A stretch of 64,000 nt of DNA, taken from the NCBI RefSeq assembly GCF_900106535.1, contig NZ_FNOH01000013.1, positions 186,001-250,000 of the forward strand. The letters are read 5' to 3'. How positions within the stretch are numbered: position 1 is the stretch's first letter; each line of letters begins with the position of its first letter. The notes beneath the pieces are model-generated. The model saw only the letters and a list, made by a program, of their open reading frames with translations. It was not told the DNA's origin and made no database searches. Both the position numbers and the translations under genes were made by a program. Positions 1 through 64,000 of the stretch are shown here, piece after piece. This DNA comes from Myxococcus xanthus. GTDB taxonomy: Bacteria > Myxococcota > Myxococcia > Myxococcales > Myxococcaceae.

Positions 1-2
1 TG

Positions 3-509
3 CTGGTCGTGGTGGCCATCAAGCTGGATTCGAAGGGCCCCATCTTCTACCGGCAGGAAAGGACCGGGCTGTTCGGGAGCACGTATCACCTGTGGAAGTT
101 CCGCAGCATGCGCACGGACGCGGAGAAGCATGGAGCGGTGTGGGCGAAGGCGAACGATGACCGTGTCACGCGGGTGGGCCGCTTCATCCGCCGTGCGCGC
201 ATCGACGAGATTCCCCAGGTCTTCAACATCCTGACGGGAGACATGAGTTTCGTGGGGCCCCGCCCCGAGAGGCCAGTGTTCGTCGAGCAGTTGAAGGAGC
301 AGATTCCGTTCTACGGCCTGCGGGAGGCCGTCAAGCCAGGCCTGACGGGGTGGGCTCAGATTCGCTACCCCTACGGCGCGTCGGTGGAGGATGCGCGGAA
401 CAAGCTGGAGTTCGACCTGTACTACGTGAAGAACGGTTCGCTGTTCCTGGATGTGGGAATCATCTTCCACACCGTGAGGCATGTGCTTCTCGGTCGTGGG
501 GCGCGGTAG
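3..509 (+). CDS. exoE: Polyprenyl glycosylphosphotransferase ExoE, 3' part (cut by window edge)
   Basis: This is the C-terminal catalytic domain of a bacterial sugar transferase (PF02397 type). Such enzymes move a sugar-1-phosphate onto undecaprenyl phosphate at the inner membrane and so start a polysaccharide repeat unit. The family landmarks are present in order: GPIFYRQER, KFRSMR, RIDEIPQVFNIL, GDMSFVGPRP and KPGLTGWAQ. The frame is open to the window edge, so the N-terminal membrane part lies outside. It is followed by genes matching exoF, exoG, exoH and exoI of the M. xanthus spore-coat locus, which is why it is named exoE. The product is inferred to prime the spore-coat glycan. Confidence 0.9.
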   Translation: MVVVAIKLDSKGPIFYRQERTGLFGSTYHLWKFRSMRTDAEKHGAVWAKANDDRVTRVGRFIRRARIDEIPQVFNILTGDMSFVGPRPERPVFVEQLKEQIPFYGLREAVKPGLTGWAQIRYPYGASVEDARNKLEFDLYYVKNGSLFLDVGIIFHTVRHVLLGRGAR

Positions 510-522
510 GGCATTTCGCTTT

Positions 523-574
523 CCCGGCCTCCGCTGAGGGAGGCCGGGAGGTGGGCCCGCCTGGGGAGGCGGGC
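523..574 (+). repeat. Two tandem GC-rich hairpins between exoE and exoF
   Basis: The first hairpin has 10-bp arms at 523-532 and 539-548 with a 6-nt loop. The second has 7-bp arms at 555-561 and 568-574 with a 6-nt loop. Both lie in the 78-bp gap between exoE and exoF, and no T-run follows. They could be an intra-operon processing, attenuation or mRNA-stability element. The structures are seen directly; the role is inferred. Confidence 0.55.
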
Positions 575-587
575 TGGGGCGTCGTGG

Positions 588-1682
588 ATGGGGGTAAGCG
601 TCATGGTGGGAATGGACATGGAAGCGCCGCTGCCCGCGGAGTGGGCGGAGGCCCGTCGCAGGCTGGAGCTGGAGCGCCAGGGCAACGAGGTGCTTCAGGG
701 GCGGGTGGACCGGCCGACGCGCATCGTCGCCATCGGCGGAGGCACGGGGTTGCCCATGGTGCTGCGCGGCCTGGCCCGGCGCGCGACACCGAAGGCCCGG
801 GAGCCCGGCATCGACATCACCGCGGTGGTGGCCATGAGCGACGACGGCGGCAGCTCGGGCCGCCTGCGGCGCCAACACGGCGCGCTGCCTCCGGGCGACA
901 TCCGCAACTGCCTGGTGGCGCTGGCGGGTGGAAAGAACGCGCTCAAGGACGTCTTCCAGTTCCGCTTCGGCGGGGCGCGCGGCCTGGCGGGCCACGCGGT
1001 GGGCAACCTGCTCATCGCCGCGCTCGCGGAGCTGAAGGGTGACTTCATGGAAGCGGTGCGCATGTCCGGGGAGCTGCTGGGCGCCCGGGGCCACGTGCTG
1101 CCGTCCACGCTGGCGTCCGTGCAGCTGGTGGCGCAGATGCATGACGACACGGAGGTGGTGGGGGAGCGCAACATCTGCCGCGCGCACGGCCGGGTGCGCC
1201 GCGTCACGCTGAGTCCTCGCTCGCCGCCGCCCACCGAGGGCCTGCTGGAGGCCATCTACACGGCGGACCTCATCGCCATCGGCCCGGGCTCGCTGTACTC
1301 GAGCGTGCTGCCCAACCTGCTGGTGGACGGCGTGGCCCAGGCGCTCAAGGAGACGCGCGCGCTGAAGGTCATGGTGGCCAACCTGATGACGCAGCCGGGG
1401 GAGACGGACGGCATGTCCTGCCTGGACCACGTGCAGGCCGTCACGGACCACGTGGGGCCGGTGCTGGACGCGGTGCTCGTCAACGGCACGCTGCCCACGG
1501 AAGAGGCGACCCGGCGCTATGCCCGTCGCGGCTCGTTCGTGGTGTCGGCCAACCCGCGGGACTTGATTGGCGCGGGCGTGGTGCCGGTGCATGCGGACCT
1601 GCTCAAGGCAGGGTCCAGGATCCGACACGACAGCCGCAAGGTCGCCGCCTGCCTGCTGAAGATGGCCCGCAGCGGGTTGTAG
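588..1682 (+). CDS. exoF: YvcK/CofD-like protein ExoF
   Basis: A 364-residue protein of the CofD/YvcK (gluconeogenesis factor) family. The nucleotide/sugar-binding landmarks are IGGGTGLPMVLRGL near residue 50, MSDDGGSSGRLR near residue 85, GDIRNCLVAL, and IGPGSLYSSVLPNLLV near residue 225. YvcK proteins bind UDP-sugars and influence cell-wall precursor flux. Here the gene sits inside the exo operon, and ExoF is required for the M. xanthus spore coat (recalled from the literature). Its biochemical role is not settled. In-frame ATG codons at 603 and 612 are alternative starts. Confidence 0.85.
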   Translation: MGVSVMVGMDMEAPLPAEWAEARRRLELERQGNEVLQGRVDRPTRIVAIGGGTGLPMVLRGLARRATPKAREPGIDITAVVAMSDDGGSSGRLRRQHGALPPGDIRNCLVALAGGKNALKDVFQFRFGGARGLAGHAVGNLLIAALAELKGDFMEAVRMSGELLGARGHVLPSTLASVQLVAQMHDDTEVVGERNICRAHGRVRRVTLSPRSPPPTEGLLEAIYTADLIAIGPGSLYSSVLPNLLVDGVAQALKETRALKVMVANLMTQPGETDGMSCLDHVQAVTDHVGPVLDAVLVNGTLPTEEATRRYARRGSFVVSANPRDLIGAGVVPVHADLLKAGSRIRHDSRKVAACLLKMARSGL

Positions 1683-1721
1683 CCGCGAACCTTCATCACC
1701 ACCTTGGGCACCCGACACCTC

Positions 1722-2840
1722 ATGGAAGCAAGAGACCTTTCTGCCTCGCCGCGCGTCACCGAAGTGACGGGACGCGCGGCCTTCATATCTCTGGAGTCCG
1801 AGTGGAACGCGCTCGTGGAGGTCACCTCCAACGAGCTGTTCTACCGGCATGAGTTCATCCGCATCTGGATGGACAACTTCGTACCCGGTGTGATTCCGCG
1901 CGTGCTGACGCTGCGGGACACGGACGGGAGCCTCGGCGCGGTGCTCCCGCTGTGGGAGGAGCGTACGACGCTGCTGGGGGTACCGGCGCGGCAGCTGTCC
2001 GTGGCGGCCAACGCCCACTCCTGCCGGTTCGACCTGGTGGCGAAGGAACCGGAGGTCGCCGCGGCGGCCTTCGTGTCCCACCTGCGCTCGGCCGGTGGCT
2101 GGGATGTGCTGCGGCTCACGGATGTCCCCGACGGTGGGGCCGCCTGGCGGCTGCACGCGGTGGCGCGCGAGTCCGGCCTGCCCGTGGGCGAGTGGGAGTC
2201 CCTGCGCTCCCCGTATGTGCCGCTGCCGGCGACCCGCGATGCCTTGCAGAAGACATTGCAGTCGAAGTTCAAGGCCAACTGCCGTCGTCGCCGCCGCAAG
2301 CTGGAGGAGAAGGGCCAGCTCACCTTCGAGCGGGTGGACAGCGGGCTCGGCCTGGAGGGCGCGCTGGAGGAGGGCTTTCTGCTGGAGCAGAGCGGCTGGA
2401 AGGGCGCGCGCGGCACGGCCATGGCGCAGGATGCGCGCACGCGCGGCTTCTACACGGAACTGGCGCGGGACTCGGCCTACCGCCAGCGGCTGGCGCTGTA
2501 CTTCCTGCGGCTGGACGGCCGGCCGGTGGCGTTCCAGTACGGCCTGGAATACGGCGGGCGCTACTTCCTGCTGAAGCCCGGCTACGACGAAAGCCTGCGT
2601 GAGTGCAGCCCGGGCCAGCTCCTGGTGGATGAGGTCATCGGGAACTGCATCGACCGGGGCCTGCACGAGTTCGACTTCCTGGGGCCCGACATGGTGTGGA
2701 AGCGCGACTGGACGAACGAGGTCCGGCGCCACACCTGGCTCTACGTGTTCAATGACTCCCCCTTCGGCCAGGCGCTGTGTGCGGCCAAGTTCCGGTGGGG
2801 GCCCGCGGTGAAAGAGGTGGTGTCGCGATGGAGACGATGA
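1722..2840 (+). CDS. exoG: FemAB/CelD-like GNAT acyltransferase ExoG
   Basis: A GNAT-fold acyltransferase of the BioF2/CelD (FemAB-like) type, about 372 residues. An N-terminal half-domain is followed by a conserved C-terminal half containing KFKANCRRRRRKLEEKG, FLLEQSGWKG, GRPVAFQYGLEYGGRY and LHEFDFLGP. These enzymes typically acylate an amino sugar. Together with the aminotransferase next to it, this implies that the spore-coat glycan carries an N-acylated amino sugar (inference). An ATG at 1722 is preferred over the upstream TTG at 1704. The gene end overlaps the start of exoH. Confidence 0.8.
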   Translation: MEARDLSASPRVTEVTGRAAFISLESEWNALVEVTSNELFYRHEFIRIWMDNFVPGVIPRVLTLRDTDGSLGAVLPLWEERTTLLGVPARQLSVAANAHSCRFDLVAKEPEVAAAAFVSHLRSAGGWDVLRLTDVPDGGAAWRLHAVARESGLPVGEWESLRSPYVPLPATRDALQKTLQSKFKANCRRRRRKLEEKGQLTFERVDSGLGLEGALEEGFLLEQSGWKGARGTAMAQDARTRGFYTELARDSAYRQRLALYFLRLDGRPVAFQYGLEYGGRYFLLKPGYDESLRECSPGQLLVDEVIGNCIDRGLHEFDFLGPDMVWKRDWTNEVRRHTWLYVFNDSPFGQALCAAKFRWGPAVKEVVSRWRR

Positions 2841-4006
2841 AGCACTCTGGCCGGCTGTTCGTGCCGTCACTGCCCACGCTGTGGCCGCACATGCTGCTGT
2901 CTCGGCCGAAGCCCGGCGAGCTGCCGCCGTTCTCCTCGCCCAACGTCCGCTACTTCTACTTCGCCCGCAATGCCATCTGGCTGACGGTGAAGATGCTGGG
3001 GCTGGATTCGGGCGAGGTGTTGATGCCCGCCTACCACCACGGCGTGGAGGTCGAGGCACTGGTGGACGCCGGCGCCACGCCGCGCTTCTACCGCGTGGGC
3101 AGCCGCTGGGACGTGGACCTGGACGACGTGGCCCGGCGCATCGGCCCGAAGACGCGGGCCCTGTACCTGACGCACTACGCGGGCTTCCCGGGCCCCGTCG
3201 CGGAGATGCGCAAGCTGGCGGACCAGCACGGGCTCATCCTCATCGAGGACTGTGCGCTGTCGTTGCTGTCCTCCGACGGCGCGGTGCCCCTGGGGACGAC
3301 GGGAGACGTGGGCATTTTCTGCCTCTACAAGACGCTTCCGGTTCCCAACGGGGGCGCGCTGGTCGTCAACGGCCCGCGCCAGTACAGCCTTCCGGAGCCG
3401 CCCGCGCCGCCGTCCGTGTCCACCTTCAGCCACACGGTGTCCGCGCTGCTGCAGAACCTGGAGTTGCGCGGCGGCCTGGCCGGCCGGGCCCTGCGCAGCG
3501 CCGTGCGCACGTTGGGGCATGGCACCGTGAAGGCGGCCAACATCGAGCGCGTGGCCACGGGGACGCAGCACTTCGACCGCAAGCATGTGGACCTGGGCAT
3601 GAGCCCGCTGACGAAGCGGATTGCCCAGGCCCAGGACCTGGAATCCATCGTCGAGCAGCGGCGCCGCAACTACTTCTTCCTGCTGGGCCGGCTGCGCGAC
3701 ATCTCCGCGCCGCTGTTCAACCAGTTGCCGCCGGGCGCGTGCCCGCTGTTCTACCCGCTGGTGGTGCAGGACAAGGCGGAGGTGCTGGCGCGGCTGCGCG
3801 TGCAGGGCATCGACGCCATCGACTTCTGGAAGCGCTTTCACCCGGCCTGTGACGCATCGGCCTTCCCGGAGGTGGCGCAGCTACGTCGCTCCATCGTGGA
3901 GATTCCGTGCCACCAGGACCTGACGCCGGAGGTCATGGCGGACGTGGCGCAGGCGGTGCGCGAGGCGGTGAAGTCGGACCATCGGTCGAAGAAGCGCGCG
4001 GGGTGA
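2828..4006 (+). CDS. exoH: PLP-dependent sugar aminotransferase ExoH (DegT/DnrJ family)
   Basis: A DegT/DnrJ/EryC1/StrS-family aminotransferase that transfers an amino group to a keto-sugar nucleotide. Landmarks are LMPAYHHGVEVEAL, a YLTHYAGFPG segment, the LIEDCALSL cofactor segment, and the PLP-lysine region CLYKTLPVPNGGAL. It overlaps the end of exoG. An ATG at 2837 would give an exact ATGA overlap and is a good alternative start. Being flanked by two acyltransferases (ExoG and ExoI) supports stepwise amination and N-acylation of one sugar of the spore coat. Confidence 0.85.
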   Translation: METMKHSGRLFVPSLPTLWPHMLLSRPKPGELPPFSSPNVRYFYFARNAIWLTVKMLGLDSGEVLMPAYHHGVEVEALVDAGATPRFYRVGSRWDVDLDDVARRIGPKTRALYLTHYAGFPGPVAEMRKLADQHGLILIEDCALSLLSSDGAVPLGTTGDVGIFCLYKTLPVPNGGALVVNGPRQYSLPEPPAPPSVSTFSHTVSALLQNLELRGGLAGRALRSAVRTLGHGTVKAANIERVATGTQHFDRKHVDLGMSPLTKRIAQAQDLESIVEQRRRNYFFLLGRLRDISAPLFNQLPPGACPLFYPLVVQDKAEVLARLRVQGIDAIDFWKRFHPACDASAFPEVAQLRRSIVEIPCHQDLTPEVMADVAQAVREAVKSDHRSKKRAG

Positions 4007-4058
4007 AGCTCATTCGGGGAACAGGGGAGGGGCGGCTGCCCCTTCGGGAGGACGGGCG

Positions 4059-5261
4059 TTGATTCGGGTGGATGAGCTGTCGCAGGGAGCGTGGGCCGCG
4101 CACCCGTTGGAGGTAGGCGCCGTGGGCAGCCTCTCCACGCTGGCGGGGATGCGGGAGGAATGGGCCGCGCTGATGGATGCGAGCGACGCGGGGCCCTTCA
4201 ACGCCTGGGAGTGGGTGTACCCGTGGTGCCGGCGCATCGCCACGGGCCGGCGCCCGCTGGTGCTGACCGCGCGCGACGCGGTGGGCACGCTGGTGGGCCT
4301 GATGCCGCTGGGCGTCGAGTACCTGGGCGTCACCGGCATCCCGGTGCGGCGGCTGAGCTTCCTGGGGGAGACACACGTCGGCAGCGACTACCTGGACGTC
4401 GTGGCGCGGCGGGGCCGTGAGCGCGAGGTGGCGGGCGCCTTCGCGCGGATGCTGCACGCGCTGCGCGACGAATGGGACGTATTGGATTTGTCGGACCTGC
4501 GCGAGGACTCGCCCACCGTGGACGTGCTCCGGGAGACCTTCGCCAGGCAGGACGTCCGCGTGGCGCCGCGCTACGTGTGTCCGTACGACACGCTGACGCC
4601 GGGCGAACCCTTCGACGCGTTCCTCAAGCGCACGGGACGCCGCGACAACTTCCTGCGGCGGCGCAAGTGGCTGGCGAAGCAGGAGGGCTACCGCATCGAG
4701 CGCACGGACGCCCCGGGCGAGCTGGCGGCGCCGCTGACGGACTTCTTCCGCCTGCACTCGGCGCGATGGGCCGCGGATGGGGGCTCGCAGGGCATCAAGG
4801 GCTCCGGCGTGGAGGCGTTCCACCGGGATGCCACGCAGTTCCTGGCGGAGCGGGGCCGGCTGCGCCTCTACACGATGAAGGTGGGCGGCCATGCCGTGGC
4901 GTCGGTGTACGGCATCCTCCACCGCGACACCTTCGTGTATTTCCAGTCCGGTTATGACCCGGCGTGGCGCAATCGCAGCGTGGGCCTGGTGCTGGTGGGC
5001 GAGACGTTCCGCGACGCAATGGAGGCCGGCCTGACGGAGTACGACTTCCTCCGGGGCACCGAGACGTACAAGTCCGACTGGGTGTCCAAGCAGCGGCGCA
5101 CGCTGTCCGTGCGGGTCCATGCGGGGACGTGGGAGGGGCGCTGGTTCTCCCAGTCCGAATCCCTGGCGCGCCTGCTGCGCAACGGCGCCAAGGCGGCGAT
5201 GCCGGACACGCTGGTGGAGAAGGTGCGGCGCTTCCGCCGTCGGCGGGCCGCGGTGCACTGA
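4059..5261 (+). CDS. exoI: FemAB/CelD-like GNAT acyltransferase ExoI
   Basis: A second FemAB/CelD-type GNAT acyltransferase of 400 residues, paralogous in layout to ExoG. Landmarks are NAWEWVYPWCRRIATGRRPLV (split here as NAWEW and WCRRIATG), RRDNFLRRRKWLAKQEG, HAVASVYGILHRD, and TEYDFLRGTETYKSDW. The start is a TTG at 4059. It lies 6 bp after a strong GGGAGGA ribosome-binding site at 4046-4052, and the next in-frame GTG at 4068 is too far from it. This is the last gene of the first exo block and is convergent with ccmI. Confidence 0.8.
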   Translation: MIRVDELSQGAWAAHPLEVGAVGSLSTLAGMREEWAALMDASDAGPFNAWEWVYPWCRRIATGRRPLVLTARDAVGTLVGLMPLGVEYLGVTGIPVRRLSFLGETHVGSDYLDVVARRGREREVAGAFARMLHALRDEWDVLDLSDLREDSPTVDVLRETFARQDVRVAPRYVCPYDTLTPGEPFDAFLKRTGRRDNFLRRRKWLAKQEGYRIERTDAPGELAAPLTDFFRLHSARWAADGGSQGIKGSGVEAFHRDATQFLAERGRLRLYTMKVGGHAVASVYGILHRDTFVYFQSGYDPAWRNRSVGLVLVGETFRDAMEAGLTEYDFLRGTETYKSDWVSKQRRTLSVRVHAGTWEGRWFSQSESLARLLRNGAKAAMPDTLVEKVRRFRRRRAAVH

Positions 5262-5353
5262 GCGTCGAAAACGCCAGCGGCGCCTGCCTCGACCACTCCG
5301 GGTGGTTGGGGCGGCGCCGCGGGTGCTTGCCGGTGAGGGCAGGGGGCTGGGCG

Positions 5354-6322
5354 TCAGGGCATGCCGCCAGCGACCTCCGCGCGAAGCTGTGCAATCGCGG
5401 GGCCGAGCTGCGGCGGCTGCATGTTGCGCGGCACTTCCACGGAGAAGCGCTCGAAGTGGGCCAGCGCGGCGGCCTTGTCGCCGCGGCGCAGGGCGAGGCT
5501 GCCCAGGAAGATGAGCGCCTCCTGCGCGTCCGGCCAGGTGTCCACCAGCTCCGTCAGCTCCGCCTCGGCGCCGGCCATGTCGCCCTGGGTGGCGCGAAGC
5601 ACGCCGCGGTGGACCTTCAGCTCGACGTTGAAGGGGTCCGCCGCCAGGCCCTTCGCGGTGACCTTCACGGCCTCGTCGAACTGCTGACGGCGGATGAGCT
5701 CGTGGCTCAGCAGCGCCGCCGCGTCCACATCTCCGGCGTTGGCGTTCAGCCGCGCGCGAGCCTCCTGCATCTCCGGGCCTTCCTGCATCTGGTCGTCCAT
5801 GCCCGCGCCCTGCTGCTGCGCGGCGGCGCCGCCCGGGGGCATGCGGCCGGTGGCTTCCATGCCGTCGGTGCGCGTCTGCTGCTCGGAGACGAGCAGGTAG
5901 CCCAGCCCACCAAAGAACACCATGATGCCCGCGCCCCACAGCGCGCCCACCAGTTGCGGATTGCGAGACGCCCACCCGGTGGGGGCCGGAGCCTGGGGAC
6001 GGGCGCGGACGCCTTCGCCGGAGGCCTTGCGCTTGAGGTGCTCGTCCTTCGCGCGCAGCGCCGCGGCGGCCTCGCGCTCCAGGCGGGACTTCTCGGCGGC
6101 ATACTGCTCGGCGCTCTGGTTGTGCTTCTCCGCTTCCAGCGCGCGGAGCTGGTCGATGAGGGACTGCGCGCGCTGGGTCAGGTCATCGAGCACGCCGTCG
6201 CGGGGCTCGGCCGACGCCAGGGAGCCCTTGCGGCGCTGAAAGAGGATCCAGCCCGCCGCCAACACGAAGGTGACGGCGAGCACGATGATTCCGGGCAACC
6301 AATTCGTCGTCTGGGGCTGCAT
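5354..6322 (-). CDS. ccmI: Cytochrome c maturation TPR protein CcmI
   Basis: A 322-residue bitopic TPR protein. The N-terminal membrane segment (IIVLAVTFVLAAGWILF) is followed by a basic/acidic coiled coil containing EAEKHNQSAEQYAAEKSRLE. A second membrane segment (GIMVFFGGLGYLLVS) comes next, then a C-terminal TPR array from about residue 175. CcmI presents apocytochrome c to the heme ligation complex in the periplasm. It lies 12 bp downstream of ccmH on the same strand, which supports this assignment over a generic TPR protein. Confidence 0.85.
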   Translation of the reverse strand: MQPQTTNWLPGIIVLAVTFVLAAGWILFQRRKGSLASAEPRDGVLDDLTQRAQSLIDQLRALEAEKHNQSAEQYAAEKSRLEREAAAALRAKDEHLKRKASGEGVRARPQAPAPTGWASRNPQLVGALWGAGIMVFFGGLGYLLVSEQQTRTDGMEATGRMPPGGAAAQQQGAGMDDQMQEGPEMQEARARLNANAGDVDAAALLSHELIRRQQFDEAVKVTAKGLAADPFNVELKVHRGVLRATQGDMAGAEAELTELVDTWPDAQEALIFLGSLALRRGDKAAALAHFERFSVEVPRNMQPPQLGPAIAQLRAEVAGGMP

Positions 6323-6334
6323 GGCCTGGCGCTC

Positions 6335-6859
6335 CTAGCGCTCGAGCTCCCGGCGCACGGCCTGGAGGTACGGGTCTTCTTCATCCACTGGAGGCGTTCC
6401 AGCGGGCGCGGCCGGGGCCGCCGTTTCTTCCGAAGTCGTGGCCGCGGGCGGGGTCTGCTCCGGGGTACCCGCGCCGCGCTGGAGCTGCCGCCAGATGACG
6501 AAGGCGCCCACGGCGACGAGCCCCACCGGGCCCAGCCACACGAACCAGTTGAAGCCTTCCGCGCGGGGGGACAGCAGCACCCACTCACCGTAGCGGGCGA
6601 CGAAGTACTCGACGATTTCGGCGTCGCTCTTCCCCTCGGAGACGAGCTCGCGAATCATGTCGAGCTGGGCGCGCGCCATGGAGGACGGGCTGTCCGCCAC
6701 AGACAGTCCCTGGCACACGGCGCACCGGAGCTGCTTGCCCAGCGTCTGGGCACGCGTCTCCAGCTCCGGCGCGAGCGGGTCACTTCCCGCCTGCTGGGGC
6801 GCGAACTGGCCGGTGACGAGCGTGAAGGCGAGGGACAGGGACAGGAGGGCAGCGGTCAT
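6335..6859 (-). CDS. ccmH: Cytochrome c maturation thiol oxidoreductase CcmH
   Basis: A 174-residue CcmH-family protein: a signal peptide, then the diagnostic LRCAVCQ redox motif near residue 40 (LRCxxCQ), the three-helix domain (MIRELVSEGKSDAEIVEYFVARYGEW, shortened here to MIRELVSEGK and VARYGEWVLL), and one C-terminal membrane helix. It reduces the CxxCH cysteines of apocytochrome c. The gene is only about 150 residues plus a tail, so it is the CcmL/NrfF-like short form with a separate CcmI. It begins the isolated ccmHI piece; the other ccm genes lie 18 kb away. Confidence 0.92.
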   Translation of the reverse strand: MTAALLSLSLAFTLVTGQFAPQQAGSDPLAPELETRAQTLGKQLRCAVCQGLSVADSPSSMARAQLDMIRELVSEGKSDAEIVEYFVARYGEWVLLSPRAEGFNWFVWLGPVGLVAVGAFVIWRQLQRGAGTPEQTPPAATTSEETAAPAAPAGTPPVDEEDPYLQAVRRELER

Positions 6860-6921
6860 CGAAGCTCCATCGAGCCGTCCCTACCTAGCGCCCCAGGCCG
6901 TGATTGGACAGTGAAACCTGA

Positions 6922-6944
6922 GCGGCGGGGGGCTGGCCCGCCGC
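6922..6944 (-). terminator. GC-rich hairpin after the mph-like gene (possible terminator)
   Basis: Perfect 8-bp arms at 6922-6929 and 6937-6944 with a 7-nt loop, 15 bp past the stop codon of the phosphotransferase gene and before ccmH. The T-run on the minus strand is poor, so termination strength is uncertain. Confidence 0.4.
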
Positions 6945-6958
6945 CCGGCCCGCTGTGC

Positions 6959-7870
6959 CTACATGGCCGCTTCGGGGTTCAACTGCGCCTGGGCGGCCGC
7001 CCGGTGCTCTGGCAGGCCGGTGAGCAGCGCGAAGAGGGCGTAGCCGGCGGGTGAAGCCGCGAGCAGTTCCTCACAGTGGTCGCCCAGGCGGTCTGGGACC
7101 TGCCCGCCCGCCTTCACATAGGCGTCCACGGTGGCCTCGAACACGGCGTCCACGCCGAGCATCTTCTGGAAGACGAAGTCGCGCGCCGGGTCTCCTACCT
7201 TCGCGGTCGTCCAATCGAGGACGCCGGTGATGGTGTCGTCCGGCGCTAGCAGGACATGGGCGGGGTACATCTCCCCATGCGTCAGCGTGACGAAGCGGGG
7301 CCAGTAGGAGTCGTCGCCCAGCCAGCGCTCCCAACGCTGGAGGAGGGCGGGCGCCACGTCGAAGGCCTGCTTGATGCGAGCGATGTCGGAGGCCCAGTTG
7401 GCGCGGACCTGGTCGGGCGTCTCGACGATGAGGCCCGCTCGCCGGGCATCCTCGACGTCGATGGCATGCATCCGGGCCAGGAGCTGGCCGAACTGGCGGG
7501 CATAGACGGGGGACTCGCGGTCGAAGTGCCACACGGGCTCGCCCGAGGCGGGGTCCAACGTCAGCCCGGGCCTGCCCGGCAGCGCCGGATAGGCGATGAG
7601 GTCCCGGTGGGCGACATTCCATCTGGGCACCGCCACGCCGAGCCGGGGATTGATGAAGTCGAGAATCTTCTTCTCGTCCGGGAGCTTCGCGGAGACGTCT
7701 TCACGCCGCGGGATGCGGAGGACCCACTGGGTGTCTTCGAGGTCGCGCGCCATCACGACGCGATAGTCCAGTCCGGCCTCGTTGACCGACAGGGTGTGGG
7801 GTTTGAGCTTCAGTCCGTGGTGGCCGGCGAGCTCGACAAGCTGGGGGGCATCGTTCGGGGCGGAGGGCAT
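6959..7870 (-). CDS. Macrolide 2'-phosphotransferase-like kinase (Mph family)
   Basis: A 303-residue APH-fold kinase that lines up with the Mph macrolide 2'-phosphotransferases from the N-terminus. The segments HGLKLK, LDYRVVMARD and WVLRIPRREDVSAK match the MphA-type nucleotide-binding lobe, and the later VLDWTTAKVGDPARDF segment carries the metal-binding Asp. In the catalytic loop the usual HGD is HGE (THGEMYPAHVLL, from a GAG codon), so the base is Glu instead of Asp. It may be an intrinsic macrolide kinase or a related small-molecule kinase. The substrate is inferred only. Confidence 0.8.
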   Translation of the reverse strand: MPSAPNDAPQLVELAGHHGLKLKPHTLSVNEAGLDYRVVMARDLEDTQWVLRIPRREDVSAKLPDEKKILDFINPRLGVAVPRWNVAHRDLIAYPALPGRPGLTLDPASGEPVWHFDRESPVYARQFGQLLARMHAIDVEDARRAGLIVETPDQVRANWASDIARIKQAFDVAPALLQRWERWLGDDSYWPRFVTLTHGEMYPAHVLLAPDDTITGVLDWTTAKVGDPARDFVFQKMLGVDAVFEATVDAYVKAGGQVPDRLGDHCEELLAASPAGYALFALLTGLPEHRAAAQAQLNPEAAM

Positions 7871-8025
7871 CCAGGGCGTCCTTTCAGGCCTGCACGGTCA
7901 TCACGCCGGCCGCGCGGGCCACGGCTTCGGGGGGACCATGGTCGCCGGGGAGACGGGCTCCGGCGAGCCATGCGTGAGGCGCCCCGACCCGGCCTGGGCA
8001 CGCTTCCTGACATCGCTGCCGGGAA

Positions 8026-8787
8026 TCAGAAGCGCCCGTCCACCAGCAGTCCCCCGGAGTTCGGGCCGAAGACAGGCGTCAGGCGGGCCTGGATGACGTA
8101 TGGCCGCTTTCGTGGGCCTGGGGCTGGAGCGGGGACATCCGTCAGGCCCAACTCCTGGCGAAGGCGTTTGTTGTGGCCATCCGCCAGTTCGCGGGCCTCG
8201 CTGGAGGCGATGGGATGGGGGTTGTAAAAGATGCCCCACCCCAGCAGCCCTACTCCCACCAGGCTCACGCCCATTCCCACGAGGAACATGTTCCGCTTCC
8301 GGTCGCCAGCCGCGAAGTTGCGGTCAATGCAGGCCGAGAAGTCGGGGCCGAGCTCGCAGTCTTCGGTCCGAACGCCTGGCGAGGCGATTCCGTAGACGAG
8401 CCCGCCAACCATCACGACTCCCCCGACGATCTTCAGGGTGAGCTTCGTGGCGCTTCTCGACTGATACTCCGCAACGAGGTCGTCTCGGCCGAGCTTCTGA
8501 TAGAACGCCGCACCCTCCAGTGGCTTCTTGTATTTCCCCTCATACGGGACGGTCCAGCGGCTCGGCGGGCTCCTGACGGCCAGTGGCGAATACGAAAGCG
8601 TCACGGCGATGTACTCATCGAACCCGATGTGCCGGAGCTCATATTGCTCCAGAGCCTCTTCTCGGCTGAGGGGCGGGCCGCTCTCGGCGATGGGGGCGGG
8701 GCTTTCCGCCTCTTCGTTCGCGAGCGTAGGAGTGGTGGTCAGGAGGGCAATGATTGCCACGAATCGGAGCATGAGCGCGCGCTTCAT
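8026..8787 (-). CDS. Exported hypothetical membrane protein
   Basis: A 253-residue protein that is not assigned to a known family. The start at 8787 gives a classical signal peptide (MKRALMLRFVAIIALL...TLA); a longer reading to 8901 has no signal and a weaker start. Two later membrane segments are visible, LKIVGGVVMVGGLVYGIA and LVGMGVSLVGVGLLGWGIF, with two cysteines between them in EDCELGPDFSACID. The C-terminus is polar. This pattern is common among myxobacterial lineage-specific envelope proteins. The gene is divergent from the acyltransferase. Confidence 0.6.
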   Translation of the reverse strand: MKRALMLRFVAIIALLTTTPTLANEEAESPAPIAESGPPLSREEALEQYELRHIGFDEYIAVTLSYSPLAVRSPPSRWTVPYEGKYKKPLEGAAFYQKLGRDDLVAEYQSRSATKLTLKIVGGVVMVGGLVYGIASPGVRTEDCELGPDFSACIDRNFAAGDRKRNMFLVGMGVSLVGVGLLGWGIFYNPHPIASSEARELADGHNKRLRQELGLTDVPAPAPGPRKRPYVIQARLTPVFGPNSGGLLVDGRF

Positions 8788-8927
8788 ATGGGAAGTGCCA
8801 CGACGACTGCAAGGCCATGGCCTGACGTGCTTGCCTGCCGCGACGTGCGAGGATTTGCCTCGGTGTACAGCTTCTGAAAAGCTCGGGTGGGGCGCCTCCA
8901 CCGTTTCCAGCTATGGTCCGCCCCGAG

Positions 8928-10124
8928 ATGAAAACCGGACCCTCGGAGCCGCTGCACCTGCCGGAGTACCTTCCCGCGTTGGACGGGCTGCGCGGCGTGG
9001 CGGTGCTGATGGTGATTGCCTATCACTCACTGACAGGGCTGCGCAGCGCGTCACTGGGCTCACTCTTCCAGGTGGGCTGGGCGGGCGTGGACCTCTTCTT
9101 CGTCCTCTCTGGCTTCCTGATTACGCGCATCCTCGTGCAGACGCGTGAGCGTGGAGGCTACTTCCGTACCTTCTACGCGCGGCGGGCGCTGCGCATCTGG
9201 CCCCTGTACTTCCTGGTGCTGGCCTTCTCCTTTGGCATTATGGGGCGGCTGCTGCCGGCCCTGGCCTTCGATACCCAGCGCTACTCGTGGGTGACCTACG
9301 CGCTGTACCTCCAGAACCTTTGGATGACGGACTTCGGTCCTGCTCCCATCAACGTGACGTGGTCCCTGGCCATCGAGGAGCAGTTCTACCTGGTGTGGCC
9401 GCTGCTCGTGTTCTTCCTCCGGAACGGGCAGCTCCGCGCGCTCCTGTGGGCGTGTGTGCTGCTGTCCCCCGTGGCGCGCCTCGCGGCCCTGGGGGAGGGC
9501 GCAGCGCCCATCCAGGTCTACACCTTCACGCTGTTCCGTTTGGATGGACTGGCGCTCGGTGGACTGTTGGCGCTGGGCGTGGTGGATGGCCGCGCTACGG
9601 CGGACGGCCTGTCACGGTGGGGCGCGCGGCTCGCGGTGCCCGCGTTGCTCGTGGCCTGCGGGTTGTCCCTCGTCTTCTTCGGCCAGGGCGCCGCCATTCA
9701 CATGGCAACGGCGCTCACGGGGCCGGGCGGCCCGAAGGTCCGCGTGCTGCTGGTGGCGGGCCTGTACACGCTTTGGGCGGTGGGCTTCGCCAGCCTGCTG
9801 GGGTGGGTGCTCTCCGGGCGCGCGCGGGTACTCCAGGCCGTGTTGCAATGGCGGCCACTGCGCTTCGTGGGGCAGGTGAGCTACGGGCTCTACCTGTTCC
9901 ATGCGCTCGTCATCCCCGCTGGCGGCATTTACACGCGGCCGCTGTTCTACCGCTTCATTCCCTCGACCTTCGTCGCTACCGCGGTGGGCATCCTGTTCGA
10001 GTACGCGGTGCTGCTGGCGCTCACGCTCGTTTCGTGGCGCTTCTTCGAGAAGCCCTTGCTGCGTCTCAAGGACCGCTTCACGCATCCGGAAGCCGCGGGG
10101 AAGGCCGCGGCTCCCGCGGCTTGA
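8928..10124 (+). CDS. Membrane acyltransferase 3 family protein (OafA/YrhL type)
   Basis: About 398 residues with ten or so hydrophobic helices. The N-terminus has the family hallmark LDGLRGVAVLMVIAYHS, followed by GVDLFFVLSGFLIT, FYARRALRIWPLY and WSLAIEEQFYLVWP. Such proteins O-acylate sugars of surface polysaccharides or other exported molecules, using acyl donors moved across the inner membrane. An ATG at 8913 is an alternative start. It is a single-gene unit, so the target is unknown. Confidence 0.88.
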   Translation: MKTGPSEPLHLPEYLPALDGLRGVAVLMVIAYHSLTGLRSASLGSLFQVGWAGVDLFFVLSGFLITRILVQTRERGGYFRTFYARRALRIWPLYFLVLAFSFGIMGRLLPALAFDTQRYSWVTYALYLQNLWMTDFGPAPINVTWSLAIEEQFYLVWPLLVFFLRNGQLRALLWACVLLSPVARLAALGEGAAPIQVYTFTLFRLDGLALGGLLALGVVDGRATADGLSRWGARLAVPALLVACGLSLVFFGQGAAIHMATALTGPGGPKVRVLLVAGLYTLWAVGFASLLGWVLSGRARVLQAVLQWRPLRFVGQVSYGLYLFHALVIPAGGIYTRPLFYRFIPSTFVATAVGILFEYAVLLALTLVSWRFFEKPLLRLKDRFTHPEAAGKAAAPAA

Positions 10125-10173
10125 GGGTTGGCGCCAGCGCGGGTGAGCGCCGTACCGCGTATCGACGTGCCAG

Positions 10174-10962
10174 CTACGAGCGCGGTGGTGCCCAGATGGC
10201 GCTGTGGGGCTCCGGTGCGTTGGGGGCTTCCTCCGCGGTGTAGAAGTAGGCCGCGACCGCGGCGCGCCCTCGTCCCTCGGGGCACTCCAGCGCGGTGGGG
10301 TGTCCGTGCCAGTGGTCGTCGCCGTGGGCCATCACGACCAGGCGATCCAGGAGGGGGGCGATTCGCGTCTCGCACCGGGAGAGGTCCGAGCTCCACAGCT
10401 CAAGGTCCCCTCCCCAGGCGGGTTCCCAGCCGGGATTCAGATAGTAGAGGACGGTGAGCCGGCGGGAGAGCGCGCGGAAGCGATCGCGGTTGAAGTCCGC
10501 GTGCAGCGCCAGATGCCCCCCACGCAACGTGAGGTGCAGCCCGGCGCCTCGGAAATGCGGATCCGGGATGAGCCCTTGCACCCCGGTGAGTGACTCCAGG
10601 AAGTCGATGAACGCCATGCCGGAGAACTCCGAAAGCAGGTGCCGGAGCGCTCCGGGGACGTCTTCGAATGCCTTGCGCTGAAGCTGCCCCAGTCGAGCCG
10701 CCTGTTCGGGGTGGTCGCGTCGCTTCCAACTTGCCTCGGTCGCGCCCGGGAAGACCGCGGCCAATTCGGACGCCAGCGGCCCCCCCAGGAAGCCATCGAT
10801 GACGGCGTGGGGATGAGGCCGCGCCGCGCCGTAGCTGGCGCGATGGGCCAGCGCGAGCGAGCGGAGCGCCGTGCGGCTGAAAAAGAAGCTCGGTCCTCGC
10901 AGCGGGCCTTCTTCGTGGGTCGCGATGCTCACGGGCCCCCTATAGCAGAACGTGCGGCGCAC
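10174..10962 (-). CDS. 2-oxoglutarate/Fe(II)-dependent dioxygenase
   Basis: A 262-residue protein of the 2OG-Fe(II) oxygenase superfamily (prolyl 4-hydroxylase/Tpa1-like branch). The iron ligands are seen as LHADFN (HxD) and, about 75 residues later, a histidine in DDHWHGHPT. An arginine in GRGRAAVAAYFYT is suited to bind 2-oxoglutarate. The segment LTVLYYLNPGWEPAWGGDLELW is typical of this branch. The likely reaction is hydroxylation of a peptide or small molecule, with unknown substrate. A GTG at 10932 is a possible shorter start. Confidence 0.82.
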   Translation of the reverse strand: MRRTFCYRGPVSIATHEEGPLRGPSFFFSRTALRSLALAHRASYGAARPHPHAVIDGFLGGPLASELAAVFPGATEASWKRRDHPEQAARLGQLQRKAFEDVPGALRHLLSEFSGMAFIDFLESLTGVQGLIPDPHFRGAGLHLTLRGGHLALHADFNRDRFRALSRRLTVLYYLNPGWEPAWGGDLELWSSDLSRCETRIAPLLDRLVVMAHGDDHWHGHPTALECPEGRGRAAVAAYFYTAEEAPNAPEPHSAIWAPPRS

Positions 10963-11052
10963 GCTGCCGGCGCCAGGGCACCCTGGCGCAGGCGACCGAG
11001 TCTGGAGCCGCTGCCTCCGGGCGCATCATCGCGCCGGCGGCTAGACGAGGAC

Positions 11053-11493
11053 TCAGGAGAGCGCCCGCAGCCCAGCCCGAAGGGCGTCGACATCGGTTTG
11101 CGCCAGCAATCGCTCCGTCTCCTCGTTCATCTTCTCCCAGTGGGGCAGCGCGGATTGAAGGAGCTGGAGCCCTGCGTCCGTCAGCGTCAGCAATCGCCCG
11201 CGGCGGTCGGCTGGGTCGACGGTGGTCTTCACCAGCCCGCGCCTTTCGAGCGGCTTCAGGTTGGCTGTCAGCGTGGTCCGGTCCATCGCCAGGAGCTCCG
11301 CGACGGGGCCGATGGACGGCGGCTGGGGGCGATTGAGCGACATCAGCAGTGAGAACTGTCCATGCGTGAGGCCCACGGGGCGCAGGGCTTCATCGAAGCG
11401 CCGCGCAAGGGCGCGCGCGGCCTGCTGGACCACCAGGCACAGGCAGTGGTCACGGACGTGAAGCGTCGTGGCGAATGGGACGGCTCTGGACAT
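11053..11493 (-). CDS. MarR-family transcriptional regulator
   Basis: A winged-helix MarR repressor of about 146 residues. Visible parts are the dimerisation helix, the recognition region MDRTTLTANLKPLERRGLV, and the wing with DPADRRGRLLTLTDAG. A CLC pair near the N-terminus (DHCLCLVV) could act as a redox sensor, as in some family members, but this is inferred. The start at 11493 lies inside the divergent operator; an upstream in-frame codon at 11520 is less likely. It is divergent from a DUF1428 gene, which is its probable target. Confidence 0.85.
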   Translation of the reverse strand: MSRAVPFATTLHVRDHCLCLVVQQAARALARRFDEALRPVGLTHGQFSLLMSLNRPQPPSIGPVAELLAMDRTTLTANLKPLERRGLVKTTVDPADRRGRLLTLTDAGLQLLQSALPHWEKMNEETERLLAQTDVDALRAGLRALS

Positions 11494-11533
11494 TGACAAG
11501 GGTAATTGTGTTGATATCAACCTTTCTTGTCAA
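11491..11533. promoter_or_regulatory. Divergent operator/promoter between marR-type gene and DUF1428 gene
   Basis: There is a perfect 8-bp inverted repeat, TTGACAAG at 11493-11500 and CTTGTCAA at 11526-11533. Centred between its arms is a perfect 12-bp palindrome, GTTGATATCAAC, at 11510-11521. Each outer arm contains a consensus -35 hexamer (TTGACA), one on each strand. On the minus strand it is followed after 17 nt by CACAAT. A MarR dimer on the central palindrome would cover both spacers, which suggests autoregulation and control of the divergent gene. Confidence 0.65.
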
Positions 11534-11562
11534 AGCAAGAGTGCCCCCGCTGGAGAGTTGCC

Positions 11563-12300
11563 ATGGCCTACATCGACGGATTCGTGATCGCAGTCCCCTC
11601 GGCGAACAAGGAGGCGTACCGGCAGGCCGCTATTGCTGCCGCGCCGCTGTACAAGGAGTTTGGTGCGACGCGCTTCGTTGAGAACTGGGGGGACGACGTC
11701 CCTGAAGGCAAGGTCACCGACCTGCGGCGCGCGGTGAAGGCCGAGCCGGATGAGGTCATCGTCTTCTCCTGGATTGAGTACCCCAGCAAGGCGGTGCGCG
11801 ACGAAGCGAACGCGAAGGCAATGCGTGACCCAAGGATGCAGGCGATGGGCGCGAACATATCCTTCGATGGGAAGCGGATGATCTTCGGCGGCTTCGTTCC
11901 CAGCCTCCATGAGGGCGGAGCGGGCAGGCCCGGCTATGTCGATGGCTCCCTCGTGCCGGTGCCGGTTGGAAACAAAGAGGCCTACCATGTCATCGCCTCC
12001 CGTCTCGCGGCGGTGCTGCTGGAGCATGGTGCCACGCGCGTCGTCGACGCGTGGGGAGACGACGTCCCCGACGGGAAGGTCACTGACTTCAAAGGCGCGG
12101 TGAAGGCCACCGCGGATGAGCAGGTTGTCTTCGCTTGGATTGAGTGGCCGTCGAAGGAGGCGCGCAACGCCGGGTGGGGGAAGGCCATGGCCGATCCGCG
12201 CATGCACCCGGGCAGCATGCCCTTTGACGAGGGCCGCAGGTCCCACGGCGGTTTCGTGCCGATGCTGGTTGAGACGGCGGCGACGGACACGGGCGCATAG
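11563..12300 (+). CDS. Tandem DUF1428 (YbaA-like) protein
   Basis: A 245-residue protein of two consecutive DUF1428 domains. Each begins with a YIDGF- or YVDGS-type strand and contains a WGDDVP(E/D)GKVTD segment, a WIE(Y/W)PSK segment and a DPRM segment; single-domain YbaA proteins are about half as long. The ATG at 11563 has a GGAGAG site at 11552-11557 and removes a low-complexity extension. The family has a dimeric alpha/beta-barrel fold of unknown function. Control by the adjacent MarR gene suggests a stress or xenobiotic response (inference). Confidence 0.85.
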   Translation: MAYIDGFVIAVPSANKEAYRQAAIAAAPLYKEFGATRFVENWGDDVPEGKVTDLRRAVKAEPDEVIVFSWIEYPSKAVRDEANAKAMRDPRMQAMGANISFDGKRMIFGGFVPSLHEGGAGRPGYVDGSLVPVPVGNKEAYHVIASRLAAVLLEHGATRVVDAWGDDVPDGKVTDFKGAVKATADEQVVFAWIEWPSKEARNAGWGKAMADPRMHPGSMPFDEGRRSHGGFVPMLVETAATDTGA

Positions 12301-12327
12301 ACCCTGAATGGGATAGCGTCGACACCC

Positions 12328-13455
12328 ATGCGCACTTGGATGTGCTGGGTGTTCCTGGCTTGTTGGGCCCTTGGCGTTCCAGCCCTGGGTGTCACCGTGA
12401 AGGAAGTGCCGCGGCTCGCGGCCAACGCATGGTCCGTGGACACGACCAGGACACTCACGCCGCAGACGCTGGCGGAGGTGGACCAGCTCGGCAATGCCTT
12501 GGTCCGTGATGGCCAAGGCCAGCTCGCGGTGGTGGTGGTCGACACGACGGGACGCCAGCCGCCACGCGCCTTCGCGCTGGAGCTCTTCAATCGGTGGGGG
12601 CTGGGCACGGCCGGTCGTGACGACGGCGCGCTGCTCTTCATCGCGCTCGAGGACCGCGCGGCGGAGATCATCCTGGGTGATGGCGTGGATGGCCCGAATG
12701 AGCAGGCTCGCAGTGACGCCATCATGGCGAACGACGTAGTTCCAGCCTTCAAACGGGGCAGTCCGGACGACGCGGTACTGGAAGGCGCACGTGGGCTGCA
12801 TCAGCTCATCGTGACCTCGGAGCTCAATCAGCCTCGCAACGCCCAGGAGGCCGCATCGGCATGGGATCCCAGGCTCGCGGAGTCCGCATGGTCGGAGGAC
12901 TCCGCCGTCACCATCGGGTCTGAAGGACCGAGTGAGCCGGAAGGTGACCTCAACGTTCCCGCCCTGGCGGGAGGGGCGGGGTTCGTGGGGGCCGTGGGGG
13001 TTGCGGGCCGGGCGCTGCTTCGTCGCAGACCGCGCCGGTGCCAGAAGTGCCGCAACCCGAGGGCGCGGCTCGATGAGGATGCCGACGATGCCCACCTGGC
13101 GCCGGGGCAGGTTCGTGAGGAGCAGTTGGGCTCGGTGGATTACGACGTGTGGTGGTGCGAGCCATGCCAGGACGCGGTGGTGGAGCGCTATGGAACGCTC
13201 TTCACGCGTCATGTCCGGTGCACGAAGTGCCGTTATGTGACCGCGAACAAGACGAGCCGGACGATTCGCAGCGCGACGTACTCCTCTGGCGGAGAAATCG
13301 AGGTCACGGTGCGTTGCACGCACTGTCACCACACCGCGACTTCCCGTCACTCGACCCCGAAGCTCACGCGGTCCACATCGTCGAGCTCATCCAGCCGGAG
13401 CAGCTCTTCGAGCGGCGGGCGTTCATCGGGCGGCGGCTCGAGTGGGCGCTGGTAG
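12328..13455 (+). CDS. TPM-domain membrane protein with zinc-ribbon tail
   Basis: A 375-residue protein. A signal peptide is followed by a TPM (YgcG/TLP18.3/Psb32) domain from about residue 30 to 165, with VVVVDTTG and DDGALLFIAL segments. A membrane segment near residue 220 (AGGAGFVGAVGVAGRALL) comes next. A cytosolic tail then has four CxxC pairs (CQKC, CEPC, CTKC, CTHC), indicating two zinc ribbons, and the protein ends in a Ser/Gly/Arg-rich tract. TPM proteins have been linked to photosystem repair and phosphatase activity, but no function is established for this type. Confidence 0.75.
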   Translation: MRTWMCWVFLACWALGVPALGVTVKEVPRLAANAWSVDTTRTLTPQTLAEVDQLGNALVRDGQGQLAVVVVDTTGRQPPRAFALELFNRWGLGTAGRDDGALLFIALEDRAAEIILGDGVDGPNEQARSDAIMANDVVPAFKRGSPDDAVLEGARGLHQLIVTSELNQPRNAQEAASAWDPRLAESAWSEDSAVTIGSEGPSEPEGDLNVPALAGGAGFVGAVGVAGRALLRRRPRRCQKCRNPRARLDEDADDAHLAPGQVREEQLGSVDYDVWWCEPCQDAVVERYGTLFTRHVRCTKCRYVTANKTSRTIRSATYSSGGEIEVTVRCTHCHHTATSRHSTPKLTRSTSSSSSSRSSSSSGGRSSGGGSSGRW

Positions 13456-13670
13456 TTCGCGAAGGCCGGGCCGGCGCGTCTGGACTGCGTCGGCCCTGTC
13501 AAGAGGCACCGTCCGCTGGTCATGCGCGGTTCGCGCCCGCTCGACCTCGGTGATGTGCGCGTTCATCCACACGTACAGCGCCTTGAACGGGGCCAGCAGC
13601 AAGCGGCCCAATGGCTTCTGCGAATGGCTCGTCCGAAGTCATCGCCGGACGCGAGGGTGGGGGCGCTACA

Positions 13671-14501
13671 TCACGTAGTGGGGTCCTCTTCATAATGGAC
13701 CACCCCATCAGGCCGGCGCGCCCTCAGTGCTTCCACTTGCCCTGGGCCGAGCGCGCGATTCCTGCGCAGCCAGAGCTCGTTGAGGCTCTTGAGCGACGCC
13801 AGGACTTCAACACTGGCAGGAGTGACCGCTGTGTCGATTAAATGGAGGCGTAGCACCGTTCCAAGCCCGGTCTCATCGCGCAGTGTTTGAAGCAGGCGAT
13901 CATCGACTCCCCGTCCGGTGAGCAGGAACTCGTTTGAGAACGCCATCGGCTTGACGGACGTCACGTCGAGCAGGCTGGGGTCGTGCAGTACGATGCCACT
14001 GAGGCTTCCGTCGTCACGGACCGGCAGATTGAGCAACGTCTGTTCGGGGGTGGCCCGTGCCCGCACCCGCCCGTCCTCGAACCACGCCCAACCATCGCCG
14101 TTCCGCATGTCCGCTTTCGGCGCTCCGGATGGGTACCACTCTCTGCGCGCCGTGTCTGCGGGCTGGCCGGAGGCATACGCTTCTTCGACGAGACACAGTC
14201 CCTGACGGTTGAAGGTGTACACGATGCCGTCGACTGGCGCACCGCGCCAGAGCAACGGTCCATAGGCGTCAGCGAGTTCGAGGCACGCGCGATCCAACCG
14301 CGCACCTTCGAGTTGGGGCAGCCAGTCGTCCGATGTGCCCGAGACACTTCCCTCCGAGACAGCGAGGAGCTCGCGAACGACCCCGTCGTCCTCGACGCGA
14401 TAGGCGAGGCCCGAAAAGCCTGCTCCCTCATAGGACAAACGGCCGTTGTCGTCGGTGGTCAGGGTGCTCGTGCGGATACGTCGCATGGGTTCCATGGTCA
14501 T
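13671..14501 (-). CDS. Putative immunity protein for the deaminase toxin (MORN-like/LRR-like)
   Basis: A 276-residue protein without a signal peptide. The middle has a MORN/YwqK-like pattern (REWYPSGAPKADMRNGDGWAW is one such unit, seen here as WYPSGAPKADMRNGDGW). The C-terminus has a leucine-rich-repeat-like segment (LRLHLIDTAVTPASVEVLASL and NELWLRRNRALG). It starts 10 bp after the stop of the putative deaminase toxin gene and on the same strand, the usual place for an immunity gene. The immunity role is inferred from position and from the use of similar repeats in known immunity families. Confidence 0.5.
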   Translation of the reverse strand: MTMEPMRRIRTSTLTTDDNGRLSYEGAGFSGLAYRVEDDGVVRELLAVSEGSVSGTSDDWLPQLEGARLDRACLELADAYGPLLWRGAPVDGIVYTFNRQGLCLVEEAYASGQPADTARREWYPSGAPKADMRNGDGWAWFEDGRVRARATPEQTLLNLPVRDDGSLSGIVLHDPSLLDVTSVKPMAFSNEFLLTGRGVDDRLLQTLRDETGLGTVLRLHLIDTAVTPASVEVLASLKSLNELWLRRNRALGPGQVEALRARRPDGVVHYEEDPTT

Positions 14502-14511
14502 GGTCTTGCCC

Positions 14512-17475
14512 TCATCCCGTAATCACCCGGAACTGGCCGGGGGCGACCAGGATGCCGGAGCAGTTTGGACACGCCACGAAGGGGCGCCCCTGACGTTGAT
14601 GCTGCTCCTGTAGCATGTAGGTGGCCACCGTGACGTCTGTCGCTGCGACGCCCGCGGCGAGGAGCTGATTGGTCGCGAGGCACTCCGCATGAACTCCGGG
14701 TACTCCGTACAAGGCGGCGAAGCCATAGGCGGCATTTGTACCATGTGGAATGACCGTAGCTCCCGAAATGACCGCGAAGATGTGGTTGCGGATCCGGGTC
14801 TTCATCTGCGCATTGAGGACGATGCCGTGGTCGTTCAGGAGGAAGTTCTCAATCCAGTTCGCGCCAGCGGTCGCCCAGGTGTTGTTGTTCCCGTGCGGAT
14901 TGTTCATCGAATTGAGGAATAGACCAAATGGCGATCCCCCAATGGCTCGATAGTTGCGGTTGACCCAGAAAGCGGTTCGTCGGCCGTAGTATTTGTGCGC
15001 CGCGGCGAGCGCAAGCGCGACATCCGTGTTGGCGGGACCGGCCAGGGCTCGTGTCCGACACTCGTTGCCCGTCAGTCTATCGAGGTGCTGATCGAAGCTG
15101 AAGGTATCAAGGCACACGACGTCCCCATGGTTCAGTGTTCGCGGGATGCCGTCTGCGGATGCGGCTGCACTTATCCGAGCGGCGCACGAGACGTACCTGG
15201 CTGTGACAACCTTGACCGGATTGCGCGTGGCGGGAATTCCGTGCCCATGCGTTGGGATTGCATCCCATGCTGGGTTGTTGCCTTGCGTGGCGAAGTAGCG
15301 AACGACAGGATGGCCGCCGAAGTGGGCCTGATTGAGGAGAGCGGTCCCCGCAAGTGCTCCAGCCGCGTCATCGAAGACCTCCAGGTTGGCGTGCTCCAAC
15401 GACAATTGGTCGGCCTTCTGCCAGAACGCATTGCTTGGGGCGGTCACCGTCATCTTGGCGAATGTGAAGGCTTGGTTGTTTTTGGCGTGGAGCTCGCGCT
15501 GCTTGGGGGCGTTGAGCAGCGGGTCGGGATTGAGGGACAATCCCCCAGCGAAGGTGGGGACTTGCAGCTCGATCTTCTCGACGCAAACCGTCTTCGATGC
15601 GCGCGCGGCAAGCCGCCAGGCGGAGCCCGCCGTTCCGCGAGCTTCAGCACTCACGTCGCAATTGCCGGCCGTCACTCCGCGCATATAGAGCGTTACGGGG
15701 AGCTGATTGGCCGCGAAAGTCGTCCCGGAAGCCACTGCGTTTGTACACAGTTGGTCCCTGAAGCATGCAATCTGCGCTCCGTAGTCCAGCCGGAGATTGA
15801 GGTCTCCACATGTATGTGTTGGGTCCGTCTGATCTATTTCGAGGATCAGCCGCGAGGGATCTGTCGAACGGTTGTGATGGTTGCCATGGACGAGCACGAG
15901 CTCATCGCAGCGAATGGATGGGCTCACCACGTTGATGGCCTGGATAGGGATGTCCCCAGTCCGAGGAGGCGCGACGCGGATGCCCGGGGAGTCAACGGCA
16001 TCGAGCGCGAGTTGGACGCTGGCGTTGCCCACGTTCGCGCCTTTGACGTAGACGGTGACGCCGTGACGTAGGGCGTCCGCGTCGAAGGCGTCGACGGGAG
16101 TCTCACAGTTCGCATCGGTGAAGAGCGAGCCACCCACCACGGTGGGCCGTCCTCGTCCCGCGTACGGCGGCTGCCCTGTGCTCTCAGCGAGGCCCAGCGT
16201 AATTTGCGCGGCCGCGAACTGCTCCTCGTGGTGCCACGCGATGGCCTCTCCCACTGTCACCGTCGGGCTCACCACGTTGATGGCCTGGACGGGGATGTCT
16301 CCAGTTTGAGGAGGCGCGACGCGGATGCCCGGGGAGTCAACGGCATCGAGCGCGAGCTGGACGCTGGCGTTGCCCACGTTCGCGCCTTTGACGTAGACGG
16401 TGACGCCGTGACGTAGGGCGTCCGCGTCGAAGGCGTCGACGGGAGTCTCACAGTTCGCATCGGTGAAGAGCGAGCCACCCACCACGGTGGGCCGTCCTCG
16501 TCCCGCGTACGGCGGCTGCCCTGTGCTCTCAGCGAGGCCCAGCGTAATTTGCGCGGCCGCGAACTGCTCCTCGTGGTGCCACGCGATGGCCTCTCCCACT
16601 GTCACCGTCGGGCTCACCACGTTGATGGCCTGGACGGGGATGTCTCCAGTTTGAGGAGGCGCGACGCGGATGCCCGGGGAGTCAACGGCATCGAGCGCGA
16701 GCTGGACGCTGGCGTTGCCCACGTTCGCGCCTTTGACGTAGACGGTGACGCCGTGACGTAGGGCGCCCGCGTCGAAGGCGTCGACGGGAGTCTCACAGTT
16801 CGCATCGGTGAAGAGCGAACCACCCACCACGGTGGGCCGTCCTCGTCCCGCGTACGGCGGCTGCCCTGTGCTCTCAGCGAGGCCCAGCGTAATTTGCGCG
16901 GCCGCGAACTGTTCCTCGTGGTGCCACGCGATGGCCTCTCCCACTGTCACCGTCGGGTTCACCACGTTGATGGCCTGAATGCCGACGACTTCTGTCGCTG
17001 ACGGTACGATGACGCGAACGTTCGGGTTGGCGTCTGGAGTGATGGTGAGCGTCACCGTCACGTTGCCGGCTGAATTGCCCCGCACGAAGAGCGGGAGAGT
17101 CGCGCGAAGTGCCTCCGCCGTGAACGCTTCAGCTGCGGGAGTCGTGCAGTTGCTATCGCAGAACAGGTCGGCGTCCCCTGTGACGCTCACCGTCCCGCTC
17201 CCCTGATACGGCAGGTCTGGGTGCGTCTCTATGATGGACAGCATGACGATCGCCGGGCGTGTCCCTTGCCCTGCGTCGTCGAACCAGCCTGGTACATGCG
17301 CGACGGCGACGTTCGCCGTGACGTCGTTCGTGACCGTTTGCTCGCACGGCACGACGACGGAGACCTCCGGCGCGTTTGCCAGGTCTTGCTCGGCGGCGTG
17401 GAGTCGCAGGAGGTCCAGCCAAGCCAGTTCCTCGGACTCGCCATCCCGAATCGGGCTTCTGCTGCGCTTCATCAT
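14512..17475 (-). CDS. Repeat-containing protein with C-terminal YwqJ-like deaminase domain (putative polymorphic toxin)
   Basis: A 987-residue protein. After a short N-terminus come about five beta-sandwich-like repeats of roughly 115 residues, three of them nearly identical. A variable linker with several cysteines follows. The last 60 residues carry a zinc deaminase signature: HAE (H929) and CPNC (C969, C972), with a PFVACPNCSGIL context typical of YwqJ-like toxin deaminases. There is no obvious signal peptide. The start at 17475 forms an ATGA overlap with the upstream small gene, so the earlier start at 17580 is rejected. A nucleic-acid or nucleotide base-deaminating toxin is the best inference; delivery is unknown. 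Confidence 0.7.
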   Translation of the reverse strand: MMKRSRSPIRDGESEELAWLDLLRLHAAEQDLANAPEVSVVVPCEQTVTNDVTANVAVAHVPGWFDDAGQGTRPAIVMLSIIETHPDLPYQGSGTVSVTGDADLFCDSNCTTPAAEAFTAEALRATLPLFVRGNSAGNVTVTLTITPDANPNVRVIVPSATEVVGIQAINVVNPTVTVGEAIAWHHEEQFAAAQITLGLAESTGQPPYAGRGRPTVVGGSLFTDANCETPVDAFDAGALRHGVTVYVKGANVGNASVQLALDAVDSPGIRVAPPQTGDIPVQAINVVSPTVTVGEAIAWHHEEQFAAAQITLGLAESTGQPPYAGRGRPTVVGGSLFTDANCETPVDAFDADALRHGVTVYVKGANVGNASVQLALDAVDSPGIRVAPPQTGDIPVQAINVVSPTVTVGEAIAWHHEEQFAAAQITLGLAESTGQPPYAGRGRPTVVGGSLFTDANCETPVDAFDADALRHGVTVYVKGANVGNASVQLALDAVDSPGIRVAPPRTGDIPIQAINVVSPSIRCDELVLVHGNHHNRSTDPSRLILEIDQTDPTHTCGDLNLRLDYGAQIACFRDQLCTNAVASGTTFAANQLPVTLYMRGVTAGNCDVSAEARGTAGSAWRLAARASKTVCVEKIELQVPTFAGGLSLNPDPLLNAPKQRELHAKNNQAFTFAKMTVTAPSNAFWQKADQLSLEHANLEVFDDAAGALAGTALLNQAHFGGHPVVRYFATQGNNPAWDAIPTHGHGIPATRNPVKVVTARYVSCAARISAAASADGIPRTLNHGDVVCLDTFSFDQHLDRLTGNECRTRALAGPANTDVALALAAAHKYYGRRTAFWVNRNYRAIGGSPFGLFLNSMNNPHGNNNTWATAGANWIENFLLNDHGIVLNAQMKTRIRNHIFAVISGATVIPHGTNAAYGFAALYGVPGVHAECLATNQLLAAGVAATDVTVATYMLQEQHQRQGRPFVACPNCSGILVAPGQFRVITG
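15921..16955 (-). repeat. Three tandem 345-bp repeats within the toxin gene
   Basis: Three consecutive copies with exact 345-bp period (units beginning near 15921, 16266 and 16611). They differ at only a few bases. Each encodes one 115-residue unit containing AIAWHHEEQFAAAQITLGL, SLFTDANCETPVDAFDA and VYVKGANVGNASV. The near identity implies recent amplification or ongoing homogenisation. A more diverged unit lies on each side. Confidence 0.95.
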
Positions 17476-17831
17476 TCGCCCCCTTTCGCAGTGAGTGCAC
17501 GGCGCGCGTTCCCGTAGAGAATTTCGATCTTGCTCTCCGGTGTGGGGATGTCGGTTCGCGACAGCGTTTCCGCCGCCCATGGAAGCGCTTCGAATCCCTC
17601 GCCAAAGAGCACCCGCAGGTGAGCGAACCTGACGATGCCCTGTGAACTCCTCACGCCGTGTTCCATGGCCCTCGCGACGCTGGCGTCAATGAAGTCCTTC
17701 AGCGCGGCGTCGTCTGTCTCGAGCAGTCGCTCCCCGAAATGCTTGCGCAGATGAGGATGAAGCCACGCGCGCAATGCCCCCAGCCGTGGCTCGGCCAGGG
17801 CTGCGAGTTGAACATCCCGAATGACGAGCAT
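17472..17831 (-). CDS. Small protein translationally coupled to the deaminase toxin gene
   Basis: A 119-residue soluble protein, mostly helical, with segments HLRKHFGERLL, FIDASVARAMEHGVRS, and FAHLRVLFGEGFEALPWA. Small proteins of this general layout are recalled beside polymorphic-toxin and type VI-type loci in Myxococcus and Pseudomonas, but I cannot name a family with certainty. Its stop codon overlaps the start of the toxin gene (ATGA at 17472-17475). A chaperone, adaptor or co-factor role for toxin loading is therefore plausible. The upstream DNA is locally AT-rich (CATTTCTGACAT region), suggesting the promoter. Confidence 0.6.
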   Translation of the reverse strand: MLVIRDVQLAALAEPRLGALRAWLHPHLRKHFGERLLETDDAALKDFIDASVARAMEHGVRSSQGIVRFAHLRVLFGEGFEALPWAAETLSRTDIPTPESKIEILYGNARRALTAKGGE

Positions 17832-18106
17832 GGAAGGACTTTAACATTTCTGACATCCCGCGCGCGGAGTGTTGGTTGGCTTTCATCACCTGAATTCAGG
17901 CGGATGTCGCGGAGGGGGGCGTGATGCGGTGCGGCATCTGTCGGACGGGAAGGACGGTGTCGCTCGCGGTGACGGGTAGCGACTCACGTGAGTCCTTCCT
18001 GGTGAAGCCAGCCAAAAGGGGGGATGAATAGGCGGTAGCGGAACCAAACGGTGACCTTTGTGAGAGGCGTTGCCGCGTGCGGATCTCGCCACCGTGTTTC
18101 AACGAT

Positions 18107-18129
18107 GCCTTGGCGCAAGTCGCCAAGGC
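18107..18129. repeat. Perfect 9-bp stem hairpin
   Basis: Arms GCCTTGGCG at 18107-18115 and CGCCAAGGC at 18121-18129 flank a CAAGT loop. No T-run follows on either strand, so a simple terminator is not supported. It may be a leftover end of a mobile or REP-like element. Confidence 0.5.
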
Positions 18130-18269
18130 GTGACAGCGCCCCCATTTCTCCTGGGAATACTCCGCGATGCCATCTCCTGGAGGAGGAAGACGGTGCGCAC
18201 CGTCACGCCTGGCGCCACCGCCAGTGCGGTGCGCTCTTCTCCTTTGATGACCGCGTCACCCGGACCCGG

Positions 18270-18403
18270 CTGGTCTGCACCCTGATTTTCGGACCAGTTG
18301 AAGCGTGAGAGAGTCCTCGCGGCCAGGAAGTAGGTCGGTCGTGAGGAAGAGCAGGTTTACCGAGGAGCAGATGGTCCGCATCCTGCGGGAGGTCGGCGCT
18401 CGC
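18270..18403 (+). mobile_element. IS3-family insertion sequence remnant (left end plus orfA start)
   Basis: A GTG at 18341 opens a frame reading VRKSRFTEEQMVRILREVGA, the start of an IS3-family OrfA helix-turn-helix (typically KKSRFTEEQI...). The match is lost after about 20 residues. Just upstream, the sequence from 18270 (GGTCTGCACCCTG) through GGACCAGT at 18291-18298 resembles an IS3 terminal region. The rest of the element, including the DDE domain, is missing, so this is a dead fragment marking past insertion. Confidence 0.7.
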
Positions 18404-18584
18404 CGTGCCCATGCCGACCCCGCCGCATCATTCCCCGAGCTTCAATGCCGAAAGTACCGAGGGAACTCATCGGTGGAAGCGCGCCGTTGAGGCAAGCGCT
18501 CACAGTAGACGTTTCAAGTGGGAAACGTCAGGACAGACAATCGAGGCTGCCTCTTCGGGCAGGTTCGGGAATCGCCCCCGGAGC

Positions 18585-20180
18585 CTAAAGCCATTCAAAC
18601 TCAGGGCCCCGAATGGGGTCCGTGGTGAGGATGAACGTGCCCTGGAGCATTTCGATCAACTCCAGTGGACCCGCCACAGGCTGCTTCGGTGACGAGGGTG
18701 AACCTCGTTGCCCCGAATGCATCAACCTCCCGTCTTCCAGGAGAATGGCCCAGCGCACTTCGCCTGCTCTGTCGGAGTGGGGGAGATGGCAGTGTCGCGC
18801 CACCGCGGCGCGTGCACTCATTGGGAGCTCGGGCAGCGGCGTCATGCTTGGGGGCGCCACGAGCCTTCCGTCGGAACGGAAGCGGACTTCCGCCAGCATG
18901 GGCTGCCGAGGGTTCTTCAGCGACACCGCCACCAGGGCCGCATGGACGTGGCCCGAGTCATCAATCCAGACGCCCGGCTCGGAATCAGGAAGCGCGCTCA
19001 GTCCTCGGAGGAGCGAGCTCGCCACTCGGCTCAGACGGCCGGCGCTCGTGGCTCGCACGTGCTGGACTTCCAGTCCTCCCGCGGCCTCGCTCACGAGCAC
19101 GATGCTGATGCCATTCCCCACGGACCCGGGCTGCAGAGTGGCGCGAGCACTCAGGGGCACGGATGGGAGCCTCACGCGCCCCACTTCCTTTCCGGGTGTG
19201 ACTTTGGGGGCATCCATGCTCGACTGAAATCGCAGGAGTCGGAGCCCTCTCCCCCCAGCCTCCACGATGGGGACGAAGAGCTCTCCGGCATGTGTCTCCA
19301 GGGGCGGACGGATGAGCCTCTCTGGCGGCGCTTCCAGGTCAAAGCGGAAGGGCGCTGTGATCGTCGCGGGCGGAGCCAGGGCGAGAATCGACGCGCCCTG
19401 GCGCCACAGGACCCAGCTCACGGCCTCACCGCTCGGCGCATCGTTCGTCCACGGCGCCAGCGCGTCGGAAGCATCTGGCGCCACCGTTCCCAGCACCTTC
19501 GAGGTCCGCCGGGAGACGCCGCGTCCGGCCTCGTCCGTCTCGTCCACGAAGACGGCCTGCATCAGCAGGGTCTGCTCCTCCAGGTGCTGGAGCCACACGG
19601 TGCCAACCCCGGAGTACGGCCCGCCTCCAATCATCACTCCCGCCGACGCGGAGTCTGGCCGTCCTGTCACGACCTCGAATTCGACCGGCGCGGACACCGT
19701 ATCGATTCCCGCGGCCTGAAGTCTCGCGGTCAGCCGGTAACGGCCGGGCTGGCGGATGGGCGCCCATTCCTGGAGCGGCACGACGGACTCGAGCACGCGT
19801 CCCGAGCCCAGTCGGACCTGGGGCGCGACGACGCCACCGAGCGGCTGCGTGCCCTCACGCTCGATGACAGTGTAGTGATTGACGGCATGGCCCTTCGGGT
19901 ACTCGGGGCCCGTGACGGTGTATGTCAGGGATTGGTCCGAGTGCCGGAAGGGGTCGGGAAACTCCAGGGGCGTGGCGCTCTCGTTGGACAGGGCGATGCG
20001 CACGTCCATGTCTTCTGAAGTGACGAGCTGCGCCTTGGACAATCTGAGTTGGATGCGCATGGGCGGACCTCCAGAGGGTGGGGACGGTGCCGTCTTGACC
20101 TGGGACGGCGTGGGGACGGGGTTCGCCGCCGACAGGGTCAGCACGAGCAGCCACGGCCCGGAGAGGACGGAGGCGCTCAT
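18585..20180 (-). CDS. Exported protein of unknown function, coupled to the metalloprotease
   Basis: A 531-residue protein. The ATG at 20180 gives a signal peptide (MSASVLSGPWLLVLTLSAANP). A beta-sandwich-like domain follows at about 40-170, with TSEDMDVRIALSNESATPLEF and QPGRYRLTARL segments. The long remainder has features that could form a propeller (repeated VWLQHL, VSWVLWRQG, VWIDDSGHVHAALV and VRWAILLEDG strands). The start overlaps the protease stop (ATGA at 20177-20180), so the two are co-translated. A periplasmic immunity or inhibitor role against the protease is a reasonable inference, not shown. Confidence 0.55.
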   Translation of the reverse strand: MSASVLSGPWLLVLTLSAANPVPTPSQVKTAPSPPSGGPPMRIQLRLSKAQLVTSEDMDVRIALSNESATPLEFPDPFRHSDQSLTYTVTGPEYPKGHAVNHYTVIEREGTQPLGGVVAPQVRLGSGRVLESVVPLQEWAPIRQPGRYRLTARLQAAGIDTVSAPVEFEVVTGRPDSASAGVMIGGGPYSGVGTVWLQHLEEQTLLMQAVFVDETDEAGRGVSRRTSKVLGTVAPDASDALAPWTNDAPSGEAVSWVLWRQGASILALAPPATITAPFRFDLEAPPERLIRPPLETHAGELFVPIVEAGGRGLRLLRFQSSMDAPKVTPGKEVGRVRLPSVPLSARATLQPGSVGNGISIVLVSEAAGGLEVQHVRATSAGRLSRVASSLLRGLSALPDSEPGVWIDDSGHVHAALVAVSLKNPRQPMLAEVRFRSDGRLVAPPSMTPLPELPMSARAAVARHCHLPHSDRAGEVRWAILLEDGRLMHSGQRGSPSSPKQPVAGPLELIEMLQGTFILTTDPIRGPEFEWL

Positions 20181-22279
20181 GGCCGCGCGTTCCGGGCACC
20201 GTCGCGGTCCAGGGCGTGGGTGTTCCATCCCCGCAGGCGCAGGAGACAGAGCCCACAGAAGCGCCGCTCCGTCGTGAAGTCGTAGCCCATCAGGCAGTCC
20301 TTCCCGTCGACGTCGTGGCGCTTCGCCTGGGCGCCGCCAATCTCACGGTGCGCGGGGAAGGGGGCATGCGGCAGGAAGAGCTGGTGCCCGATTTCATGCG
20401 CCAGCGTTTGTTCCAGCGAGTTGAAGCCGTTTCGGTAGTTGCCCGGCGCGGCGCATTGGATGACGGCGCAGCGGTCCCGCTTCCGCGAGGGGAACTCCGA
20501 CGCGAAACCGTTCACGCGAATGCCGCCGACCGTCGTCTCCAGGTTGTAGAGCCCGGAGAACTGGAAGAGCGCGATGCCCGCAGCCGTCCCCAGCGCCGAG
20601 TCCAGCGCCCGGGTGAGCAGTGCCTTTGCCCAGTCTTTGCACTGCCGGTGGTACTCGCGAGCCTCCAGCAGGGGCAGCCTGCGCTCTCGCGTGGGCGCCA
20701 GCCACCGGGGGAGGTCCGCATCGCCGCAGTGCTTCACGCGCTTCACCTCGGCCAGGAATTCCGCGTGAGTGCGGAAGGTGAGCGCGTGGCCGCCTGCGGC
20801 GAACTGGTCCACCGCAGGGTCGATGGCAGCCCGGAGCTCCCAGTGCCGGGATGCCGCCACGGCCTCTGCGATGCACGCGTTGTATTCCCGTGCGCACCAT
20901 CCCGAGACGCCGCCCGTGCGGTCCTCCAGGCGCAGAAAGGCTTGTTCGAAATGGCCCTGCACGGCGGAGAGCGAGAACCCGGAGGCGCCCGTGTCCTTGC
21001 ACAAGAGGCGGGAGATGTGGACCTCGCGCCAGGATTCGAAGACGCCGGTGGCGGCGCGCACGGCGGCGGGCAGCGGTCCATCATCGTCCACGTCCAGCAC
21101 CACGCCGCCATCCTTTCGGCGGTCATAGGCAAGCTGCACTGTGACTCGCCAGGCGTCTCCCGCGATGCTGGAAGGCTGGAACACCACGCCCGTGCGTCCC
21201 GCGAAAGCCCCTGTGGTCCACGCCTGGCTGTAGGCCGCCCAACCGCGCTTGTTGCAGGGCGTGACGCGGAAGGGGAAGGCGCCGTCACGGGGCTCGGCCT
21301 GGGGCGCGTAGCCGGCCTGTCTGGGAAACACCGCAAGCGACGGCGCACCGCGCTTGCCGCCCACGTCCCGGTGCGCGTTGTCGCCCTTGGGTTGTGACGT
21401 CGAACAGTGACGGTCCAGCGCATGTTTGAGGAAGGCCCGGGCCGTGGGGGCATGGTGTTCGATGGCCTCTGTCTCGTCCTCCCAGTCCCAGAGGAAGCGC
21501 ACGCGGCCCAGGGCCTTCGGCGCATCTACCCGGTTGCCGCGCGAGTCCTTCAGCCAGGCTCGGGCGAACAGCGGAAGCTCCGGTCCGCTACCCCAGTGTT
21601 TGCGGTGCAGTTGGTGGTCCGTGTCATCGGACATCTCCGACGGCTTTGTCTTGAAGACGTTCCCGACCAGCCGGATTTCGGCCTTCTCGTCGGGCGCGGG
21701 GAGCCGCTTCAACGACTGGGTCAGCTCACGGTCGCGTGGTCGCGAGAGCACCCGGGGCTCACCCAGCTCCAGGTCAACGCCCGCCACCAGGACGTGGAAG
21801 AACGTCCACGCCACGGGCGCCTGCGCCAGTCCACTGCCTTGGAGCGTCAGCTTCAGCTTGTATGGCGAGTGCTCCACCGTGACGACGCCATCCGGGGATG
21901 TCTCCGACTCGGGCACGCGGCCATCCCATGCCCATCGGTGCTCGCCTTGGAGGAGTTCCTCGCGGCTCAGCTCGCGCGACCACAGCGGCGCCTTGCGGTA
22001 GCGCGTGAAGAGCTCCAGCTTTCCAGCGCGCACCAGCCCGCTCGTGTTGAGCAGACGCCACGTCAACTCCACGGGCTCGACTTCGGGCGCGAAGTGGAAG
22101 CCGTCATCACCCCCTGTCAGCGCGGGGAAGGGAACCGGGCGGTGGCAGCGGGATTGGGGACCTCCAGGGCTGCGGAGCCGGAAGTCTGCGATGCCATGAC
22201 TGGCGGGACGGAGGCGGTTGCGGTTGCGTCCTCCGGGCGCAGCGAGGGCGACACTGGCCGTCAGTGAGATGCGTGCCAT
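20177..22279 (-). CDS. Metzincin-like zinc metalloprotease (putative effector)
   Basis: A 700-residue protein. The C-terminal part carries a zinc-protease site HEIGHQLFLPH at residues 628-638, with the HExxHxxxxxH spacing of metzincins, and a Met-turn candidate CLMGYD near residue 662. The usual glycine of HExxHxxGxxH is Phe here. The N-terminal 600 residues are of unknown fold and contain many cysteines. No clear signal peptide is seen. It lies 11 bp downstream of a peptidoglycan-binding protein gene, a layout found in secreted cell-wall-targeted effector operons; delivery by type VI or similar systems is inferred. Confidence 0.65.
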   Translation of the reverse strand: MARISLTASVALAAPGGRNRNRLRPASHGIADFRLRSPGGPQSRCHRPVPFPALTGGDDGFHFAPEVEPVELTWRLLNTSGLVRAGKLELFTRYRKAPLWSRELSREELLQGEHRWAWDGRVPESETSPDGVVTVEHSPYKLKLTLQGSGLAQAPVAWTFFHVLVAGVDLELGEPRVLSRPRDRELTQSLKRLPAPDEKAEIRLVGNVFKTKPSEMSDDTDHQLHRKHWGSGPELPLFARAWLKDSRGNRVDAPKALGRVRFLWDWEDETEAIEHHAPTARAFLKHALDRHCSTSQPKGDNAHRDVGGKRGAPSLAVFPRQAGYAPQAEPRDGAFPFRVTPCNKRGWAAYSQAWTTGAFAGRTGVVFQPSSIAGDAWRVTVQLAYDRRKDGGVVLDVDDDGPLPAAVRAATGVFESWREVHISRLLCKDTGASGFSLSAVQGHFEQAFLRLEDRTGGVSGWCAREYNACIAEAVAASRHWELRAAIDPAVDQFAAGGHALTFRTHAEFLAEVKRVKHCGDADLPRWLAPTRERRLPLLEAREYHRQCKDWAKALLTRALDSALGTAAGIALFQFSGLYNLETTVGGIRVNGFASEFPSRKRDRCAVIQCAAPGNYRNGFNSLEQTLAHEIGHQLFLPHAPFPAHREIGGAQAKRHDVDGKDCLMGYDFTTERRFCGLCLLRLRGWNTHALDRDGARNARP

Positions 22280-22290
22280 GGGTGGTGGCC

Positions 22291-22884
22291 TCAGGCGTCG
22301 TGCAGGCGGATGAGTTCGCGGGAGATGTCCGCGAGCTGTCCCGTTTCCGGCAGGCCATGGCGGCGCTGGAACGCTCGCACGGCGGACTTCGTCGAGGCTC
22401 CGGGCGACCCGCGCTCACCTTCAATGGCGTAGCCCAGGTTGTGCAATCGCTCCTGCGCGGCCCGGAGGGCGTCGGACTCGAATCCTGGGAGCGACTGGAG
22501 CTGCAGCGCCCAGCGGAGCGTCACCGGTTCGGACGCGGCGGTCGGCGTGGCGTCCGGAAAGTCCTCATCGGTGACGGCGGGTGGGTAGGGCGGTGGCGCG
22601 CCCTTGGTGGCGGCGGGAGGCGCGCTCCGGCGGGGCGGTGGCGCTGGCGGTTTGGACAGCTTCACCAGCAACTCACCCGCGGCGAGGCCCGGGACTTCGT
22701 GGCTCAACGAGCCATCCGCCGCCGTTCTGCCGCAGTGCTCGGTGCGGCCGACCGTGAGCACGTATTCCGTCTCCGCGTAGGGCACTTCCTGTGGATCCAA
22801 CAGGACCAGGTGCAGCCGTCGCTGCTTCAAGATGAAGGTACTGGTGTTTCCTGTCCGGATTGGTGCCGTCCTCGGACTGACCAT
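22291..22884 (-). CDS. Peptidoglycan-binding domain protein (putative effector adaptor)
   Basis: A 197-residue protein without a signal peptide. The N-terminal beta-rich part (FILKQRRLHLVLLDPQEVP, YVLTVG) is followed by a Pro-rich linker at about 80-115. A PG_binding_1 domain ends the protein (LRAAQERLHNLGYAIEG ... STKSAVRAFQRRHGLPETG). The family recognises peptidoglycan. As the first gene of the minus-strand unit with the metalloprotease, it may target or carry that enzyme. A strong GGGGGGAG site precedes the ATG at 22884. Confidence 0.75.
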   Translation of the reverse strand: MVSPRTAPIRTGNTSTFILKQRRLHLVLLDPQEVPYAETEYVLTVGRTEHCGRTAADGSLSHEVPGLAAGELLVKLSKPPAPPPRRSAPPAATKGAPPPYPPAVTDEDFPDATPTAASEPVTLRWALQLQSLPGFESDALRAAQERLHNLGYAIEGERGSPGASTKSAVRAFQRRHGLPETGQLADISRELIRLHDA

Positions 22885-23186
22885 GCCGCGCTCCCCCCGT
22901 GCCTGGATTCGCGATGGTGTCTGTGCATCGTTGAAGGCGTGCCCAAGGTACGGGAACCCAGAGTGCCCGCTATCACCGGAAGTTCTGGGATAACCCTGTT
23001 CTGTGCGTCGGGTTAACGGACCTCAACCTGGTGGGTCAGTCAGAGGACGCATGCATGGCCAGCCGGGCGAGCCGGAGTGATCGCTGCGTGACGAGGCCAC
23101 GTCCGCCGCCGCGTGCATGTCCGGCGCGTGCGGCGTGCCTATTTTGGCTACGGACGTTGAGTCTCGCTTTCTTGGAGGAGCCACGC
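22885..23186. other. 302-bp divergent intergenic region
   Basis: This region lies between the PG-binding gene and the SMP-30 gene, which point away from each other. It should hold both promoters, but no convincing -10/-35 pair or operator was picked out by eye. A GGAGGAG ribosome-binding site at 23174-23180 serves the SMP-30 gene. Confidence 0.5.
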
Positions 23187-24080
23187 ATGCGCACCACGGA
23201 CGTTGCCAGGCACGACGAAGCCAGGTGCATCTGGCCCGCACGAGCCGTGCTCGGCGAGGGCCCCTTCTGGATGGCCACCGAGGGCGCGCTCTACTGGCTC
23301 GACATCCCGGGCCGCAAGGTGCACCGGCTGGAGCTCCAGAGCGGTGCCCAGGCGAGCTGGGACACCCCTTTGCGTATCGCCTCGCTCGCGCCCCGGCGGA
23401 GTGGAGGCTTCATCGCGGGGACGGAGCGGGGCCTGGCCTTCTACGAGCCCCGGAGCGCGCGGCTGGAGCGGCTGCTGGATCCGGAGCCTGAACACCCCCA
23501 CAACCGCTGCAATGACGGGAAGGTGGACCCACAAGGCCGCTTCTGGGTGGGCACCATGGATGACCACGAGGAGGCGCCCACCGGCGGGCTCTACCGGTTC
23601 GACGCCCAGGGACACCTCGCTCGAATCGATGAGGGCTACACCGTGACGAACGGCCCCGCCTTCAGCCCCGATGGGCGGACCCTCTACGTGAATGACTCGC
23701 CCCGGCGCGTCACCTACGCCTTCGACCTGAGCCCGGACGGCGCGGCCTCTCGTCGCCGGGAGTTCCTCCGCTTCGACGAGCCCCACGGCTTCCCCGACGG
23801 AATGACGGCCGACGCGGAGGGCGGATTGTGGATTGCCTTCTATGGAGGGGGCTGCGTGCGCCGCTTCTCTCCGGACGGCGCGTGGCTGGCCGAGTACCGG
23901 CTGCCCGTGGCGAAGACGACCAGTGTCGCCTTCGCCGGGGACGCGTTGGACCGGCTGTTCGTCACCACCGGGCGAGATGGGCTCAGCGCGGAGGAGCTCG
24001 AGGCCCAGCCGCTGGCCGGTGGGCTCTTCGAGCTGACACCGGGCGTCCGCGGCGTCGCGCCGGTGCCCTTCGCGGGCTGA
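23187..24080 (+). CDS. SMP-30/gluconolactonase family hydrolase
   Basis: A 297-residue six-bladed propeller of the SMP-30/LRE family. Landmarks are LGEGPFW near residue 25 (metal-ligand Glu), a CNDGKVDPQGRFWVGTMD segment, TNGPAFSPDGRTLYVNDS, and PDGMTADAEGGLWIAFYGGG. These are calcium- or zinc-dependent lactonases acting on sugar lactones. The ATG at 23187 with a GGAGGAG site is preferred; the longer frame back to 23031 would add a non-conserved Arg-rich stretch. No sugar-acid pathway genes lie nearby, so the substrate is unknown. Confidence 0.88.
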   Translation: MRTTDVARHDEARCIWPARAVLGEGPFWMATEGALYWLDIPGRKVHRLELQSGAQASWDTPLRIASLAPRRSGGFIAGTERGLAFYEPRSARLERLLDPEPEHPHNRCNDGKVDPQGRFWVGTMDDHEEAPTGGLYRFDAQGHLARIDEGYTVTNGPAFSPDGRTLYVNDSPRRVTYAFDLSPDGAASRRREFLRFDEPHGFPDGMTADAEGGLWIAFYGGGCVRRFSPDGAWLAEYRLPVAKTTSVAFAGDALDRLFVTTGRDGLSAEELEAQPLAGGLFELTPGVRGVAPVPFAG

Positions 24081-24086
24081 CCCGGC

Positions 24087-25259
24087 TCAGCCTTCCTCTT
24101 CGACGGCTTCTTCGTACTGCCGCGGGGGCAGCTCGGCGGCGCGAGCCGCGCGCAGGTGCTGCACTGCGAGGAAGCCCACCGCGCCCAGGCCGAAGACGAA
24201 GACGAAGGGCCCGGGGAGCAGGCGCATGTTGAGCCCCGCGAACGCGAGCGACAGGGCCACCGCGCCCGCGGGCAGGTAGCGCGTCCAGGACGGGCGCTCC
24301 ACCTCCGGCCGCAGCGCCAGCAGGGCAAGCACTGCCAGCAGCGCCAGCTCCACCACCACCGACGCCGGCAAATCCCAGCCCCGCAGGTGGGTGACGCCGC
24401 CACCGTAGCTGTAGAGCATGTCGTCGGTGGGCCGCTGCGTGGCGATGACGCGCAGCTCCGGCGGGCCCTGGGGCACCGGCGCGTTGTCCGGCAGGCCCAG
24501 GTCCAGCTTCACCGTGCCCCACGGCGCGAACAGCGCCAGCAGGCACACCGCCACGCCACCCAGGCCCACCAACTGGGGCATCGCCAGGAGCTGCCGGGGC
24601 TCGAAGTACACGCCCACGCCGTCCTCTCCCGCGATGGCCTTGCGGTACTGATCATGGGCCACCAGCCCCACGCCCGCCACCATCAGGAGCGGTAGCACGC
24701 CCAGGCTGAGTGAGCGCAGCGCCAGCGCCACCATCACCGCGGTGGCGGCGGCGGCGGCCTCCGGCGTCATCAGCACCGCGGGCATTCGCTCGGTGAAGCC
24801 AGGCGACTGCTCCGCGGCGCGCAGCTCGCGTGCGACCAGCACCGTGCCACTCACCACCGCCAGCAGCGTCCCGAGGAGGCCCACGCCAGAGGAGGAGAGC
24901 AGGCCGGACAGGAAGACGGCGCAGCCCACCACGATGACGCCCAGCACCGTGGGCGAGTGGGCCGGCACGTGCGCCAGCCACTTCGGCCCGTCGTAGGCCG
25001 GGGCGGACTGGCCCGGGTCCGTCTTGTCCTCGGGCGGAAGCTCGGGCGCGTTACCCACGACATAGGGCCGCGAGTGCTCATCCGCCTCCTCGAGAATGTC
25101 CGCCGCATAGGCGGGCTCCGCCAGGTCGCGCTGGGGCCGCGAGGGACGGAGCGCGGCCCGGGCGCCCGTTCCCTTGGGCGGCTCGGGCATGGTCGCCCCG
25201 CAGTTCTCGCAGTACCGCAACCGGGAATTGGAGTCTTCACCACACTCCAGGCACCGCAT
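24087..25259 (-). CDS. Zinc-ribbon multi-pass membrane protein
   Basis: A 390-residue protein. The first 20 residues form a zinc ribbon with two CxxC pairs (CLEC, CENC). A polar linker of about 90 residues follows, then about eight hydrophobic segments. No known family was recognised. It begins 27 bp after the ccmG stop on the same strand, so it may be the last gene of the ccm operon at this end. A role in membrane protein or heme delivery would be speculation. Confidence 0.7.
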   Translation of the reverse strand: MRCLECGEDSNSRLRYCENCGATMPEPPKGTGARAALRPSRPQRDLAEPAYAADILEEADEHSRPYVVGNAPELPPEDKTDPGQSAPAYDGPKWLAHVPAHSPTVLGVIVVGCAVFLSGLLSSSGVGLLGTLLAVVSGTVLVARELRAAEQSPGFTERMPAVLMTPEAAAAATAVMVALALRSLSLGVLPLLMVAGVGLVAHDQYRKAIAGEDGVGVYFEPRQLLAMPQLVGLGGVAVCLLALFAPWGTVKLDLGLPDNAPVPQGPPELRVIATQRPTDDMLYSYGGGVTHLRGWDLPASVVVELALLAVLALLALRPEVERPSWTRYLPAGAVALSLAFAGLNMRLLPGPFVFVFGLGAVGFLAVQHLRAARAAELPPRQYEEAVEEEG

Positions 25260-25286
25260 ACCGCCACCTCATTGGGACGACAGGGG

Positions 25287-25838
25287 CTACTTCCGCGCGG
25301 CCTCGGTGGGGGCGGAGGGCGTGGACAGCTCCTGGATGCGCAGGGCCAGCGTCTGCGGGTCGATAGGGCCCACATGCTTGCCCCGGATGATGCCGTTGGG
25401 GTCGATGAAGTATGTCTCCGGTACGCCCGCCACGCCGTAGTCCAGCGCCATCCGCGAGCGCGGATCCACCAACTGCGGGAAGCTGGCACCGTACTGCTGG
25501 AGGAAGCCGCGCGCGTTGTCGTCGGTGTCCTGGAACACCACACCCAGGAACACCGCCTGCGAGCCGTACTGCCGCGCACCCCACTCCAGCACGGGGTGTT
25601 CGACGCGGCAGGGGCCGCACCAGGACGCCCAGAAGTTGATGACCACCGGCCGGCCCTTCAGGTCCGCCAGGCTCACCTTCTCTCCGCTGTCCAGCGCGCG
25701 CAGCCCGAAGTCCGGGGCCGGCTTGCCCTTCATCATGAAGGGGACTTCGTGCGGGTTGCGCCCGAAGCCCTTGAACAACACGAAGAGCAGGCCCGCGCAG
25801 AGGACCACGAAGCCCAGCGTGTAGCGCCAGCCCTTCAT
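25287..25838 (-). CDS. ccmG: Periplasmic thioredoxin CcmG/DsbE
   Basis: A 183-residue membrane-anchored thioredoxin with an N-terminal anchor (LGFVVLCAGLLFVLF). The active site WCGPC has cysteines at 74 and 77, and the cis-proline loop GVPETYFID follows. CcmG reduces apocytochrome or CcmH disulfides during cytochrome c maturation. The ATG shares one base with the ccmF stop at 25838. Confidence 0.92.
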   Translation of the reverse strand: MKGWRYTLGFVVLCAGLLFVLFKGFGRNPHEVPFMMKGKPAPDFGLRALDSGEKVSLADLKGRPVVINFWASWCGPCRVEHPVLEWGARQYGSQAVFLGVVFQDTDDNARGFLQQYGASFPQLVDPRSRMALDYGVAGVPETYFIDPNGIIRGKHVGPIDPQTLALRIQELSTPSAPTEAARK

Positions 25839-27859
25839 CAGGCGGCCCCTCGCTCGGCGTCACCACCCGTGAGCGGGGACGTGCCCACCGCCGGCGCGCC
25901 CGCCATGGCCACGGCGGTCTTCCGGCGCGGCCACAGCGCGATGAGGGTGCCCAGCACCAGCAGGGGGATGCTCCACCAGATCCACCCGACGAGCGGGAAG
26001 ACCCAGATGTTGATGCTCGCCGTGCCGGCCTGCTCGGAGAAGGCCATCAGCGACACGTAGAGGTCCTCGGCCGGCGTCTCCCGGACACCGGGGGTGCCAA
26101 TGGGGTCCGTGCTGCGCTCGTAGTAGTTGAGCCGCGGCTTCAGTTCGGAGACCTTGCCGCCCGGGGACGTCACTTCAATGCGCGCCGCCACGTAGGTGCG
26201 GTGGGGCTCCTCGCCGCTGACCAGGCCCAGGTACTTCATCTGGTAGCCGCCCAGCTCGATGACCTGCCCCTTCTTCAGTGTGCCGGAGGTGTGCTTCACG
26301 TACGCGGAGGACGCGGCCACCGCGACGATGATGAGCACGATGCCCAGGTGCACCACGTAGCCGCCGAAGCGGCGCTGGGCCTTGAGCGCGCTGGTGGTCA
26401 GCGCGGCGACGAAGCCTTCCTTGCGCTCGGACATGCGCACCCGCACCGGCGCCACCAACTCCCGCACAGTGACGACGGTGACGAAGCCCGCCAGCCCGAA
26501 GGTCATCAGCGGGTACACGCCGCGCAGGCCCACCGCGAAGCACGCCGCCGTCACCACCAGCCCCACCACGGAGGGGATGATGAACTGCCGGCGCAGCGTG
26601 GCCGGATCCGGCTTGCCCCAGGGAAGCACCGGGCCCACGCCCATCAGGAAGAGCACCGCGATGCCGCCCGGCACCGCCATCTTGTTGAAGTACGGCTCGC
26701 CCACGCTCACGCGCACGCCGCGGACCGCCTCGGAGATGAGCGGGTACAGCGTGCCCAGCAGCACCGTGAAGGTGATGGCGACGAACACCAGGTTGTTCAC
26801 CAGGATGCTCGCCTCGCGAGACAGCGGTGAGGCCAACTGGCCTTCCGGCACCAGCAGCGGACCGCGCACCGCCAGCAGGCCCACGCACAGCACCAGCAGG
26901 AAGCCCAGGAACACCAGGAAGGTGGGCCCGATGTCGGACTGGGTGAACGAGTGCACCGAGTTGAAGATGCCCGAGCGCGTCATGAACGTGCCCAGGATGG
27001 TGAGCACGAAGGATGCGAGCGCGAGGCTGAGCGTCCACAGCTTCAGCATCCGCTTGCGCTCCTGCACCATGGTGGAGTGCATGAACGCCGTCGCCGTCAG
27101 CCAGGGTAGGAAGGACGCGTTCTCCACCGGATCCCACGCCCAGTAGCCGCCCCAGCCCAGCACGGCATAGGCCCACCAGGCGCCCAGGATGATGCCAATG
27201 GACAGGAAGAGCCACGCCACCAGCGTCCAGCGCCGCAGGGGCGCCATCCACGCTTCGCCAATCTCGCCGCGCAGCAGGCCCGCCACCGCGACGCCGAAGG
27301 GCACCGTCATGCCGACGTAGCCCAGGTAGAGCATGGGCGGGTGGATGACCATCAGGATGTGGTTCTGCAGCAGCGGGTTGGGGCCGGGGCCGTCCGCTGG
27401 CACGGGGGACACCGCGCCCCAGGGATTGGCCGGGCCCGCGATGAGGAAGGCGAAGAAGACGCCCACCGCCAGCATGGTGCCCAGCGCCAGTTGCATGTAC
27501 CGCGCGTGCTCGCGCCGGTGGATGTAGGCGAAGACGGCGATGTAGCCGCCCATGATGAGACCCCAAAAGAGGATGGACCCCTCCAGGGCGCTCCACAGCG
27601 AGACGATGGTGTAGACCAGCGGCGTGGCCCGGCTGCCCACCTGCGCCACGTAGCGCACGCTGAAGTCGTGCGTGACGAGCGCGTGGACCATCACCAGGTT
27701 GGAGCCCACCATGCAGGCGGCGAAGCCCCACACCGCGCGCAGCACCCACGGGAAGCCTGCGTCACTTCGACGCAGGCCGCTCACCAGGCCTACGAGTGCG
27801 CCGAAGGTCGCGAACGCGAGCCCTCCGAGCACGAGGCCGTAGCCAACGGTTCCGTTCAC
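25838..27859 (-). CDS. ccmF: Heme lyase CcmF
   Basis: A 673-residue polytopic protein of the CcmF/NrfE family. The heme-handling WWD-type segment is GGYWAWDPVENASFLPWLT, preceded by the transmembrane core. Other landmarks are GSILFWGLIMGGY, HPPMLYLGYVGM and the conserved MTRSGIFNSVHSF. It ligates heme to apocytochrome c with CcmH and CcmI. The GTG start at 27859 forms a GTGA overlap with the ccmE stop; the longer in-frame start at 27901 runs into ccmE and is rejected. Confidence 0.95.
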   Translation of the reverse strand: MNGTVGYGLVLGGLAFATFGALVGLVSGLRRSDAGFPWVLRAVWGFAACMVGSNLVMVHALVTHDFSVRYVAQVGSRATPLVYTIVSLWSALEGSILFWGLIMGGYIAVFAYIHRREHARYMQLALGTMLAVGVFFAFLIAGPANPWGAVSPVPADGPGPNPLLQNHILMVIHPPMLYLGYVGMTVPFGVAVAGLLRGEIGEAWMAPLRRWTLVAWLFLSIGIILGAWWAYAVLGWGGYWAWDPVENASFLPWLTATAFMHSTMVQERKRMLKLWTLSLALASFVLTILGTFMTRSGIFNSVHSFTQSDIGPTFLVFLGFLLVLCVGLLAVRGPLLVPEGQLASPLSREASILVNNLVFVAITFTVLLGTLYPLISEAVRGVRVSVGEPYFNKMAVPGGIAVLFLMGVGPVLPWGKPDPATLRRQFIIPSVVGLVVTAACFAVGLRGVYPLMTFGLAGFVTVVTVRELVAPVRVRMSERKEGFVAALTTSALKAQRRFGGYVVHLGIVLIIVAVAASSAYVKHTSGTLKKGQVIELGGYQMKYLGLVSGEEPHRTYVAARIEVTSPGGKVSELKPRLNYYERSTDPIGTPGVRETPAEDLYVSLMAFSEQAGTASINIWVFPLVGWIWWSIPLLVLGTLIALWPRRKTAVAMAGAPAVGTSPLTGGDAERGAA

Positions 27860-28332
27860 TTCGCACCCATGGCGGTGGCGTCGGAGAGCGTCTCCTGCCA
27901 CTGACGAGGATCCTCACCCTCCTTGGGGGCGCGGTACTCGTTGGAGTGGTTCACCATCAGCCGGTTGGAGCTGAAGACGCCGGACTTGTCGTAGGTGCCT
28001 TCCACGACGACGCCAATCTTGTCGCGGAACATCTGCGGAGGCGTCTCCGTGGCGCGCACCAGCACGCTGGGCGCGCCTTCCTTGACGTCATCCGCCACGC
28101 GGAATTGCAGGGTGGTGTGCTCCGCGTTCCACTGGATGCTGCCTGCCTCCACCACGCCCCCCAGGCGGATGGTGGCCGAGTACGCCTTGTCACCCTGGCC
28201 CAGCATCTCCGACGGGCTCCAGTAGTAGACGAGGTTCTCACCGATGTTGCCGAAGGCCACGAATCCCAGGCCAGCCCCCGCGACGAGCAGGGCCCCCAGG
28301 GCAATCAGACGGTTGCGAGCGACGGGGGACAT
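27856..28332 (-). CDS. ccmE: Heme chaperone CcmE
   Basis: A 158-residue protein. An N-terminal membrane anchor (LIALGALLVAGAGLGFVAF) is followed by an OB-fold. The heme-binding motif is VNHSNEY, with His129 and Tyr133, matching the HxxxY type of bacterial CcmE. The protein carries heme covalently from CcmABCD to CcmF. It sits between ccmD and ccmF with translational coupling to ccmF. Confidence 0.93.
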   Translation of the reverse strand: MSPVARNRLIALGALLVAGAGLGFVAFGNIGENLVYYWSPSEMLGQGDKAYSATIRLGGVVEAGSIQWNAEHTTLQFRVADDVKEGAPSVLVRATETPPQMFRDKIGVVVEGTYDKSGVFSSNRLMVNHSNEYRAPKEGEDPRQWQETLSDATAMGAK

Positions 28333-28338
28333 GGCGAC

Positions 28339-28527
28339 TCACTCCTTGGCGTCGGTGGGGGCTTTGGGCCGACGAACCCACAGGGACACAGCGTAGAGAA
28401 CGAGCATGGCGACTGTAATGCCGTAGCAGGCCCAGACATAGCCCCAGCCGCCAACGATGCGGCCGCTGCCCACCTGTCCGGGCGCCGCCGCGAGGATCCA
28501 CAGCATCTGCGTGGAAAGCGTCATCAT
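28339..28527 (-). CDS. ccmD: Small heme exporter subunit CcmD
   Basis: A 62-residue protein lying between ccmC and ccmE. It has a conserved aromatic stretch GGWGYVWACYGIT running into a single membrane helix (VAMLVLYAVSLWV) and a basic tail (RRPKAP). That is the CcmD layout: a small anchor that helps release holo-CcmE from the ABC complex. The ATG at 28527 begins 2 bp after the ccmC stop, and a second ATG at 28524 is possible. Recognition rests on size, hydropathy and position. Confidence 0.82.
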   Translation of the reverse strand: MMTLSTQMLWILAAAPGQVGSGRIVGGWGYVWACYGITVAMLVLYAVSLWVRRPKAPTDAKE

Positions 28528-28529
28528 GT

Positions 28530-29243
28530 TCAGGCCACCCTCGTGGAGTTGGCGCCACCCGCAGCGGCGAGGTCCGACGGCAGCGCATCCGGGAGGGCCA
28601 CCTCCGCCTCGCGCTCGGCCAGGGCCTGGCGGTAGCGCAGCACCAGGAACCAGAGGGTGAGGAACAGCATGCCGAAGGCCGACACGCGCAGGGCCAGCGT
28701 CATCTCCGGGTCCACCGTCTTCGGCGTGGACTGCACCTGGTGCAGGCTGCGCCACCAGCGCACGGAGAACCAGACGATGGGCAGGTTGATGGCGCCGATG
28801 ATGGCCACCACCGAACTCCACGTGGCGCGCTTCTCCGGGTCCTCCACGAAGCGCCGCAGCACGAGGTAGCCGGTGTACGTCACCAGCATGATGGCCTGCG
28901 AGGTCAGGCGCGGATCCCACGACCAGTAGACGCCCCAGGTCGGCCGGCCCCAGATGGCGCCGGTGATCATCCCCGCGGTGCCCAGCACCAGGCCAATCTC
29001 CGCGGACGCCTCGGCGGCGGCATCCAGCTTCCAGCTCGCCTTCATGAGGTAGCTGATGGCCACCACGAAGTTGATGGCCATGGCCACCATGGCCACCCAC
29101 TGGAGCGGGACGTGGACGTACATGATGCGCTGCACGTCACCCATCTCGCGGTCCGGCGGTGCCCACTCCAGTCCCAGCCACCACCCCGCGGCGAGAACGA
29201 CCAGCGCCAGCGCCGGCAGGCCCCACTTGATGAACTTTCCCAT
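28530..29243 (-). CDS. ccmC: Heme handling protein CcmC
   Basis: A 237-residue six-helix protein with the tryptophan-rich heme motif WGRPTWGVYWSWDPRLTS near residue 100 and flanking histidines in YVHVPLQW and RSLHQVQ. CcmC loads heme onto CcmE. The gene sits 3 bp from ccmB and 2 bp from ccmD. Confidence 0.95.
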   Translation of the reverse strand: MGKFIKWGLPALALVVLAAGWWLGLEWAPPDREMGDVQRIMYVHVPLQWVAMVAMAINFVVAISYLMKASWKLDAAAEASAEIGLVLGTAGMITGAIWGRPTWGVYWSWDPRLTSQAIMLVTYTGYLVLRRFVEDPEKRATWSSVVAIIGAINLPIVWFSVRWWRSLHQVQSTPKTVDPEMTLALRVSAFGMLFLTLWFLVLRYRQALAEREAEVALPDALPSDLAAAGGANSTRVA

Positions 29244-29246
29244 CCG

Positions 29247-29948
29247 TCAGTCCTCGATGATCCGCGGGAACAGCAAGAAGCCTATGCCCCAATAAATCAG
29301 ATTGAATCCGCCCAAAAGCCCGACCCATGAGCCAAACTGATTCATGGGGTCTCCCTGAAGTACGAGCGTGGTCGCCTTGGCCGCGGAGAGGAGGGCGGGG
29401 ATGACCAGCGGGAACAATAGCAAAGGCAGAAGCACATCCCGTGCCCGGGCATTGCTCGAAATCGCGGCGTAGACGGTTCCTGGGGCGCTCAAGGCCAGGC
29501 TGCCGAGCAGGAGGATGAGCCCCAGGTCCACCATGCTGGTGACGATGCGCACCCCGTACAGGGCCACCATGACGGGCACCAGCAGGACGCCCAGGGCCGT
29601 CAGCAGCAGGGTGTTGCCCAGGGCCTTGGACAGGAAGATGGCGCGGGCGTCGGCGGGGGCCAGCCGGATGCCGTCCATGCACGCGTTCTCCGACTCGACG
29701 CGGAACGACTCGCCCAGGGCGAGCACGCTGGCGAAGAGGATGGCCAACCAGAAGTAGCCGCCGGCGTTCTTCTCCAGCAGCTTCGTGTCGGGGCCCAGCG
29801 CGAAGGAGAACATCAGCAGCGTGGCCAGCGCGAAGAAGATGATGGCGTTGAGGCGCGCGCGGGTGCGCCACTCGATGAGCAGGTCCTTGCGCAGCAACGC
29901 CAGGGTCGCCGTCAAAAGGCCGATGGGGCGGGGACGCGAGGTGCTCAT
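29247..29948 (-). CDS. ccmB: ABC heme exporter permease CcmB
   Basis: A 233-residue permease with about six hydrophobic segments. It opens with the family pattern ALLRKDLLIEWRTRARLNAIIFF (seen as LLRKDLLIEWRTR) and has RDVLLPLLLFPLVIPALL in the second half. It works with CcmA to release holo-CcmE. The start overlaps the ccmA stop (ATGA). Confidence 0.93.
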   Translation of the reverse strand: MSTSRPRPIGLLTATLALLRKDLLIEWRTRARLNAIIFFALATLLMFSFALGPDTKLLEKNAGGYFWLAILFASVLALGESFRVESENACMDGIRLAPADARAIFLSKALGNTLLLTALGVLLVPVMVALYGVRIVTSMVDLGLILLLGSLALSAPGTVYAAISSNARARDVLLPLLLFPLVIPALLSAAKATTLVLQGDPMNQFGSWVGLLGGFNLIYWGIGFLLFPRIIED

Positions 29949-30604
29949 GCCGCCACCGCCCGGCCTTCCTGCAGGTGAAGGCGTTCTTCACACAGCGTCA
30001 GGCCTTGCTCGATGAGGTGGGTGGCCAGGATGACGGTGACGCCGCTGGCCTTGAGTTCGGCGATGATGGCCTCCATGTCGCGGATGCCCGCGGGGTCCAG
30101 CTCGCCGAAGGGCTCGTCGAGCAGCGCGATGGACGGCGCCTTGAGCAACAGGCGGGCAATCGCCAGGCGCTTGCGCATGCCGGCGCTGAAGCTGCGGACC
30201 GGGCTGTCGGAGCGGCGGCTGAGTCCCACCCGGGTCAGCTCGTCGCTGGCGGCGTCCGCGGGCGAGGGCAGTCCCAGAAGCCGGGCCAGCACCGTGAGGT
30301 TCTGGTGCGCGGTGAGGTCCTCATAGAGGAAGCTGGCGTGCGACAGCAGCGCCACGTCCCGGCGCACCGCGTCGCGCTCCACCACCGCGTCGCGGCCGAG
30401 CACTTCCACCCGGCCCGCGGTGGGGCTCAGGGCGGTGGCCAGCAGGCGCAGCAGGGTCGTCTTCCCGGAACCGTTGTGGCCGGTGAGCAGCAGCGAGCGT
30501 CCGGCGGGGAGCGCGTACGTGAGACGCGCCAGGGCCCACCGGCGGCCATACCGCTTGCTGACGTCGTGCAGGGCAAGCGCGGGGGCGGCGGAGAGGGGAG
30601 GCAT
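29945..30604 (-). CDS. ccmA: ABC transporter ATP-binding protein CcmA
   Basis: A 219-residue ABC ATPase. It has Walker A (GHNGSGKTT), the signature SFSAGMRKRLAIARLL, Walker B (SIALLDEPFGELD) and the switch histidine (ATH). The preferred start is the ATG at 30604, after a GAGGGGAGG-type site. A longer in-frame start at 30943 would run through the inverted repeat and add a non-conserved tail. It is the first gene of the ccm operon on this side. Confidence 0.93.
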   Translation of the reverse strand: MPPLSAAPALALHDVSKRYGRRWALARLTYALPAGRSLLLTGHNGSGKTTLLRLLATALSPTAGRVEVLGRDAVVERDAVRRDVALLSHASFLYEDLTAHQNLTVLARLLGLPSPADAASDELTRVGLSRRSDSPVRSFSAGMRKRLAIARLLLKAPSIALLDEPFGELDPAGIRDMEAIIAELKASGVTVILATHLIEQGLTLCEERLHLQEGRAVAA

Positions 30605-30908
30605 CGGCGGGGCGTTCGTATCCGGAAACCAGAACGTCCACCAGTGAAACCCAAGATGGTGGCCTGGATGGAGAAAGGGCGACCACATCGGGAGGAAAGG
30701 TTTTCCTCCCGATGTGGTCGGAGGTGCCCGCCGGGGGCCTCCGGGGTTCCACGGAGGGGAACGTCCACTGCTCGCCACGCGACCCGTTCGGACGGCTGGC
30801 CCTCTCGACTGCCCGGTCCAGGGTGCCCAACCTCCCTCCTGGCACCTCCCCTGCAACGGTGCGCGGGCATGGCGAGGCGGACTCAGCGGATCCGCGCGGA
30901 GGGCGTGA
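30605..30908. promoter_or_regulatory. 304-bp divergent region between ccmA and the second exo block
   Basis: This holds both outward promoters. Apart from the 19-bp inverted repeat at 30680-30720, I see no clear -35/-10 pair. Being shared by housekeeping ccm and developmentally regulated exo genes makes it a likely site of regulator binding. Confidence 0.55.
30680..30720. repeat. Perfect 19-bp inverted repeat in the ccmA/exo divergent region
   Basis: The arms at 30680-30698 and 30702-30720 are exact reverse complements, with a 3-nt GGT loop. It lies 75 bp upstream of the ccmA start and 188 bp upstream of the deacetylase start. It is neither at the end of a gene nor followed by a clear T-run, so it is not a normal terminator. 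It may be a regulator-binding site, a transcript leader hairpin, or a mobile-element trace. Confidence 0.85.
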
Positions 30909-32147
30909 ATGGCGACGGGCAAGGTGTTGCGTAGAGCGGTCAAGGCGGCGGCGGCGGGGATGATCCATTACAGCGGGATGCGGCGGGCAATGGCCGCGTA
31001 TCGGCGCTCCCAGTCTGGCGGGAGGCGCATCCTCATCGTGAGCTACCACCGCGTGGTGAGCGACTTCACCGGGGAGCTGCAGCGCTCGATTCCCGGGCTG
31101 CTCATCTCCCAGGAGACCTTCCGCCGGCACCTCGAGGAGGCGCACGCGGCGGGCTTCGAGCTGGCCTCCATCGGTGACGCGGTGGACGTCATGAATGGCC
31201 GCCGGGTGGCGAAGAAGGACTTGTGCGTCGTCACGTTCGACGACGGCTACCGCGACGTCTACCGGTACGCCTATCCGGTGCTCAAGGAGATGGGCGTTCC
31301 GGCCATCACCTATCTGCCCACGGCGTTCATCAGCACCGATAAGCGCTTCAACCACGACCGGCTGTTCCACCTGCTTCGCCGTGTCCAGGAGCGCCGCTTC
31401 CGGCCGTTCTACGACTCGCTGCCCGCGCCCGCGCTGCAACTGCTGGGGCCCATCCTCTCCGGGCAGAAGACGGTGTCGGCGTCGCTGGACGACTTCATCG
31501 GCGAGCACCCCACGCGCGTGCTGACGGAGATCATCGATGCGCTGGAGCAGCAGCTCGGCGGCGGCGCGGACCTGGTGCCGGAGCAGGGCGACGTCATGAA
31601 CTGGGACGAGGTGCGCCGCATGGCGCGCGACGGCTTCGAGTTCGGCGCGCACACGCTGGGCCACACGGTGCTGACGCTGGAGCCACAGGAGGTGGTGGAG
31701 CGCGAAATCCTGGAGTCCAAGCGCGCCATCGAGCGCGAGGTGGGCATCACCGTGCGCGACTTCGCCTACTGCAACGGCTGGTACTCGGACGAGGTCATCC
31801 GCGTGCTGTCGGCCAACGGCTTCCGTTCCGGTGTCACCACGGAGGACATGCCCAACCGCATTGGCGGTGACCCGTTCACCCTCAAGCGCAAGGTGCTGTG
31901 GGAGAACTTCAGCCTGGGCATGCTCGGCGACTATTCGTCGGCGCTCACCGGCTGCCAGCTGGATGACTGCTTCGGGGTGCTGGGCATGAGCAGCCCGGTG
32001 CCGGGGAAGCGCCCCCATTTCATCAGCGCCCCCACCGTGGGAAACCAGTTGAGCAGCGCCCCGGTGCGGGTGGGCCCCAAGCCCGCGACCAGTAACGAAA
32101 TCGTGGTGGGCCCAGAGTCCGCCACGACCATCCAGGAGGCTCCGTGA
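30909..32147 (+). CDS. Polysaccharide deacetylase of the exo spore-coat cluster
   Basis: A 412-residue NodB-type (CE4) deacetylase with the metal motif TFDDGYRD and the second histidine motif HTLGH. The catalytic region also includes a YHRVVSD segment. Such enzymes remove N-acetyl groups from sugar polymers. Position and order (deacetylase, flippase, serine-type acetyltransferase, two glycosyltransferases) match the second M. xanthus spore-coat block, where this gene is recalled as exoL. The last 60 residues are Pro/Ser-rich and look disordered. It overlaps the flippase start (GTGA). Confidence 0.85.
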   Translation: MATGKVLRRAVKAAAAGMIHYSGMRRAMAAYRRSQSGGRRILIVSYHRVVSDFTGELQRSIPGLLISQETFRRHLEEAHAAGFELASIGDAVDVMNGRRVAKKDLCVVTFDDGYRDVYRYAYPVLKEMGVPAITYLPTAFISTDKRFNHDRLFHLLRRVQERRFRPFYDSLPAPALQLLGPILSGQKTVSASLDDFIGEHPTRVLTEIIDALEQQLGGGADLVPEQGDVMNWDEVRRMARDGFEFGAHTLGHTVLTLEPQEVVEREILESKRAIEREVGITVRDFAYCNGWYSDEVIRVLSANGFRSGVTTEDMPNRIGGDPFTLKRKVLWENFSLGMLGDYSSALTGCQLDDCFGVLGMSSPVPGKRPHFISAPTVGNQLSSAPVRVGPKPATSNEIVVGPESATTIQEAP

Positions 32148-33664
32148 GCGGAGGTTCCACGTCGGCCGCGTCCGGGGGCTCGTTCCTCGGGCGCGCCGGC
32201 CCCTTGGTGTTGGCCCGGCTGTTCACCGCCGGGCTGACGCTGTCCATTCCCCTCGTGCTCGCCCGGGTGCTGAACCTGGACGACTACGGGACGTACTACC
32301 AGCTGTTCCTCATCGCCACGACGCTCTACTACGTCCTGCCGTTCGGCGTGGTGCAGAGCCTCTACTACTTCCTGCCTCGCGCGGACGCGAAGCGGCCCTT
32401 CCTGGGGCAGACGCTGCTGTTCATGTCCGCCATGGGCCTGGTGGGCGCGGGAGCGGTGTGGGCGCTGCTCGGGTATGTGGCGGGCTGGTTCTCCAATCCC
32501 GCGCTGGCCGAGTACCGCCTGCCGCTGGCCGCGTACACCGCCTTTCTGCTGGGGAGCTTCCCGCTGGAGGTGTCCCTCACCTCGCAGGGCCGCACGAAGG
32601 CGTCCGCGGTCGTGTACCTGATATCGGATGCGGTGCGGGCCTCGGTGATGGTGGTGCCGCCACTCCTGGGCGCCTCGCTCTACGGAATGATGATGGCGGT
32701 GGCGGCCTTCGCGGGCCTCCGCTACCTGGCGACGTGGGTGGTGTCGCTGCGCGGTGCCACCGGACCTTGGGTGGACGGCCAGCGCTTCCGCGAGCAACTG
32801 ACCTACGCGGCGCCCTTCGGCGCGGCGATGCTCTTGGCCATTCCCCAGCAGAACGCGCACCTGTACGCGGTGGCGGGCGCGGTGGCGCCGGCGCTGTATG
32901 CGCTCTATCGCGTCGGCTGCTTCCAACTGCCGGTGGTGGACCTGCTGTACACGCCGACCAGCGAGGTGCTGATGGTGCGGCTGGGCGAACTGGAGCGCGA
33001 AGGCCGCCTGGAAGAGGGCGTGGAGGCCTTCCGTGAAGCGGCCGGAAAGCTGGCCTACTTCTTCCTGCCTTTCGCGGCGTTCCTCTTCTCGGCGGCGCCG
33101 GAGTTCATCGGGGCGATGTTCGGTGAGAAGTTCCTGCCCGCGGTGCCCGTCTTCCGCATCAGCGTGCTGGGCGTGGTGCTCTCCATCCTCCCCATGGACG
33201 GGACGCTGCGCGCCCGGGGGCAGACGCGGGCCATCTTCGCGTCCTATGCGGTGAAGGCGGCGGTGACGGTGCCGCTGGTGTGGCTGGGGGTGAAGCACTT
33301 CGGGCTGATGGGCGGCATCGGCTCGTGGGCGGTGGCGGAGGTGGTGGGCAAGGCCATGCTGCTGGCCCGCGTGCCCGCGGCGCTGTCCACGCCGGAGCGG
33401 AAGCTGGGCGTAGCGGACGTGATTCCCTGGCAGTCGCTGGGCAAGGCCACGCTGGCGGCGTGCGCGGCGGCGGCGGCGGTGTTCGTCCTGCGGGCTGGTG
33501 CCCACGGGGCCTGGGCGCACCTGCCCACGGGCTTTCTGTGGCGCGTGCTGCCTCTGGCGGTGGCCGGGGCACTGTTCTTCATCGGATACCTGGTGGTGCT
33601 GCACTTCACGGGGGTGCGACCGCTCAGCTTGATCGCGGGGCTGCGAGCGCGAAGGGCGGGGTAG
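32144..33664 (+). CDS. wzxS: Wzx-type polysaccharide flippase
   Basis: A 506-residue polysaccharide transporter family protein (PST/MATE-like) with about 12-14 hydrophobic segments. The N-terminus LGRAGPLVLARLFTAGLTLSI is typical. It flips the lipid-linked repeat unit across the inner membrane. The GTG start overlaps the deacetylase stop. Neighbouring exo genes match the region reported for WzxS of M. xanthus spore coat synthesis (recalled). Confidence 0.82.
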   Translation: MSGGSTSAASGGSFLGRAGPLVLARLFTAGLTLSIPLVLARVLNLDDYGTYYQLFLIATTLYYVLPFGVVQSLYYFLPRADAKRPFLGQTLLFMSAMGLVGAGAVWALLGYVAGWFSNPALAEYRLPLAAYTAFLLGSFPLEVSLTSQGRTKASAVVYLISDAVRASVMVVPPLLGASLYGMMMAVAAFAGLRYLATWVVSLRGATGPWVDGQRFREQLTYAAPFGAAMLLAIPQQNAHLYAVAGAVAPALYALYRVGCFQLPVVDLLYTPTSEVLMVRLGELEREGRLEEGVEAFREAAGKLAYFFLPFAAFLFSAAPEFIGAMFGEKFLPAVPVFRISVLGVVLSILPMDGTLRARGQTRAIFASYAVKAAVTVPLVWLGVKHFGLMGGIGSWAVAEVVGKAMLLARVPAALSTPERKLGVADVIPWQSLGKATLAACAAAAAVFVLRAGAHGAWAHLPTGFLWRVLPLAVAGALFFIGYLVVLHFTGVRPLSLIAGLRARRAG

Positions 33665-33731
33665 CGCACTTCCCTCCCTGCGGGGAGGTACCTAGTTTGG
33701 TGCGGTCGGAACAAGGGGATTGGGAGGCGTG

Positions 33732-34250
33732 ATGGGTGTCGACGCGATGACGTTCTACCGGCTCGCGCGCAGGCTGAAGAAGCGGGGTGTGCCCCTGCTG
33801 CCAGCCGTGCTGCGCAAGGCCATCTACTATCTGCACAGTTCGTACATCCCCGAGGACGCGGAGATCGGCGAGGGGACACAGCTGGGCTACGGCGGCATTG
33901 GCGTGGTCATCCACAAGGCCGCGCGGATTGGACGCAACTGCCTCATCTCGCAGCAGGTGACCATCGGCGGGCGCTCGGGCATGGAGGGCGCTCCCGTCAT
34001 TGGTGACTACGTGCGGATGGGCGCGGGCGCGAAGATCCTGGGCAACATCCACATCGGTGACTTCGCCGTCATTGGCGCCAACGCGGTGGTGGTGAAGGAC
34101 GTGGCTCCGGGCACGGTGGTGGCCGGGGTGCCCGCGCGGGTCATCCGGCAGGACCCGGATCCGCTCGGGACGTACCAGCGCGAGATGGGGGAGCTGCCGC
34201 CCCGTGTGTCGCTGGTTTCCGTGCCGTCGTCTTCCAGGCTGCGCCAGTAG
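33732..34250 (+). CDS. Serine-O-acetyltransferase-like hexapeptide transferase
   Basis: A 172-residue left-handed beta-helix acetyltransferase. Hexapeptide repeats run from about residue 45 to 130 (IGEGTQLGYGGIGVVIHK, IGRNCLISQQVTIGG, IGDYVRMGAGAKILG). The tail VAGVPARVI is typical of CysE/serine acetyltransferase relatives. ATG at 33732 follows GGGAGG, so the TTG at 33720 in the same frame is rejected. It probably O-acetylates a sugar of the spore-coat glycan; in M. xanthus this position is recalled as exoM. Confidence 0.85.
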   Translation: MGVDAMTFYRLARRLKKRGVPLLPAVLRKAIYYLHSSYIPEDAEIGEGTQLGYGGIGVVIHKAARIGRNCLISQQVTIGGRSGMEGAPVIGDYVRMGAGAKILGNIHIGDFAVIGANAVVVKDVAPGTVVAGVPARVIRQDPDPLGTYQREMGELPPRVSLVSVPSSSRLRQ

Positions 34251-34268
34251 TCCGCGGGAGTCACATCG

Positions 34269-35360
34269 ATGCGCGTGCTCCTCGTCGGGGATTACCCGCC
34301 ACCGCATGGTGGCGTCGCGGTTCATGTTCAACAGCTTCATGGCTACCTGCGCGGCTGCGGGGTCGACGTGAGGGTGCTCGATATCGGGAAGGGGGGCCGG
34401 CCGGCTCCGGATGTCATCCCGGCTCGCGGCGCCGCTCCGTTCGCCCTGTGGCTCGCGCGGCACGTTGCCACCGGGTGGACAATTCACGTCCACACCAGTG
34501 GCAACAACCCGAAGTCCTGGGTGCTGGCGGGGATGGTGGGAAGCCTGCCCGGGCCGAAGTCTCCCCGGGTCATCACCCTCCACTCCGGACTGCTGCCGGA
34601 CTACCTCGCCGCGTCCGACACGCGTCGGAGCTTCGTGCGCGTGGCGCTTGCGGGCTATGCGCGGGTGGTCGCCGTGTCCGACGCGGTGAAGTCCGCGCTG
34701 GTGGGCTGCGGTGTGCCCGCGGAGAAGATCGACGTGCTCCCGGCTTTCTGCGCCTCGCAGGTGCGGCCGGGGCCCGTTCCCTCGGCGGCGGAGGCCGCGC
34801 GCTCCCGGCGGCGGGTGCTGCTGTCCATGGCGCACCATCCATCGCCCGTCTACGGGCGCGCGCTGATGTTCCGGGCCCTGCGCGAGCTGGCGCAGACGTG
34901 GCCGGACGTGGGCCTGGCGCTCTTCGGTCCGGGCCTGGAATCCGAGGCGTTCATCCGCGACGTCCGCGAAGCGCGCGTCGCGGGCCACCTGGAGGTGCTG
35001 GGGGAGCTCGAGCACTCCGCTGCGCTGGGGCTCATCGCGCGCAGCGACGCTTTCGTGCGGCCCACCACACATGACGGGGACTCCATCTCCGTGCGCGAGG
35101 CGCTGACGCTGGGAGTGCCCTGCGTGGCCAGCGATGTCTGCGTCCGGCCCCAGCCCGCCCGCGTGTTCGCCGCGGGCAATGCCAGGGAGCTGGCGCGGGT
35201 GATTCGCGAGGCCGTGGCGGCAGGGCTCATGCATGTGCCCCAGGTGGATGCGGGGCCGGAGCTGCTCTCGCTGTACGGGGAGCTGTCCTCCAGCAACGGA
35301 TTGAAGTCGTCACACGAACAAGGTTCAGGCCTGGGGGAGACGAGACATGCGGCGCAGTGA
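34269..35360 (+). CDS. Glycosyltransferase, GT4-like (exo cluster)
   Basis: A 363-residue GT-B glycosyltransferase. The N-terminal domain opens with MRVLLVGDYPPPHGGVAVHV. The C-terminal domain has FGPGLES, GELEHSAALGLIARSDAFVRPT and DGDSISVREALTLGVPCVASD, matching the GT4 donor-binding E-x7-E region. It probably adds one sugar to the spore-coat repeat unit at the cytosolic face. It overlaps the next gene by 14 bp. Confidence 0.85.
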   Translation: MRVLLVGDYPPPHGGVAVHVQQLHGYLRGCGVDVRVLDIGKGGRPAPDVIPARGAAPFALWLARHVATGWTIHVHTSGNNPKSWVLAGMVGSLPGPKSPRVITLHSGLLPDYLAASDTRRSFVRVALAGYARVVAVSDAVKSALVGCGVPAEKIDVLPAFCASQVRPGPVPSAAEAARSRRRVLLSMAHHPSPVYGRALMFRALRELAQTWPDVGLALFGPGLESEAFIRDVREARVAGHLEVLGELEHSAALGLIARSDAFVRPTTHDGDSISVREALTLGVPCVASDVCVRPQPARVFAAGNARELARVIREAVAAGLMHVPQVDAGPELLSLYGELSSSNGLKSSHEQGSGLGETRHAAQ

Positions 35361-36549
35361 TGAGTTGGACCTCGCGCGCAGGGCACTGCGCGGACGTGAC
35401 CTGGTGGTGTTCTCCAACGACTGGGATGGGGACCCGCTGTCGAAGGTCCACATCATGCGGATTCTCTCCCGGGAGAACCGCATCCTCTGGGTGAACAGCA
35501 TCGGCAACCGCGCGCCGAAGGCCAACGCGCATGACGTGAAGCGCATCATCGACAAGCTGGGCCGCTTCACCGAAGGCGTCCGCGAGGTGGAGCCCAACAT
35601 CCACGTTCTGTCGCCGCTGGCCATTCCCTTCTATGGCTCGGAGCTGGTGCGCGGCGCCAACCGGCAGTTGCTGCGGCTCCAGGTGCTGCGGGCGATGAAG
35701 AAGCTGGGCTTCCAGAAGCCCATCTCCTGGAGCTTCCTGCCCGCGTCCGCGCCGGTGTCCGGCACGCTGGGCGAGGCGTTCGTCATCTACCACTGTGTGG
35801 ACGAGTTCTCCGCCTTCAGCGACACCAATGGCCGCCACATCGCGGAGCTGGAGGAGCGGCTGCTCAAGCGCGCCGACCTCTGCATCACCTCCGCCGAGCG
35901 GCTGCGTGAGAACAAGGCCCGCGTCAATCCGCGCACGGTGCTGGTGCGGCATGGCACCGACTTCACCCACTTCGTGAAGGCGTGCGACCCGGCCACGACG
36001 ATTCCCACGGACATCGCCCGTCTGCCCAAACCCATCATCGGCTTCTTCGGGCTGGTGGCGGACTGGGTGGACCAGGAGGCCATCATCGCCACGGCCCGCG
36101 CCCACCCGGGAGGCTCGGTGGTCATCATCGGCAAGACGACGCCGGACTGTGACGACTCCGCGCTGCGCGCCGAGCCGAACATCCACATGCTGGGTCGCAA
36201 GCGGTACGCGGACCTGCCCGGCTACAGCAAGGCATTCGACGTGGCGCTCATGCCGTTCAAGGTCAGCGAGCTGACGCTCAACGCCAATCCGCTTAAGGTG
36301 CGTGAGTACCTGGCGTCCGGCCTGCCCGTGGTGTCCACGGACCTGCCGGAGGTCCGCAAGGTGGGGCTCTGCAAGATTGCCAAGGACACCGAGGACTTCG
36401 TGCGCAAGGTGGACGAGTGTCTGGCGGACAAACCCGGTCCGAACCGCGAGCGCGCCGAGCGCATCTTCGGCGAGAGCTGGGACGCGCGCGTGGATGAGAT
36501 TCGCCACCACGTGGGCGCGGCGCTCATGGCGGACGGCAAGGCGCTCTGA
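35347..36549 (+). CDS. Glycosyltransferase (exo cluster)
   Basis: A 400-residue GT-B fold glycosyltransferase. Landmarks are LVVFSNDWDGDPLSKVHIM near the N-terminus, WSFLPASAPVSG, and a C-terminal LGRKRYADLPGYSKAFDVALMP (split here as LGRKRYADLPGYSKAF). VREYLASGLPVVSTDLPEV completes the donor site. It closes the second exo block and is convergent with the DUF4350 gene 12 bp away. Confidence 0.85.
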   Translation: MRRSDELDLARRALRGRDLVVFSNDWDGDPLSKVHIMRILSRENRILWVNSIGNRAPKANAHDVKRIIDKLGRFTEGVREVEPNIHVLSPLAIPFYGSELVRGANRQLLRLQVLRAMKKLGFQKPISWSFLPASAPVSGTLGEAFVIYHCVDEFSAFSDTNGRHIAELEERLLKRADLCITSAERLRENKARVNPRTVLVRHGTDFTHFVKACDPATTIPTDIARLPKPIIGFFGLVADWVDQEAIIATARAHPGGSVVIIGKTTPDCDDSALRAEPNIHMLGRKRYADLPGYSKAFDVALMPFKVSELTLNANPLKVREYLASGLPVVSTDLPEVRKVGLCKIAKDTEDFVRKVDECLADKPGPNRERAERIFGESWDARVDEIRHHVGAALMADGKAL

Positions 36550-36561
36550 CGTACCGCCCGC

Positions 36562-37740
36562 CTAGGCGCGGGCTTCGCGGCCCGCCAGCGCCCGCTCCAG
36601 GTGGGCGTAGCGGCGGGCCACCCGCGCGTAGTCCGCCGGTGCCACGGTGGGCTGCGCGTGGGTCCGCGTAAGGTCGGCCTTCGCCTCCAGGTACTCGGTG
36701 GCGGAGACGCCTCCGTCCTGTTCCATCAGGCGCGCGGCGTCCTCGTCCGACAGGCCCATGGGGATGCCCAGGCGCTCCTGCATCTGCTGGCGCAGGGCCT
36801 GGTCCAGCTCGGGTAGCAACTCCTTCTCCACCTTCGCGCGGCGCATCAGCCAGCCCATGCTGCGCACGTACTCCAGCGCGGACCGGTGGCGTTCCACGCG
36901 CAACGGGCGCGGCGCTCCGAAGCGTGTGCCTCGCGACACGACGTAGAGCAGACCCACCGCCAGCACCTGCGCCGTGAAGACCCAGATGCCACGGGAGAAG
37001 GGGGGCGGCGGCGCGAGCTGGTGGTGGTACTCGTCGAACAGCAGGGGCCCGCGGGCAGCCAGCGCTTCCCAGAAGCGCAGGTTGTCCAGCAGCTCCAGGC
37101 GCCGGTTCTCCAGCAGGTCCGAACCGGCCAGCACGTACACCTCGCCCTTGCCCATGGCCCTGCGCCACACCGCCACCGCGCCGCCCATGCCGGCGACGGG
37201 CACGGCGTCATCGTGGCCCATGCGCAGGCCCCGGTCCTGGGAGACTCGAAGCTGGGAGAGTCCGTGGAGGGGACCCACGGGCAGCCATACGTCCACGGTG
37301 GTCCCGCCCACGTCGGACAGCGTCGAGTCCAGGCCGCGGCTGCTGGCGGGTAGCATCAGCCCGGACTCCAGATGCAGCCATCCCTCGAGCGCCGCTTGAT
37401 GTTTCCCCAACTCGCGGGGCGACAGGTACACGAGCGTCCCGCCTTCCTGGACGAAGCGTTCCAGCTCGGTGACTTCTTCCGTCGTCACGGGCCGGCCCTC
37501 GGGCGCCGCGAGCACCAGGGTGCGCGTGTCAGGGGGAATGGCTTCGAGCGGCGTCAGCAGCGTGTCCACGGCCCGGCCCCCCTCGCGGAGGTACAGATAG
37601 AGCGCGCGAGCACCCTGCGGCGCCGTGTTCTCCACAGTGGGCACCGGTGAGTCAGGCGCGTCCCTGCGCGTGGACAGGCCCACCGCCAGGGCCAGCGCGA
37701 TGAGCACTCCGAAGAAGACGACGGTCCGGGAGTTCGTCAC
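36562..37740 (-). CDS. DUF4350-domain membrane protein
   Basis: A 392-residue protein. An N-terminal membrane segment (VVFFGVLIALALAVGLS) is followed by a DUF4350 domain containing ENTAPQGARALYLYLREGG and the VLAAPEGRPVT strand. A second membrane segment (GIWVFTAQVLAVGLLYVVS) precedes a long helical tail. DUF4350 proteins usually accompany MoxR ATPase, DUF58 and DUF4129 genes. The GTG start overlaps the DUF4129 stop (GTGA). Function unknown; MoxR and DUF58 partners are not in this window. Confidence 0.75.
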   Translation of the reverse strand: MTNSRTVVFFGVLIALALAVGLSTRRDAPDSPVPTVENTAPQGARALYLYLREGGRAVDTLLTPLEAIPPDTRTLVLAAPEGRPVTTEEVTELERFVQEGGTLVYLSPRELGKHQAALEGWLHLESGLMLPASSRGLDSTLSDVGGTTVDVWLPVGPLHGLSQLRVSQDRGLRMGHDDAVPVAGMGGAVAVWRRAMGKGEVYVLAGSDLLENRRLELLDNLRFWEALAARGPLLFDEYHHQLAPPPPFSRGIWVFTAQVLAVGLLYVVSRGTRFGAPRPLRVERHRSALEYVRSMGWLMRRAKVEKELLPELDQALRQQMQERLGIPMGLSDEDAARLMEQDGGVSATEYLEAKADLTRTHAQPTVAPADYARVARRYAHLERALAGREARA

Positions 37741-38630
37741 CGTGCGCCCTCCGTGGCCAGGGTTCCATTCAGCGACTCGACCTCGGTGACGAAGCGGGCG
37801 GCTTCCTCCGGCGCCACCGGCGCGAGCGAATAGAAGGTCCGGTCGTACCAGCCCATCAGCCGCTCCACCTCGCGCACCAGCGCCGCGGACGCGCCGCGGC
37901 CCGGCAGCTCCGCCGCCAGCTCACGGTTCGTTCGCACACGGTCTGGCCGGGCCAGCCGCCGCTCCTCCAGTGAGGACAGCAGGCTCAACAATCCTTCCCG
38001 GATGGCTTCGCGTGCATCCGTGGAGAGCGCCGCCCGGGCCCTGCGCAGGTGTTCGGCCGGGGAGTCCAGGACCAACGGCTCCGCGTTCGCTGCGGAGGAG
38101 GCGGAGACATGCGCCGCCTTGCGTCCACGCCGCGCGCGGAGCCGGAGCACGCTCCACAGGATGAGCGCGAGCGCCAGCCCCAGCATTACCGCGCGCGTGG
38201 CCACCGCGAAGCCCTGAGCTCCCCTGGATTCGAAGAGGCCCTCCAGCCACGCCGTCACCTCTCGCATGATGCGCTTCAGGGCATCGCCGTGCCGCTGGCG
38301 CGCGCGGGCGAACTCGGGCCGGTCGAGGATGGCCTCCAGCCGCTCGGGTTCTGTCGGTGGGGGCGGGACGGCGCTGGGGCTGTTCGCCAACGCCTGGACG
38401 TCGCAGGCCTCCTTCAGGAAGCGCGCGATCTGCTCCGCGCGCTCGGGGGCGGTGTCCCCGTCCTGGACGGGAGGCAGCGGGATTCCGCCCAGGCGTGCTG
38501 ACAGCGTGCTCGCTTCATCGGCGAATCCGGCCGGGCGGTATTCGGCCGTCTCGCGCAGGTCCAGGGTGATGTCCTCGCGCTCGGCGCAGGGCAGGGAGGC
38601 CAGCAGCAGGAGGAGGGGCAGGCTCGGCAC
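37737..38630 (-). CDS. DUF4129-domain membrane protein
   Basis: A 297-residue protein. A signal peptide and a periplasmic helical region are followed by one membrane segment (AVMLGLALALILWSVL). The C-terminal DUF4129-type domain contains RVRTNRELAAELPGRG and EVERLMGWYDRTFYS. Such proteins sit with MoxR/DUF58/DUF4350 modules thought to assemble or protect envelope proteins. It is translationally coupled to the DUF4350 gene. Confidence 0.75.
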   Translation of the reverse strand: MPSLPLLLLLASLPCAEREDITLDLRETAEYRPAGFADEASTLSARLGGIPLPPVQDGDTAPERAEQIARFLKEACDVQALANSPSAVPPPPTEPERLEAILDRPEFARARQRHGDALKRIMREVTAWLEGLFESRGAQGFAVATRAVMLGLALALILWSVLRLRARRGRKAAHVSASSAANAEPLVLDSPAEHLRRARAALSTDAREAIREGLLSLLSSLEERRLARPDRVRTNRELAAELPGRGASAALVREVERLMGWYDRTFYSLAPVAPEEAARFVTEVESLNGTLATEGAR

Positions 38631-38651
38631 GGTGGAGTCCAGAGGGCGCCG

Positions 38652-39674
38652 TCAATTGGCGGGCGTCATCGTGTTGAGCTGGTGCTCCAGGTCCAGGGCT
38701 TCGCGGCGCACGCGCATGTCCAGGTAGAAGAGGGCGCAGAAGACGAAGTTGATGGGCGTGAAGAAGGACTGCGCCACCGTCTGCAGCAGCTCCACCGGGA
38801 CGAGCAGCAACTGCGGCGTGCGGGCCATGGTCCCCGGGTCGAAGGGGCTGCCGTAGGGCATCATCACCAGCCACGAGGGCAATCCGGAGACGAGCTGGAC
38901 GGAGATGAGGATGAGACTCACCACGGTGAAGAGAATCATCGCCCGCACCATCACCCGTCCCATGAAGCCCGGCTCCACGCGGCCCGACAGGAGCTGACCG
39001 GAGCGCCGGAACGTCTCCCAGGCGCCCAGGTCCTCCATGGCCAGCACCGGGGGCACCAGCAGGAAGCGCAGCATGTACCAGAGCGCCGCGGCCAGCAGTC
39101 CCAGGCTCGCGAGCAACGTACCGACCACGCCCAGCACGACGGCCAGGGTGTTGGAACCCGAGGCCACTCCGACGGCGATGCCGATGATCGCGAGGATGAG
39201 CCCGGGCAGCATGAGCGCCATCGTCACCAGCGCGGACCAGCCGAGCGACAGCAGGTACACCCCGGTCAGCGTGCCCAGCCGCGAGAAGCTCCGGCGCAGT
39301 GCATCCGCGGGGCGGACCGGCTCTCCCAACTGGGAGGTGAGGACGTAGCGGGACGCGGCCAGGGTGGCCAGCCAGTACATCCAGACGAGGAACAGGAACA
39401 GGCTCATCCACAGCGCGATGGTGATGCTCGCTTGCGGCAGCATGACCGCCGGGTCCAGTTGGGCGCGCGACTCCGCGTCTCCCGTGTAGAGCAGTGGCGC
39501 CAACCGTTGGCCAATCACCAACGTCGCCTTGGTCGCGATGTAGTTCACCAGCGTGAAGCCGAAGCTCAGCAGGAAGAGGGGCTTCAGGTGGGAGCGCCAG
39601 AAGGTGGCGGCACGGTCAATCATCTCCCCCATGGCGAGGGGGCGCAGCGCGGCGGCAGCGGGAGTGGAGCTCAC
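38652..39674 (-). CDS. Multi-pass membrane protein (glycerophosphodiesterase-membrane-domain-like)
   Basis: A 340-residue protein with about six to seven hydrophobic segments. It begins with RPLAMGEMIDRAATFWRSHLKPL, a pattern typical of DUF975/GDPD membrane-domain proteins, and contains VPPVLAMEDLGAWETFRRS, seen in such families. A GTG start at 39674 overlaps the thiE stop. Function unknown; the context suggests it belongs to the same transcript as DUF4129/DUF4350. Confidence 0.65.
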   Translation of the reverse strand: MSSTPAAAALRPLAMGEMIDRAATFWRSHLKPLFLLSFGFTLVNYIATKATLVIGQRLAPLLYTGDAESRAQLDPAVMLPQASITIALWMSLFLFLVWMYWLATLAASRYVLTSQLGEPVRPADALRRSFSRLGTLTGVYLLSLGWSALVTMALMLPGLILAIIGIAVGVASGSNTLAVVLGVVGTLLASLGLLAAALWYMLRFLLVPPVLAMEDLGAWETFRRSGQLLSGRVEPGFMGRVMVRAMILFTVVSLILISVQLVSGLPSWLVMMPYGSPFDPGTMARTPQLLLVPVELLQTVAQSFFTPINFVFCALFYLDMRVRREALDLEHQLNTMTPAN

Positions 39675-40309
39675 GGGGTGCGCAGCATAGCCCGCCCGGC
39701 GCGCGCGGCCAGCAGGCTCCGAGCCGCCGCCGTCGGGTCGTCGGCCTCCAGGACGGACGAGATGACCGCGAAGCCCGCCGCGTCCGGTAGCGTCATCGCC
39801 CGCGCGGGGGTGATTCCGCCCAGGGCCAGCGCGGGGCAGGGCAACGCCGCGGCCAGGGCGCTGAACCCCTCCGGCCCGAGGGGAGGCCGTGTGTCTCCCG
39901 GCTTGGAACCGGGCGCGAACACCGGGCTCACCAAGGCGAGGTTCGCGCCTCGGGCCGCATGGGCCTCCGCCACGTCATGCACGGCGGCGCTGATCCACCT
40001 CCCGGCGGGAAGGTGCGGGCGGACGTCCATGGGGGAAGGGCCATGGGCGGGAAGGTGGATATGGGCGCCGACGAGCAGCGCCACGTCGACACGCCCATTG
40101 ATGAAGAGCGGGTTGCCACGTGGGTGGCACAACGCGGCAAGCTCCCGCGCCTCGTCGAGGAATCGGCGCCCGGTGGCCTCGGGATGGCGGTGCTGGACGG
40201 CCACCTCGGGCCCGGCGTCGAGCGCCCGGGTGAGCGCCCACCTCAGCCGTTCGGACGGCAGGCGCCAGTCGGTGATGACGACGAGCCGGGGAACGGTTGA
40301 AGGCACCAC
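39671..40309 (-). CDS. thiE: Thiamine phosphate synthase-like protein (ThiE/TenI)
   Basis: A 212-residue TIM barrel of the ThiE/TenI family. Landmarks are VAVQHRHPEATG (substrate loop), LFINGRVDVALLVGAHIHLP, SAAVHDVAEAHAARGANLALVSPVF and LALGGITPARA. ThiE joins thiazole and pyrimidine phosphates; TenI aromatises the thiazole. The usual R-D-K triad after Gln is R-H-P here, so a TenI-like role is possible. GTG at 40309 gives a 16-bp gap after thiG and is preferred over a TTG at 40348. Confidence 0.72.
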   Translation of the reverse strand: MVPSTVPRLVVITDWRLPSERLRWALTRALDAGPEVAVQHRHPEATGRRFLDEARELAALCHPRGNPLFINGRVDVALLVGAHIHLPAHGPSPMDVRPHLPAGRWISAAVHDVAEAHAARGANLALVSPVFAPGSKPGDTRPPLGPEGFSALAAALPCPALALGGITPARAMTLPDAAGFAVISSVLEADDPTAAARSLLAARAGRAMLRTP

Positions 40310-40325
40310 CGTGCGCCCCCGACCG

Positions 40326-41111
40326 TCAGTGGTGGACGAGCCCGTCAATCGGGCTGGACGCGGAGCCGTAGGCCTTTCGCGGGATGCGGCCCGCCAGATA
40401 CGCGTCGCGGCCAGCCTCCACCGCCTTCTTCATGGCCACGGCCATGCGCACCGGGTCCTGCGCTCCGGCGATGGCGGTGTTCATCAGCACCGCCTCCACG
40501 CCCAACTCCATGGCGATGGCCGCGTCGGACGCCGTGCCCACGCCCGCGTCCACGATGACGGGGACCTTCACCGTCTCCAGGATGAGGCGGATGTTGTGCG
40601 GATTGCGGATGCCCAGGCCGCTGCCGATGGGCGCCGCCAGCGGCATCACGGCCGCGCAGCCCGCGTCCTCCAGCTTGCGGGCGGTGATGGGGTCGTCGCT
40701 GGTGTACGGCAGCACGGTGAAGCCCTCCTTCACCAGGATGCGGGCCGCCTTCACCGTCTCCTCGACGTCCGGGTAGAGCGTCTTCTCGTCGCCGAGCACC
40801 TCGAGCTTCACCCACTTGCTCATGCCCAGCTCCTCGGCGAGCCGGCAGGTGCGGACCGCGTCATCCGCCGTGTAGCAGAGCGCTGTGTTGGGGAGCAGGC
40901 GCAGGCGGTTGCGGTCAATCCAGTTCATCAGCGACGCCTCGCCCGTGGCCTTGAGGTCCAGGCGGCGCACGGCCACGGTCACCATCTCCGTGCCGGAGGA
41001 CTCGTGGCAGCGCTTCATGATGTCGTGGCTGGGATACTTCCCCGTGCCGAGGATGAGCCGGGAGCTGAACGTCACTCCGGCGATGGTGAAAGGCTTGTCC
41101 TGGATGCTCAT
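40326..41111 (-). CDS. thiG: Thiazole synthase ThiG
   Basis: A 261-residue ThiG with the start [19 protein letters not shown], the Schiff-base lysine in WVKLEVLGD, and the phosphate-binding region [14 protein letters not shown] plus [17 protein letters not shown]. It makes the thiazole phosphate from deoxyxylulose-5-phosphate, dehydroglycine and ThiS-thiocarboxylate. The gene follows thiS by 14 bp. ThiF, ThiO/ThiH and ThiC are not in the window. Confidence 0.95.
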
Positions 41112-41125
41112 GTGCGGACTCCTGG

Positions 41126-41326
41126 CTAGCCGCCGCCGACGAAGGTGACGATTTCCACGCGGTCTCCCGCCTGGAGGTGGTGTTCGGGATGGCGGGCGCG
41201 GCGCACCACCTCCGCGTTCACTTCCACGGCGACGCCGGGGCCGCCCACTTGAAGCGACTCCAGAAGTGCCGAAAGGGTGGTGCCTTCCGGCACCTCGTGC
41301 GTCTCTCCGTTGACCCAGACCTGCAT
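41126..41326 (-). CDS. thiS: Sulfur carrier protein ThiS
   Basis: A 66-residue ubiquitin-like protein starting [12 protein letters not shown] and ending in the essential Gly-Gly (FVGGG). It carries the thiocarboxylate sulfur for ThiG. The ATG at 41326 is chosen because the longer frame to 41392 adds a non-conserved Cys-rich stretch. Confidence 0.92.
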
Positions 41327-41363
41327 GGCCTCACGGCTCCTTGCGACGACGGGACCTGGGCAC

Positions 41364-41392
41364 GCACTACAAGGGTGACTCCGCGCTGTCAA
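41364..41392 (-). promoter_or_regulatory. Candidate sigma-70 promoter for thiS-thiG-thiE
   Basis: On the minus strand TTGACA (41392-41387) is followed after 17 nt by TAGTGC (41369-41364), about 38 bp before the thiS ATG. The -10 is weak. No TPP riboswitch core was recognisable in this leader. Confidence 0.35.
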
Positions 41393-41548
41393 CGCGCTCG
41401 CGGACCCGTACGCCCGCTACCGTCACCGGTATACTCGGGGGCATGATCGTTCGCTGGACGGCGGGGCGGATGTGGGCAGCGCCTCCCAGGATGACGGGGG
41501 CGTGGTGCGACACGGACGGAGGGAATTGAGATTCCGACCACACGCCCC

Positions 41549-42088
41549 ATGAAGAGACTTCTCGCGAGCGCATCCTTCTCCGTCTGCGTGGCCATGGCGT
41601 GCACGCCGGACGCCATCGATTTCACGGGCAAGACGTGCGAGGACGCACAGGATTGCCCGCCGCCGTACGTCTGTGTCGCGGCGAGGCCAGGGGAAGGACG
41701 CACCTGTGAGGTGCTGGGACTGCCGGGAGTGCCGGACGGCGGTGACGCGGGGCCCGTGCCCACGTGGTGCGAGGACATCCAGCCCATCATGGCGGCGAGT
41801 TGCGTGAGTTCGTGCCACGGCGCCGATACGAGCGACAGCGGCGTGAAGTCGTTCCGCCTGGACTACTACGCGCCCGAGGATGGAGGTATCCCAGGCGCGC
41901 ACGCGATGGCGGCGCGAATCCAGGCGCGCGCGTACGTGTTCAAGGACATGCCGCCGCCGTGGCGTCCGGTACCCATGCCGACGGCACAGGAGCGCGAGCG
42001 CATCGCGCGGTGGGCGCGAGAAGGCGCGCCGCTGTGCGCGGACGCTGGCTCCGAAGAGGTGCCCGGTGGCGTGGACGGTGGCCTCTAG
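41549..42088 (+). CDS. Lipoprotein with a single heme-c-like CxxCH motif
   Basis: A 179-residue lipoprotein with lipobox (VAMAC) after the MKRLLASASFSVCV signal. Several Cys pairs follow (DAQDCPPPYVCV), then a CVSSCHGA motif near residue 89 that fits the CxxCH heme-c site, and a C-terminal helical segment. It may be a small exported cytochrome, which would link to ccm function, but CxxCH alone could be chance. The gene is divergent from thiS. Confidence 0.65.
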   Translation: MKRLLASASFSVCVAMACTPDAIDFTGKTCEDAQDCPPPYVCVAARPGEGRTCEVLGLPGVPDGGDAGPVPTWCEDIQPIMAASCVSSCHGADTSDSGVKSFRLDYYAPEDGGIPGAHAMAARIQARAYVFKDMPPPWRPVPMPTAQERERIARWAREGAPLCADAGSEEVPGGVDGGL

Positions 42089-42333
42089 CCGCTCTTACGG
42101 CTGGGCCCCGTATCTCCGTTTTCTGTCCTTGTTCCCTGGTAGGGCAGGCAGGCGGCCATGCGCCCCGTGGTCCGCCGTGTGCCCCTAAGGCATCCGTGTG
42201 CGCCAGACAACCCCTGTTCAAGGGCGGGGGGAGCGCCCAGTTTCTGCCCAACGCCGGGGGAAACGCTCTCTCGGCCGCATGTGAGTGAGGGGGGAAACCT
42301 TCTCCCATTTCCACGTGAAAGGAGCAGGAACAA

Positions 42334-42939
42334 ATGCGCAAGCTCATGATGGCGGTCACTGCGGTTGCGGGTATGTCGTTGGTCGTCACTGGCTGCAGCA
42401 AGCGCGACAACGTCGAGTCGCAGCGCCAGGACGTCGCCGAGGCTCAGGTGGAGGCGCAGCAGAAGACGGCGGAGGTCCGTCAGGACGCGCGGGAGGACAT
42501 CGCCAGGACGCAAATCGAGGCCCAGGAGGACATCGCTGGGACGCAGCGTGAGGCCGCGGAAGAGGTCGCCAGCGCGCAGCAGGACGTCCAGGACGAGCGC
42601 CAGGACCTGGCCGAGGCCGAGGCTGATCGCCGGACGGACCTGAACGGCGACATGGCCCTGGGTGGCTCTGGCGCAGCGGGTGCCACCGCTGCCGCGAGCA
42701 GCGTCAGCGGCCGCGTGCTCTCCACCGGCAACGATGAGCTGACCGTGGTCGACACCAGCAACAACAAGCAGCTCGAGCTGAAGACGAACGACCAGACGCG
42801 CATCCTGCACAACAACCAGCCGCTGAAGCTGGATGACATCGAAGAGGGTGCCCAGGTCCGCGCCTCGTATGTCCGGGACGGTGAGGACATGGTGGTGCGC
42901 GAGCTGACCGTGACGCAGCCGGTGCTGAAGAAGAAGTAG
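42334..42939 (+). CDS. Lipoprotein with coiled-coil and DUF5666-like domain
   Basis: A 201-residue lipoprotein (lipobox VVTGC). Residues 30-100 are a Glu/Gln/Ala/Arg-rich coiled coil with repeated QEDIAGTQREA-like heptads. The C-terminal 90 residues form a beta-rich domain (SSVSGRVLSTGNDELTVVD, GAQVRASYVRDGEDMVVRELTV) resembling DUF5666 OB-fold proteins. Envelope location is expected; the role is unknown. A strong AAAGGAG site precedes the ATG. Confidence 0.75.
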   Translation: MRKLMMAVTAVAGMSLVVTGCSKRDNVESQRQDVAEAQVEAQQKTAEVRQDAREDIARTQIEAQEDIAGTQREAAEEVASAQQDVQDERQDLAEAEADRRTDLNGDMALGGSGAAGATAAASSVSGRVLSTGNDELTVVDTSNNKQLELKTNDQTRILHNNQPLKLDDIEEGAQVRASYVRDGEDMVVRELTVTQPVLKKK

Positions 42940-42993
42940 TAGTCAACGCGTCGAGCGCAGCGGGCGGCTCGTTTCCTCACGGACCGCTCAGAG

Positions 42994-43031
42994 ACGGCCT
43001 CTGCTTCGGCGGGGGCCGTTTCCTTTTTTCC
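42994..43031 (+). terminator. Rho-independent-type terminator after the coiled-coil lipoprotein
   Basis: ACGGCC at 42994-42999 pairs with GGCCGT at 43014-43019 around a GC-rich loop and is followed by TTCCTTTTTTCC on the plus strand. It lies 55 bp past the stop codon. Confidence 0.75.
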
Positions 43032-43087
43032 CTGAATCCGTGCTGGGAGGTTGGAAGGGTGTGTCGGACGTGGGTGGTAGGAGGGAT

Positions 43088-43106
43088 GCGTGAGGTTTTC
43101 TCACGC
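43088..43106. repeat. 7-bp stem hairpin upstream of the kinase-like gene
   Basis: GCGTGAG at 43088-43094 and CTCACGC at 43100-43106 flank a GTTTT loop, about 50 bp before the kinase start. It may be an operator or leader hairpin; nothing else in the 120-bp gap is clear. Confidence 0.5.
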
Positions 43107-43153
43107 CTTCCCAACCCAGGGGAGGACTTCCTGCCCAGGAGGCATCACTCGAG

Positions 43154-44287
43154 ATGTCCACTCACCCCCCAGATCCGCCCGCTTCAAAGCCATTCATCCT
43201 CTTCACCACCGGGGCCACGGCGTATGAGTTGATCCGCTACCTCGGGGCACGGGGCTCCGGAGAGCTGCTGCTCGCCCGGCGGCACTATGCGGGCGTCCCC
43301 GGCGACCTCGTGCTCGTCAAACGTTTGCAGGACGTCGGAGACGCGCAGGGTCGCGCGCGCCTGCGCGAAGAGGTCAAGCTGCTGATGCGGCTCAGCCACC
43401 CGGCCATCGTGCAGGTGTTCCTGGTGCGGGTGCATGAAGGATTGCCCCACCTGGTCATGGAGCACGTGGACGGAAAGTCCCTGGAGACGCTCATCAGCTA
43501 CGCGGCCCTGCGGCGCCGGCCCTTCTCGGAAGCGTTCGCCGCCTACGTGGGCGTGGAAGTGGCGGATGCGCTGCACCATGCTCATACGCTGGAAGACGCC
43601 CGGGGCCGCCCGTTGGGCATCGTCCACCGGGATGTGTCGCCGCGGAGCCTGCGTCTGGATGCGCGGGGCCATGTGAAGCTGTCTGACTTCGCCATGGCCT
43701 GGGCGAAGCTGCCGGGGCGCATCGTCACGGAGACCCATGTCGTCCGGGGCGACCTGGCCTACGCCTCTCCGGAAGCGCTGGAGCGAAAGCCGCTGGACGG
43801 CCGCGCCGACCTGTTCTCCTTGGGGGTGGTGCTGCTGGAGGTGCTCACCGGCCTGCACCTGTTGGATCTGGAGGACGTGGAGCGGGCCGCGCTTGCCGCG
43901 GGGCCGCTGCCTGACGCGGAGGTGCTGCTGGCGGAGGTGCCAAGCTGGTTGCCCGCGCCCTTGATGGCCGCGCGCATGGCGTGTCTGGCGCCGGCGCATG
44001 TGGAACGCGCCACCCAGGGATTGTCCCCGGCCATGCGGGCCATCCTCGGCCGGCTTTTGCGCCGGGAGCCCTCAGAGCGCTTCCAGTCCGGGCAGGAACT
44101 GGCGGACGCCCTGCGCGCCGTGTTGGCCGGTCAGGGGTACGCCTACGGACCGACCGAAGCCATGCGGGAGGCCACCCAGGTCCGCCGCGACGCCCGCTGC
44201 CGCCGGCAGATGGCGGATGTGCTGCGCTGGGAGGACTCCGTGCGTCCGGAGGCCCCGCCGCGCACGACATCCGGGTCGGAGCCTTGA
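43154..44287 (+). CDS. Serine/threonine-protein-kinase-like protein (possibly inactive)
   Basis: A 377-residue Hanks-type kinase domain without a membrane segment. Lys56 (LVKRLQD), the alpha-C Glu in REEVKLL, HRD at 158-160 and the SPEAL and DLFSLGVVLLE segments are present. The Mg-binding Asn of HRDxxxxN is Ser165 (HRDVSPRS) and DFG is DFA at 178-180. These changes suggest weak or lost catalysis, so it may be a pseudokinase that acts as a scaffold. It is common for Myxococcus to carry many such kinases. Confidence 0.8.
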   Translation: MSTHPPDPPASKPFILFTTGATAYELIRYLGARGSGELLLARRHYAGVPGDLVLVKRLQDVGDAQGRARLREEVKLLMRLSHPAIVQVFLVRVHEGLPHLVMEHVDGKSLETLISYAALRRRPFSEAFAAYVGVEVADALHHAHTLEDARGRPLGIVHRDVSPRSLRLDARGHVKLSDFAMAWAKLPGRIVTETHVVRGDLAYASPEALERKPLDGRADLFSLGVVLLEVLTGLHLLDLEDVERAALAAGPLPDAEVLLAEVPSWLPAPLMAARMACLAPAHVERATQGLSPAMRAILGRLLRREPSERFQSGQELADALRAVLAGQGYAYGPTEAMREATQVRRDARCRRQMADVLRWEDSVRPEAPPRTTSGSEP

Positions 44288-44386
44288 GGGACGGCAGGGG
44301 CAAAGGGGGCAGGGCAGGGCCCTTGAGTGAGCATCGGGACGCGGGTGGTGCTTGTTTCGCGCACGCGGGTGGGCAGACTTGCGCGC

Positions 44387-45391
44387 ATGGGTGACGTGAA
44401 AGAGTTCCACCAGCGGTGGTGCATCGCGGACGGCCATGCGGATTCCCTCATGTGGAACCGCGACCTGTGTGAACGCTCTGAAGAGGGCCATGTGGACTTC
44501 CCCCGCCTGCGAGAGGCGGGGGTGAAGCTCCAGTGCTTCACCATCGTCACCCGGGGCTTCCCCTTCATCGGAGGCTTCCCAGTGTTCGCAGCGTGGCGTG
44601 GGTGGCCCCGGGAGGCCCGGGCGAGCGAGTGGACCCGGGCGCTCTGGCAGATTGAGCAGATGGCGTCCTTCTGTGCGCGCTCCGGGGATGCCGCCCGCAT
44701 CACCACGACCGGCGCCATGCTGGAGGACAACCTCGCGCAGGGGCGGCTGTCCGCGGTGCTGGGCGTGGAAGGGGGGCACGCCATCGAAGGCCAGGTGGCG
44801 CGCCTGTCGGAGCTTCACCAGCGCGGGGTGCGCTTCATGGGCCTCACCCACCTGTCCAACAACGACCTGGGTGGTTCTTCCTTTCCGATGATGGGCAACC
44901 GGGGCCTCACACCGCTGGGCCGGGATGTCATGGAGGAGATGGCCCGGCTGGGCATGAGCGTGGATGTGGCGCATGCCTCGGAGTCCACCCTCAAGGACCT
45001 CTTCACCCACCCCTCGGTCCGGTTCTTCTGCTCGCACACGGGCGTCCGCGCGGCGGGCGGCGGCTGGCGCAACCTCTCCGACGAATCCCTGCGCTTCATC
45101 GCAGACCGGGGCGGGGTGGTGGGCATCATCTTCGCCCCCGTCTATCTGGGCGGTGACACCGTGGATGACGTGGTCCGGCACATCGAGCATGCCGTGGACG
45201 TCATGGGGGAGGGCGGGGTGGGGCTGGGCTCCGACTACGACGGAATGGTGCCGCTTCCCCGTGGCATGAAGGATGTCACCGGGTTGCCTTTGCTCACAGA
45301 GGCGCTGTTGCGCCGCCATCCACCGTCCTGGGTGGAACGCGTCATGGGTGGAAACTTCCGTCGTTTCTTCCAGGAGACACTGGGTGGTTGA
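44387..45391 (+). CDS. Membrane dipeptidase (peptidase M19 family)
   Basis: A 334-residue renal-dipeptidase-type enzyme. Zinc-ligand segments are seen in order: ADGHADSL, VLGVEGGHAIEG, SVDVAHAS, FFCSHTGVR and GLGSDYDG. The family hydrolyses dipeptides, including D-amino-acid dipeptides. There is no signal peptide, so it is probably cytosolic. ATG at 44387 is chosen; a GTG at 44327 gives a 20-residue extension with little conservation. Confidence 0.9.
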   Translation: MGDVKEFHQRWCIADGHADSLMWNRDLCERSEEGHVDFPRLREAGVKLQCFTIVTRGFPFIGGFPVFAAWRGWPREARASEWTRALWQIEQMASFCARSGDAARITTTGAMLEDNLAQGRLSAVLGVEGGHAIEGQVARLSELHQRGVRFMGLTHLSNNDLGGSSFPMMGNRGLTPLGRDVMEEMARLGMSVDVAHASESTLKDLFTHPSVRFFCSHTGVRAAGGGWRNLSDESLRFIADRGGVVGIIFAPVYLGGDTVDDVVRHIEHAVDVMGEGGVGLGSDYDGMVPLPRGMKDVTGLPLLTEALLRRHPPSWVERVMGGNFRRFFQETLGG

Positions 45392-45427
45392 CCGGCGGCG
45401 GGACGCTCGAAATATTGGCTGGTGCCC

Positions 45428-45805
45428 ATGAACCGCTCACTTCTCGCACTGGTCCCGTTGGTTGGCTCTCTGCTCCTCGCTGGTTGTGGCCCGAGCGCGG
45501 GAGGCGACTGCGACGGAGGCGGCTTCGTCTGTCAGGAGCGGGTGCTGGCGCTGGAGTGCCGGGGCGGCAAATGGCGTGAGTTGCCCTGCCGGGGGCCGCT
45601 GGGCTGCCGTGAGACGTCGGAGGCCGTGCGGTGTGATACGTCCAACAACGTCGCGGGGGACGCCTGTGCCTCCAGCGCCGAGGGCACGGGGCTGTGCCGC
45701 GCGGACGGCCAGGCCGTGTTGGAGTGCCGCCAGGGCGTGTTGACGGAGACGGCCACCTGCTCCGCCTGCACCGTGGAAAACAGCCAGGTGACGTGCCAGC
45801 CCTGA
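45428..45805 (+). CDS. Cysteine-rich lipoprotein
   Basis: A 125-residue lipoprotein (MNRSLLALVPLVGSLLLAGC). The mature part has many cysteines in repeated short blocks such as CDGGGFVCQ, LECRGGKWRELPCRG and LECRQGVLTETATCSAC, suggesting two disulfide-rich knots, a pattern common in myxobacterial lipoproteins. No function assigned. A short hydrophobic MP extension to 45422 is possible. Confidence 0.7.
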   Translation: MNRSLLALVPLVGSLLLAGCGPSAGGDCDGGGFVCQERVLALECRGGKWRELPCRGPLGCRETSEAVRCDTSNNVAGDACASSAEGTGLCRADGQAVLECRQGVLTETATCSACTVENSQVTCQP

Positions 45806-45990
45806 GGTTGGCGCTGGCCGGGATGTCAGGCCCCTCGCCTCGAATCGTGTGGTAGCCTCGGCGCGCCGCTCGCGGGACTCCGATGCGACTTCCGATTCAA
45901 GCCTTTGGAGCCTGACCCGCGGTCGTTTCACTCTTCCCCGAGCGGCGCTTCCTTTCCCAAGCCCGGGTGCCCGGGGAGGACGTGCACACG

Positions 45991-47490
45991 ATGGCCGCAC
46001 TGGCGGAAGCCCGAGTCGAGCAGGTCGCCCGCGAAGACCTGGTGATGTTCGTCAACGCCTGCTTCTCCTGCACGGGGCAGCGGGAGTTCTACGGCGACGC
46101 GCGCGGCCAGTCCGTCTCCATCGAGTTCCTGCACCAGTACATCCTGGGCAACTACCGCCGGTTGTATGCACGGACGCTCGCGGCGGGCATCAACCACTTC
46201 AATCAAGCGCAGATCATCCTCAACCTGCTCGCCAGTGGCAGCCCAGCGGATGCCCGGGACAAGGCGGAGGAGGGCGCGCTCATTGCCGCCGCGCTGCGCG
46301 CCCTGCCGCCCCAGCGGGCCTTCCGTGTCCTGGAGTCCCTGCGCGGCCGGCGCATCAACAACCGCCGGGCCCGTGCGATTGCTCGGGACTACGTGCACGG
46401 TCGCGCCAACCTGGCCTTCGACGCCGTGAAGTACCGTTCCAAGCTGCGCGCCGCCGTGTCCCACGGACACCTGAAGCTGGAGGGAGAGCTGGGGCCGTTC
46501 CTCTTCCGAGGCTGGAAGAAGCGCTTCTTCACCCAGCCCCTGCTGGAGACCTTTCGCCGCGCGCACTACACCCACGAGGCCCTGTACGAGCTGCCGTACA
46601 CGGTGGCGGAGGGCCTGGCGGTGAAGCACGGCATCTCCCGCGAGGTGTTCCTCCGGCGCATCGAGCCGCGCCTCACGGCGGCAGAGCGCCTGCGCCTGCA
46701 AGAATCCGCGGCGCGTGAGCGCGGGACGCCGCCCCCGGTGGACCTGGGGCGGGCATCCCTGACGAAGCTGGCGCTGTATGTCCTGGCCCTGTCGCTGGAG
46801 GTTCGCCGGGAGCGCCACGCGGAGCTGCACGCCGCGCTGGAGCAGGCCGCGGCCCGCGTGCTGCGCAGGGCCCCGTCGCCGTTGCAGCGGGTGGCCGCGA
46901 TTCTGGACAACAGCTATTCGTCGTCCGGGTCGCTGGAGAAGCGCCGCCGTCCGCTCGGTGTGGCACTGGCCACGCACTACCTGCTGTCCGCTGCCGCCCG
47001 GGAGTACCGCGCGTGGTGGACGTGCCCGGTGGAGGAGCCGCTGCTCGTCAGTGCACGAGGGCAGACGGACATTGCCACGCCGCTGTTGGATGCGTTGGCC
47101 TGGGGCGCCGACCTGGTGGTCATCGTCTCCGACGGCTACGACAATGACCCGCCCAAAGCGGTGGCCGAGCTGACGCGCGTGTTCCGTTCGAAGCTCGACC
47201 CGGAGCGCCACACGGCGCTCGTCCACGTCAATCCGGTGTTCGATTCGGAGGGGTATGCCCCCCGCTCTTTCGGTGCGGCCGTGCCCACGGTGGGAGTCCG
47301 GGACGCGGAGGACGTGCCCACGGTGCTGGGCTTCGCGCGCTTCGCGGAGGGGGTGGCGTCCCTCTCCGAACTGGAGGCCTACCTCGCGTCGCGCGTGGGC
47401 GCGATGTTGCAGCGGGACGCCGGGGACCGGCGGGGCGATGACGAGGGGCGCCGTCAAGAAGCGCCGTCGGCGGAGGAGGGCGAATCATGA
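45991..47490 (+). CDS. vWA-domain protein with HEAT-like N-terminus (Ro60/TROVE-like layout)
   Basis: A 499-residue protein. The N-terminal 300 residues are helical and resemble the HEAT-like ring of TROVE/Ro60 proteins. The C-terminal vWA domain has MIDAS-type residues: DNSYSSS, TDIATPLL and SDGYDND. Ro60 proteins bind misfolded RNA and Y RNAs, but this link is by layout only. The ATG at 45991 has GGGGAGGA 10 bp upstream. Its stop overlaps the next start (ATGA), so the two genes form a unit. Confidence 0.7.
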   Translation: MAALAEARVEQVAREDLVMFVNACFSCTGQREFYGDARGQSVSIEFLHQYILGNYRRLYARTLAAGINHFNQAQIILNLLASGSPADARDKAEEGALIAAALRALPPQRAFRVLESLRGRRINNRRARAIARDYVHGRANLAFDAVKYRSKLRAAVSHGHLKLEGELGPFLFRGWKKRFFTQPLLETFRRAHYTHEALYELPYTVAEGLAVKHGISREVFLRRIEPRLTAAERLRLQESAARERGTPPPVDLGRASLTKLALYVLALSLEVRRERHAELHAALEQAAARVLRRAPSPLQRVAAILDNSYSSSGSLEKRRRPLGVALATHYLLSAAAREYRAWWTCPVEEPLLVSARGQTDIATPLLDALAWGADLVVIVSDGYDNDPPKAVAELTRVFRSKLDPERHTALVHVNPVFDSEGYAPRSFGAAVPTVGVRDAEDVPTVLGFARFAEGVASLSELEAYLASRVGAMLQRDAGDRRGDDEGRRQEAPSAEEGES

Positions 47491-48656
47491 CGGACGCACG
47501 GCTCATTCAACGGCTGGAGCCCGCGGGCTTGCGGTTGGCTCCGTCTCAGGTCTGGGGCGGCATCCGGCTGGTGCCAGTCCTGAGGGACGAGGTGCGTGGC
47601 GACCTCCGCATGAGCTTGCGGACGTACGACGACGTGGCCGCGGTCGTCTCGGTGAAGGGTGGGCTGAAAGAGCCTGGCCTCAAGTACATCTCGTATGTTC
47701 CTCACGGCCTGGTCATGACGTGGGGAAACCGTCAGGCGGAAGCCGTCTATGGAACGCAGTTGCAACCCGAGGACGGGAAGCGCCTGAAGGCGGGCCCCTT
47801 CTCCATCCGGCTGCTGCATCGGATGGTGCACCGTGAAGACCGCCGCCAGCTTCGGATGCTCCCGTTGCATCTGGCCATGGAGGGCTTCCTGTCCTTGCAG
47901 TTTGGCGGGCCGGAGATTGCCTGGGCTGAGTATTCACGCGAGGGCCTCTCGCGAGGCCTGGCCCCTCGCTCCGAGGGCTCGGTCCCTGGGTGGGCTTCGC
48001 CCATGCTGGATGGGGCGCTGCGCACCTTCGAAATCCATCCACAGCAGGTGGGTCTGCTGCTGTTCAACGCGGACGTGTTGCTGTCGGCCTTCGTCGTCGC
48101 GCACCCGGATGACTACCGCGCGCTCCACAGGACGTTGGTGGAGGACTTCTATGGTGACCTGCTGCTCCAGTACGGATTCCTGGGGGACGCGCCCGAACTG
48201 GGGCTCACCCTGGATGACGCTCGGGTGTCCAGCTTGGAGGACTTGCGCAATGAGGTGCACCGCATGCGCCAGGACTGGGCCGACTTCCACGGTTTCATGG
48301 CCGGGAGCCTCTTCGGTGCCAGCATGTCGTCCACCGGTGTCTACAAGGCGGGCGGGTTTCTCCTCCAGCGCTTCCACACCTCGCTGGACCCGGCAGAGGA
48401 GAACCACATCGGCGAGGCCATCGTCGGTACGGACGGCACCCTGGAGTACCTCAAGACGTATCGCTTGTCGGCGGCACAGACGCGCCGGGCTTACCTGCTG
48501 TCACAGCTTGCCCAGTGCGACTGGCATCTGGAGGACACGGCGGAGCGTCTGCGAACCACGGTCAGTGACTTGTCCCTCCGCCTGCGAAACGCCGGATTCG
48601 GCTATCTCCTCAAGGACTCCGTCCTCGAAGCCGTCCAGCGGAAGCATCGCCGCTGA
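47487..48656 (+). CDS. ARPP-2-like protein with C-terminal HTH
   Basis: A 389-residue protein. Its middle part (PLHLAMEGFLSLQFGGPEIAWAEYSREGL, here as LHLAMEGFLSLQFGGPEIAW) resembles the ARPP-2 domain family described with ADP-ribosylglycohydrolase and rhodanese-phosphatase proteins; this is recalled and not searched. The C-terminal 90 residues look like a helix-turn-helix (YLLSQLAQCDWHLEDTAERL). It is coupled to the vWA gene and converges with the selenoprotein gene. Confidence 0.6.
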   Translation: MTDARLIQRLEPAGLRLAPSQVWGGIRLVPVLRDEVRGDLRMSLRTYDDVAAVVSVKGGLKEPGLKYISYVPHGLVMTWGNRQAEAVYGTQLQPEDGKRLKAGPFSIRLLHRMVHREDRRQLRMLPLHLAMEGFLSLQFGGPEIAWAEYSREGLSRGLAPRSEGSVPGWASPMLDGALRTFEIHPQQVGLLLFNADVLLSAFVVAHPDDYRALHRTLVEDFYGDLLLQYGFLGDAPELGLTLDDARVSSLEDLRNEVHRMRQDWADFHGFMAGSLFGASMSSTGVYKAGGFLLQRFHTSLDPAEENHIGEAIVGTDGTLEYLKTYRLSAAQTRRAYLLSQLAQCDWHLEDTAERLRTTVSDLSLRLRNAGFGYLLKDSVLEAVQRKHRR

Positions 48657-48673
48657 GCGCTCGCGCGGCGGTG

Positions 48674-49285
48674 TTACTCCTCGGGCTTCGCGGGTGGTGG
48701 CGGCGGCGCATAGCCTGTGGCGGCCATCCGCTGCCCGCTGCGCTGATACATCTCCGCGGGCATGTCCTGAACGCCGGTGCCGTCAATCCATCGATTGTAG
48801 AAGTTGAAGAGCGCGCACACCGTCACGGTGTCGAAGAGGGCTTCGTCTGTCCACCCGGCGTCCTTCAAGTGTGCGATGTCGTCCCGTCCCACCTGCGCCG
48901 CACGGTGGTTGAGGGTGTCCACGAAGGCAAAGAGGGCCTTCTCGGCCTCGGAGATGGGGGCTGTCGCCACGTCCTCCAGGACCGCTTTCACCAGGTCGGG
49001 ATTGCCCAGCAGTTCCGCCGCGACCGCGGCGTGAGAGCCCGTTCAAAACAAGCATTGGTTGCCGCGCGACGTGTACGCGGCAATCAGCTCTCTGAGTCCG
49101 GGCGACAGCGGGGAAGGGCCCCGCATGACTTCATGGGTGAAGCGGGACAGGGCCTCGCCCAATCGCGGCTTGTACGCGAACAGGTGCCAGATTTGCGGGA
49201 CGGGAGAGCCCACCTCTCGGGCCATGCGAATCAGTCGACCGTAGTGGCCATCGGATTCGCGGTCCTCGACGTCCTTCAGATGCAT
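48674..49285 (-). CDS. AhpD/CMD-family selenoprotein (in-frame UGA, CxxU)
   Basis: One reading frame of 203 residues interrupted by a single TGA at 49045-49043 (codon 81) and nothing else. The family active site of AhpD (Glu, CxxC, His) is reproduced with its exact spacing if TGA is Sec: E66, C78, U81, H85 (NQCLF-U-TGSH). A SECIS-like hairpin follows. It would act as a thiol/selenol peroxidase or disulfide reductase. Automated tools would call two broken genes. ATG at 49285 is taken; an earlier in-frame ATG at 49360 is weak. Downstream of corA and the hydrolase gene. Confidence 0.82.
49016..49045 (-). promoter_or_regulatory. UGA codon plus SECIS-like hairpin
   Basis: On the minus strand UGA (49045-49043) is followed by 11 nt, then the stem CGCCGC (49031-49026), a GGUC apical loop (49025-49022) and GCGGCG (49021-49016). 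The loop begins 17 nt after UGA, inside the 16-37 nt range of bacterial SECIS elements, and GGUC is the apical loop of the E. coli fdhF SECIS. All six stem pairs are perfect. Confidence 0.8.
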
Positions 49286-49370
49286 GCGGTCCACGGCACC
49301 CTCAGCGGCAGCGGACTGGACTGTCCAGCCCGCATGCTCGCATGGGCCACGGCGTGCCACCAGCCTGCAC

Positions 49371-50168
49371 TCAGGCGCCGCGCCCCTGAAGCGACGTCAG
49401 GAAGGCATCCAGCACGGCGTTGACCCGATCGGGCTGTTCCTGGTTGGCCAGGTGCCCTGCATCCGGAATGACCTCCAGCTTCGCTCCGGAGATGAGTCCG
49501 GCGATTTCCTTCGCCTTGGCCGGCGGGGTGAGGGCGTCGTGCTCGCCCACAATGACCAGTGCCGGGCCCGCGTACCGCGCCAGCATGTCCTTGCTGTCCG
49601 GGCGCAGGGCCATGCCGCGCAGCGCGGCCGCGACGCTCGCGGGGGAGGCCGCGCGCATCAGTGCCGCCACTTCCTGCGCCACCGGTGAGTCCGGTCCCGC
49701 GGCCACCATCTTGGGGAGCATGGCCTGGATGATGGGCTCCACGCCGACCTCCAGCGCCTGTATCGCGGAGGTCTCCCGGCGCGCCTTGCCCTCCGCGTCA
49801 TCCGCGGTGGCCTGCGTATCCATCAACACCAGCCCGCTGACGCGCCCCGCGTCCTCGCGCAGCAGGGCCATGGCGGCGTAGCCCCCCATGGACACTCCAC
49901 CCACCACCACGGTGTCCAGATTCAGCGCGTCCAGCAGCGACAGCGCGTCACGCGCGATGCGGAACATCTCCGTGGGGCCGTCGCCCAGCGCGCTCTCTCC
50001 GAAGCCTCGGATGTCCGGGATGATGAAGCGGTAGCGCCCCGACAGCGCCTTCACCTGTTTGTCGAAGGTGCTGCCATTCAGCGGAAACGCATGCAGCAGC
50101 AGCACGGGTGGGCCCTTGCCCTCGTCCCGGTAGTGCAGGGGGACACCATCCACGGTGACGGTCAGCAT
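49371..50168 (-). CDS. Alpha/beta-fold hydrolase
   Basis: A 265-residue alpha/beta hydrolase. It has the LLLHAFPLNGS oxyanion region, DIRGFGES, the nucleophile elbow GVSMGGY, an acid in IVGEHDALTPP, and the histidine in DAGHLANQEQP. It is 22 bp downstream of the corA stop and upstream of the selenoprotein gene, so it is probably co-transcribed with both. The substrate is unknown (ester, lactone or haloperoxidase-like). Confidence 0.87.
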   Translation of the reverse strand: MLTVTVDGVPLHYRDEGKGPPVLLLHAFPLNGSTFDKQVKALSGRYRFIIPDIRGFGESALGDGPTEMFRIARDALSLLDALNLDTVVVGGVSMGGYAAMALLREDAGRVSGLVLMDTQATADDAEGKARRETSAIQALEVGVEPIIQAMLPKMVAAGPDSPVAQEVAALMRAASPASVAAALRGMALRPDSKDMLARYAGPALVIVGEHDALTPPAKAKEIAGLISGAKLEVIPDAGHLANQEQPDRVNAVLDAFLTSLQGRGA

Positions 50169-50190
50169 GTTTCCTCTCCTCGCGGAAATG

Positions 50191-51135
50191 TCAGAACCAC
50201 TCTTTGTGCTTGAACCAGAAGACCATCCCCACTGGCAGCCCGAGAATCGACGCCCACATCAGGTACCAGGCGTTGTTCGTGTAGAGCCGGTCGAAGTTCT
50301 GCCCGAAGAAGCCGACGATGCAGGACAGCGGCAGGAAGATGGTGGCGAAGATGGTGAGCTGCTTGGAGATATCGTTCGTTTTGTTCGCCACCATGGACAG
50401 GTAGCCGTCAATCACGTTGCCGATGATGTCGCGCCCGGCATCAATCTGCTCGTACAGCCGCACCAGATGGTCGTACACGTCACGGAAGTAGAGCGTCGTC
50501 TTCTCGTGGACATGGGAGATGCCTCGCCGGGACAGCAAGCCCACCACGTCGCGCTGGGGCGACAGCACCCGCCGGAACGTCACGAGCATCCGCTTCATGG
50601 CGAAGATGCGTTGCAGGTGGGACTTCTCCGGCTTGTCGAAGATGGCGGCCTCCAGGTCCTCGATCTCGTCACTAAAGGTGTCGAGGATGGGGAACTGCGC
50701 ATCCACCAACGCGTCCGCGAGCATGTAGAAGACGAAGTCCGTCCCTCGGATGAGCGTCGCCTGCGGGTCCTCCTTCACTCGGCGCATCACGGTGTCGTGG
50801 CCCGCGAAGGGGAGCTCGTGGACGCTGATGAGCCAGTCCTTCGCCAGGAAGAAGTGGTGCTCGTGCAGCGTCAGTTCGCAGATGTCCTTGCCCGTGACGG
50901 TGAATCCCTGGAGGACGACGAACTGGTGGTTGGGGTATTCCTCCAGCTTGGGCCGCTGGTCCAGGTGGAGGCAGTCCTCCACGGCCAGCTTGTGCAGACC
51001 GAATTGGGCGGCCAGCCGGGCCAGCACCTCCTCGGTCGGATGAAGGACGTCGATCCACTTCCGGCCTTCCTCGCCCAGCAGCTCTTCACCACCGGTGAGA
51101 AGTTGACCGTCCTTCACAAGACAGACCTGAATCAT
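50191..51135 (-). CDS. corA: CorA-family divalent cation transporter
   Basis: A 314-residue CorA-family protein with a large cytosolic helical part and two C-terminal membrane helices (LTIFATIFLPLSCIVGFFG and LMWASILGLPVGMVFWF). The selectivity motif GMN is GQN here (FFGQNF), a variant also recalled in other bacterial CorA relatives. It is likely a Mg2+ or other divalent channel with altered filter. ATG at 51135 (MIQVCLVKDG) is preferred over 51171 because it gives the usual CorA N-terminus. Confidence 0.85.
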   Translation of the reverse strand: MIQVCLVKDGQLLTGGEELLGEEGRKWIDVLHPTEEVLARLAAQFGLHKLAVEDCLHLDQRPKLEEYPNHQFVVLQGFTVTGKDICELTLHEHHFFLAKDWLISVHELPFAGHDTVMRRVKEDPQATLIRGTDFVFYMLADALVDAQFPILDTFSDEIEDLEAAIFDKPEKSHLQRIFAMKRMLVTFRRVLSPQRDVVGLLSRRGISHVHEKTTLYFRDVYDHLVRLYEQIDAGRDIIGNVIDGYLSMVANKTNDISKQLTIFATIFLPLSCIVGFFGQNFDRLYTNNAWYLMWASILGLPVGMVFWFKHKEWF

Positions 51136-51214
51136 CCCGTAGCGCTCCCAAGCCAGCGGCATGGCCCGCATGCGAGTGCTAGAACTCCCCCGCGCGGAAG
51201 TCGAGCGCTAGAGT

Positions 51215-52354
51215 GTGACACCCGTGTCTGAAGCCGCTGAGACCCCCCCGGCCTCGCTGTCCGCGAGGCTCGAAGAAATCCTCCAGTCCCATCCGGATCC
51301 GGCGTTCGCCGGTCGCCTGCGCAAGGTGTACGTCGCCACCGCGCACGCCATCTCCCGGCTGAGCGACCTCGACCTGGTGCGGTACGAAACGCTCGTCGTG
51401 GATTCCTCGCCGGACCTCTCCTTGTGGGAAGAGATGGCGCCCGTCATCCGTGACACGGTGATGGACGTCAACGGGCTGCTGAACGTCATCCGGGAAGAGT
51501 TCCCCGTGCCGTCCCCGGGCGGCGCGAGCACACAGGCCCCCGTCGGCATCCTCCAGGAGGCGATGAGCCAGATTGCCCAGGGCATCACCCAACTGGGCGA
51601 GGCCATGCGCAACCCGTCGGTGATGAGTGACCGGTGGACGCTGCTGGCGGAAGTTCAGCGCATCCGCGCCCGGTTCCGCGAGCAGATGAGCAACCTGGTG
51701 TTCGAGTCGGCGAGCCTCTTGGGCGAGGCAACGCGGGCCCAGGTGGTGCCGGGCTACGCGGTGGAGGTGAAGGCCGCGGTAACGGTCCGCGCCATCACCG
51801 CCGACCTGGGCCGCATCCTCACCGCGCGCCTGAAGAAGGTCCGCGAAGCGGAGGCGCAGGACGTGCAGTGGAATGCCCAGCAGCTCCAGACGGAAATGGA
51901 CGCCTTCGGGCGCACGGCCGCGTACCGGAATCTGCGCGCGCAGGACAAGCGGCACATCGTGGAGATGCGCGCCGAGGTCGGCCGCCTGGCCATCCTCCCG
52001 AACCCCTCCCGCGCGGAGTTGGTGACGGTGGTGGAGGCCCTGGACACCTTCGTCCAAGGCCTGTCCGCGGTGAACCAGCGACAGCTGCTCATCATCCATG
52101 ACCGCGAGGTGTGGGCGTCGTGCGGCGTCCGGCTGGAGCGCGCCATGTCGCTGGTGGGTTCTGACCCCGCGGGCGCGGCCCGGGCCCTGGCCGAGGCGGC
52201 CGGCAGTGGCCAGTCCCTCTACGGCCGTGCGACGGAGCTGGACGCTTTCCTGCGCAAGGCGCGCAAACTCCAGGTGGGCCAGCTCTCGCCCGACGAGCTG
52301 CGGTCCACCATCGTCGCCTTCCAGGGACTGCTCGCCGGTCTGGACGTGATGTGA
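51215..52354 (+). CDS. Helical protein of unknown function
   Basis: A 379-residue, mostly alpha-helical, soluble protein with repeated amphipathic helices (QIAQGITQLGEAMRN, RARLKKVREAEAQDVQ). No family was recognised. GTG at 51215 is the start, with GTG at 51224 an alternative. The stop overlaps the start of the HAD gene (TGATG at 52352-52356), so it is in a unit with HAD and RlmI-type genes. Confidence 0.65.
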   Translation: MTPVSEAAETPPASLSARLEEILQSHPDPAFAGRLRKVYVATAHAISRLSDLDLVRYETLVVDSSPDLSLWEEMAPVIRDTVMDVNGLLNVIREEFPVPSPGGASTQAPVGILQEAMSQIAQGITQLGEAMRNPSVMSDRWTLLAEVQRIRARFREQMSNLVFESASLLGEATRAQVVPGYAVEVKAAVTVRAITADLGRILTARLKKVREAEAQDVQWNAQQLQTEMDAFGRTAAYRNLRAQDKRHIVEMRAEVGRLAILPNPSRAELVTVVEALDTFVQGLSAVNQRQLLIIHDREVWASCGVRLERAMSLVGSDPAGAARALAEAAGSGQSLYGRATELDAFLRKARKLQVGQLSPDELRSTIVAFQGLLAGLDVM

Positions 52355-53184
52355 TGAAGGCGCTCCTGAAGGCACGAGTCCCGCGCCCGCTTCGCGAGGC
52401 CGACCTGTCCCGCGTGGAGGGCGTCTTCACCGACGTGGATGGCACGCTGACCACGGGCCACAAGCTGCGCTCGGAGACGGTGCGGGCGCTGGAGCGCCTG
52501 TCGTCCGCCGGCCTGCGCGTGGTGCTGGTGAGTGGCCGCCCGGCGGGCTGGGGAGAGGCCTGGGCGCGGCAGCTCCCCGTGGACGGTGTCATCGTGGAGA
52601 ACGGTGGCCTGTTCTTCCTGAAGGGCGCGCATGGCCGGCTGCGGAAGGTCTACGCGGAGGCGCCGGCGGAGCGGGTGGCGAACCGGCGGCGGCTCCAGTC
52701 CGAGGTGGCCCGGGTGCTCAAGCAGGTGCCCGGCGCGCGGCTGTCCATGGACAGCGCGTACACGGAGGTAGACCTGGCGGTGGACTACAACGAAGAGGCC
52801 CGCCTGGGGGCCGCGGGGGCGGACCGCATCGAGTCCCTGCTGGTGGCGCGAGGCGTGACGGCCGTGCGCTCGTCGATCCACATCAACTGCTGGCTGGGCC
52901 GCTTCGACAAGCTGCGCGCCACGCGGCGCTTCGCGCGGACGGCGTGGGGCGAACGGCTGGACCCGCGTGACGGCCGTTATGTATACGCGGGGGATTCTTT
53001 CAACGACGCCCCGATGTTCGCCGCCTTTGGACTGGGCGTGGGCGTGGCCAACGTGCGGGCCGTCCTGGACCGCATCGAGGCGCCACCTGCTTTCATCACC
53101 CGGGCGCCCGAGGGGCGGGGCTTCGAGGAACTGGCTCGCGCCATCCTGGCCCGGAGGGGCCGCGGCGCGGCCCGTGAGGAGTGA
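52354..53184 (+). CDS. HAD-superfamily phosphatase (HAD-IIB type)
   Basis: A 276-residue HAD-IIB hydrolase. Motif I is FTDVDGTLTTGHKL (nucleophile Asp), motif II VLVSGRPAGW, and motif IV AGDSFNDAPMF. The cap region lies between residues 90 and 190. HAD-IIB members include mannosyl-3-phosphoglycerate and sucrose phosphatases; substrate is not determined. The start overlaps the preceding stop. Confidence 0.85.
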   Translation: MKALLKARVPRPLREADLSRVEGVFTDVDGTLTTGHKLRSETVRALERLSSAGLRVVLVSGRPAGWGEAWARQLPVDGVIVENGGLFFLKGAHGRLRKVYAEAPAERVANRRRLQSEVARVLKQVPGARLSMDSAYTEVDLAVDYNEEARLGAAGADRIESLLVARGVTAVRSSIHINCWLGRFDKLRATRRFARTAWGERLDPRDGRYVYAGDSFNDAPMFAAFGLGVGVANVRAVLDRIEAPPAFITRAPEGRGFEELARAILARRGRGAAREE

Positions 53185-53188
53185 CACC

Positions 53189-54385
53189 GTGAATGTCGTG
53201 AAGCTGGAACTGGCGCGCGGACTGGGGCGCCACCTGCGCGCGGGGCACCCGTGGGTGTTCCGCAAGGCGCTGGAGCACGTGCCGAAGATTCCGGCCGGCA
53301 GCGTGGTGGACCTGACGGAGAACGGGAAGTTCGTGGCGCGCGGGTATTACGACCCGCACTCGGCCATCGCCGTGCGTGTGCTCACGCGCGACTCGCGTGA
53401 CACCGTGGATGCGGGCTTCATCACCCGGCGGGTGCGTCAGGCCCTGTCCGAGCGCACGGCGCTCATCGACCTCACCGACACGGACAGCTACCGCCTGATT
53501 CATGGCGAGGGCGACGGCCTGCCGGGCGTGGTGGTGGACCTGTACGCGGGCTGGGCGGTGATGAAGCTGTACTCCGCGGGCCTCACACCGTACCGGCCGC
53601 TCCTCATCGAGGCGCTGAAGGCCGGCGTGCCCGGGCTCAAGGGCATCATCGGCCGTGACGAGGTCGGCCGCGACGACGTCGACGAGGACGAGGGACGCGG
53701 CTCCGGGAAGATGCTCTTCGGCCACGAGGCCCCGGAGCTGATTCCCATCCGCGAGCGCGGGGCCACCTTCCTGGTGGACGCCTGGAAGGGGCAAAAGACG
53801 GGGTTCTTCCTGGATCAGCGGGAGAACCGCTACCTCATCCGTCGGCTGGGCAAGGGCCGCGACGTGCTCAATTGCTTCAGCTTCAGCGGCGGCTTCTCCG
53901 TCAACGCGGCGCTGGGTGGGGCCAACAGCGTCTTCTCCGTGGATCAGGACCCGGACGCCATCGCGCTGGCTCGGGAGAACTTCACGCGCAACGGCATCGC
54001 CGCGGAGAAGCACGACTTCCTGGCGGCGGACGTCTTCAAGATCATCCAGTCCTTCAAGGACGAGGGCCGCACCTTCGACCTCATCATCCTGGACCCGCCC
54101 GCCTTCGCGAAGAGCCAGCGCGCGGTGCAGGCGGCCATTGACGGGTATGCGTCCCTCAACCGGCAGGCCCTGGCCATCCTCCGGCCGGGTGGGTTGCTGG
54201 CGACGGCGTCGTGCTCGGCGCGCGTGAGCCCGGACGACTTCATGGGCGCGGTGCGCGAGGCGGGGTTCAAGGCGGGCGTTGACCTGGCGCTCGTCGAGGA
54301 GCGCTACCAGCCGCCGGACCACCCGGTGCGCTTGCAGTTCCCGGAGGGGAAGTACCTCAAGTTCTACGTGCTGCAGTCCGTGTAG
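53189..54385 (+). CDS. rlmI: RlmI-type 23S rRNA methyltransferase
   Basis: A 398-residue class I SAM-dependent methyltransferase with N-terminal PUA-like domain (HLRAGHPWVFRKALEHV). The SAM site and catalytic loop follow: LNCFSFSGGFSVNAALGG, DLIILDPPAF and ATASCSARV. The match is to RlmI, the 23S rRNA m5C1962 methyltransferase; in related YccW proteins the Cys in the SCSA loop is typical. GTG at 53189 follows GAGGAG. Last gene of a three-gene unit. Confidence 0.87.
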   Translation: MNVVKLELARGLGRHLRAGHPWVFRKALEHVPKIPAGSVVDLTENGKFVARGYYDPHSAIAVRVLTRDSRDTVDAGFITRRVRQALSERTALIDLTDTDSYRLIHGEGDGLPGVVVDLYAGWAVMKLYSAGLTPYRPLLIEALKAGVPGLKGIIGRDEVGRDDVDEDEGRGSGKMLFGHEAPELIPIRERGATFLVDAWKGQKTGFFLDQRENRYLIRRLGKGRDVLNCFSFSGGFSVNAALGGANSVFSVDQDPDAIALARENFTRNGIAAEKHDFLAADVFKIIQSFKDEGRTFDLIILDPPAFAKSQRAVQAAIDGYASLNRQALAILRPGGLLATASCSARVSPDDFMGAVREAGFKAGVDLALVEERYQPPDHPVRLQFPEGKYLKFYVLQSV

Positions 54386-54417
54386 CCCGCCGCCGCGAAT
54401 CGCGGGTTGAAACGCAA

Positions 54418-54448
54418 GAGGCCACGAGGTTCATCACCTCGTGGCCTC
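54418..54448. terminator. Bidirectional terminator between rlmI and the secreted hydrolase gene
   Basis: A perfect 12-bp stem (GAGGCCACGAGG at 54418-54429; complement at 54437-54448) with a TTCATCA loop. It lies between two convergent genes. On the plus strand CGCTGTTTCCC follows, with only a short T tract. Confidence 0.75.
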
Positions 54449-54475
54449 CGCTGTTTCCCGGTAGGGAAGGGCGGC

Positions 54476-55426
54476 TCAGAAGTTGCCGGCGCGGCCCTCT
54501 TCGAACGGGACGCGGTGGTTCAGGTACGTCTCCGTCAGCGAGTGGGCGCCGCTGAACATGCCCTTCTCGGAGAAGTGGTGGACCTGCGCGCCCTTGCCAG
54601 CGTCGCGGAACAGGTCGCCCGGCGTCCAGCCCTTGCTGCCCTGGCCGAAGATGACAGGCACGGCGTCCTTGTTGTTGACGTAGTGCACGTAGTTGGGGCC
54701 GTCCGGGTAGGTGGTCGCCGCCGCGCCGAAGGTCTCCACGTTGACGCGGCTGAGCAGCTGCTCCACCTGCGCCTTGGACATCCCATCTTCGATGCGCAGC
54801 CGGTTGCCGACATCCTTCAGCGCGCGCGAGGTGATGAGGCCGCCGTGGCTGTAGCCCATCAGGTGGATGTCACGGCCCGCCTTCAGCTCGGAGTAGACGA
54901 TGTCCGACAGCGAGTCGACCGCGGGATTCTTGCCCTTGTTCAGCTTGTCCTTCGCGGCCTGGATGACGTCGGCGAGCATTCCGGACGTGGCGTTGTGCAC
55001 GCCGATGGCGCGCATGCCGGTGCTGTTCGCGAGGGCCTGCAGCTCGCGCGCCTGGCCGTCCTTGTTGGTGCTGATGCCGTTGACGTAGACGACCGTCGCC
55101 GTGGCGTTCGGGTTGTTCGCCGGAACGAAGGCGGGGACCTGGTTGAGCGGCGTATTCGGCTCGAACGTCTGGCCGCCGGCGCCCACCAGCTTGCCGTCGA
55201 AGACCTTGTCCTTGGAGCCCGCGGGCGCGGTGAAGACGCCACCCACCGCGCGCGTCTGCGCGGAGCGGCTATCGAAGCCATCCACCACGACGCCGCGCTG
55301 AGCGGCGCCACCCGTCACGGGAGGCTGCACGGTGTTGGTGGCGGTTGATCCACTTCCACGAACGCGGTCGGCGGTGCTGCGGGAGGTCTGCGCGATGCTG
55401 TTCCGTCCGCGCTGGATGGTGCTCAT
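54476..55426 (-). CDS. Lipase-like alpha/beta hydrolase (putative exported effector)
   Basis: A 316-residue protein. The N-terminal 60 residues are disordered and Ser/Thr-rich. The catalytic domain has VVYVNGIST, LMGYSHGGL (nucleophile Ser) and a histidine candidate near the C-terminus (SGAHSLTETY). There is no classical signal peptide. Its architecture resembles unconventionally secreted hydrolases with disordered N-termini, but no secretion signal is proven. Single gene, convergent to rlmI. Confidence 0.65.
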   Translation of the reverse strand: MSTIQRGRNSIAQTSRSTADRVRGSGSTATNTVQPPVTGGAAQRGVVVDGFDSRSAQTRAVGGVFTAPAGSKDKVFDGKLVGAGGQTFEPNTPLNQVPAFVPANNPNATATVVYVNGISTNKDGQARELQALANSTGMRAIGVHNATSGMLADVIQAAKDKLNKGKNPAVDSLSDIVYSELKAGRDIHLMGYSHGGLITSRALKDVGNRLRIEDGMSKAQVEQLLSRVNVETFGAAATTYPDGPNYVHYVNNKDAVPVIFGQGSKGWTPGDLFRDAGKGAQVHHFSEKGMFSGAHSLTETYLNHRVPFEEGRAGNF

Positions 55427-55587
55427 GGGGTGGGGGCTCCTGCGGAAACTGGGGGTGTTTCCGCATTGTCCTCGAATCCACCAGGAAGTTTCCTGTCGGA
55501 GAAGATTCGACGTGAAATCGTGTGTGGGTTCGTGTCGGACGGCGCGTGTGGGCGGCCGCGCGAGGGTGTAGGGGTTTATGGTGAGGC

Positions 55588-56220
55588 ATGGTTCAGAAAG
55601 GTCAGTTCCTCGAACGCGCGACGCTGGTGCCGGTGGGGTCGGAGGTCATGGAGGGCACCACGCACCGGGGAAGCCGAGCGCCGCCGCTGCTCGTGATTCC
55701 GCCCCGGCCGGACGAAGGGGGCGGCATGGACCACGTCATCGCGGCGGAGCTCGTCTGGGCGGCGGCGAACGCGGGCTTTCCGACGCTGCGGTTCAATCAC
55801 CGGGGCGTGGGGGCCAGCCAGGGCAAGCGGGGGCGGGACTTGGAGCTGCTGGCGGACGCGGAGGCCGCCATGCAGATGCTGCTGGAGAACGCGGGGGCCA
55901 ACGCACTGGCGGTGGCGTCACTCCACGGGGGCGCCCAGGTGGCCCTGGCGCTCCAGGCGAAACACCCCGCCGTGGGAGGCCTGTGTCTGGTGGCCCCGGC
56001 CCTGGTGGCGCCGGAAGTCCTGTCCCGGGTGACGTGCCCGCTCCTGGTGGTACAGGGGGAGGAGGACACCCGGCTGCCGCGGGCCGCCGTCTCCGCCGCT
56101 ATCGCTCGGACGGGAGGCGACTTGGAGGTCATCGACGATGCCGGACCTACCTTCCAGCGGAACCTTCCTCAGGTCGGCCGAGCTGTCGCGGCCTGGCTGC
56201 GGCGGCTCTCCGGCGGATGA
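55588..56220 (+). CDS. Alpha/beta hydrolase of the YPR147C/CC_-like type
   Basis: A 210-residue hydrolase. The segment LRFNHRGVGASQG is typical of small bacterial serine hydrolases. The nucleophile elbow is ASLHGGAQ (SxHGG instead of GxSxG). A VVQGEEDTRLP acid region follows. Neither the substrate nor a clear family role is known; the His of the triad is not obvious near the C-terminus. Confidence 0.7.
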   Translation: MVQKGQFLERATLVPVGSEVMEGTTHRGSRAPPLLVIPPRPDEGGGMDHVIAAELVWAAANAGFPTLRFNHRGVGASQGKRGRDLELLADAEAAMQMLLENAGANALAVASLHGGAQVALALQAKHPAVGGLCLVAPALVAPEVLSRVTCPLLVVQGEEDTRLPRAAVSAAIARTGGDLEVIDDAGPTFQRNLPQVGRAVAAWLRRLSGG

Positions 56221-56382
56221 CCGTTGTATCGCAAACCATCGTACTTCTTCACGTTTCTCCTCCTTGCCGCCCTTGCACGCAGGGAGAGGGGACATCCAGA
56301 CTGTCGGTGCAGACCCAATCGTTGTGACGTTCGTTCGTAGGGGTCTTCCAGACGCGTGTTTCGTTTCTCAAGGAGTGGCCTG

Positions 56383-58176
56383 ATGCGGAAGGTGCGATGG
56401 ACCCTGGGGGGCGCGGCGCTGGCCCTGACGCTGTCGGCCGCCTGTGCGTCCGCTTCTCGTGAGCAGGACACGCCTCCCCCTGCGAATCTGCGGGCGCTCG
56501 ATGCGCGGGACGTGGTGGCGGGCGCCATCGTCGTGGACTTCAAGGACGGCACGACGAAGGCGGAGTTCGACGCCTGGGAGGCCGACTGGGGCGTCGACCT
56601 GGAACTCAACTCCGTGGAGAGCGCCGACGAGGCCCTCACGGTGGCGGTGGGCGTGGACGACGTGGACGGGGTGCTCGAGCGCATCCGCCAGCACCCCGCC
56701 GTGGAAGCCGCCGAGCCGTTGATGGAGGTCCGCGCCAGTTTCACGCCGAACGACCCGCATTTCGCGCAGCAGTGGAACCTGCGGATGATCGACATGCCCA
56801 AGGCCTGGGAGCGCAACCGGGGCAAGGGCGTGGTGGTGGCGGTGCTGGACACTGGCATCGCGTACGAGGACCACGGCGACTTCAAGCAGGCGCCGGACCT
56901 CAAGGGCGTGAAGTTCGTGAAGGGCTTCGACTTCGTCAACGACGACGAGCACGCCAACGACGACCACGGGCACGGCACGCACGTGGCGGGCACCATCGCC
57001 CAGGCCACCAACAATGGCGAAGGCGTGGCGGGAGTGGCCTTCGAGGCGACGCTGATGCCCGTCAAGGTGCTCAACCACTTCGGTGGCGGGAACACGGCGG
57101 ACATCGCGGACGCCATCCGCTTCGCGGCGGACAAGGGTGCGAACGTCATCAACCTGTCCCTGGGCGGCGGGGCGTACTCGCAGGTGATGGCCAGCGCGGT
57201 CGAGTACGCGCGCAAGAAGGGCGTCACCGTGGTGGCCGCGGCCGGCAACGGCGGGCGGGCGACGGTGGAATTCCCCGCGGCCTACCCGGGCGCGGTGGCG
57301 GTGTCGGCCGTGGGGCCGGACGGTGTGCTGGCGCCCTATTCCTCCTACGGCAAGGAGTTGGACATCGCCGCGCCGGGTGGTGACAAGCGCCGGGGCGACC
57401 AGGGGGGCATCCTCCAGAACACCCTCGACCCGCGGGACGTCTCGCGCTTCGTCTACGCGTCCTACCAGGGCACCAGCATGGCCACGCCGCACGTCGCGGC
57501 GGTGGCGGCGATGCTCTACGCGGCCGGCGCCAAGGGACCGGACGAGGTGGAGCAGGCCCTCTACGCGGGCGCGAAGAAGTCCGCGGACCAGGCGTGGAGC
57601 GAGCAGTACGGCCACGGCCTGCTCAACGCCGAGGCGTCGCTCGCGTCGCTGCGCGGCGGCGGCTTGGCACAGTGGCCGCCGCTGTACTGGGCGCTGGCGC
57701 TGCTGGCGTTCGTGCTGCTGACGCTGCGAGGCCGTGCGCGGCCGGGCTACCTCAACGTGCTGGTGCGGCCCGCCTTCCTCATCCCGCTGCTGCTCTCGAC
57801 GGTGGGGGCCTTCTTCCTGCGCGGCTGGTTCGGGGGCGCTGAGGGGGCCGCAGGAGACGTGGTGCAGGTGGCGTCGCTGCCCCTGCCGGATTGGGAGCGC
57901 ATCATCTTCGGCCGGGGCCGGACGGTGAACCCGCTGTTCTACAGCGCGCTCATCCCGCTGCTCCTGTCGCTGCCGGCCATCAAGTGGCGGGGGCTGCGGT
58001 CGGCCATGGGGGGCCTGGCGCTCGGCTTCGCGGGCTTCCTGGCCTACACGGCCTGGGCCGGAGCGCCGGCGCTGGCGTGGCTGCCCTTCGCGTTCCTTGC
58101 CAAGCCCTGGCTGGGCTTCAACACCGTCATCTGCCTCGTCATCGCCCGCGCGATGCTCCAGAAGGAGGACGCATGA
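56383..58176 (+). CDS. Subtilisin-family (S8) lipoprotein protease with C-terminal membrane domain
   Basis: A 597-residue protein. The lipobox is SAAC after a signal peptide. An I9-like propeptide is followed by the S8 catalytic domain: Asp in VAVLDTGIAYED, His in DDHGHGTHVAGTIA, Ser in QGTSMATPHVAAVA. The last 170 residues hold about four membrane helices (ALLAFVLLTL and following). Such a membrane-tethered subtilase is unusual. It may shed or process envelope proteins. The ATG at 56383 follows AAGGAG. Coupled to the next gene by ATGA. Confidence 0.87.
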   Translation: MRKVRWTLGGAALALTLSAACASASREQDTPPPANLRALDARDVVAGAIVVDFKDGTTKAEFDAWEADWGVDLELNSVESADEALTVAVGVDDVDGVLERIRQHPAVEAAEPLMEVRASFTPNDPHFAQQWNLRMIDMPKAWERNRGKGVVVAVLDTGIAYEDHGDFKQAPDLKGVKFVKGFDFVNDDEHANDDHGHGTHVAGTIAQATNNGEGVAGVAFEATLMPVKVLNHFGGGNTADIADAIRFAADKGANVINLSLGGGAYSQVMASAVEYARKKGVTVVAAAGNGGRATVEFPAAYPGAVAVSAVGPDGVLAPYSSYGKELDIAAPGGDKRRGDQGGILQNTLDPRDVSRFVYASYQGTSMATPHVAAVAAMLYAAGAKGPDEVEQALYAGAKKSADQAWSEQYGHGLLNAEASLASLRGGGLAQWPPLYWALALLAFVLLTLRGRARPGYLNVLVRPAFLIPLLLSTVGAFFLRGWFGGAEGAAGDVVQVASLPLPDWERIIFGRGRTVNPLFYSALIPLLLSLPAIKWRGLRSAMGGLALGFAGFLAYTAWAGAPALAWLPFAFLAKPWLGFNTVICLVIARAMLQKEDA

Positions 58177-58388
58177 AGCTCACTGGCCGCGTCGTGTTCC
58201 GTGACATCGAAACGGGGGTCTGGGTGCTGGAGGGAGACGACGGCACCACGTACCAGCTCGCTGGCGGGGACCGGAAGCTGAAGAAGGACGGTCAGCGCAT
58301 CGAAGCCGAAGGCCGCGTGGACGGGGACACACTCACCAGCGCCATGGTGGGTCCCATCTTCCACGTCAGCACGTACCGCTTCGTCTGA
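58173..58388 (+). CDS. Small DUF5818-like protein
   Basis: A 71-residue beta-rich protein (KLTGRVVFRDIETGVWVLEG, VGPIFHVSTYRFV). The layout resembles small OB-fold DUF5818 proteins. It starts within the protease stop (ATGA at 58173-58176), so it is co-translated with the subtilase, possibly as its partner. Confidence 0.65.
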   Translation: MKLTGRVVFRDIETGVWVLEGDDGTTYQLAGGDRKLKKDGQRIEAEGRVDGDTLTSAMVGPIFHVSTYRFV

Positions 58389-58404
58389 AGCGGCACTGCG
58401 CGGG

Positions 58405-59598
58405 TCAGGGCTTCAGCCCTGGCCCGGTTTGGATGCGGTGCGCGCGAATCTGCCGCTCCCGCTCCTCGTAGTAGGCCTCCATGGGCAGCTCCCCTCGGCG
58501 CGCCGAGGCGCGGAGCGCGCTCAACGCCTTACGCTCCGCGTGCAGCGCGGGGGCCTGGGGGGACTCCAGCGTCGGCAGCGGGTGCTGCGCGTCGTAGAAG
58601 TTGAGGGCCAACCCCCGCGAGTCCACGGCCACCAGCAGGCCCAGAGACACCGTGGCCCCCACCACCCAGGGAAGCATCAGTCGCACCAGGGAAGGCGTGG
58701 GGCCGGGCTCCTGGGCCTCCTCGTCGCTGGCGCGTGCGCCGGGACCCCAGACGCCAGGCTGCCGTCGCGCGTAGGCGAGCAGGGCGCTCATGCCCGCCCA
58801 GCCCGCCGCGGCGAGCACGAGCACCAAGCGGGGGTCTGTCGCTTCAGACGTCGCTTCGGAGGCATCCGTGCCCAGTGCCTTGGCGGACAGGAAGAGCACC
58901 GAGGACACCAGGTTGTTGGCCGCGTGGGCGCCAATGGCGGGCCACAGCGAGCCGGTGCGCAGGTAGAGCCAACCGAAGAGCAGGCCCAGTTCCGTGCGAG
59001 CCAGGAAGCCCACCGGGTCCAGGTGGAAGGCGCTGAACACCACGGCGGAGATGACCAGGGGCGCGGTGGTGGGCGCGGGTGCCGGTGGGGTGAGGCCTCG
59101 CTGGAAGATGCCGCGGAAGAAGAACTCCTCGCAGAAGGGCGCGGCCACCGACACACCCGTGAGGATGATGGCCAGCTCCAGCGGCGTCTGATCCGCGAAC
59201 AGCTTCGAGCTGTCGAACATCCGCGTCAGCCACTCTGGCGCCACCGACTGGGCCAGGAACTGGATGGGGACCACCAACGCGAAGAAGTTCGCCACGCCCA
59301 GGAGGAATCCGAAGACAGTGGCCGCTCGCGGCGCTGGCAGCAGCCCCGTGTAGAGGACAGGGCGCCAGCCCGCGTTGCGCAGCATCACCCAGCCCAGGCC
59401 CAGGAACACGACCAGCTCGGTGAACCAGATGCCGAAGGCTGGGTTCGCGAGCTGGACGGTGCCGCCCACGAGGATGAACGCGCCGAGTGCAAACGCGGCG
59501 CTCACCACCGCGAGCCATTTGGGGCTTGTGCTCAAGCGGGTGCCAGAGGGCGGCCCTGGTGGAGGGGGCGCAACATCGCTGGGGGGGGCGTCTTCCAA
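58405..59598 (-). CDS. CPBP-family intramembrane metalloprotease
   Basis: A 397-residue polytopic protein of the CAAX protease/bacteriocin-processing (CPBP) family. Motifs are CEEFFFRGIFQRGL (EExxxR), FSAFHLD (FxxxH) and a later histidine/asparagine pair in AHAANNL. About eight membrane segments. The N-terminus is Pro/Ala-rich. Bacterial members process peptides or prenylated-like substrates; the target is unknown. Confidence 0.87.
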   Translation of the reverse strand: MEDAPPSDVAPPPPGPPSGTRLSTSPKWLAVVSAAFALGAFILVGGTVQLANPAFGIWFTELVVFLGLGWVMLRNAGWRPVLYTGLLPAPRAATVFGFLLGVANFFALVVPIQFLAQSVAPEWLTRMFDSSKLFADQTPLELAIILTGVSVAAPFCEEFFFRGIFQRGLTPPAPAPTTAPLVISAVVFSAFHLDPVGFLARTELGLLFGWLYLRTGSLWPAIGAHAANNLVSSVLFLSAKALGTDASEATSEATDPRLVLVLAAAGWAGMSALLAYARRQPGVWGPGARASDEEAQEPGPTPSLVRLMLPWVVGATVSLGLLVAVDSRGLALNFYDAQHPLPTLESPQAPALHAERKALSALRASARRGELPMEAYYEERERQIRAHRIQTGPGLKP

Positions 59599-59696
59599 CG
59601 GGCTTTCTCCTATTCCTCTCGTGCTCGAACCTTGACGCCCTTCATCCTGGCTCGAACAGCGCGGTGGCGGGCGCGGACGGGGCCAGGGAGGGCTGC

Positions 59697-62252
59697 TCAG
59701 CCGCGCTTCAGGTACCCACGGATGTCGTCCACGAGCTGTGTGCGGGCCTGCTGCTCGGTGGCGGCGGGGCCCAGCGTCAGCTTCTTGTCGGCCTCGATGA
59801 GCAGCTTCTGGTCCAGGAGGAACGCCACCGCGTTCTCCAGCGTCACCTTGGCCAGGGACTCGGAGGCGGTGATGCGGCCGGCGTGGTACTCCGCGCGGCC
59901 CGTTTCCAGGGCCATCTTCACGAAGGACTTCCGGTCCTCCGCGGCGCCGGTGGCCACATCCTGGAGCGTCAGGGCCGCCAGCAGGTAGGCCTCCAGGTAG
60001 TCGCGCAGCATGTCGGCCAGGAACTCCAGGTCCGGACGCGCGTGGGCCTCGGGGGCCACGCGGAGCGTCTCGTTCTCCTCAAGCACCAGGCCCATGCGCT
60101 CCAGCCGCTCCACCGTCTCCGCGAAGATAGAGTCGAACGTGGTGCCCACCCGGTAGATGAATTCCACCTTGAAGAGGCGGGACAGGAACAGCGCGCGCTC
60201 CTTCACGGTGTCGTAGGGCGCCGGGCTGCCGCTGGCAAGCATGGCGTTGGCCACGAGGCTCCGGGAGGCCACCAGGTTCATCAGCGTGTTCTTGTAGAAG
60301 GACAGCTCCGGGCGGCGTGCCTCCTCGACCTGGTAGATGACCTCGCCACGCGCTTCCTGGGTGCGCACCATCTCGTCGGAGATGAACGTGCGCATGGCGT
60401 CCTGGATGGGGCCCATCGTCTCCGGGTTGCTGGGGGCGTTGCGCATCTCCACCGACTGAGGCGAGCCCTCCTCCACGGCGATGCGGCGCAGGATGTTGAT
60501 GCGGTCTGCCATCTCCCGCTGCGTCAAGCCGCGGCGCCGGTGCGAGAGCAGGGCGGTGCTGACCAGCGCGTGCGGCGTCACCGTGGACACCTTGCTGATG
60601 CCGTACATCACCCGGTTGCCCAGCGCGCGGACGAGCCCCTTCTTCTGTTCGTCCGACACCGGTTCGTCCGGGTTGATGCCACGTGCCTGCATGAACGCGC
60701 GCAGGGAGATGGGCTCATCGAAGCCCAGGTGGATGCGGCCGTACCGCGCCGCCAGCACCTTGGGCGTGCTCAAGAGCGCCTTGAGGTCCTCGGGCTTCTT
60801 CTCTCCGCCAGCCAGCTCCTTCGAGTAGCTGCTGGACTCGACGACCTTCTCGTAGTCGATGGCCACCGGCACGAAGATGAGGTCATCGCGCGCGCCCTCC
60901 AGCACGGACTCCACCTGCCAGGTGAACATGCCCAGCTTGGGCAACAACAGCTTGCCCGTGCGCGAACGGCCGCCTTCCGGGAAGAACTCCTGGTGGATGC
61001 CGTCGTGCACCAGCTTGCGCACGTAGGCCTTGAAGGACGCGGCGTAGACCTTGTCGCCCTTGAAGGAGCGCCGGAGGAAGAACGCGCCACAGCGGCGGAA
61101 GAACGTGCCCAGGGGCCAGAAGGAGAGGTTGGCGCCCGCGGCCACCAGGGGCACCGCGTAGCCCCGGTTCCATAGCACCCAGCTCATTACCAGGTAGTCG
61201 ACGTGGCTCTTGTGGCTGGGGCACAGGACGATGGGCGCGTGGCTCGCGGCCTTGAGCGCGCGGTGGAGGCCGGCCTCGTCCACGTGCATGCCGTCGTAGA
61301 TGCGGTTGAACACCCACTCCAGCACGGGGGAGGTGAACGCCAGCGCGGTGGGGCTGGGTTTGGCGGCAATGGCCTCCAGGTTGCGGCGAGCCTCGCGCAG
61401 GACGCTCTCCGGCTTGCGCCCGGATTCCGCCGCGCACTCCTCCACCACCTTGCGCAGGGACCTGTCGCGCAGCGTCTCCTCGATGACGCGCGAGGCGGGC
61501 TTCACCGGCGGACCGAACACGGCCCGCGTTTCGCGCGCGAGGTGGACGTGGAGACTGCTACGCGCCTTGCGAGCGAGCAGTTCGTCCGAGTCGCGAGGGT
61601 TCTCCGCGACGAAGCGCTGCAGGTCGATGGGCTCGCCCACGCGGAACTGCGCGCGCTTGTAGTTGCGGAAGAAGGCCAGCATCGAGTGCAGGAATCCCGG
61701 TGCCTCGGGGCTGCCGAACACCACGTCCACCCAGTTGGGCTTCAGGCGCGCGGGGCGCTTCTCCCAGACGAACAACTCCGGCACCAGGTACACGGGCTTG
61801 TCGGACTGGCGGGCCATGGCCACCAGGGCGGGGAAGGGGTCCTCGCGCGTCTCTTTCCCAGACGGACGGAGCAGGGCGGTGCGGCGCAGGAAGACCAGAC
61901 CGCTGCCCCCCGTCTGCCGGGCGTGCTCGAAGCGCTGCGTGAAGTCACCGCTCTGTTTCGCCTGTCGCCAGGGTCGGGTGAACCATGGCCGCAGGTTCAC
62001 CACGGCGCGCACGGGCGGCAGCGCCCGGCGCACCATGGCCCACGTCAGGTAGAGGAAGTTCACCCAGGCGGTGGTGCGCATGACGTGCACCACGAAGCCC
62101 TTGGCGTGCAGGTTCCGGAGCTCTGTTTCTGCTTCCGGCGGGAAGTGCACGCTCTCCAGGTAGCGCGTTCCCAGCGCCCGGCCCATGGGGCCGAATTCGT
62201 CCTTCAGCGAGGACGCTCCCTGATTCGCAGTCGGTGACAGCGCGGTCTCCAA
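59697..62252 (-). CDS. plsB: Glycerol-3-phosphate acyltransferase PlsB
   Basis: An 851-residue PlsB-type acyltransferase. The catalytic HX4D is in CPSHKSHVDYLVMS, followed by FFPEGGRSRTGKLLLPKLG (block III/IV) and DDLIFVPVAIDYEKVVE. It makes lysophosphatidic acid at the inner membrane for phospholipid synthesis. It begins 12 bp after the argS stop, so they may be co-transcribed. Long N-terminal and C-terminal helical regions are family-typical. Confidence 0.88.
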   Translation of the reverse strand: METALSPTANQGASSLKDEFGPMGRALGTRYLESVHFPPEAETELRNLHAKGFVVHVMRTTAWVNFLYLTWAMVRRALPPVRAVVNLRPWFTRPWRQAKQSGDFTQRFEHARQTGGSGLVFLRRTALLRPSGKETREDPFPALVAMARQSDKPVYLVPELFVWEKRPARLKPNWVDVVFGSPEAPGFLHSMLAFFRNYKRAQFRVGEPIDLQRFVAENPRDSDELLARKARSSLHVHLARETRAVFGPPVKPASRVIEETLRDRSLRKVVEECAAESGRKPESVLREARRNLEAIAAKPSPTALAFTSPVLEWVFNRIYDGMHVDEAGLHRALKAASHAPIVLCPSHKSHVDYLVMSWVLWNRGYAVPLVAAGANLSFWPLGTFFRRCGAFFLRRSFKGDKVYAASFKAYVRKLVHDGIHQEFFPEGGRSRTGKLLLPKLGMFTWQVESVLEGARDDLIFVPVAIDYEKVVESSSYSKELAGGEKKPEDLKALLSTPKVLAARYGRIHLGFDEPISLRAFMQARGINPDEPVSDEQKKGLVRALGNRVMYGISKVSTVTPHALVSTALLSHRRRGLTQREMADRINILRRIAVEEGSPQSVEMRNAPSNPETMGPIQDAMRTFISDEMVRTQEARGEVIYQVEEARRPELSFYKNTLMNLVASRSLVANAMLASGSPAPYDTVKERALFLSRLFKVEFIYRVGTTFDSIFAETVERLERMGLVLEENETLRVAPEAHARPDLEFLADMLRDYLEAYLLAALTLQDVATGAAEDRKSFVKMALETGRAEYHAGRITASESLAKVTLENAVAFLLDQKLLIEADKKLTLGPAATEQQARTQLVDDIRGYLKRG

Positions 62253-62264
62253 GAATGCTCCCGG

Positions 62265-63986
62265 CTACATGTTGTCGGGCGTGGGAATGCCCAGCAGCGT
62301 CAGTCCCGCGGCCAGAGTAACCCGGGCGGCGTCGATGAGGGCGAGTCGCGCGGAACGCAGCGCGTCATTGCCTTCGACGTTGATGCGCTTGTCGCGCTCC
62401 TGATTGCCCAGCGTGTAGTAGCGGCTGAGCGCCGAGGCCACGTCGAGCAGCAGTCTCGCCACGAGGCTGGGCTCATACTGCTCCGCCGCGTCGCGAACCA
62501 CCTCGGGCAGGCGCATGATTTCGCGCAGCAGGGCCTGCTCCTCGGGGAGCGTCAGCAGGGCCGCGTCGTAGCTGGCCGGCGCGCCACCGCCCTTGCGCAG
62601 CACGTTGACGGCGCGCGCGTGGGCGTACTGGAGATAGGGGCCGGTGTGGCCCTCGAAGCTGAGCACCTCGTCCCAGTCGAAGGTGTAGTCGCTGGCACGC
62701 TTGTGCTTGAGGTCGCCGAAGGCAATGGCGCCCAGGGCGATCTGCTCGGAGAGGGCGTCCGCGTCATCCGTCTGGATGCGGCCGGCCTCCACGTTCTCCC
62801 GCACCTTGACGGAGACGCGCTCGCGCGCCTCGTCCAGCACGTCGTTGAGCTGAACCACCTGGCCCTTGCGCGTGCTCATGCCGTGGATGCGGCCGAACGC
62901 GACGTGGACGGTGCGGTCCGCCCAGGGCAGGTCCATCTCCTTCAGCGCGCGGAACACCTGCCGGAAGTGCAACGCCTGGTCCTGCGCGACGACGTAGAGC
63001 GACTTGTCGAACTGGAAGCGCTCGTACCTGTCTTGCGCGGCGGCCAGGTCACGCGTGGCGTACAGCGTGCTGCCGTCGTTTTTCTTCAGCAGGATGGGTG
63101 GCTCGTTCTCCGCGTAGGTCAGGTCGACGATGAGCGCGCCCTGCGACTCCTTCACGCCGGGCTTCTTCGCAATCTGGTCGATGACCGCGTCCATCTTTCC
63201 CTGGTAGCGGCTCTCTCCCTCGATGTGCTCGAACTCGATGCCCATCCGCGCGTAGATCTTCTTGAAGCCCTTGATGCTGGTGTCCCGGAACTGGTTCCAG
63301 AGCTTGAGGGCCTCGGCGTCACCGGCCTCCATGCGGCGGAAGAAGGCGCGGGCCTTCTCGTCGAACTCGGGCTCGGCCTCGGCGCGCTTGTTGGCCTTGA
63401 CGTACACCTCCACCAGGTGGCCCATGTCGTCGATGCGGGCCGGGTCGCCGTACTCCTGGAAGCCCACGGCCACCAGGCCGAACTGTTTGCCCCAGTCGCC
63501 CAGGTAGTTGATGCCTTCCACCCGCCAGCCCAGCGCCCGGTAGATGTTGGCGATGCAGTGGCCGAGGAACGTCGTGCGAATGTGGTGGAAGCCAATGGGC
63601 TTGGCGATGTTCGGCGACGAGTAGTCGATGGCCACCGTCTTGCCGCGGCCCGCGTCCTCGTCACCGCCGTAGCGGATGCCCGCGCTTCGCGCGGCGTCGA
63701 TGACCTCCGCCGTGAAGGGCAGGGTGGGGAAGCGCGCGTTGACGTACGGCCCCACGGCCTTGATTTCCAGCCCGGGGACGCTGAGCGACTGCGCCAGCCC
63801 GGCGGCGATGGCGGGTGGGGCCTTCTTCTGGGCCTTGGCGAGAGGGAAGGTGGCGAAGCTGAGGTCGCCGTGCGCCGGCTCGGCGGGCTTGACCTGGGCT
63901 TCGATGTCGGCGGCCGGCACGCCCAGGGCATTGGCAAGAGCCTGGGCGAAGGCGGCGCGGTAACGGGAGTAGACGGATGTGCTCAT
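62265..63986 (-). CDS. argS: Arginyl-tRNA synthetase
   Basis: A 573-residue class I synthetase that charges tRNA-Arg. The HIGH-like motif is PIGFHHIRTTFLGH, the KMSKS-equivalent MSTRKGQVVQLND, and the N-terminal Add-1 domain (VKPAEPAHGDLSFATFPLAK) and C-terminal DALR-type anticodon domain (AQYEPSLVARLLLDVASALSRYY, shortened here to YEPSLVARLLLDVASALSRY) are all present. The start at 63986 is 14 bp from the window edge, so upstream signals are not visible. Confidence 0.96.
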   Translation of the reverse strand: MSTSVYSRYRAAFAQALANALGVPAADIEAQVKPAEPAHGDLSFATFPLAKAQKKAPPAIAAGLAQSLSVPGLEIKAVGPYVNARFPTLPFTAEVIDAARSAGIRYGGDEDAGRGKTVAIDYSSPNIAKPIGFHHIRTTFLGHCIANIYRALGWRVEGINYLGDWGKQFGLVAVGFQEYGDPARIDDMGHLVEVYVKANKRAEAEPEFDEKARAFFRRMEAGDAEALKLWNQFRDTSIKGFKKIYARMGIEFEHIEGESRYQGKMDAVIDQIAKKPGVKESQGALIVDLTYAENEPPILLKKNDGSTLYATRDLAAAQDRYERFQFDKSLYVVAQDQALHFRQVFRALKEMDLPWADRTVHVAFGRIHGMSTRKGQVVQLNDVLDEARERVSVKVRENVEAGRIQTDDADALSEQIALGAIAFGDLKHKRASDYTFDWDEVLSFEGHTGPYLQYAHARAVNVLRKGGGAPASYDAALLTLPEEQALLREIMRLPEVVRDAAEQYEPSLVARLLLDVASALSRYYTLGNQERDKRINVEGNDALRSARLALIDAARVTLAAGLTLLGIPTPDNM

Positions 63987-64000
63987 GGGGCTGCGGGGAT

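Follow-up and report, generated by a model that had tools for sequence, protein, structure and literature searches.

A candidate AhpD-like CxxU selenoprotein gene with an in-frame UGA and a downstream hairpin in Myxococcus xanthus

Two minus-strand open reading frames of Myxococcus xanthus stand directly next to each other, in phase, with a single TGA between them. The question is whether this TGA ends a gene, breaks one, or is a codon for selenocysteine (Sec) within one. The frames lie in the window, i.e., the whole 64,000 nt stretch of DNA that was analysed. The initial annotation, made from the letters of the sequence, took them to be one gene, and its coordinates and frame are exact: from 49285 to 48674 the minus strand reads as a single frame of 203 codons followed by TAA, with one inner TGA. 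Comparison with homologous sequences indicates that the locus is very probably an intact selenoprotein gene, with UGA 81 decoded as Sec in a 203-residue AhpD-like protein of the CxxU type. Features of the locus and of its upstream neighbours are listed here, with the basis of each call in brackets.

48674..49285, minus strand: candidate AhpD-like selenoprotein gene, ATG to TAA, 203 aa with TGA as Sec (TIGR01926, Pfam CMD)
49088..49090, minus strand: Glu66 codon, by position the proton-relay glutamate (translation, alignment, AhpD spacing)
49052..49054, minus strand: Cys78 codon, partner cysteine of the CxxU motif (translation, alignment)
49043..49045, minus strand: in-frame UGA, predicted Sec81, the equivalent of Cys133 of M. 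tuberculosis AhpD (translation, homologue codons)
49031..49033, minus strand: His85 codon, by position the proton-relay histidine (translation, alignment, AhpD spacing)
49016..49031, minus strand: putative bacterial SECIS hairpin, stem CGCCGC/GCGGCG of 6 bp, loop GGUC, 11 nt after the UGA
49371..50168, minus strand: alpha/beta hydrolase gene, upstream (profile matches; context)
50191..51171, minus strand: CorA-type Mg/Co transporter gene, upstream (profile matches; context)

Reading frame, active site and family

Alignment A1 has 13 rows, consisting of P0001 and 12 of the 20 loci found in a scan of genome contigs. The start Met is unchanged in all 13 aligned rows, and residues on either side of the TGA are conserved. 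Both the translation and the alignment display the fixed spacing of the Glu, CxxC/CxxU and His relay, with E66, C78, U81 and H85 in the window's protein. This spacing equals that of Glu118, Cys130, Cys133 and His137 of M. tuberculosis AhpD, which are described as part of a proposed proton relay (PMC3141380). Thus reading TGA as Sec does restore the AhpD site, as was first proposed, and both the residues and their spacing are exact.

For profile and structure programs Sec81 was entered as Cys. The protein matches the peroxidase-related (AhpD-like) model TIGR01926 with 105.8 bits (cut-off 81.8) and Pfam CMD with 41.6 bits (cut-off 23). The match to NF041238, AhpD_rel_CFYUT (seleno)protein, is partial and reaches 47.4 bits against a cut-off of 175, which does not place the protein in that family; a second NCBIfam (seleno)protein model gives 24.1 bits against 310. 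Since both (seleno)protein models score far under their cut-offs, automatic pipelines may overlook the gene, and what is likely called as two fragments would be one enzyme. The AlphaFold model, computed with Cys for Sec and the 13-row alignment, has a mean pLDDT of 91.6. Its closest solved structures are peroxidase-related AhpD proteins, e.g., 2prr, 6k40, 2pfx and 3c1l, and a sequence search ranks the same PDB entries first.

The UGA codon and the hairpin in homologues

The protein scan of genome contigs yielded 20 loci. All but one have TGA at codon 81; these 19 come from Myxococcus, Corallococcus, Acidobacteriota, an Acidimicrobiia MAG and a Gemmataceae MAG, which includes relatives in three phyla other than Myxococcota. 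In the remaining locus, a weak fragment, the codon is TGC. Of 27 Myxococcus genomes, 21 have a match at E <= 0.001 and 14 a strong one, and all 14 strong matches have TGA. Weaker matches in the genus are found at 16 loci; the codon was read in 13, all TGC, with L066-L068 left out because their alignment is unusable. A threshold of E <= 1e-30 leaves 44 matches, in 43 of 195 Myxococcota genomes, with TGA in 42 (40 full-length and two partial) and TGC in the two others, both partial. Matches are present in 37 of 396 Acidobacteriota genomes; the 14 that are full-length comprise 10 with TGA and four with TGC, and five more matches have TGA. Judging from these codons, the gene is carried with the same UGA by many myxobacteria and by some distant bacteria.

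Throughout the homologue loci read, the codon aligned with position 81 is TGA or a Cys codon (TGC/TGT), which answers the initial annotation's call for an inspection of this codon; the only exception is in L112, where a second, weak match (E 7e-5) has a different codon at this place and looks spurious. An in-frame UGA at a site where homologues have Cys is a mark of bacterial selenoproteins, and it is found here. It should be noted separately that the record L025 (BNCN01000010.1), titled Comamonas sp. KCTC 72670, has the gene at 92% identity and in the Myxococcus gene order, and that its selA position is the same as in the genus member G014 (G197, G014). Thus this record is very likely a mislabelled Myxococcus.

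The hairpin was described initially as a perfect 6-bp stem with a GGUC loop 11 nt downstream of the UGA, and it is located exactly so, at 49031-49016 of the minus strand. The sequence has what is expected of a bacterial SECIS, i.e., a stem-loop right after the UGA with a small apical loop that contains G. Rfam at gathering thresholds gives no match anywhere in the window, and between 48900 and 49150 no SECIS-like family appears at E <= 10. The window has 1490 TGA triplets, counting both strands; 69 are followed by an in-register stem of at least 6 bp and 14 by one at least as strong as this; the GGUC loop is present only in the case of codon 81. Shuffling of synonymous codons in the window gene, with the protein fixed, produces an equally strong in-register stem in 32.5% of shuffles, and p is about 0.33 if the stem may lie anywhere in the stretch. 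The shuffles often recreate the stem because HAAVAAE, when written in GC-rich codons, is nearly palindromic. The original argument from chance was that random nonsense would not be expected to fall on the redox residue and also be followed by a SECIS. Its first half stands, as the TGA is on the redox residue and is conserved; its second half is weak for the hairpin taken alone, which about a third of the shuffles match.

The family as a whole was then represented by 52 sequences of less than 85% identity, taken from 93 distinct coding sequences among 123 tblastn rows (E <= 1e-15, covering query residues 60-120). An in-register stem of at least 5 bp is found in 31 of 31 UGA representatives versus 3 of 21 Cys representatives (Fisher p 3e-11, uncorrected for kinship, and with the register rule fixed after the sequences had been seen). 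The combined shuffle p is 3.5e-5 for the UGA forms (31 representatives, likewise uncorrected for kinship) and 0.95 for the Cys forms. Most Cys representatives are paralogues, and the like-for-like set consists of the four Cys orthologues L123, L125, L126 and L127, which have at most 2 bp at the hairpin position. With the lone hairpin weak by shuffling and the stem so unevenly distributed across the family, the significance of the hairpin rests on its conservation among homologues. By this comparison of sequences, the hairpin belongs with the UGA form and not with the family at large.

Variation within the stem includes paired changes: the fourth pair is altered from C-G to U-A in L031 and L117, and two pairs are altered in L119. 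The stems of the distant UGA group L145-L148 differ, and the UGA form L121 has a stem of just 5 bp with the loop CACG. Codon usage was compared in 23 UGA representatives of at least 45% identity, at positions where the residue is kept in at least 15. At the five Ala/Val codons of the hairpin the window's codon is kept in 74-88%, versus 6-70% at 15 other Ala/Val positions (means 0.81 versus 0.40). Scored by the commonest codon, the other positions range from 38 to 83%, and two of them, V53 and A117, vary no more than the hairpin codons do.

In a tree of the 52 representatives the four Cys orthologues cluster together (99/95) within a branch that holds UGA forms (95/91), and this in turn sits within a 28-row branch (99/97) of which 24 rows are UGA. 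Well-supported branches force at least three changes of state between UGA and Cys. The tree has a midpoint root only, so the direction of change is inferred; the simplest reading of the sequences is a change from Sec to Cys in which the hairpin was lost and selA is mostly absent. The UGA clade with its nested Cys clade would be a natural Sec/Cys series, useful for asking how selenium benefits an AhpD-type enzyme.

Selenocysteine machinery and readings of the UGA

The initial annotation asked for a search of the genome for selA, selB, selC and selD, and all four are there. The tRNA-Sec model scores 74.8 bits (gathering 47) and ARAGORN reports SeC(tca); selB scores 282.5 bits, or 307.2 with the second piece of its frame (cut-off 242.25), selA 545.6 bits (cut-off 267.9) and selD 385.8 bits (cut-off 125). 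In 14 control genomes the same models exceed their cut-offs in five (tRNA-Sec), two (selB), one (selA) and two (selD), and thus the tRNA-Sec model is the least specific of the four. ARAGORN also calls a 96-base tRNA-Trp inside the window, at 39846-39941 of the minus strand, where Rfam at gathering has nothing; this is perhaps a false call.

The selD match of the host genome has no in-frame stop, and the host SelD has Cys at the position that we take to be the active one. Three molybdopterin-oxidoreductase matches, two of them partial, are also found in this genome, none with a stop in the matched part. In a 2006 survey, as far as its available text goes, every selenoproteome had FdhA or SelD (PMC1794560), and the host genome may lie outside this rule.

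Presence of selA was compared with the form of the gene. In Myxococcota selA is found in 42 of 42 genomes carrying the UGA gene, which says little, as selA is over the cut-off in 150 of all 195 genomes. The Acidobacteriota are more informative: selA (E <= 1e-50) is in 14 of 15 genomes with the UGA form versus 3 of 22 with Cys only, where many of the Cys forms are paralogues and G555 and G444 were counted as Cys-only from a stop-free listing, with the codon unread. The four genomes with Cys orthologues proper comprise three without selA and one (G289) with it, and G186, a Myxococcota genome with only the Cys form, has no selA. Nine genomes tested from among those behind named loci all have selA, several of them being already in the other counts. 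One genome, G343 (L146), has the UGA form and a strong hairpin yet no selA match; it is possibly an incomplete assembly. Within the genus, 13 of 27 genomes lack a strong match to the gene, yet all 27 have selA over the cut-off, and thus other selenoprotein genes should exist in Myxococcus.

How else might the TGA be explained? It could be a sequencing error or the mark of a pseudogene, in which a Cys codon changed to TGA and the downstream part is decaying. A single base separates TGC from TGA, and the standard code does split the frame in two. However the same TGA recurs across several genera and phyla in genomes that were sequenced independently, residues before and after it are conserved, and the orthologous Cys form is nested within the UGA clade. 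Conservation of the TGA across phyla thus disposes of the doubt, raised at the outset, that the position might be a sequencing error or a variable residue, and this explanation is extremely improbable. It is also very unlikely that the UGA is a true stop between two proteins, one ending at residue 80 and the other, of 105 aa, beginning at an internal GTG. Each piece is an open frame and has a possible start, but the break would fall within the CxxU active site, the GTG at 48991 would exclude H85, Cys orthologues run through the site without a stop, and the homologous solved structures are single chains.

UGA is commonly read through to some degree in bacteria, and a Cys form would be chemically workable. 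It is therefore conceivable that the codon is read by another route, by a near-cognate tRNA or as Cys or Trp. Against this are the complete Sec machinery of the genome, the neighbouring hydrolase frame that terminates at UGA, the conserved in-register hairpin, and the way in which the UGA form tracks selA in the Acidobacteriota; such decoding has very little probability. The preferred reading remains decoding as Sec, in which SelB and charged Sec-tRNA(Sec), together with the hairpin after the codon, would place Sec at position 81. The locus adds a well-supported selenoprotein candidate to the aerobic, laboratory-tractable myxobacteria.

Possible function and comparison with known AhpD-like proteins

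The product is predicted to be an all-helical, AhpD-like protein of 203 residues with a CxxU active site. By homology, Sec81 would probably be the nucleophile that reduces a hydroperoxide or other electrophile, Cys78 would probably resolve the selenenic acid by forming a selenenylsulfide, protons would probably be relayed by Glu66 and His85, and a cellular dithiol system would probably re-reduce the protein. What the sequence itself shows is the frame, the machinery, the conserved UGA and hairpin, and a predicted fold; Sec insertion, the residue that reacts first (Sec81 or Cys78), peroxidase activity, the reductant and the substrate, for which peroxide is the likeliest candidate, are inferred. 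A selenoprotein that is not a peroxidase should also be considered: its CxxU site could catalyse disulfide exchange, Bmp8-type reductive dehalogenation or another reaction of which the CMD/AhpD fold is capable. Both by sequence and by fold, the debrominase Bmp8 is one of the relatives, and the substrate-binding sites of AhpD-like proteins are described as not known (PMC3141380). Nevertheless the nearest matches are peroxidase-related proteins, Glu, Cys and His of the relay are retained, and the scanned neighbours (five without a Pfam match at the thresholds used) give no pointer to halogen chemistry; this possibility is rather unlikely, with enough weight to be kept in mind.

The genes closest by are those for an alpha/beta hydrolase, CorA and an ARPP-2 protein. 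The hydrolase and corA genes keep their upstream position, strand and order in the loci from Myxococcus and Corallococcus and in one Myxococcaceae MAG, and were not found beside the gene in the remaining loci compared (E <= 1e-10). From the gene arrangement it is possible that the hydrolase gene is co-transcribed with the selenoprotein gene. In one Actinomycetota and one Acidobacteriota locus a gamma-glutamyltranspeptidase gene is directly upstream (L033:3299-4996 and L037:3172-4992), a possible link to glutathione. Ten further neighbours in nine loci have nothing in common except this transpeptidase (two loci), and ahpC, whose product is the classical partner of AhpD, is not adjacent among the three nearest and two more window genes scanned. 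As no neighbour is generally common, no pathway or function is assigned from context. In L022 (M. xanthus AM003), L042 and L043 the neighbouring ARPP-2 gene aligns only in part, which suggests a deletion, insertion or divergence adjoining the selenoprotein gene.

A broader role can be put forward tentatively. AhpD-like proteins in Myxococcota, Acidobacteriota, Actinomycetota and Planctomycetota could form a separate branch that mostly uses Sec, and this branch could be one of the main clients of the Sec machinery in myxobacteria that are aerobic predators, with SelD of the Cys type and no Sec formate dehydrogenase seen. This is doubtful, although not implausible; if true, an oxidant-facing enzyme, and not anaerobic formate metabolism, would help to retain the 21st amino acid in these bacteria.

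Among proteins of known structure, the Cys-type peroxidase-related AhpD proteins 2pfx, 6k40, 3c1l, 2oyo and 2prr are alike in fold (TM 0.71-0.74 on the query), and 2pfx and 6k40, the two alignments inspected, have Glu, CxxC and His spaced as in the Myxococcus protein. They differ in having Cys for Sec, at 24-29% identity. M. tuberculosis AhpD shares the spacing of the four relay residues; however it is a Cys enzyme with a weak fold match (1gu9, E 0.4), and its helix motif is described as being elsewhere in the chain (PMC3141380). NF041238 AhpD_rel_CFYUT has a similar AhpD-type site in a longer model of 357 positions.

AhpD-like CxxU selenoproteins were first reported from Sargasso Sea data (PMC1088965), and families of this kind are among those counted in ocean data (PMC2398784). 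The table of a 2026 review places the family under TIGR01926 with the Sargasso Sea paper as source (PMC13188914), which bears out the statement of the initial annotation that such selenoproteins are known in other bacteria. The one myxobacterium named in the available text of the 2006 survey is the anaerobe Anaeromyxobacter dehalogenans, which has 11 selenoproteins listed, none of them AhpD-like (PMC1794560). The string "myxo" is absent from the accessible text of the review (PMC13188914), and a search of titles and abstract starts in the open-access literature found no paper about myxobacterial selenoproteins. The candidate is like the known AhpD-like CxxU selenoprotein (TIGR01926) in the cut-off it passes, in the Sec at the second position of CxxU, and in having, after the UGA, a stem-loop whose apical loop contains G; it differs in its host. 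Thus the Myxococcus gene would be a member of a known family in a host group without an earlier report in the literature searched.
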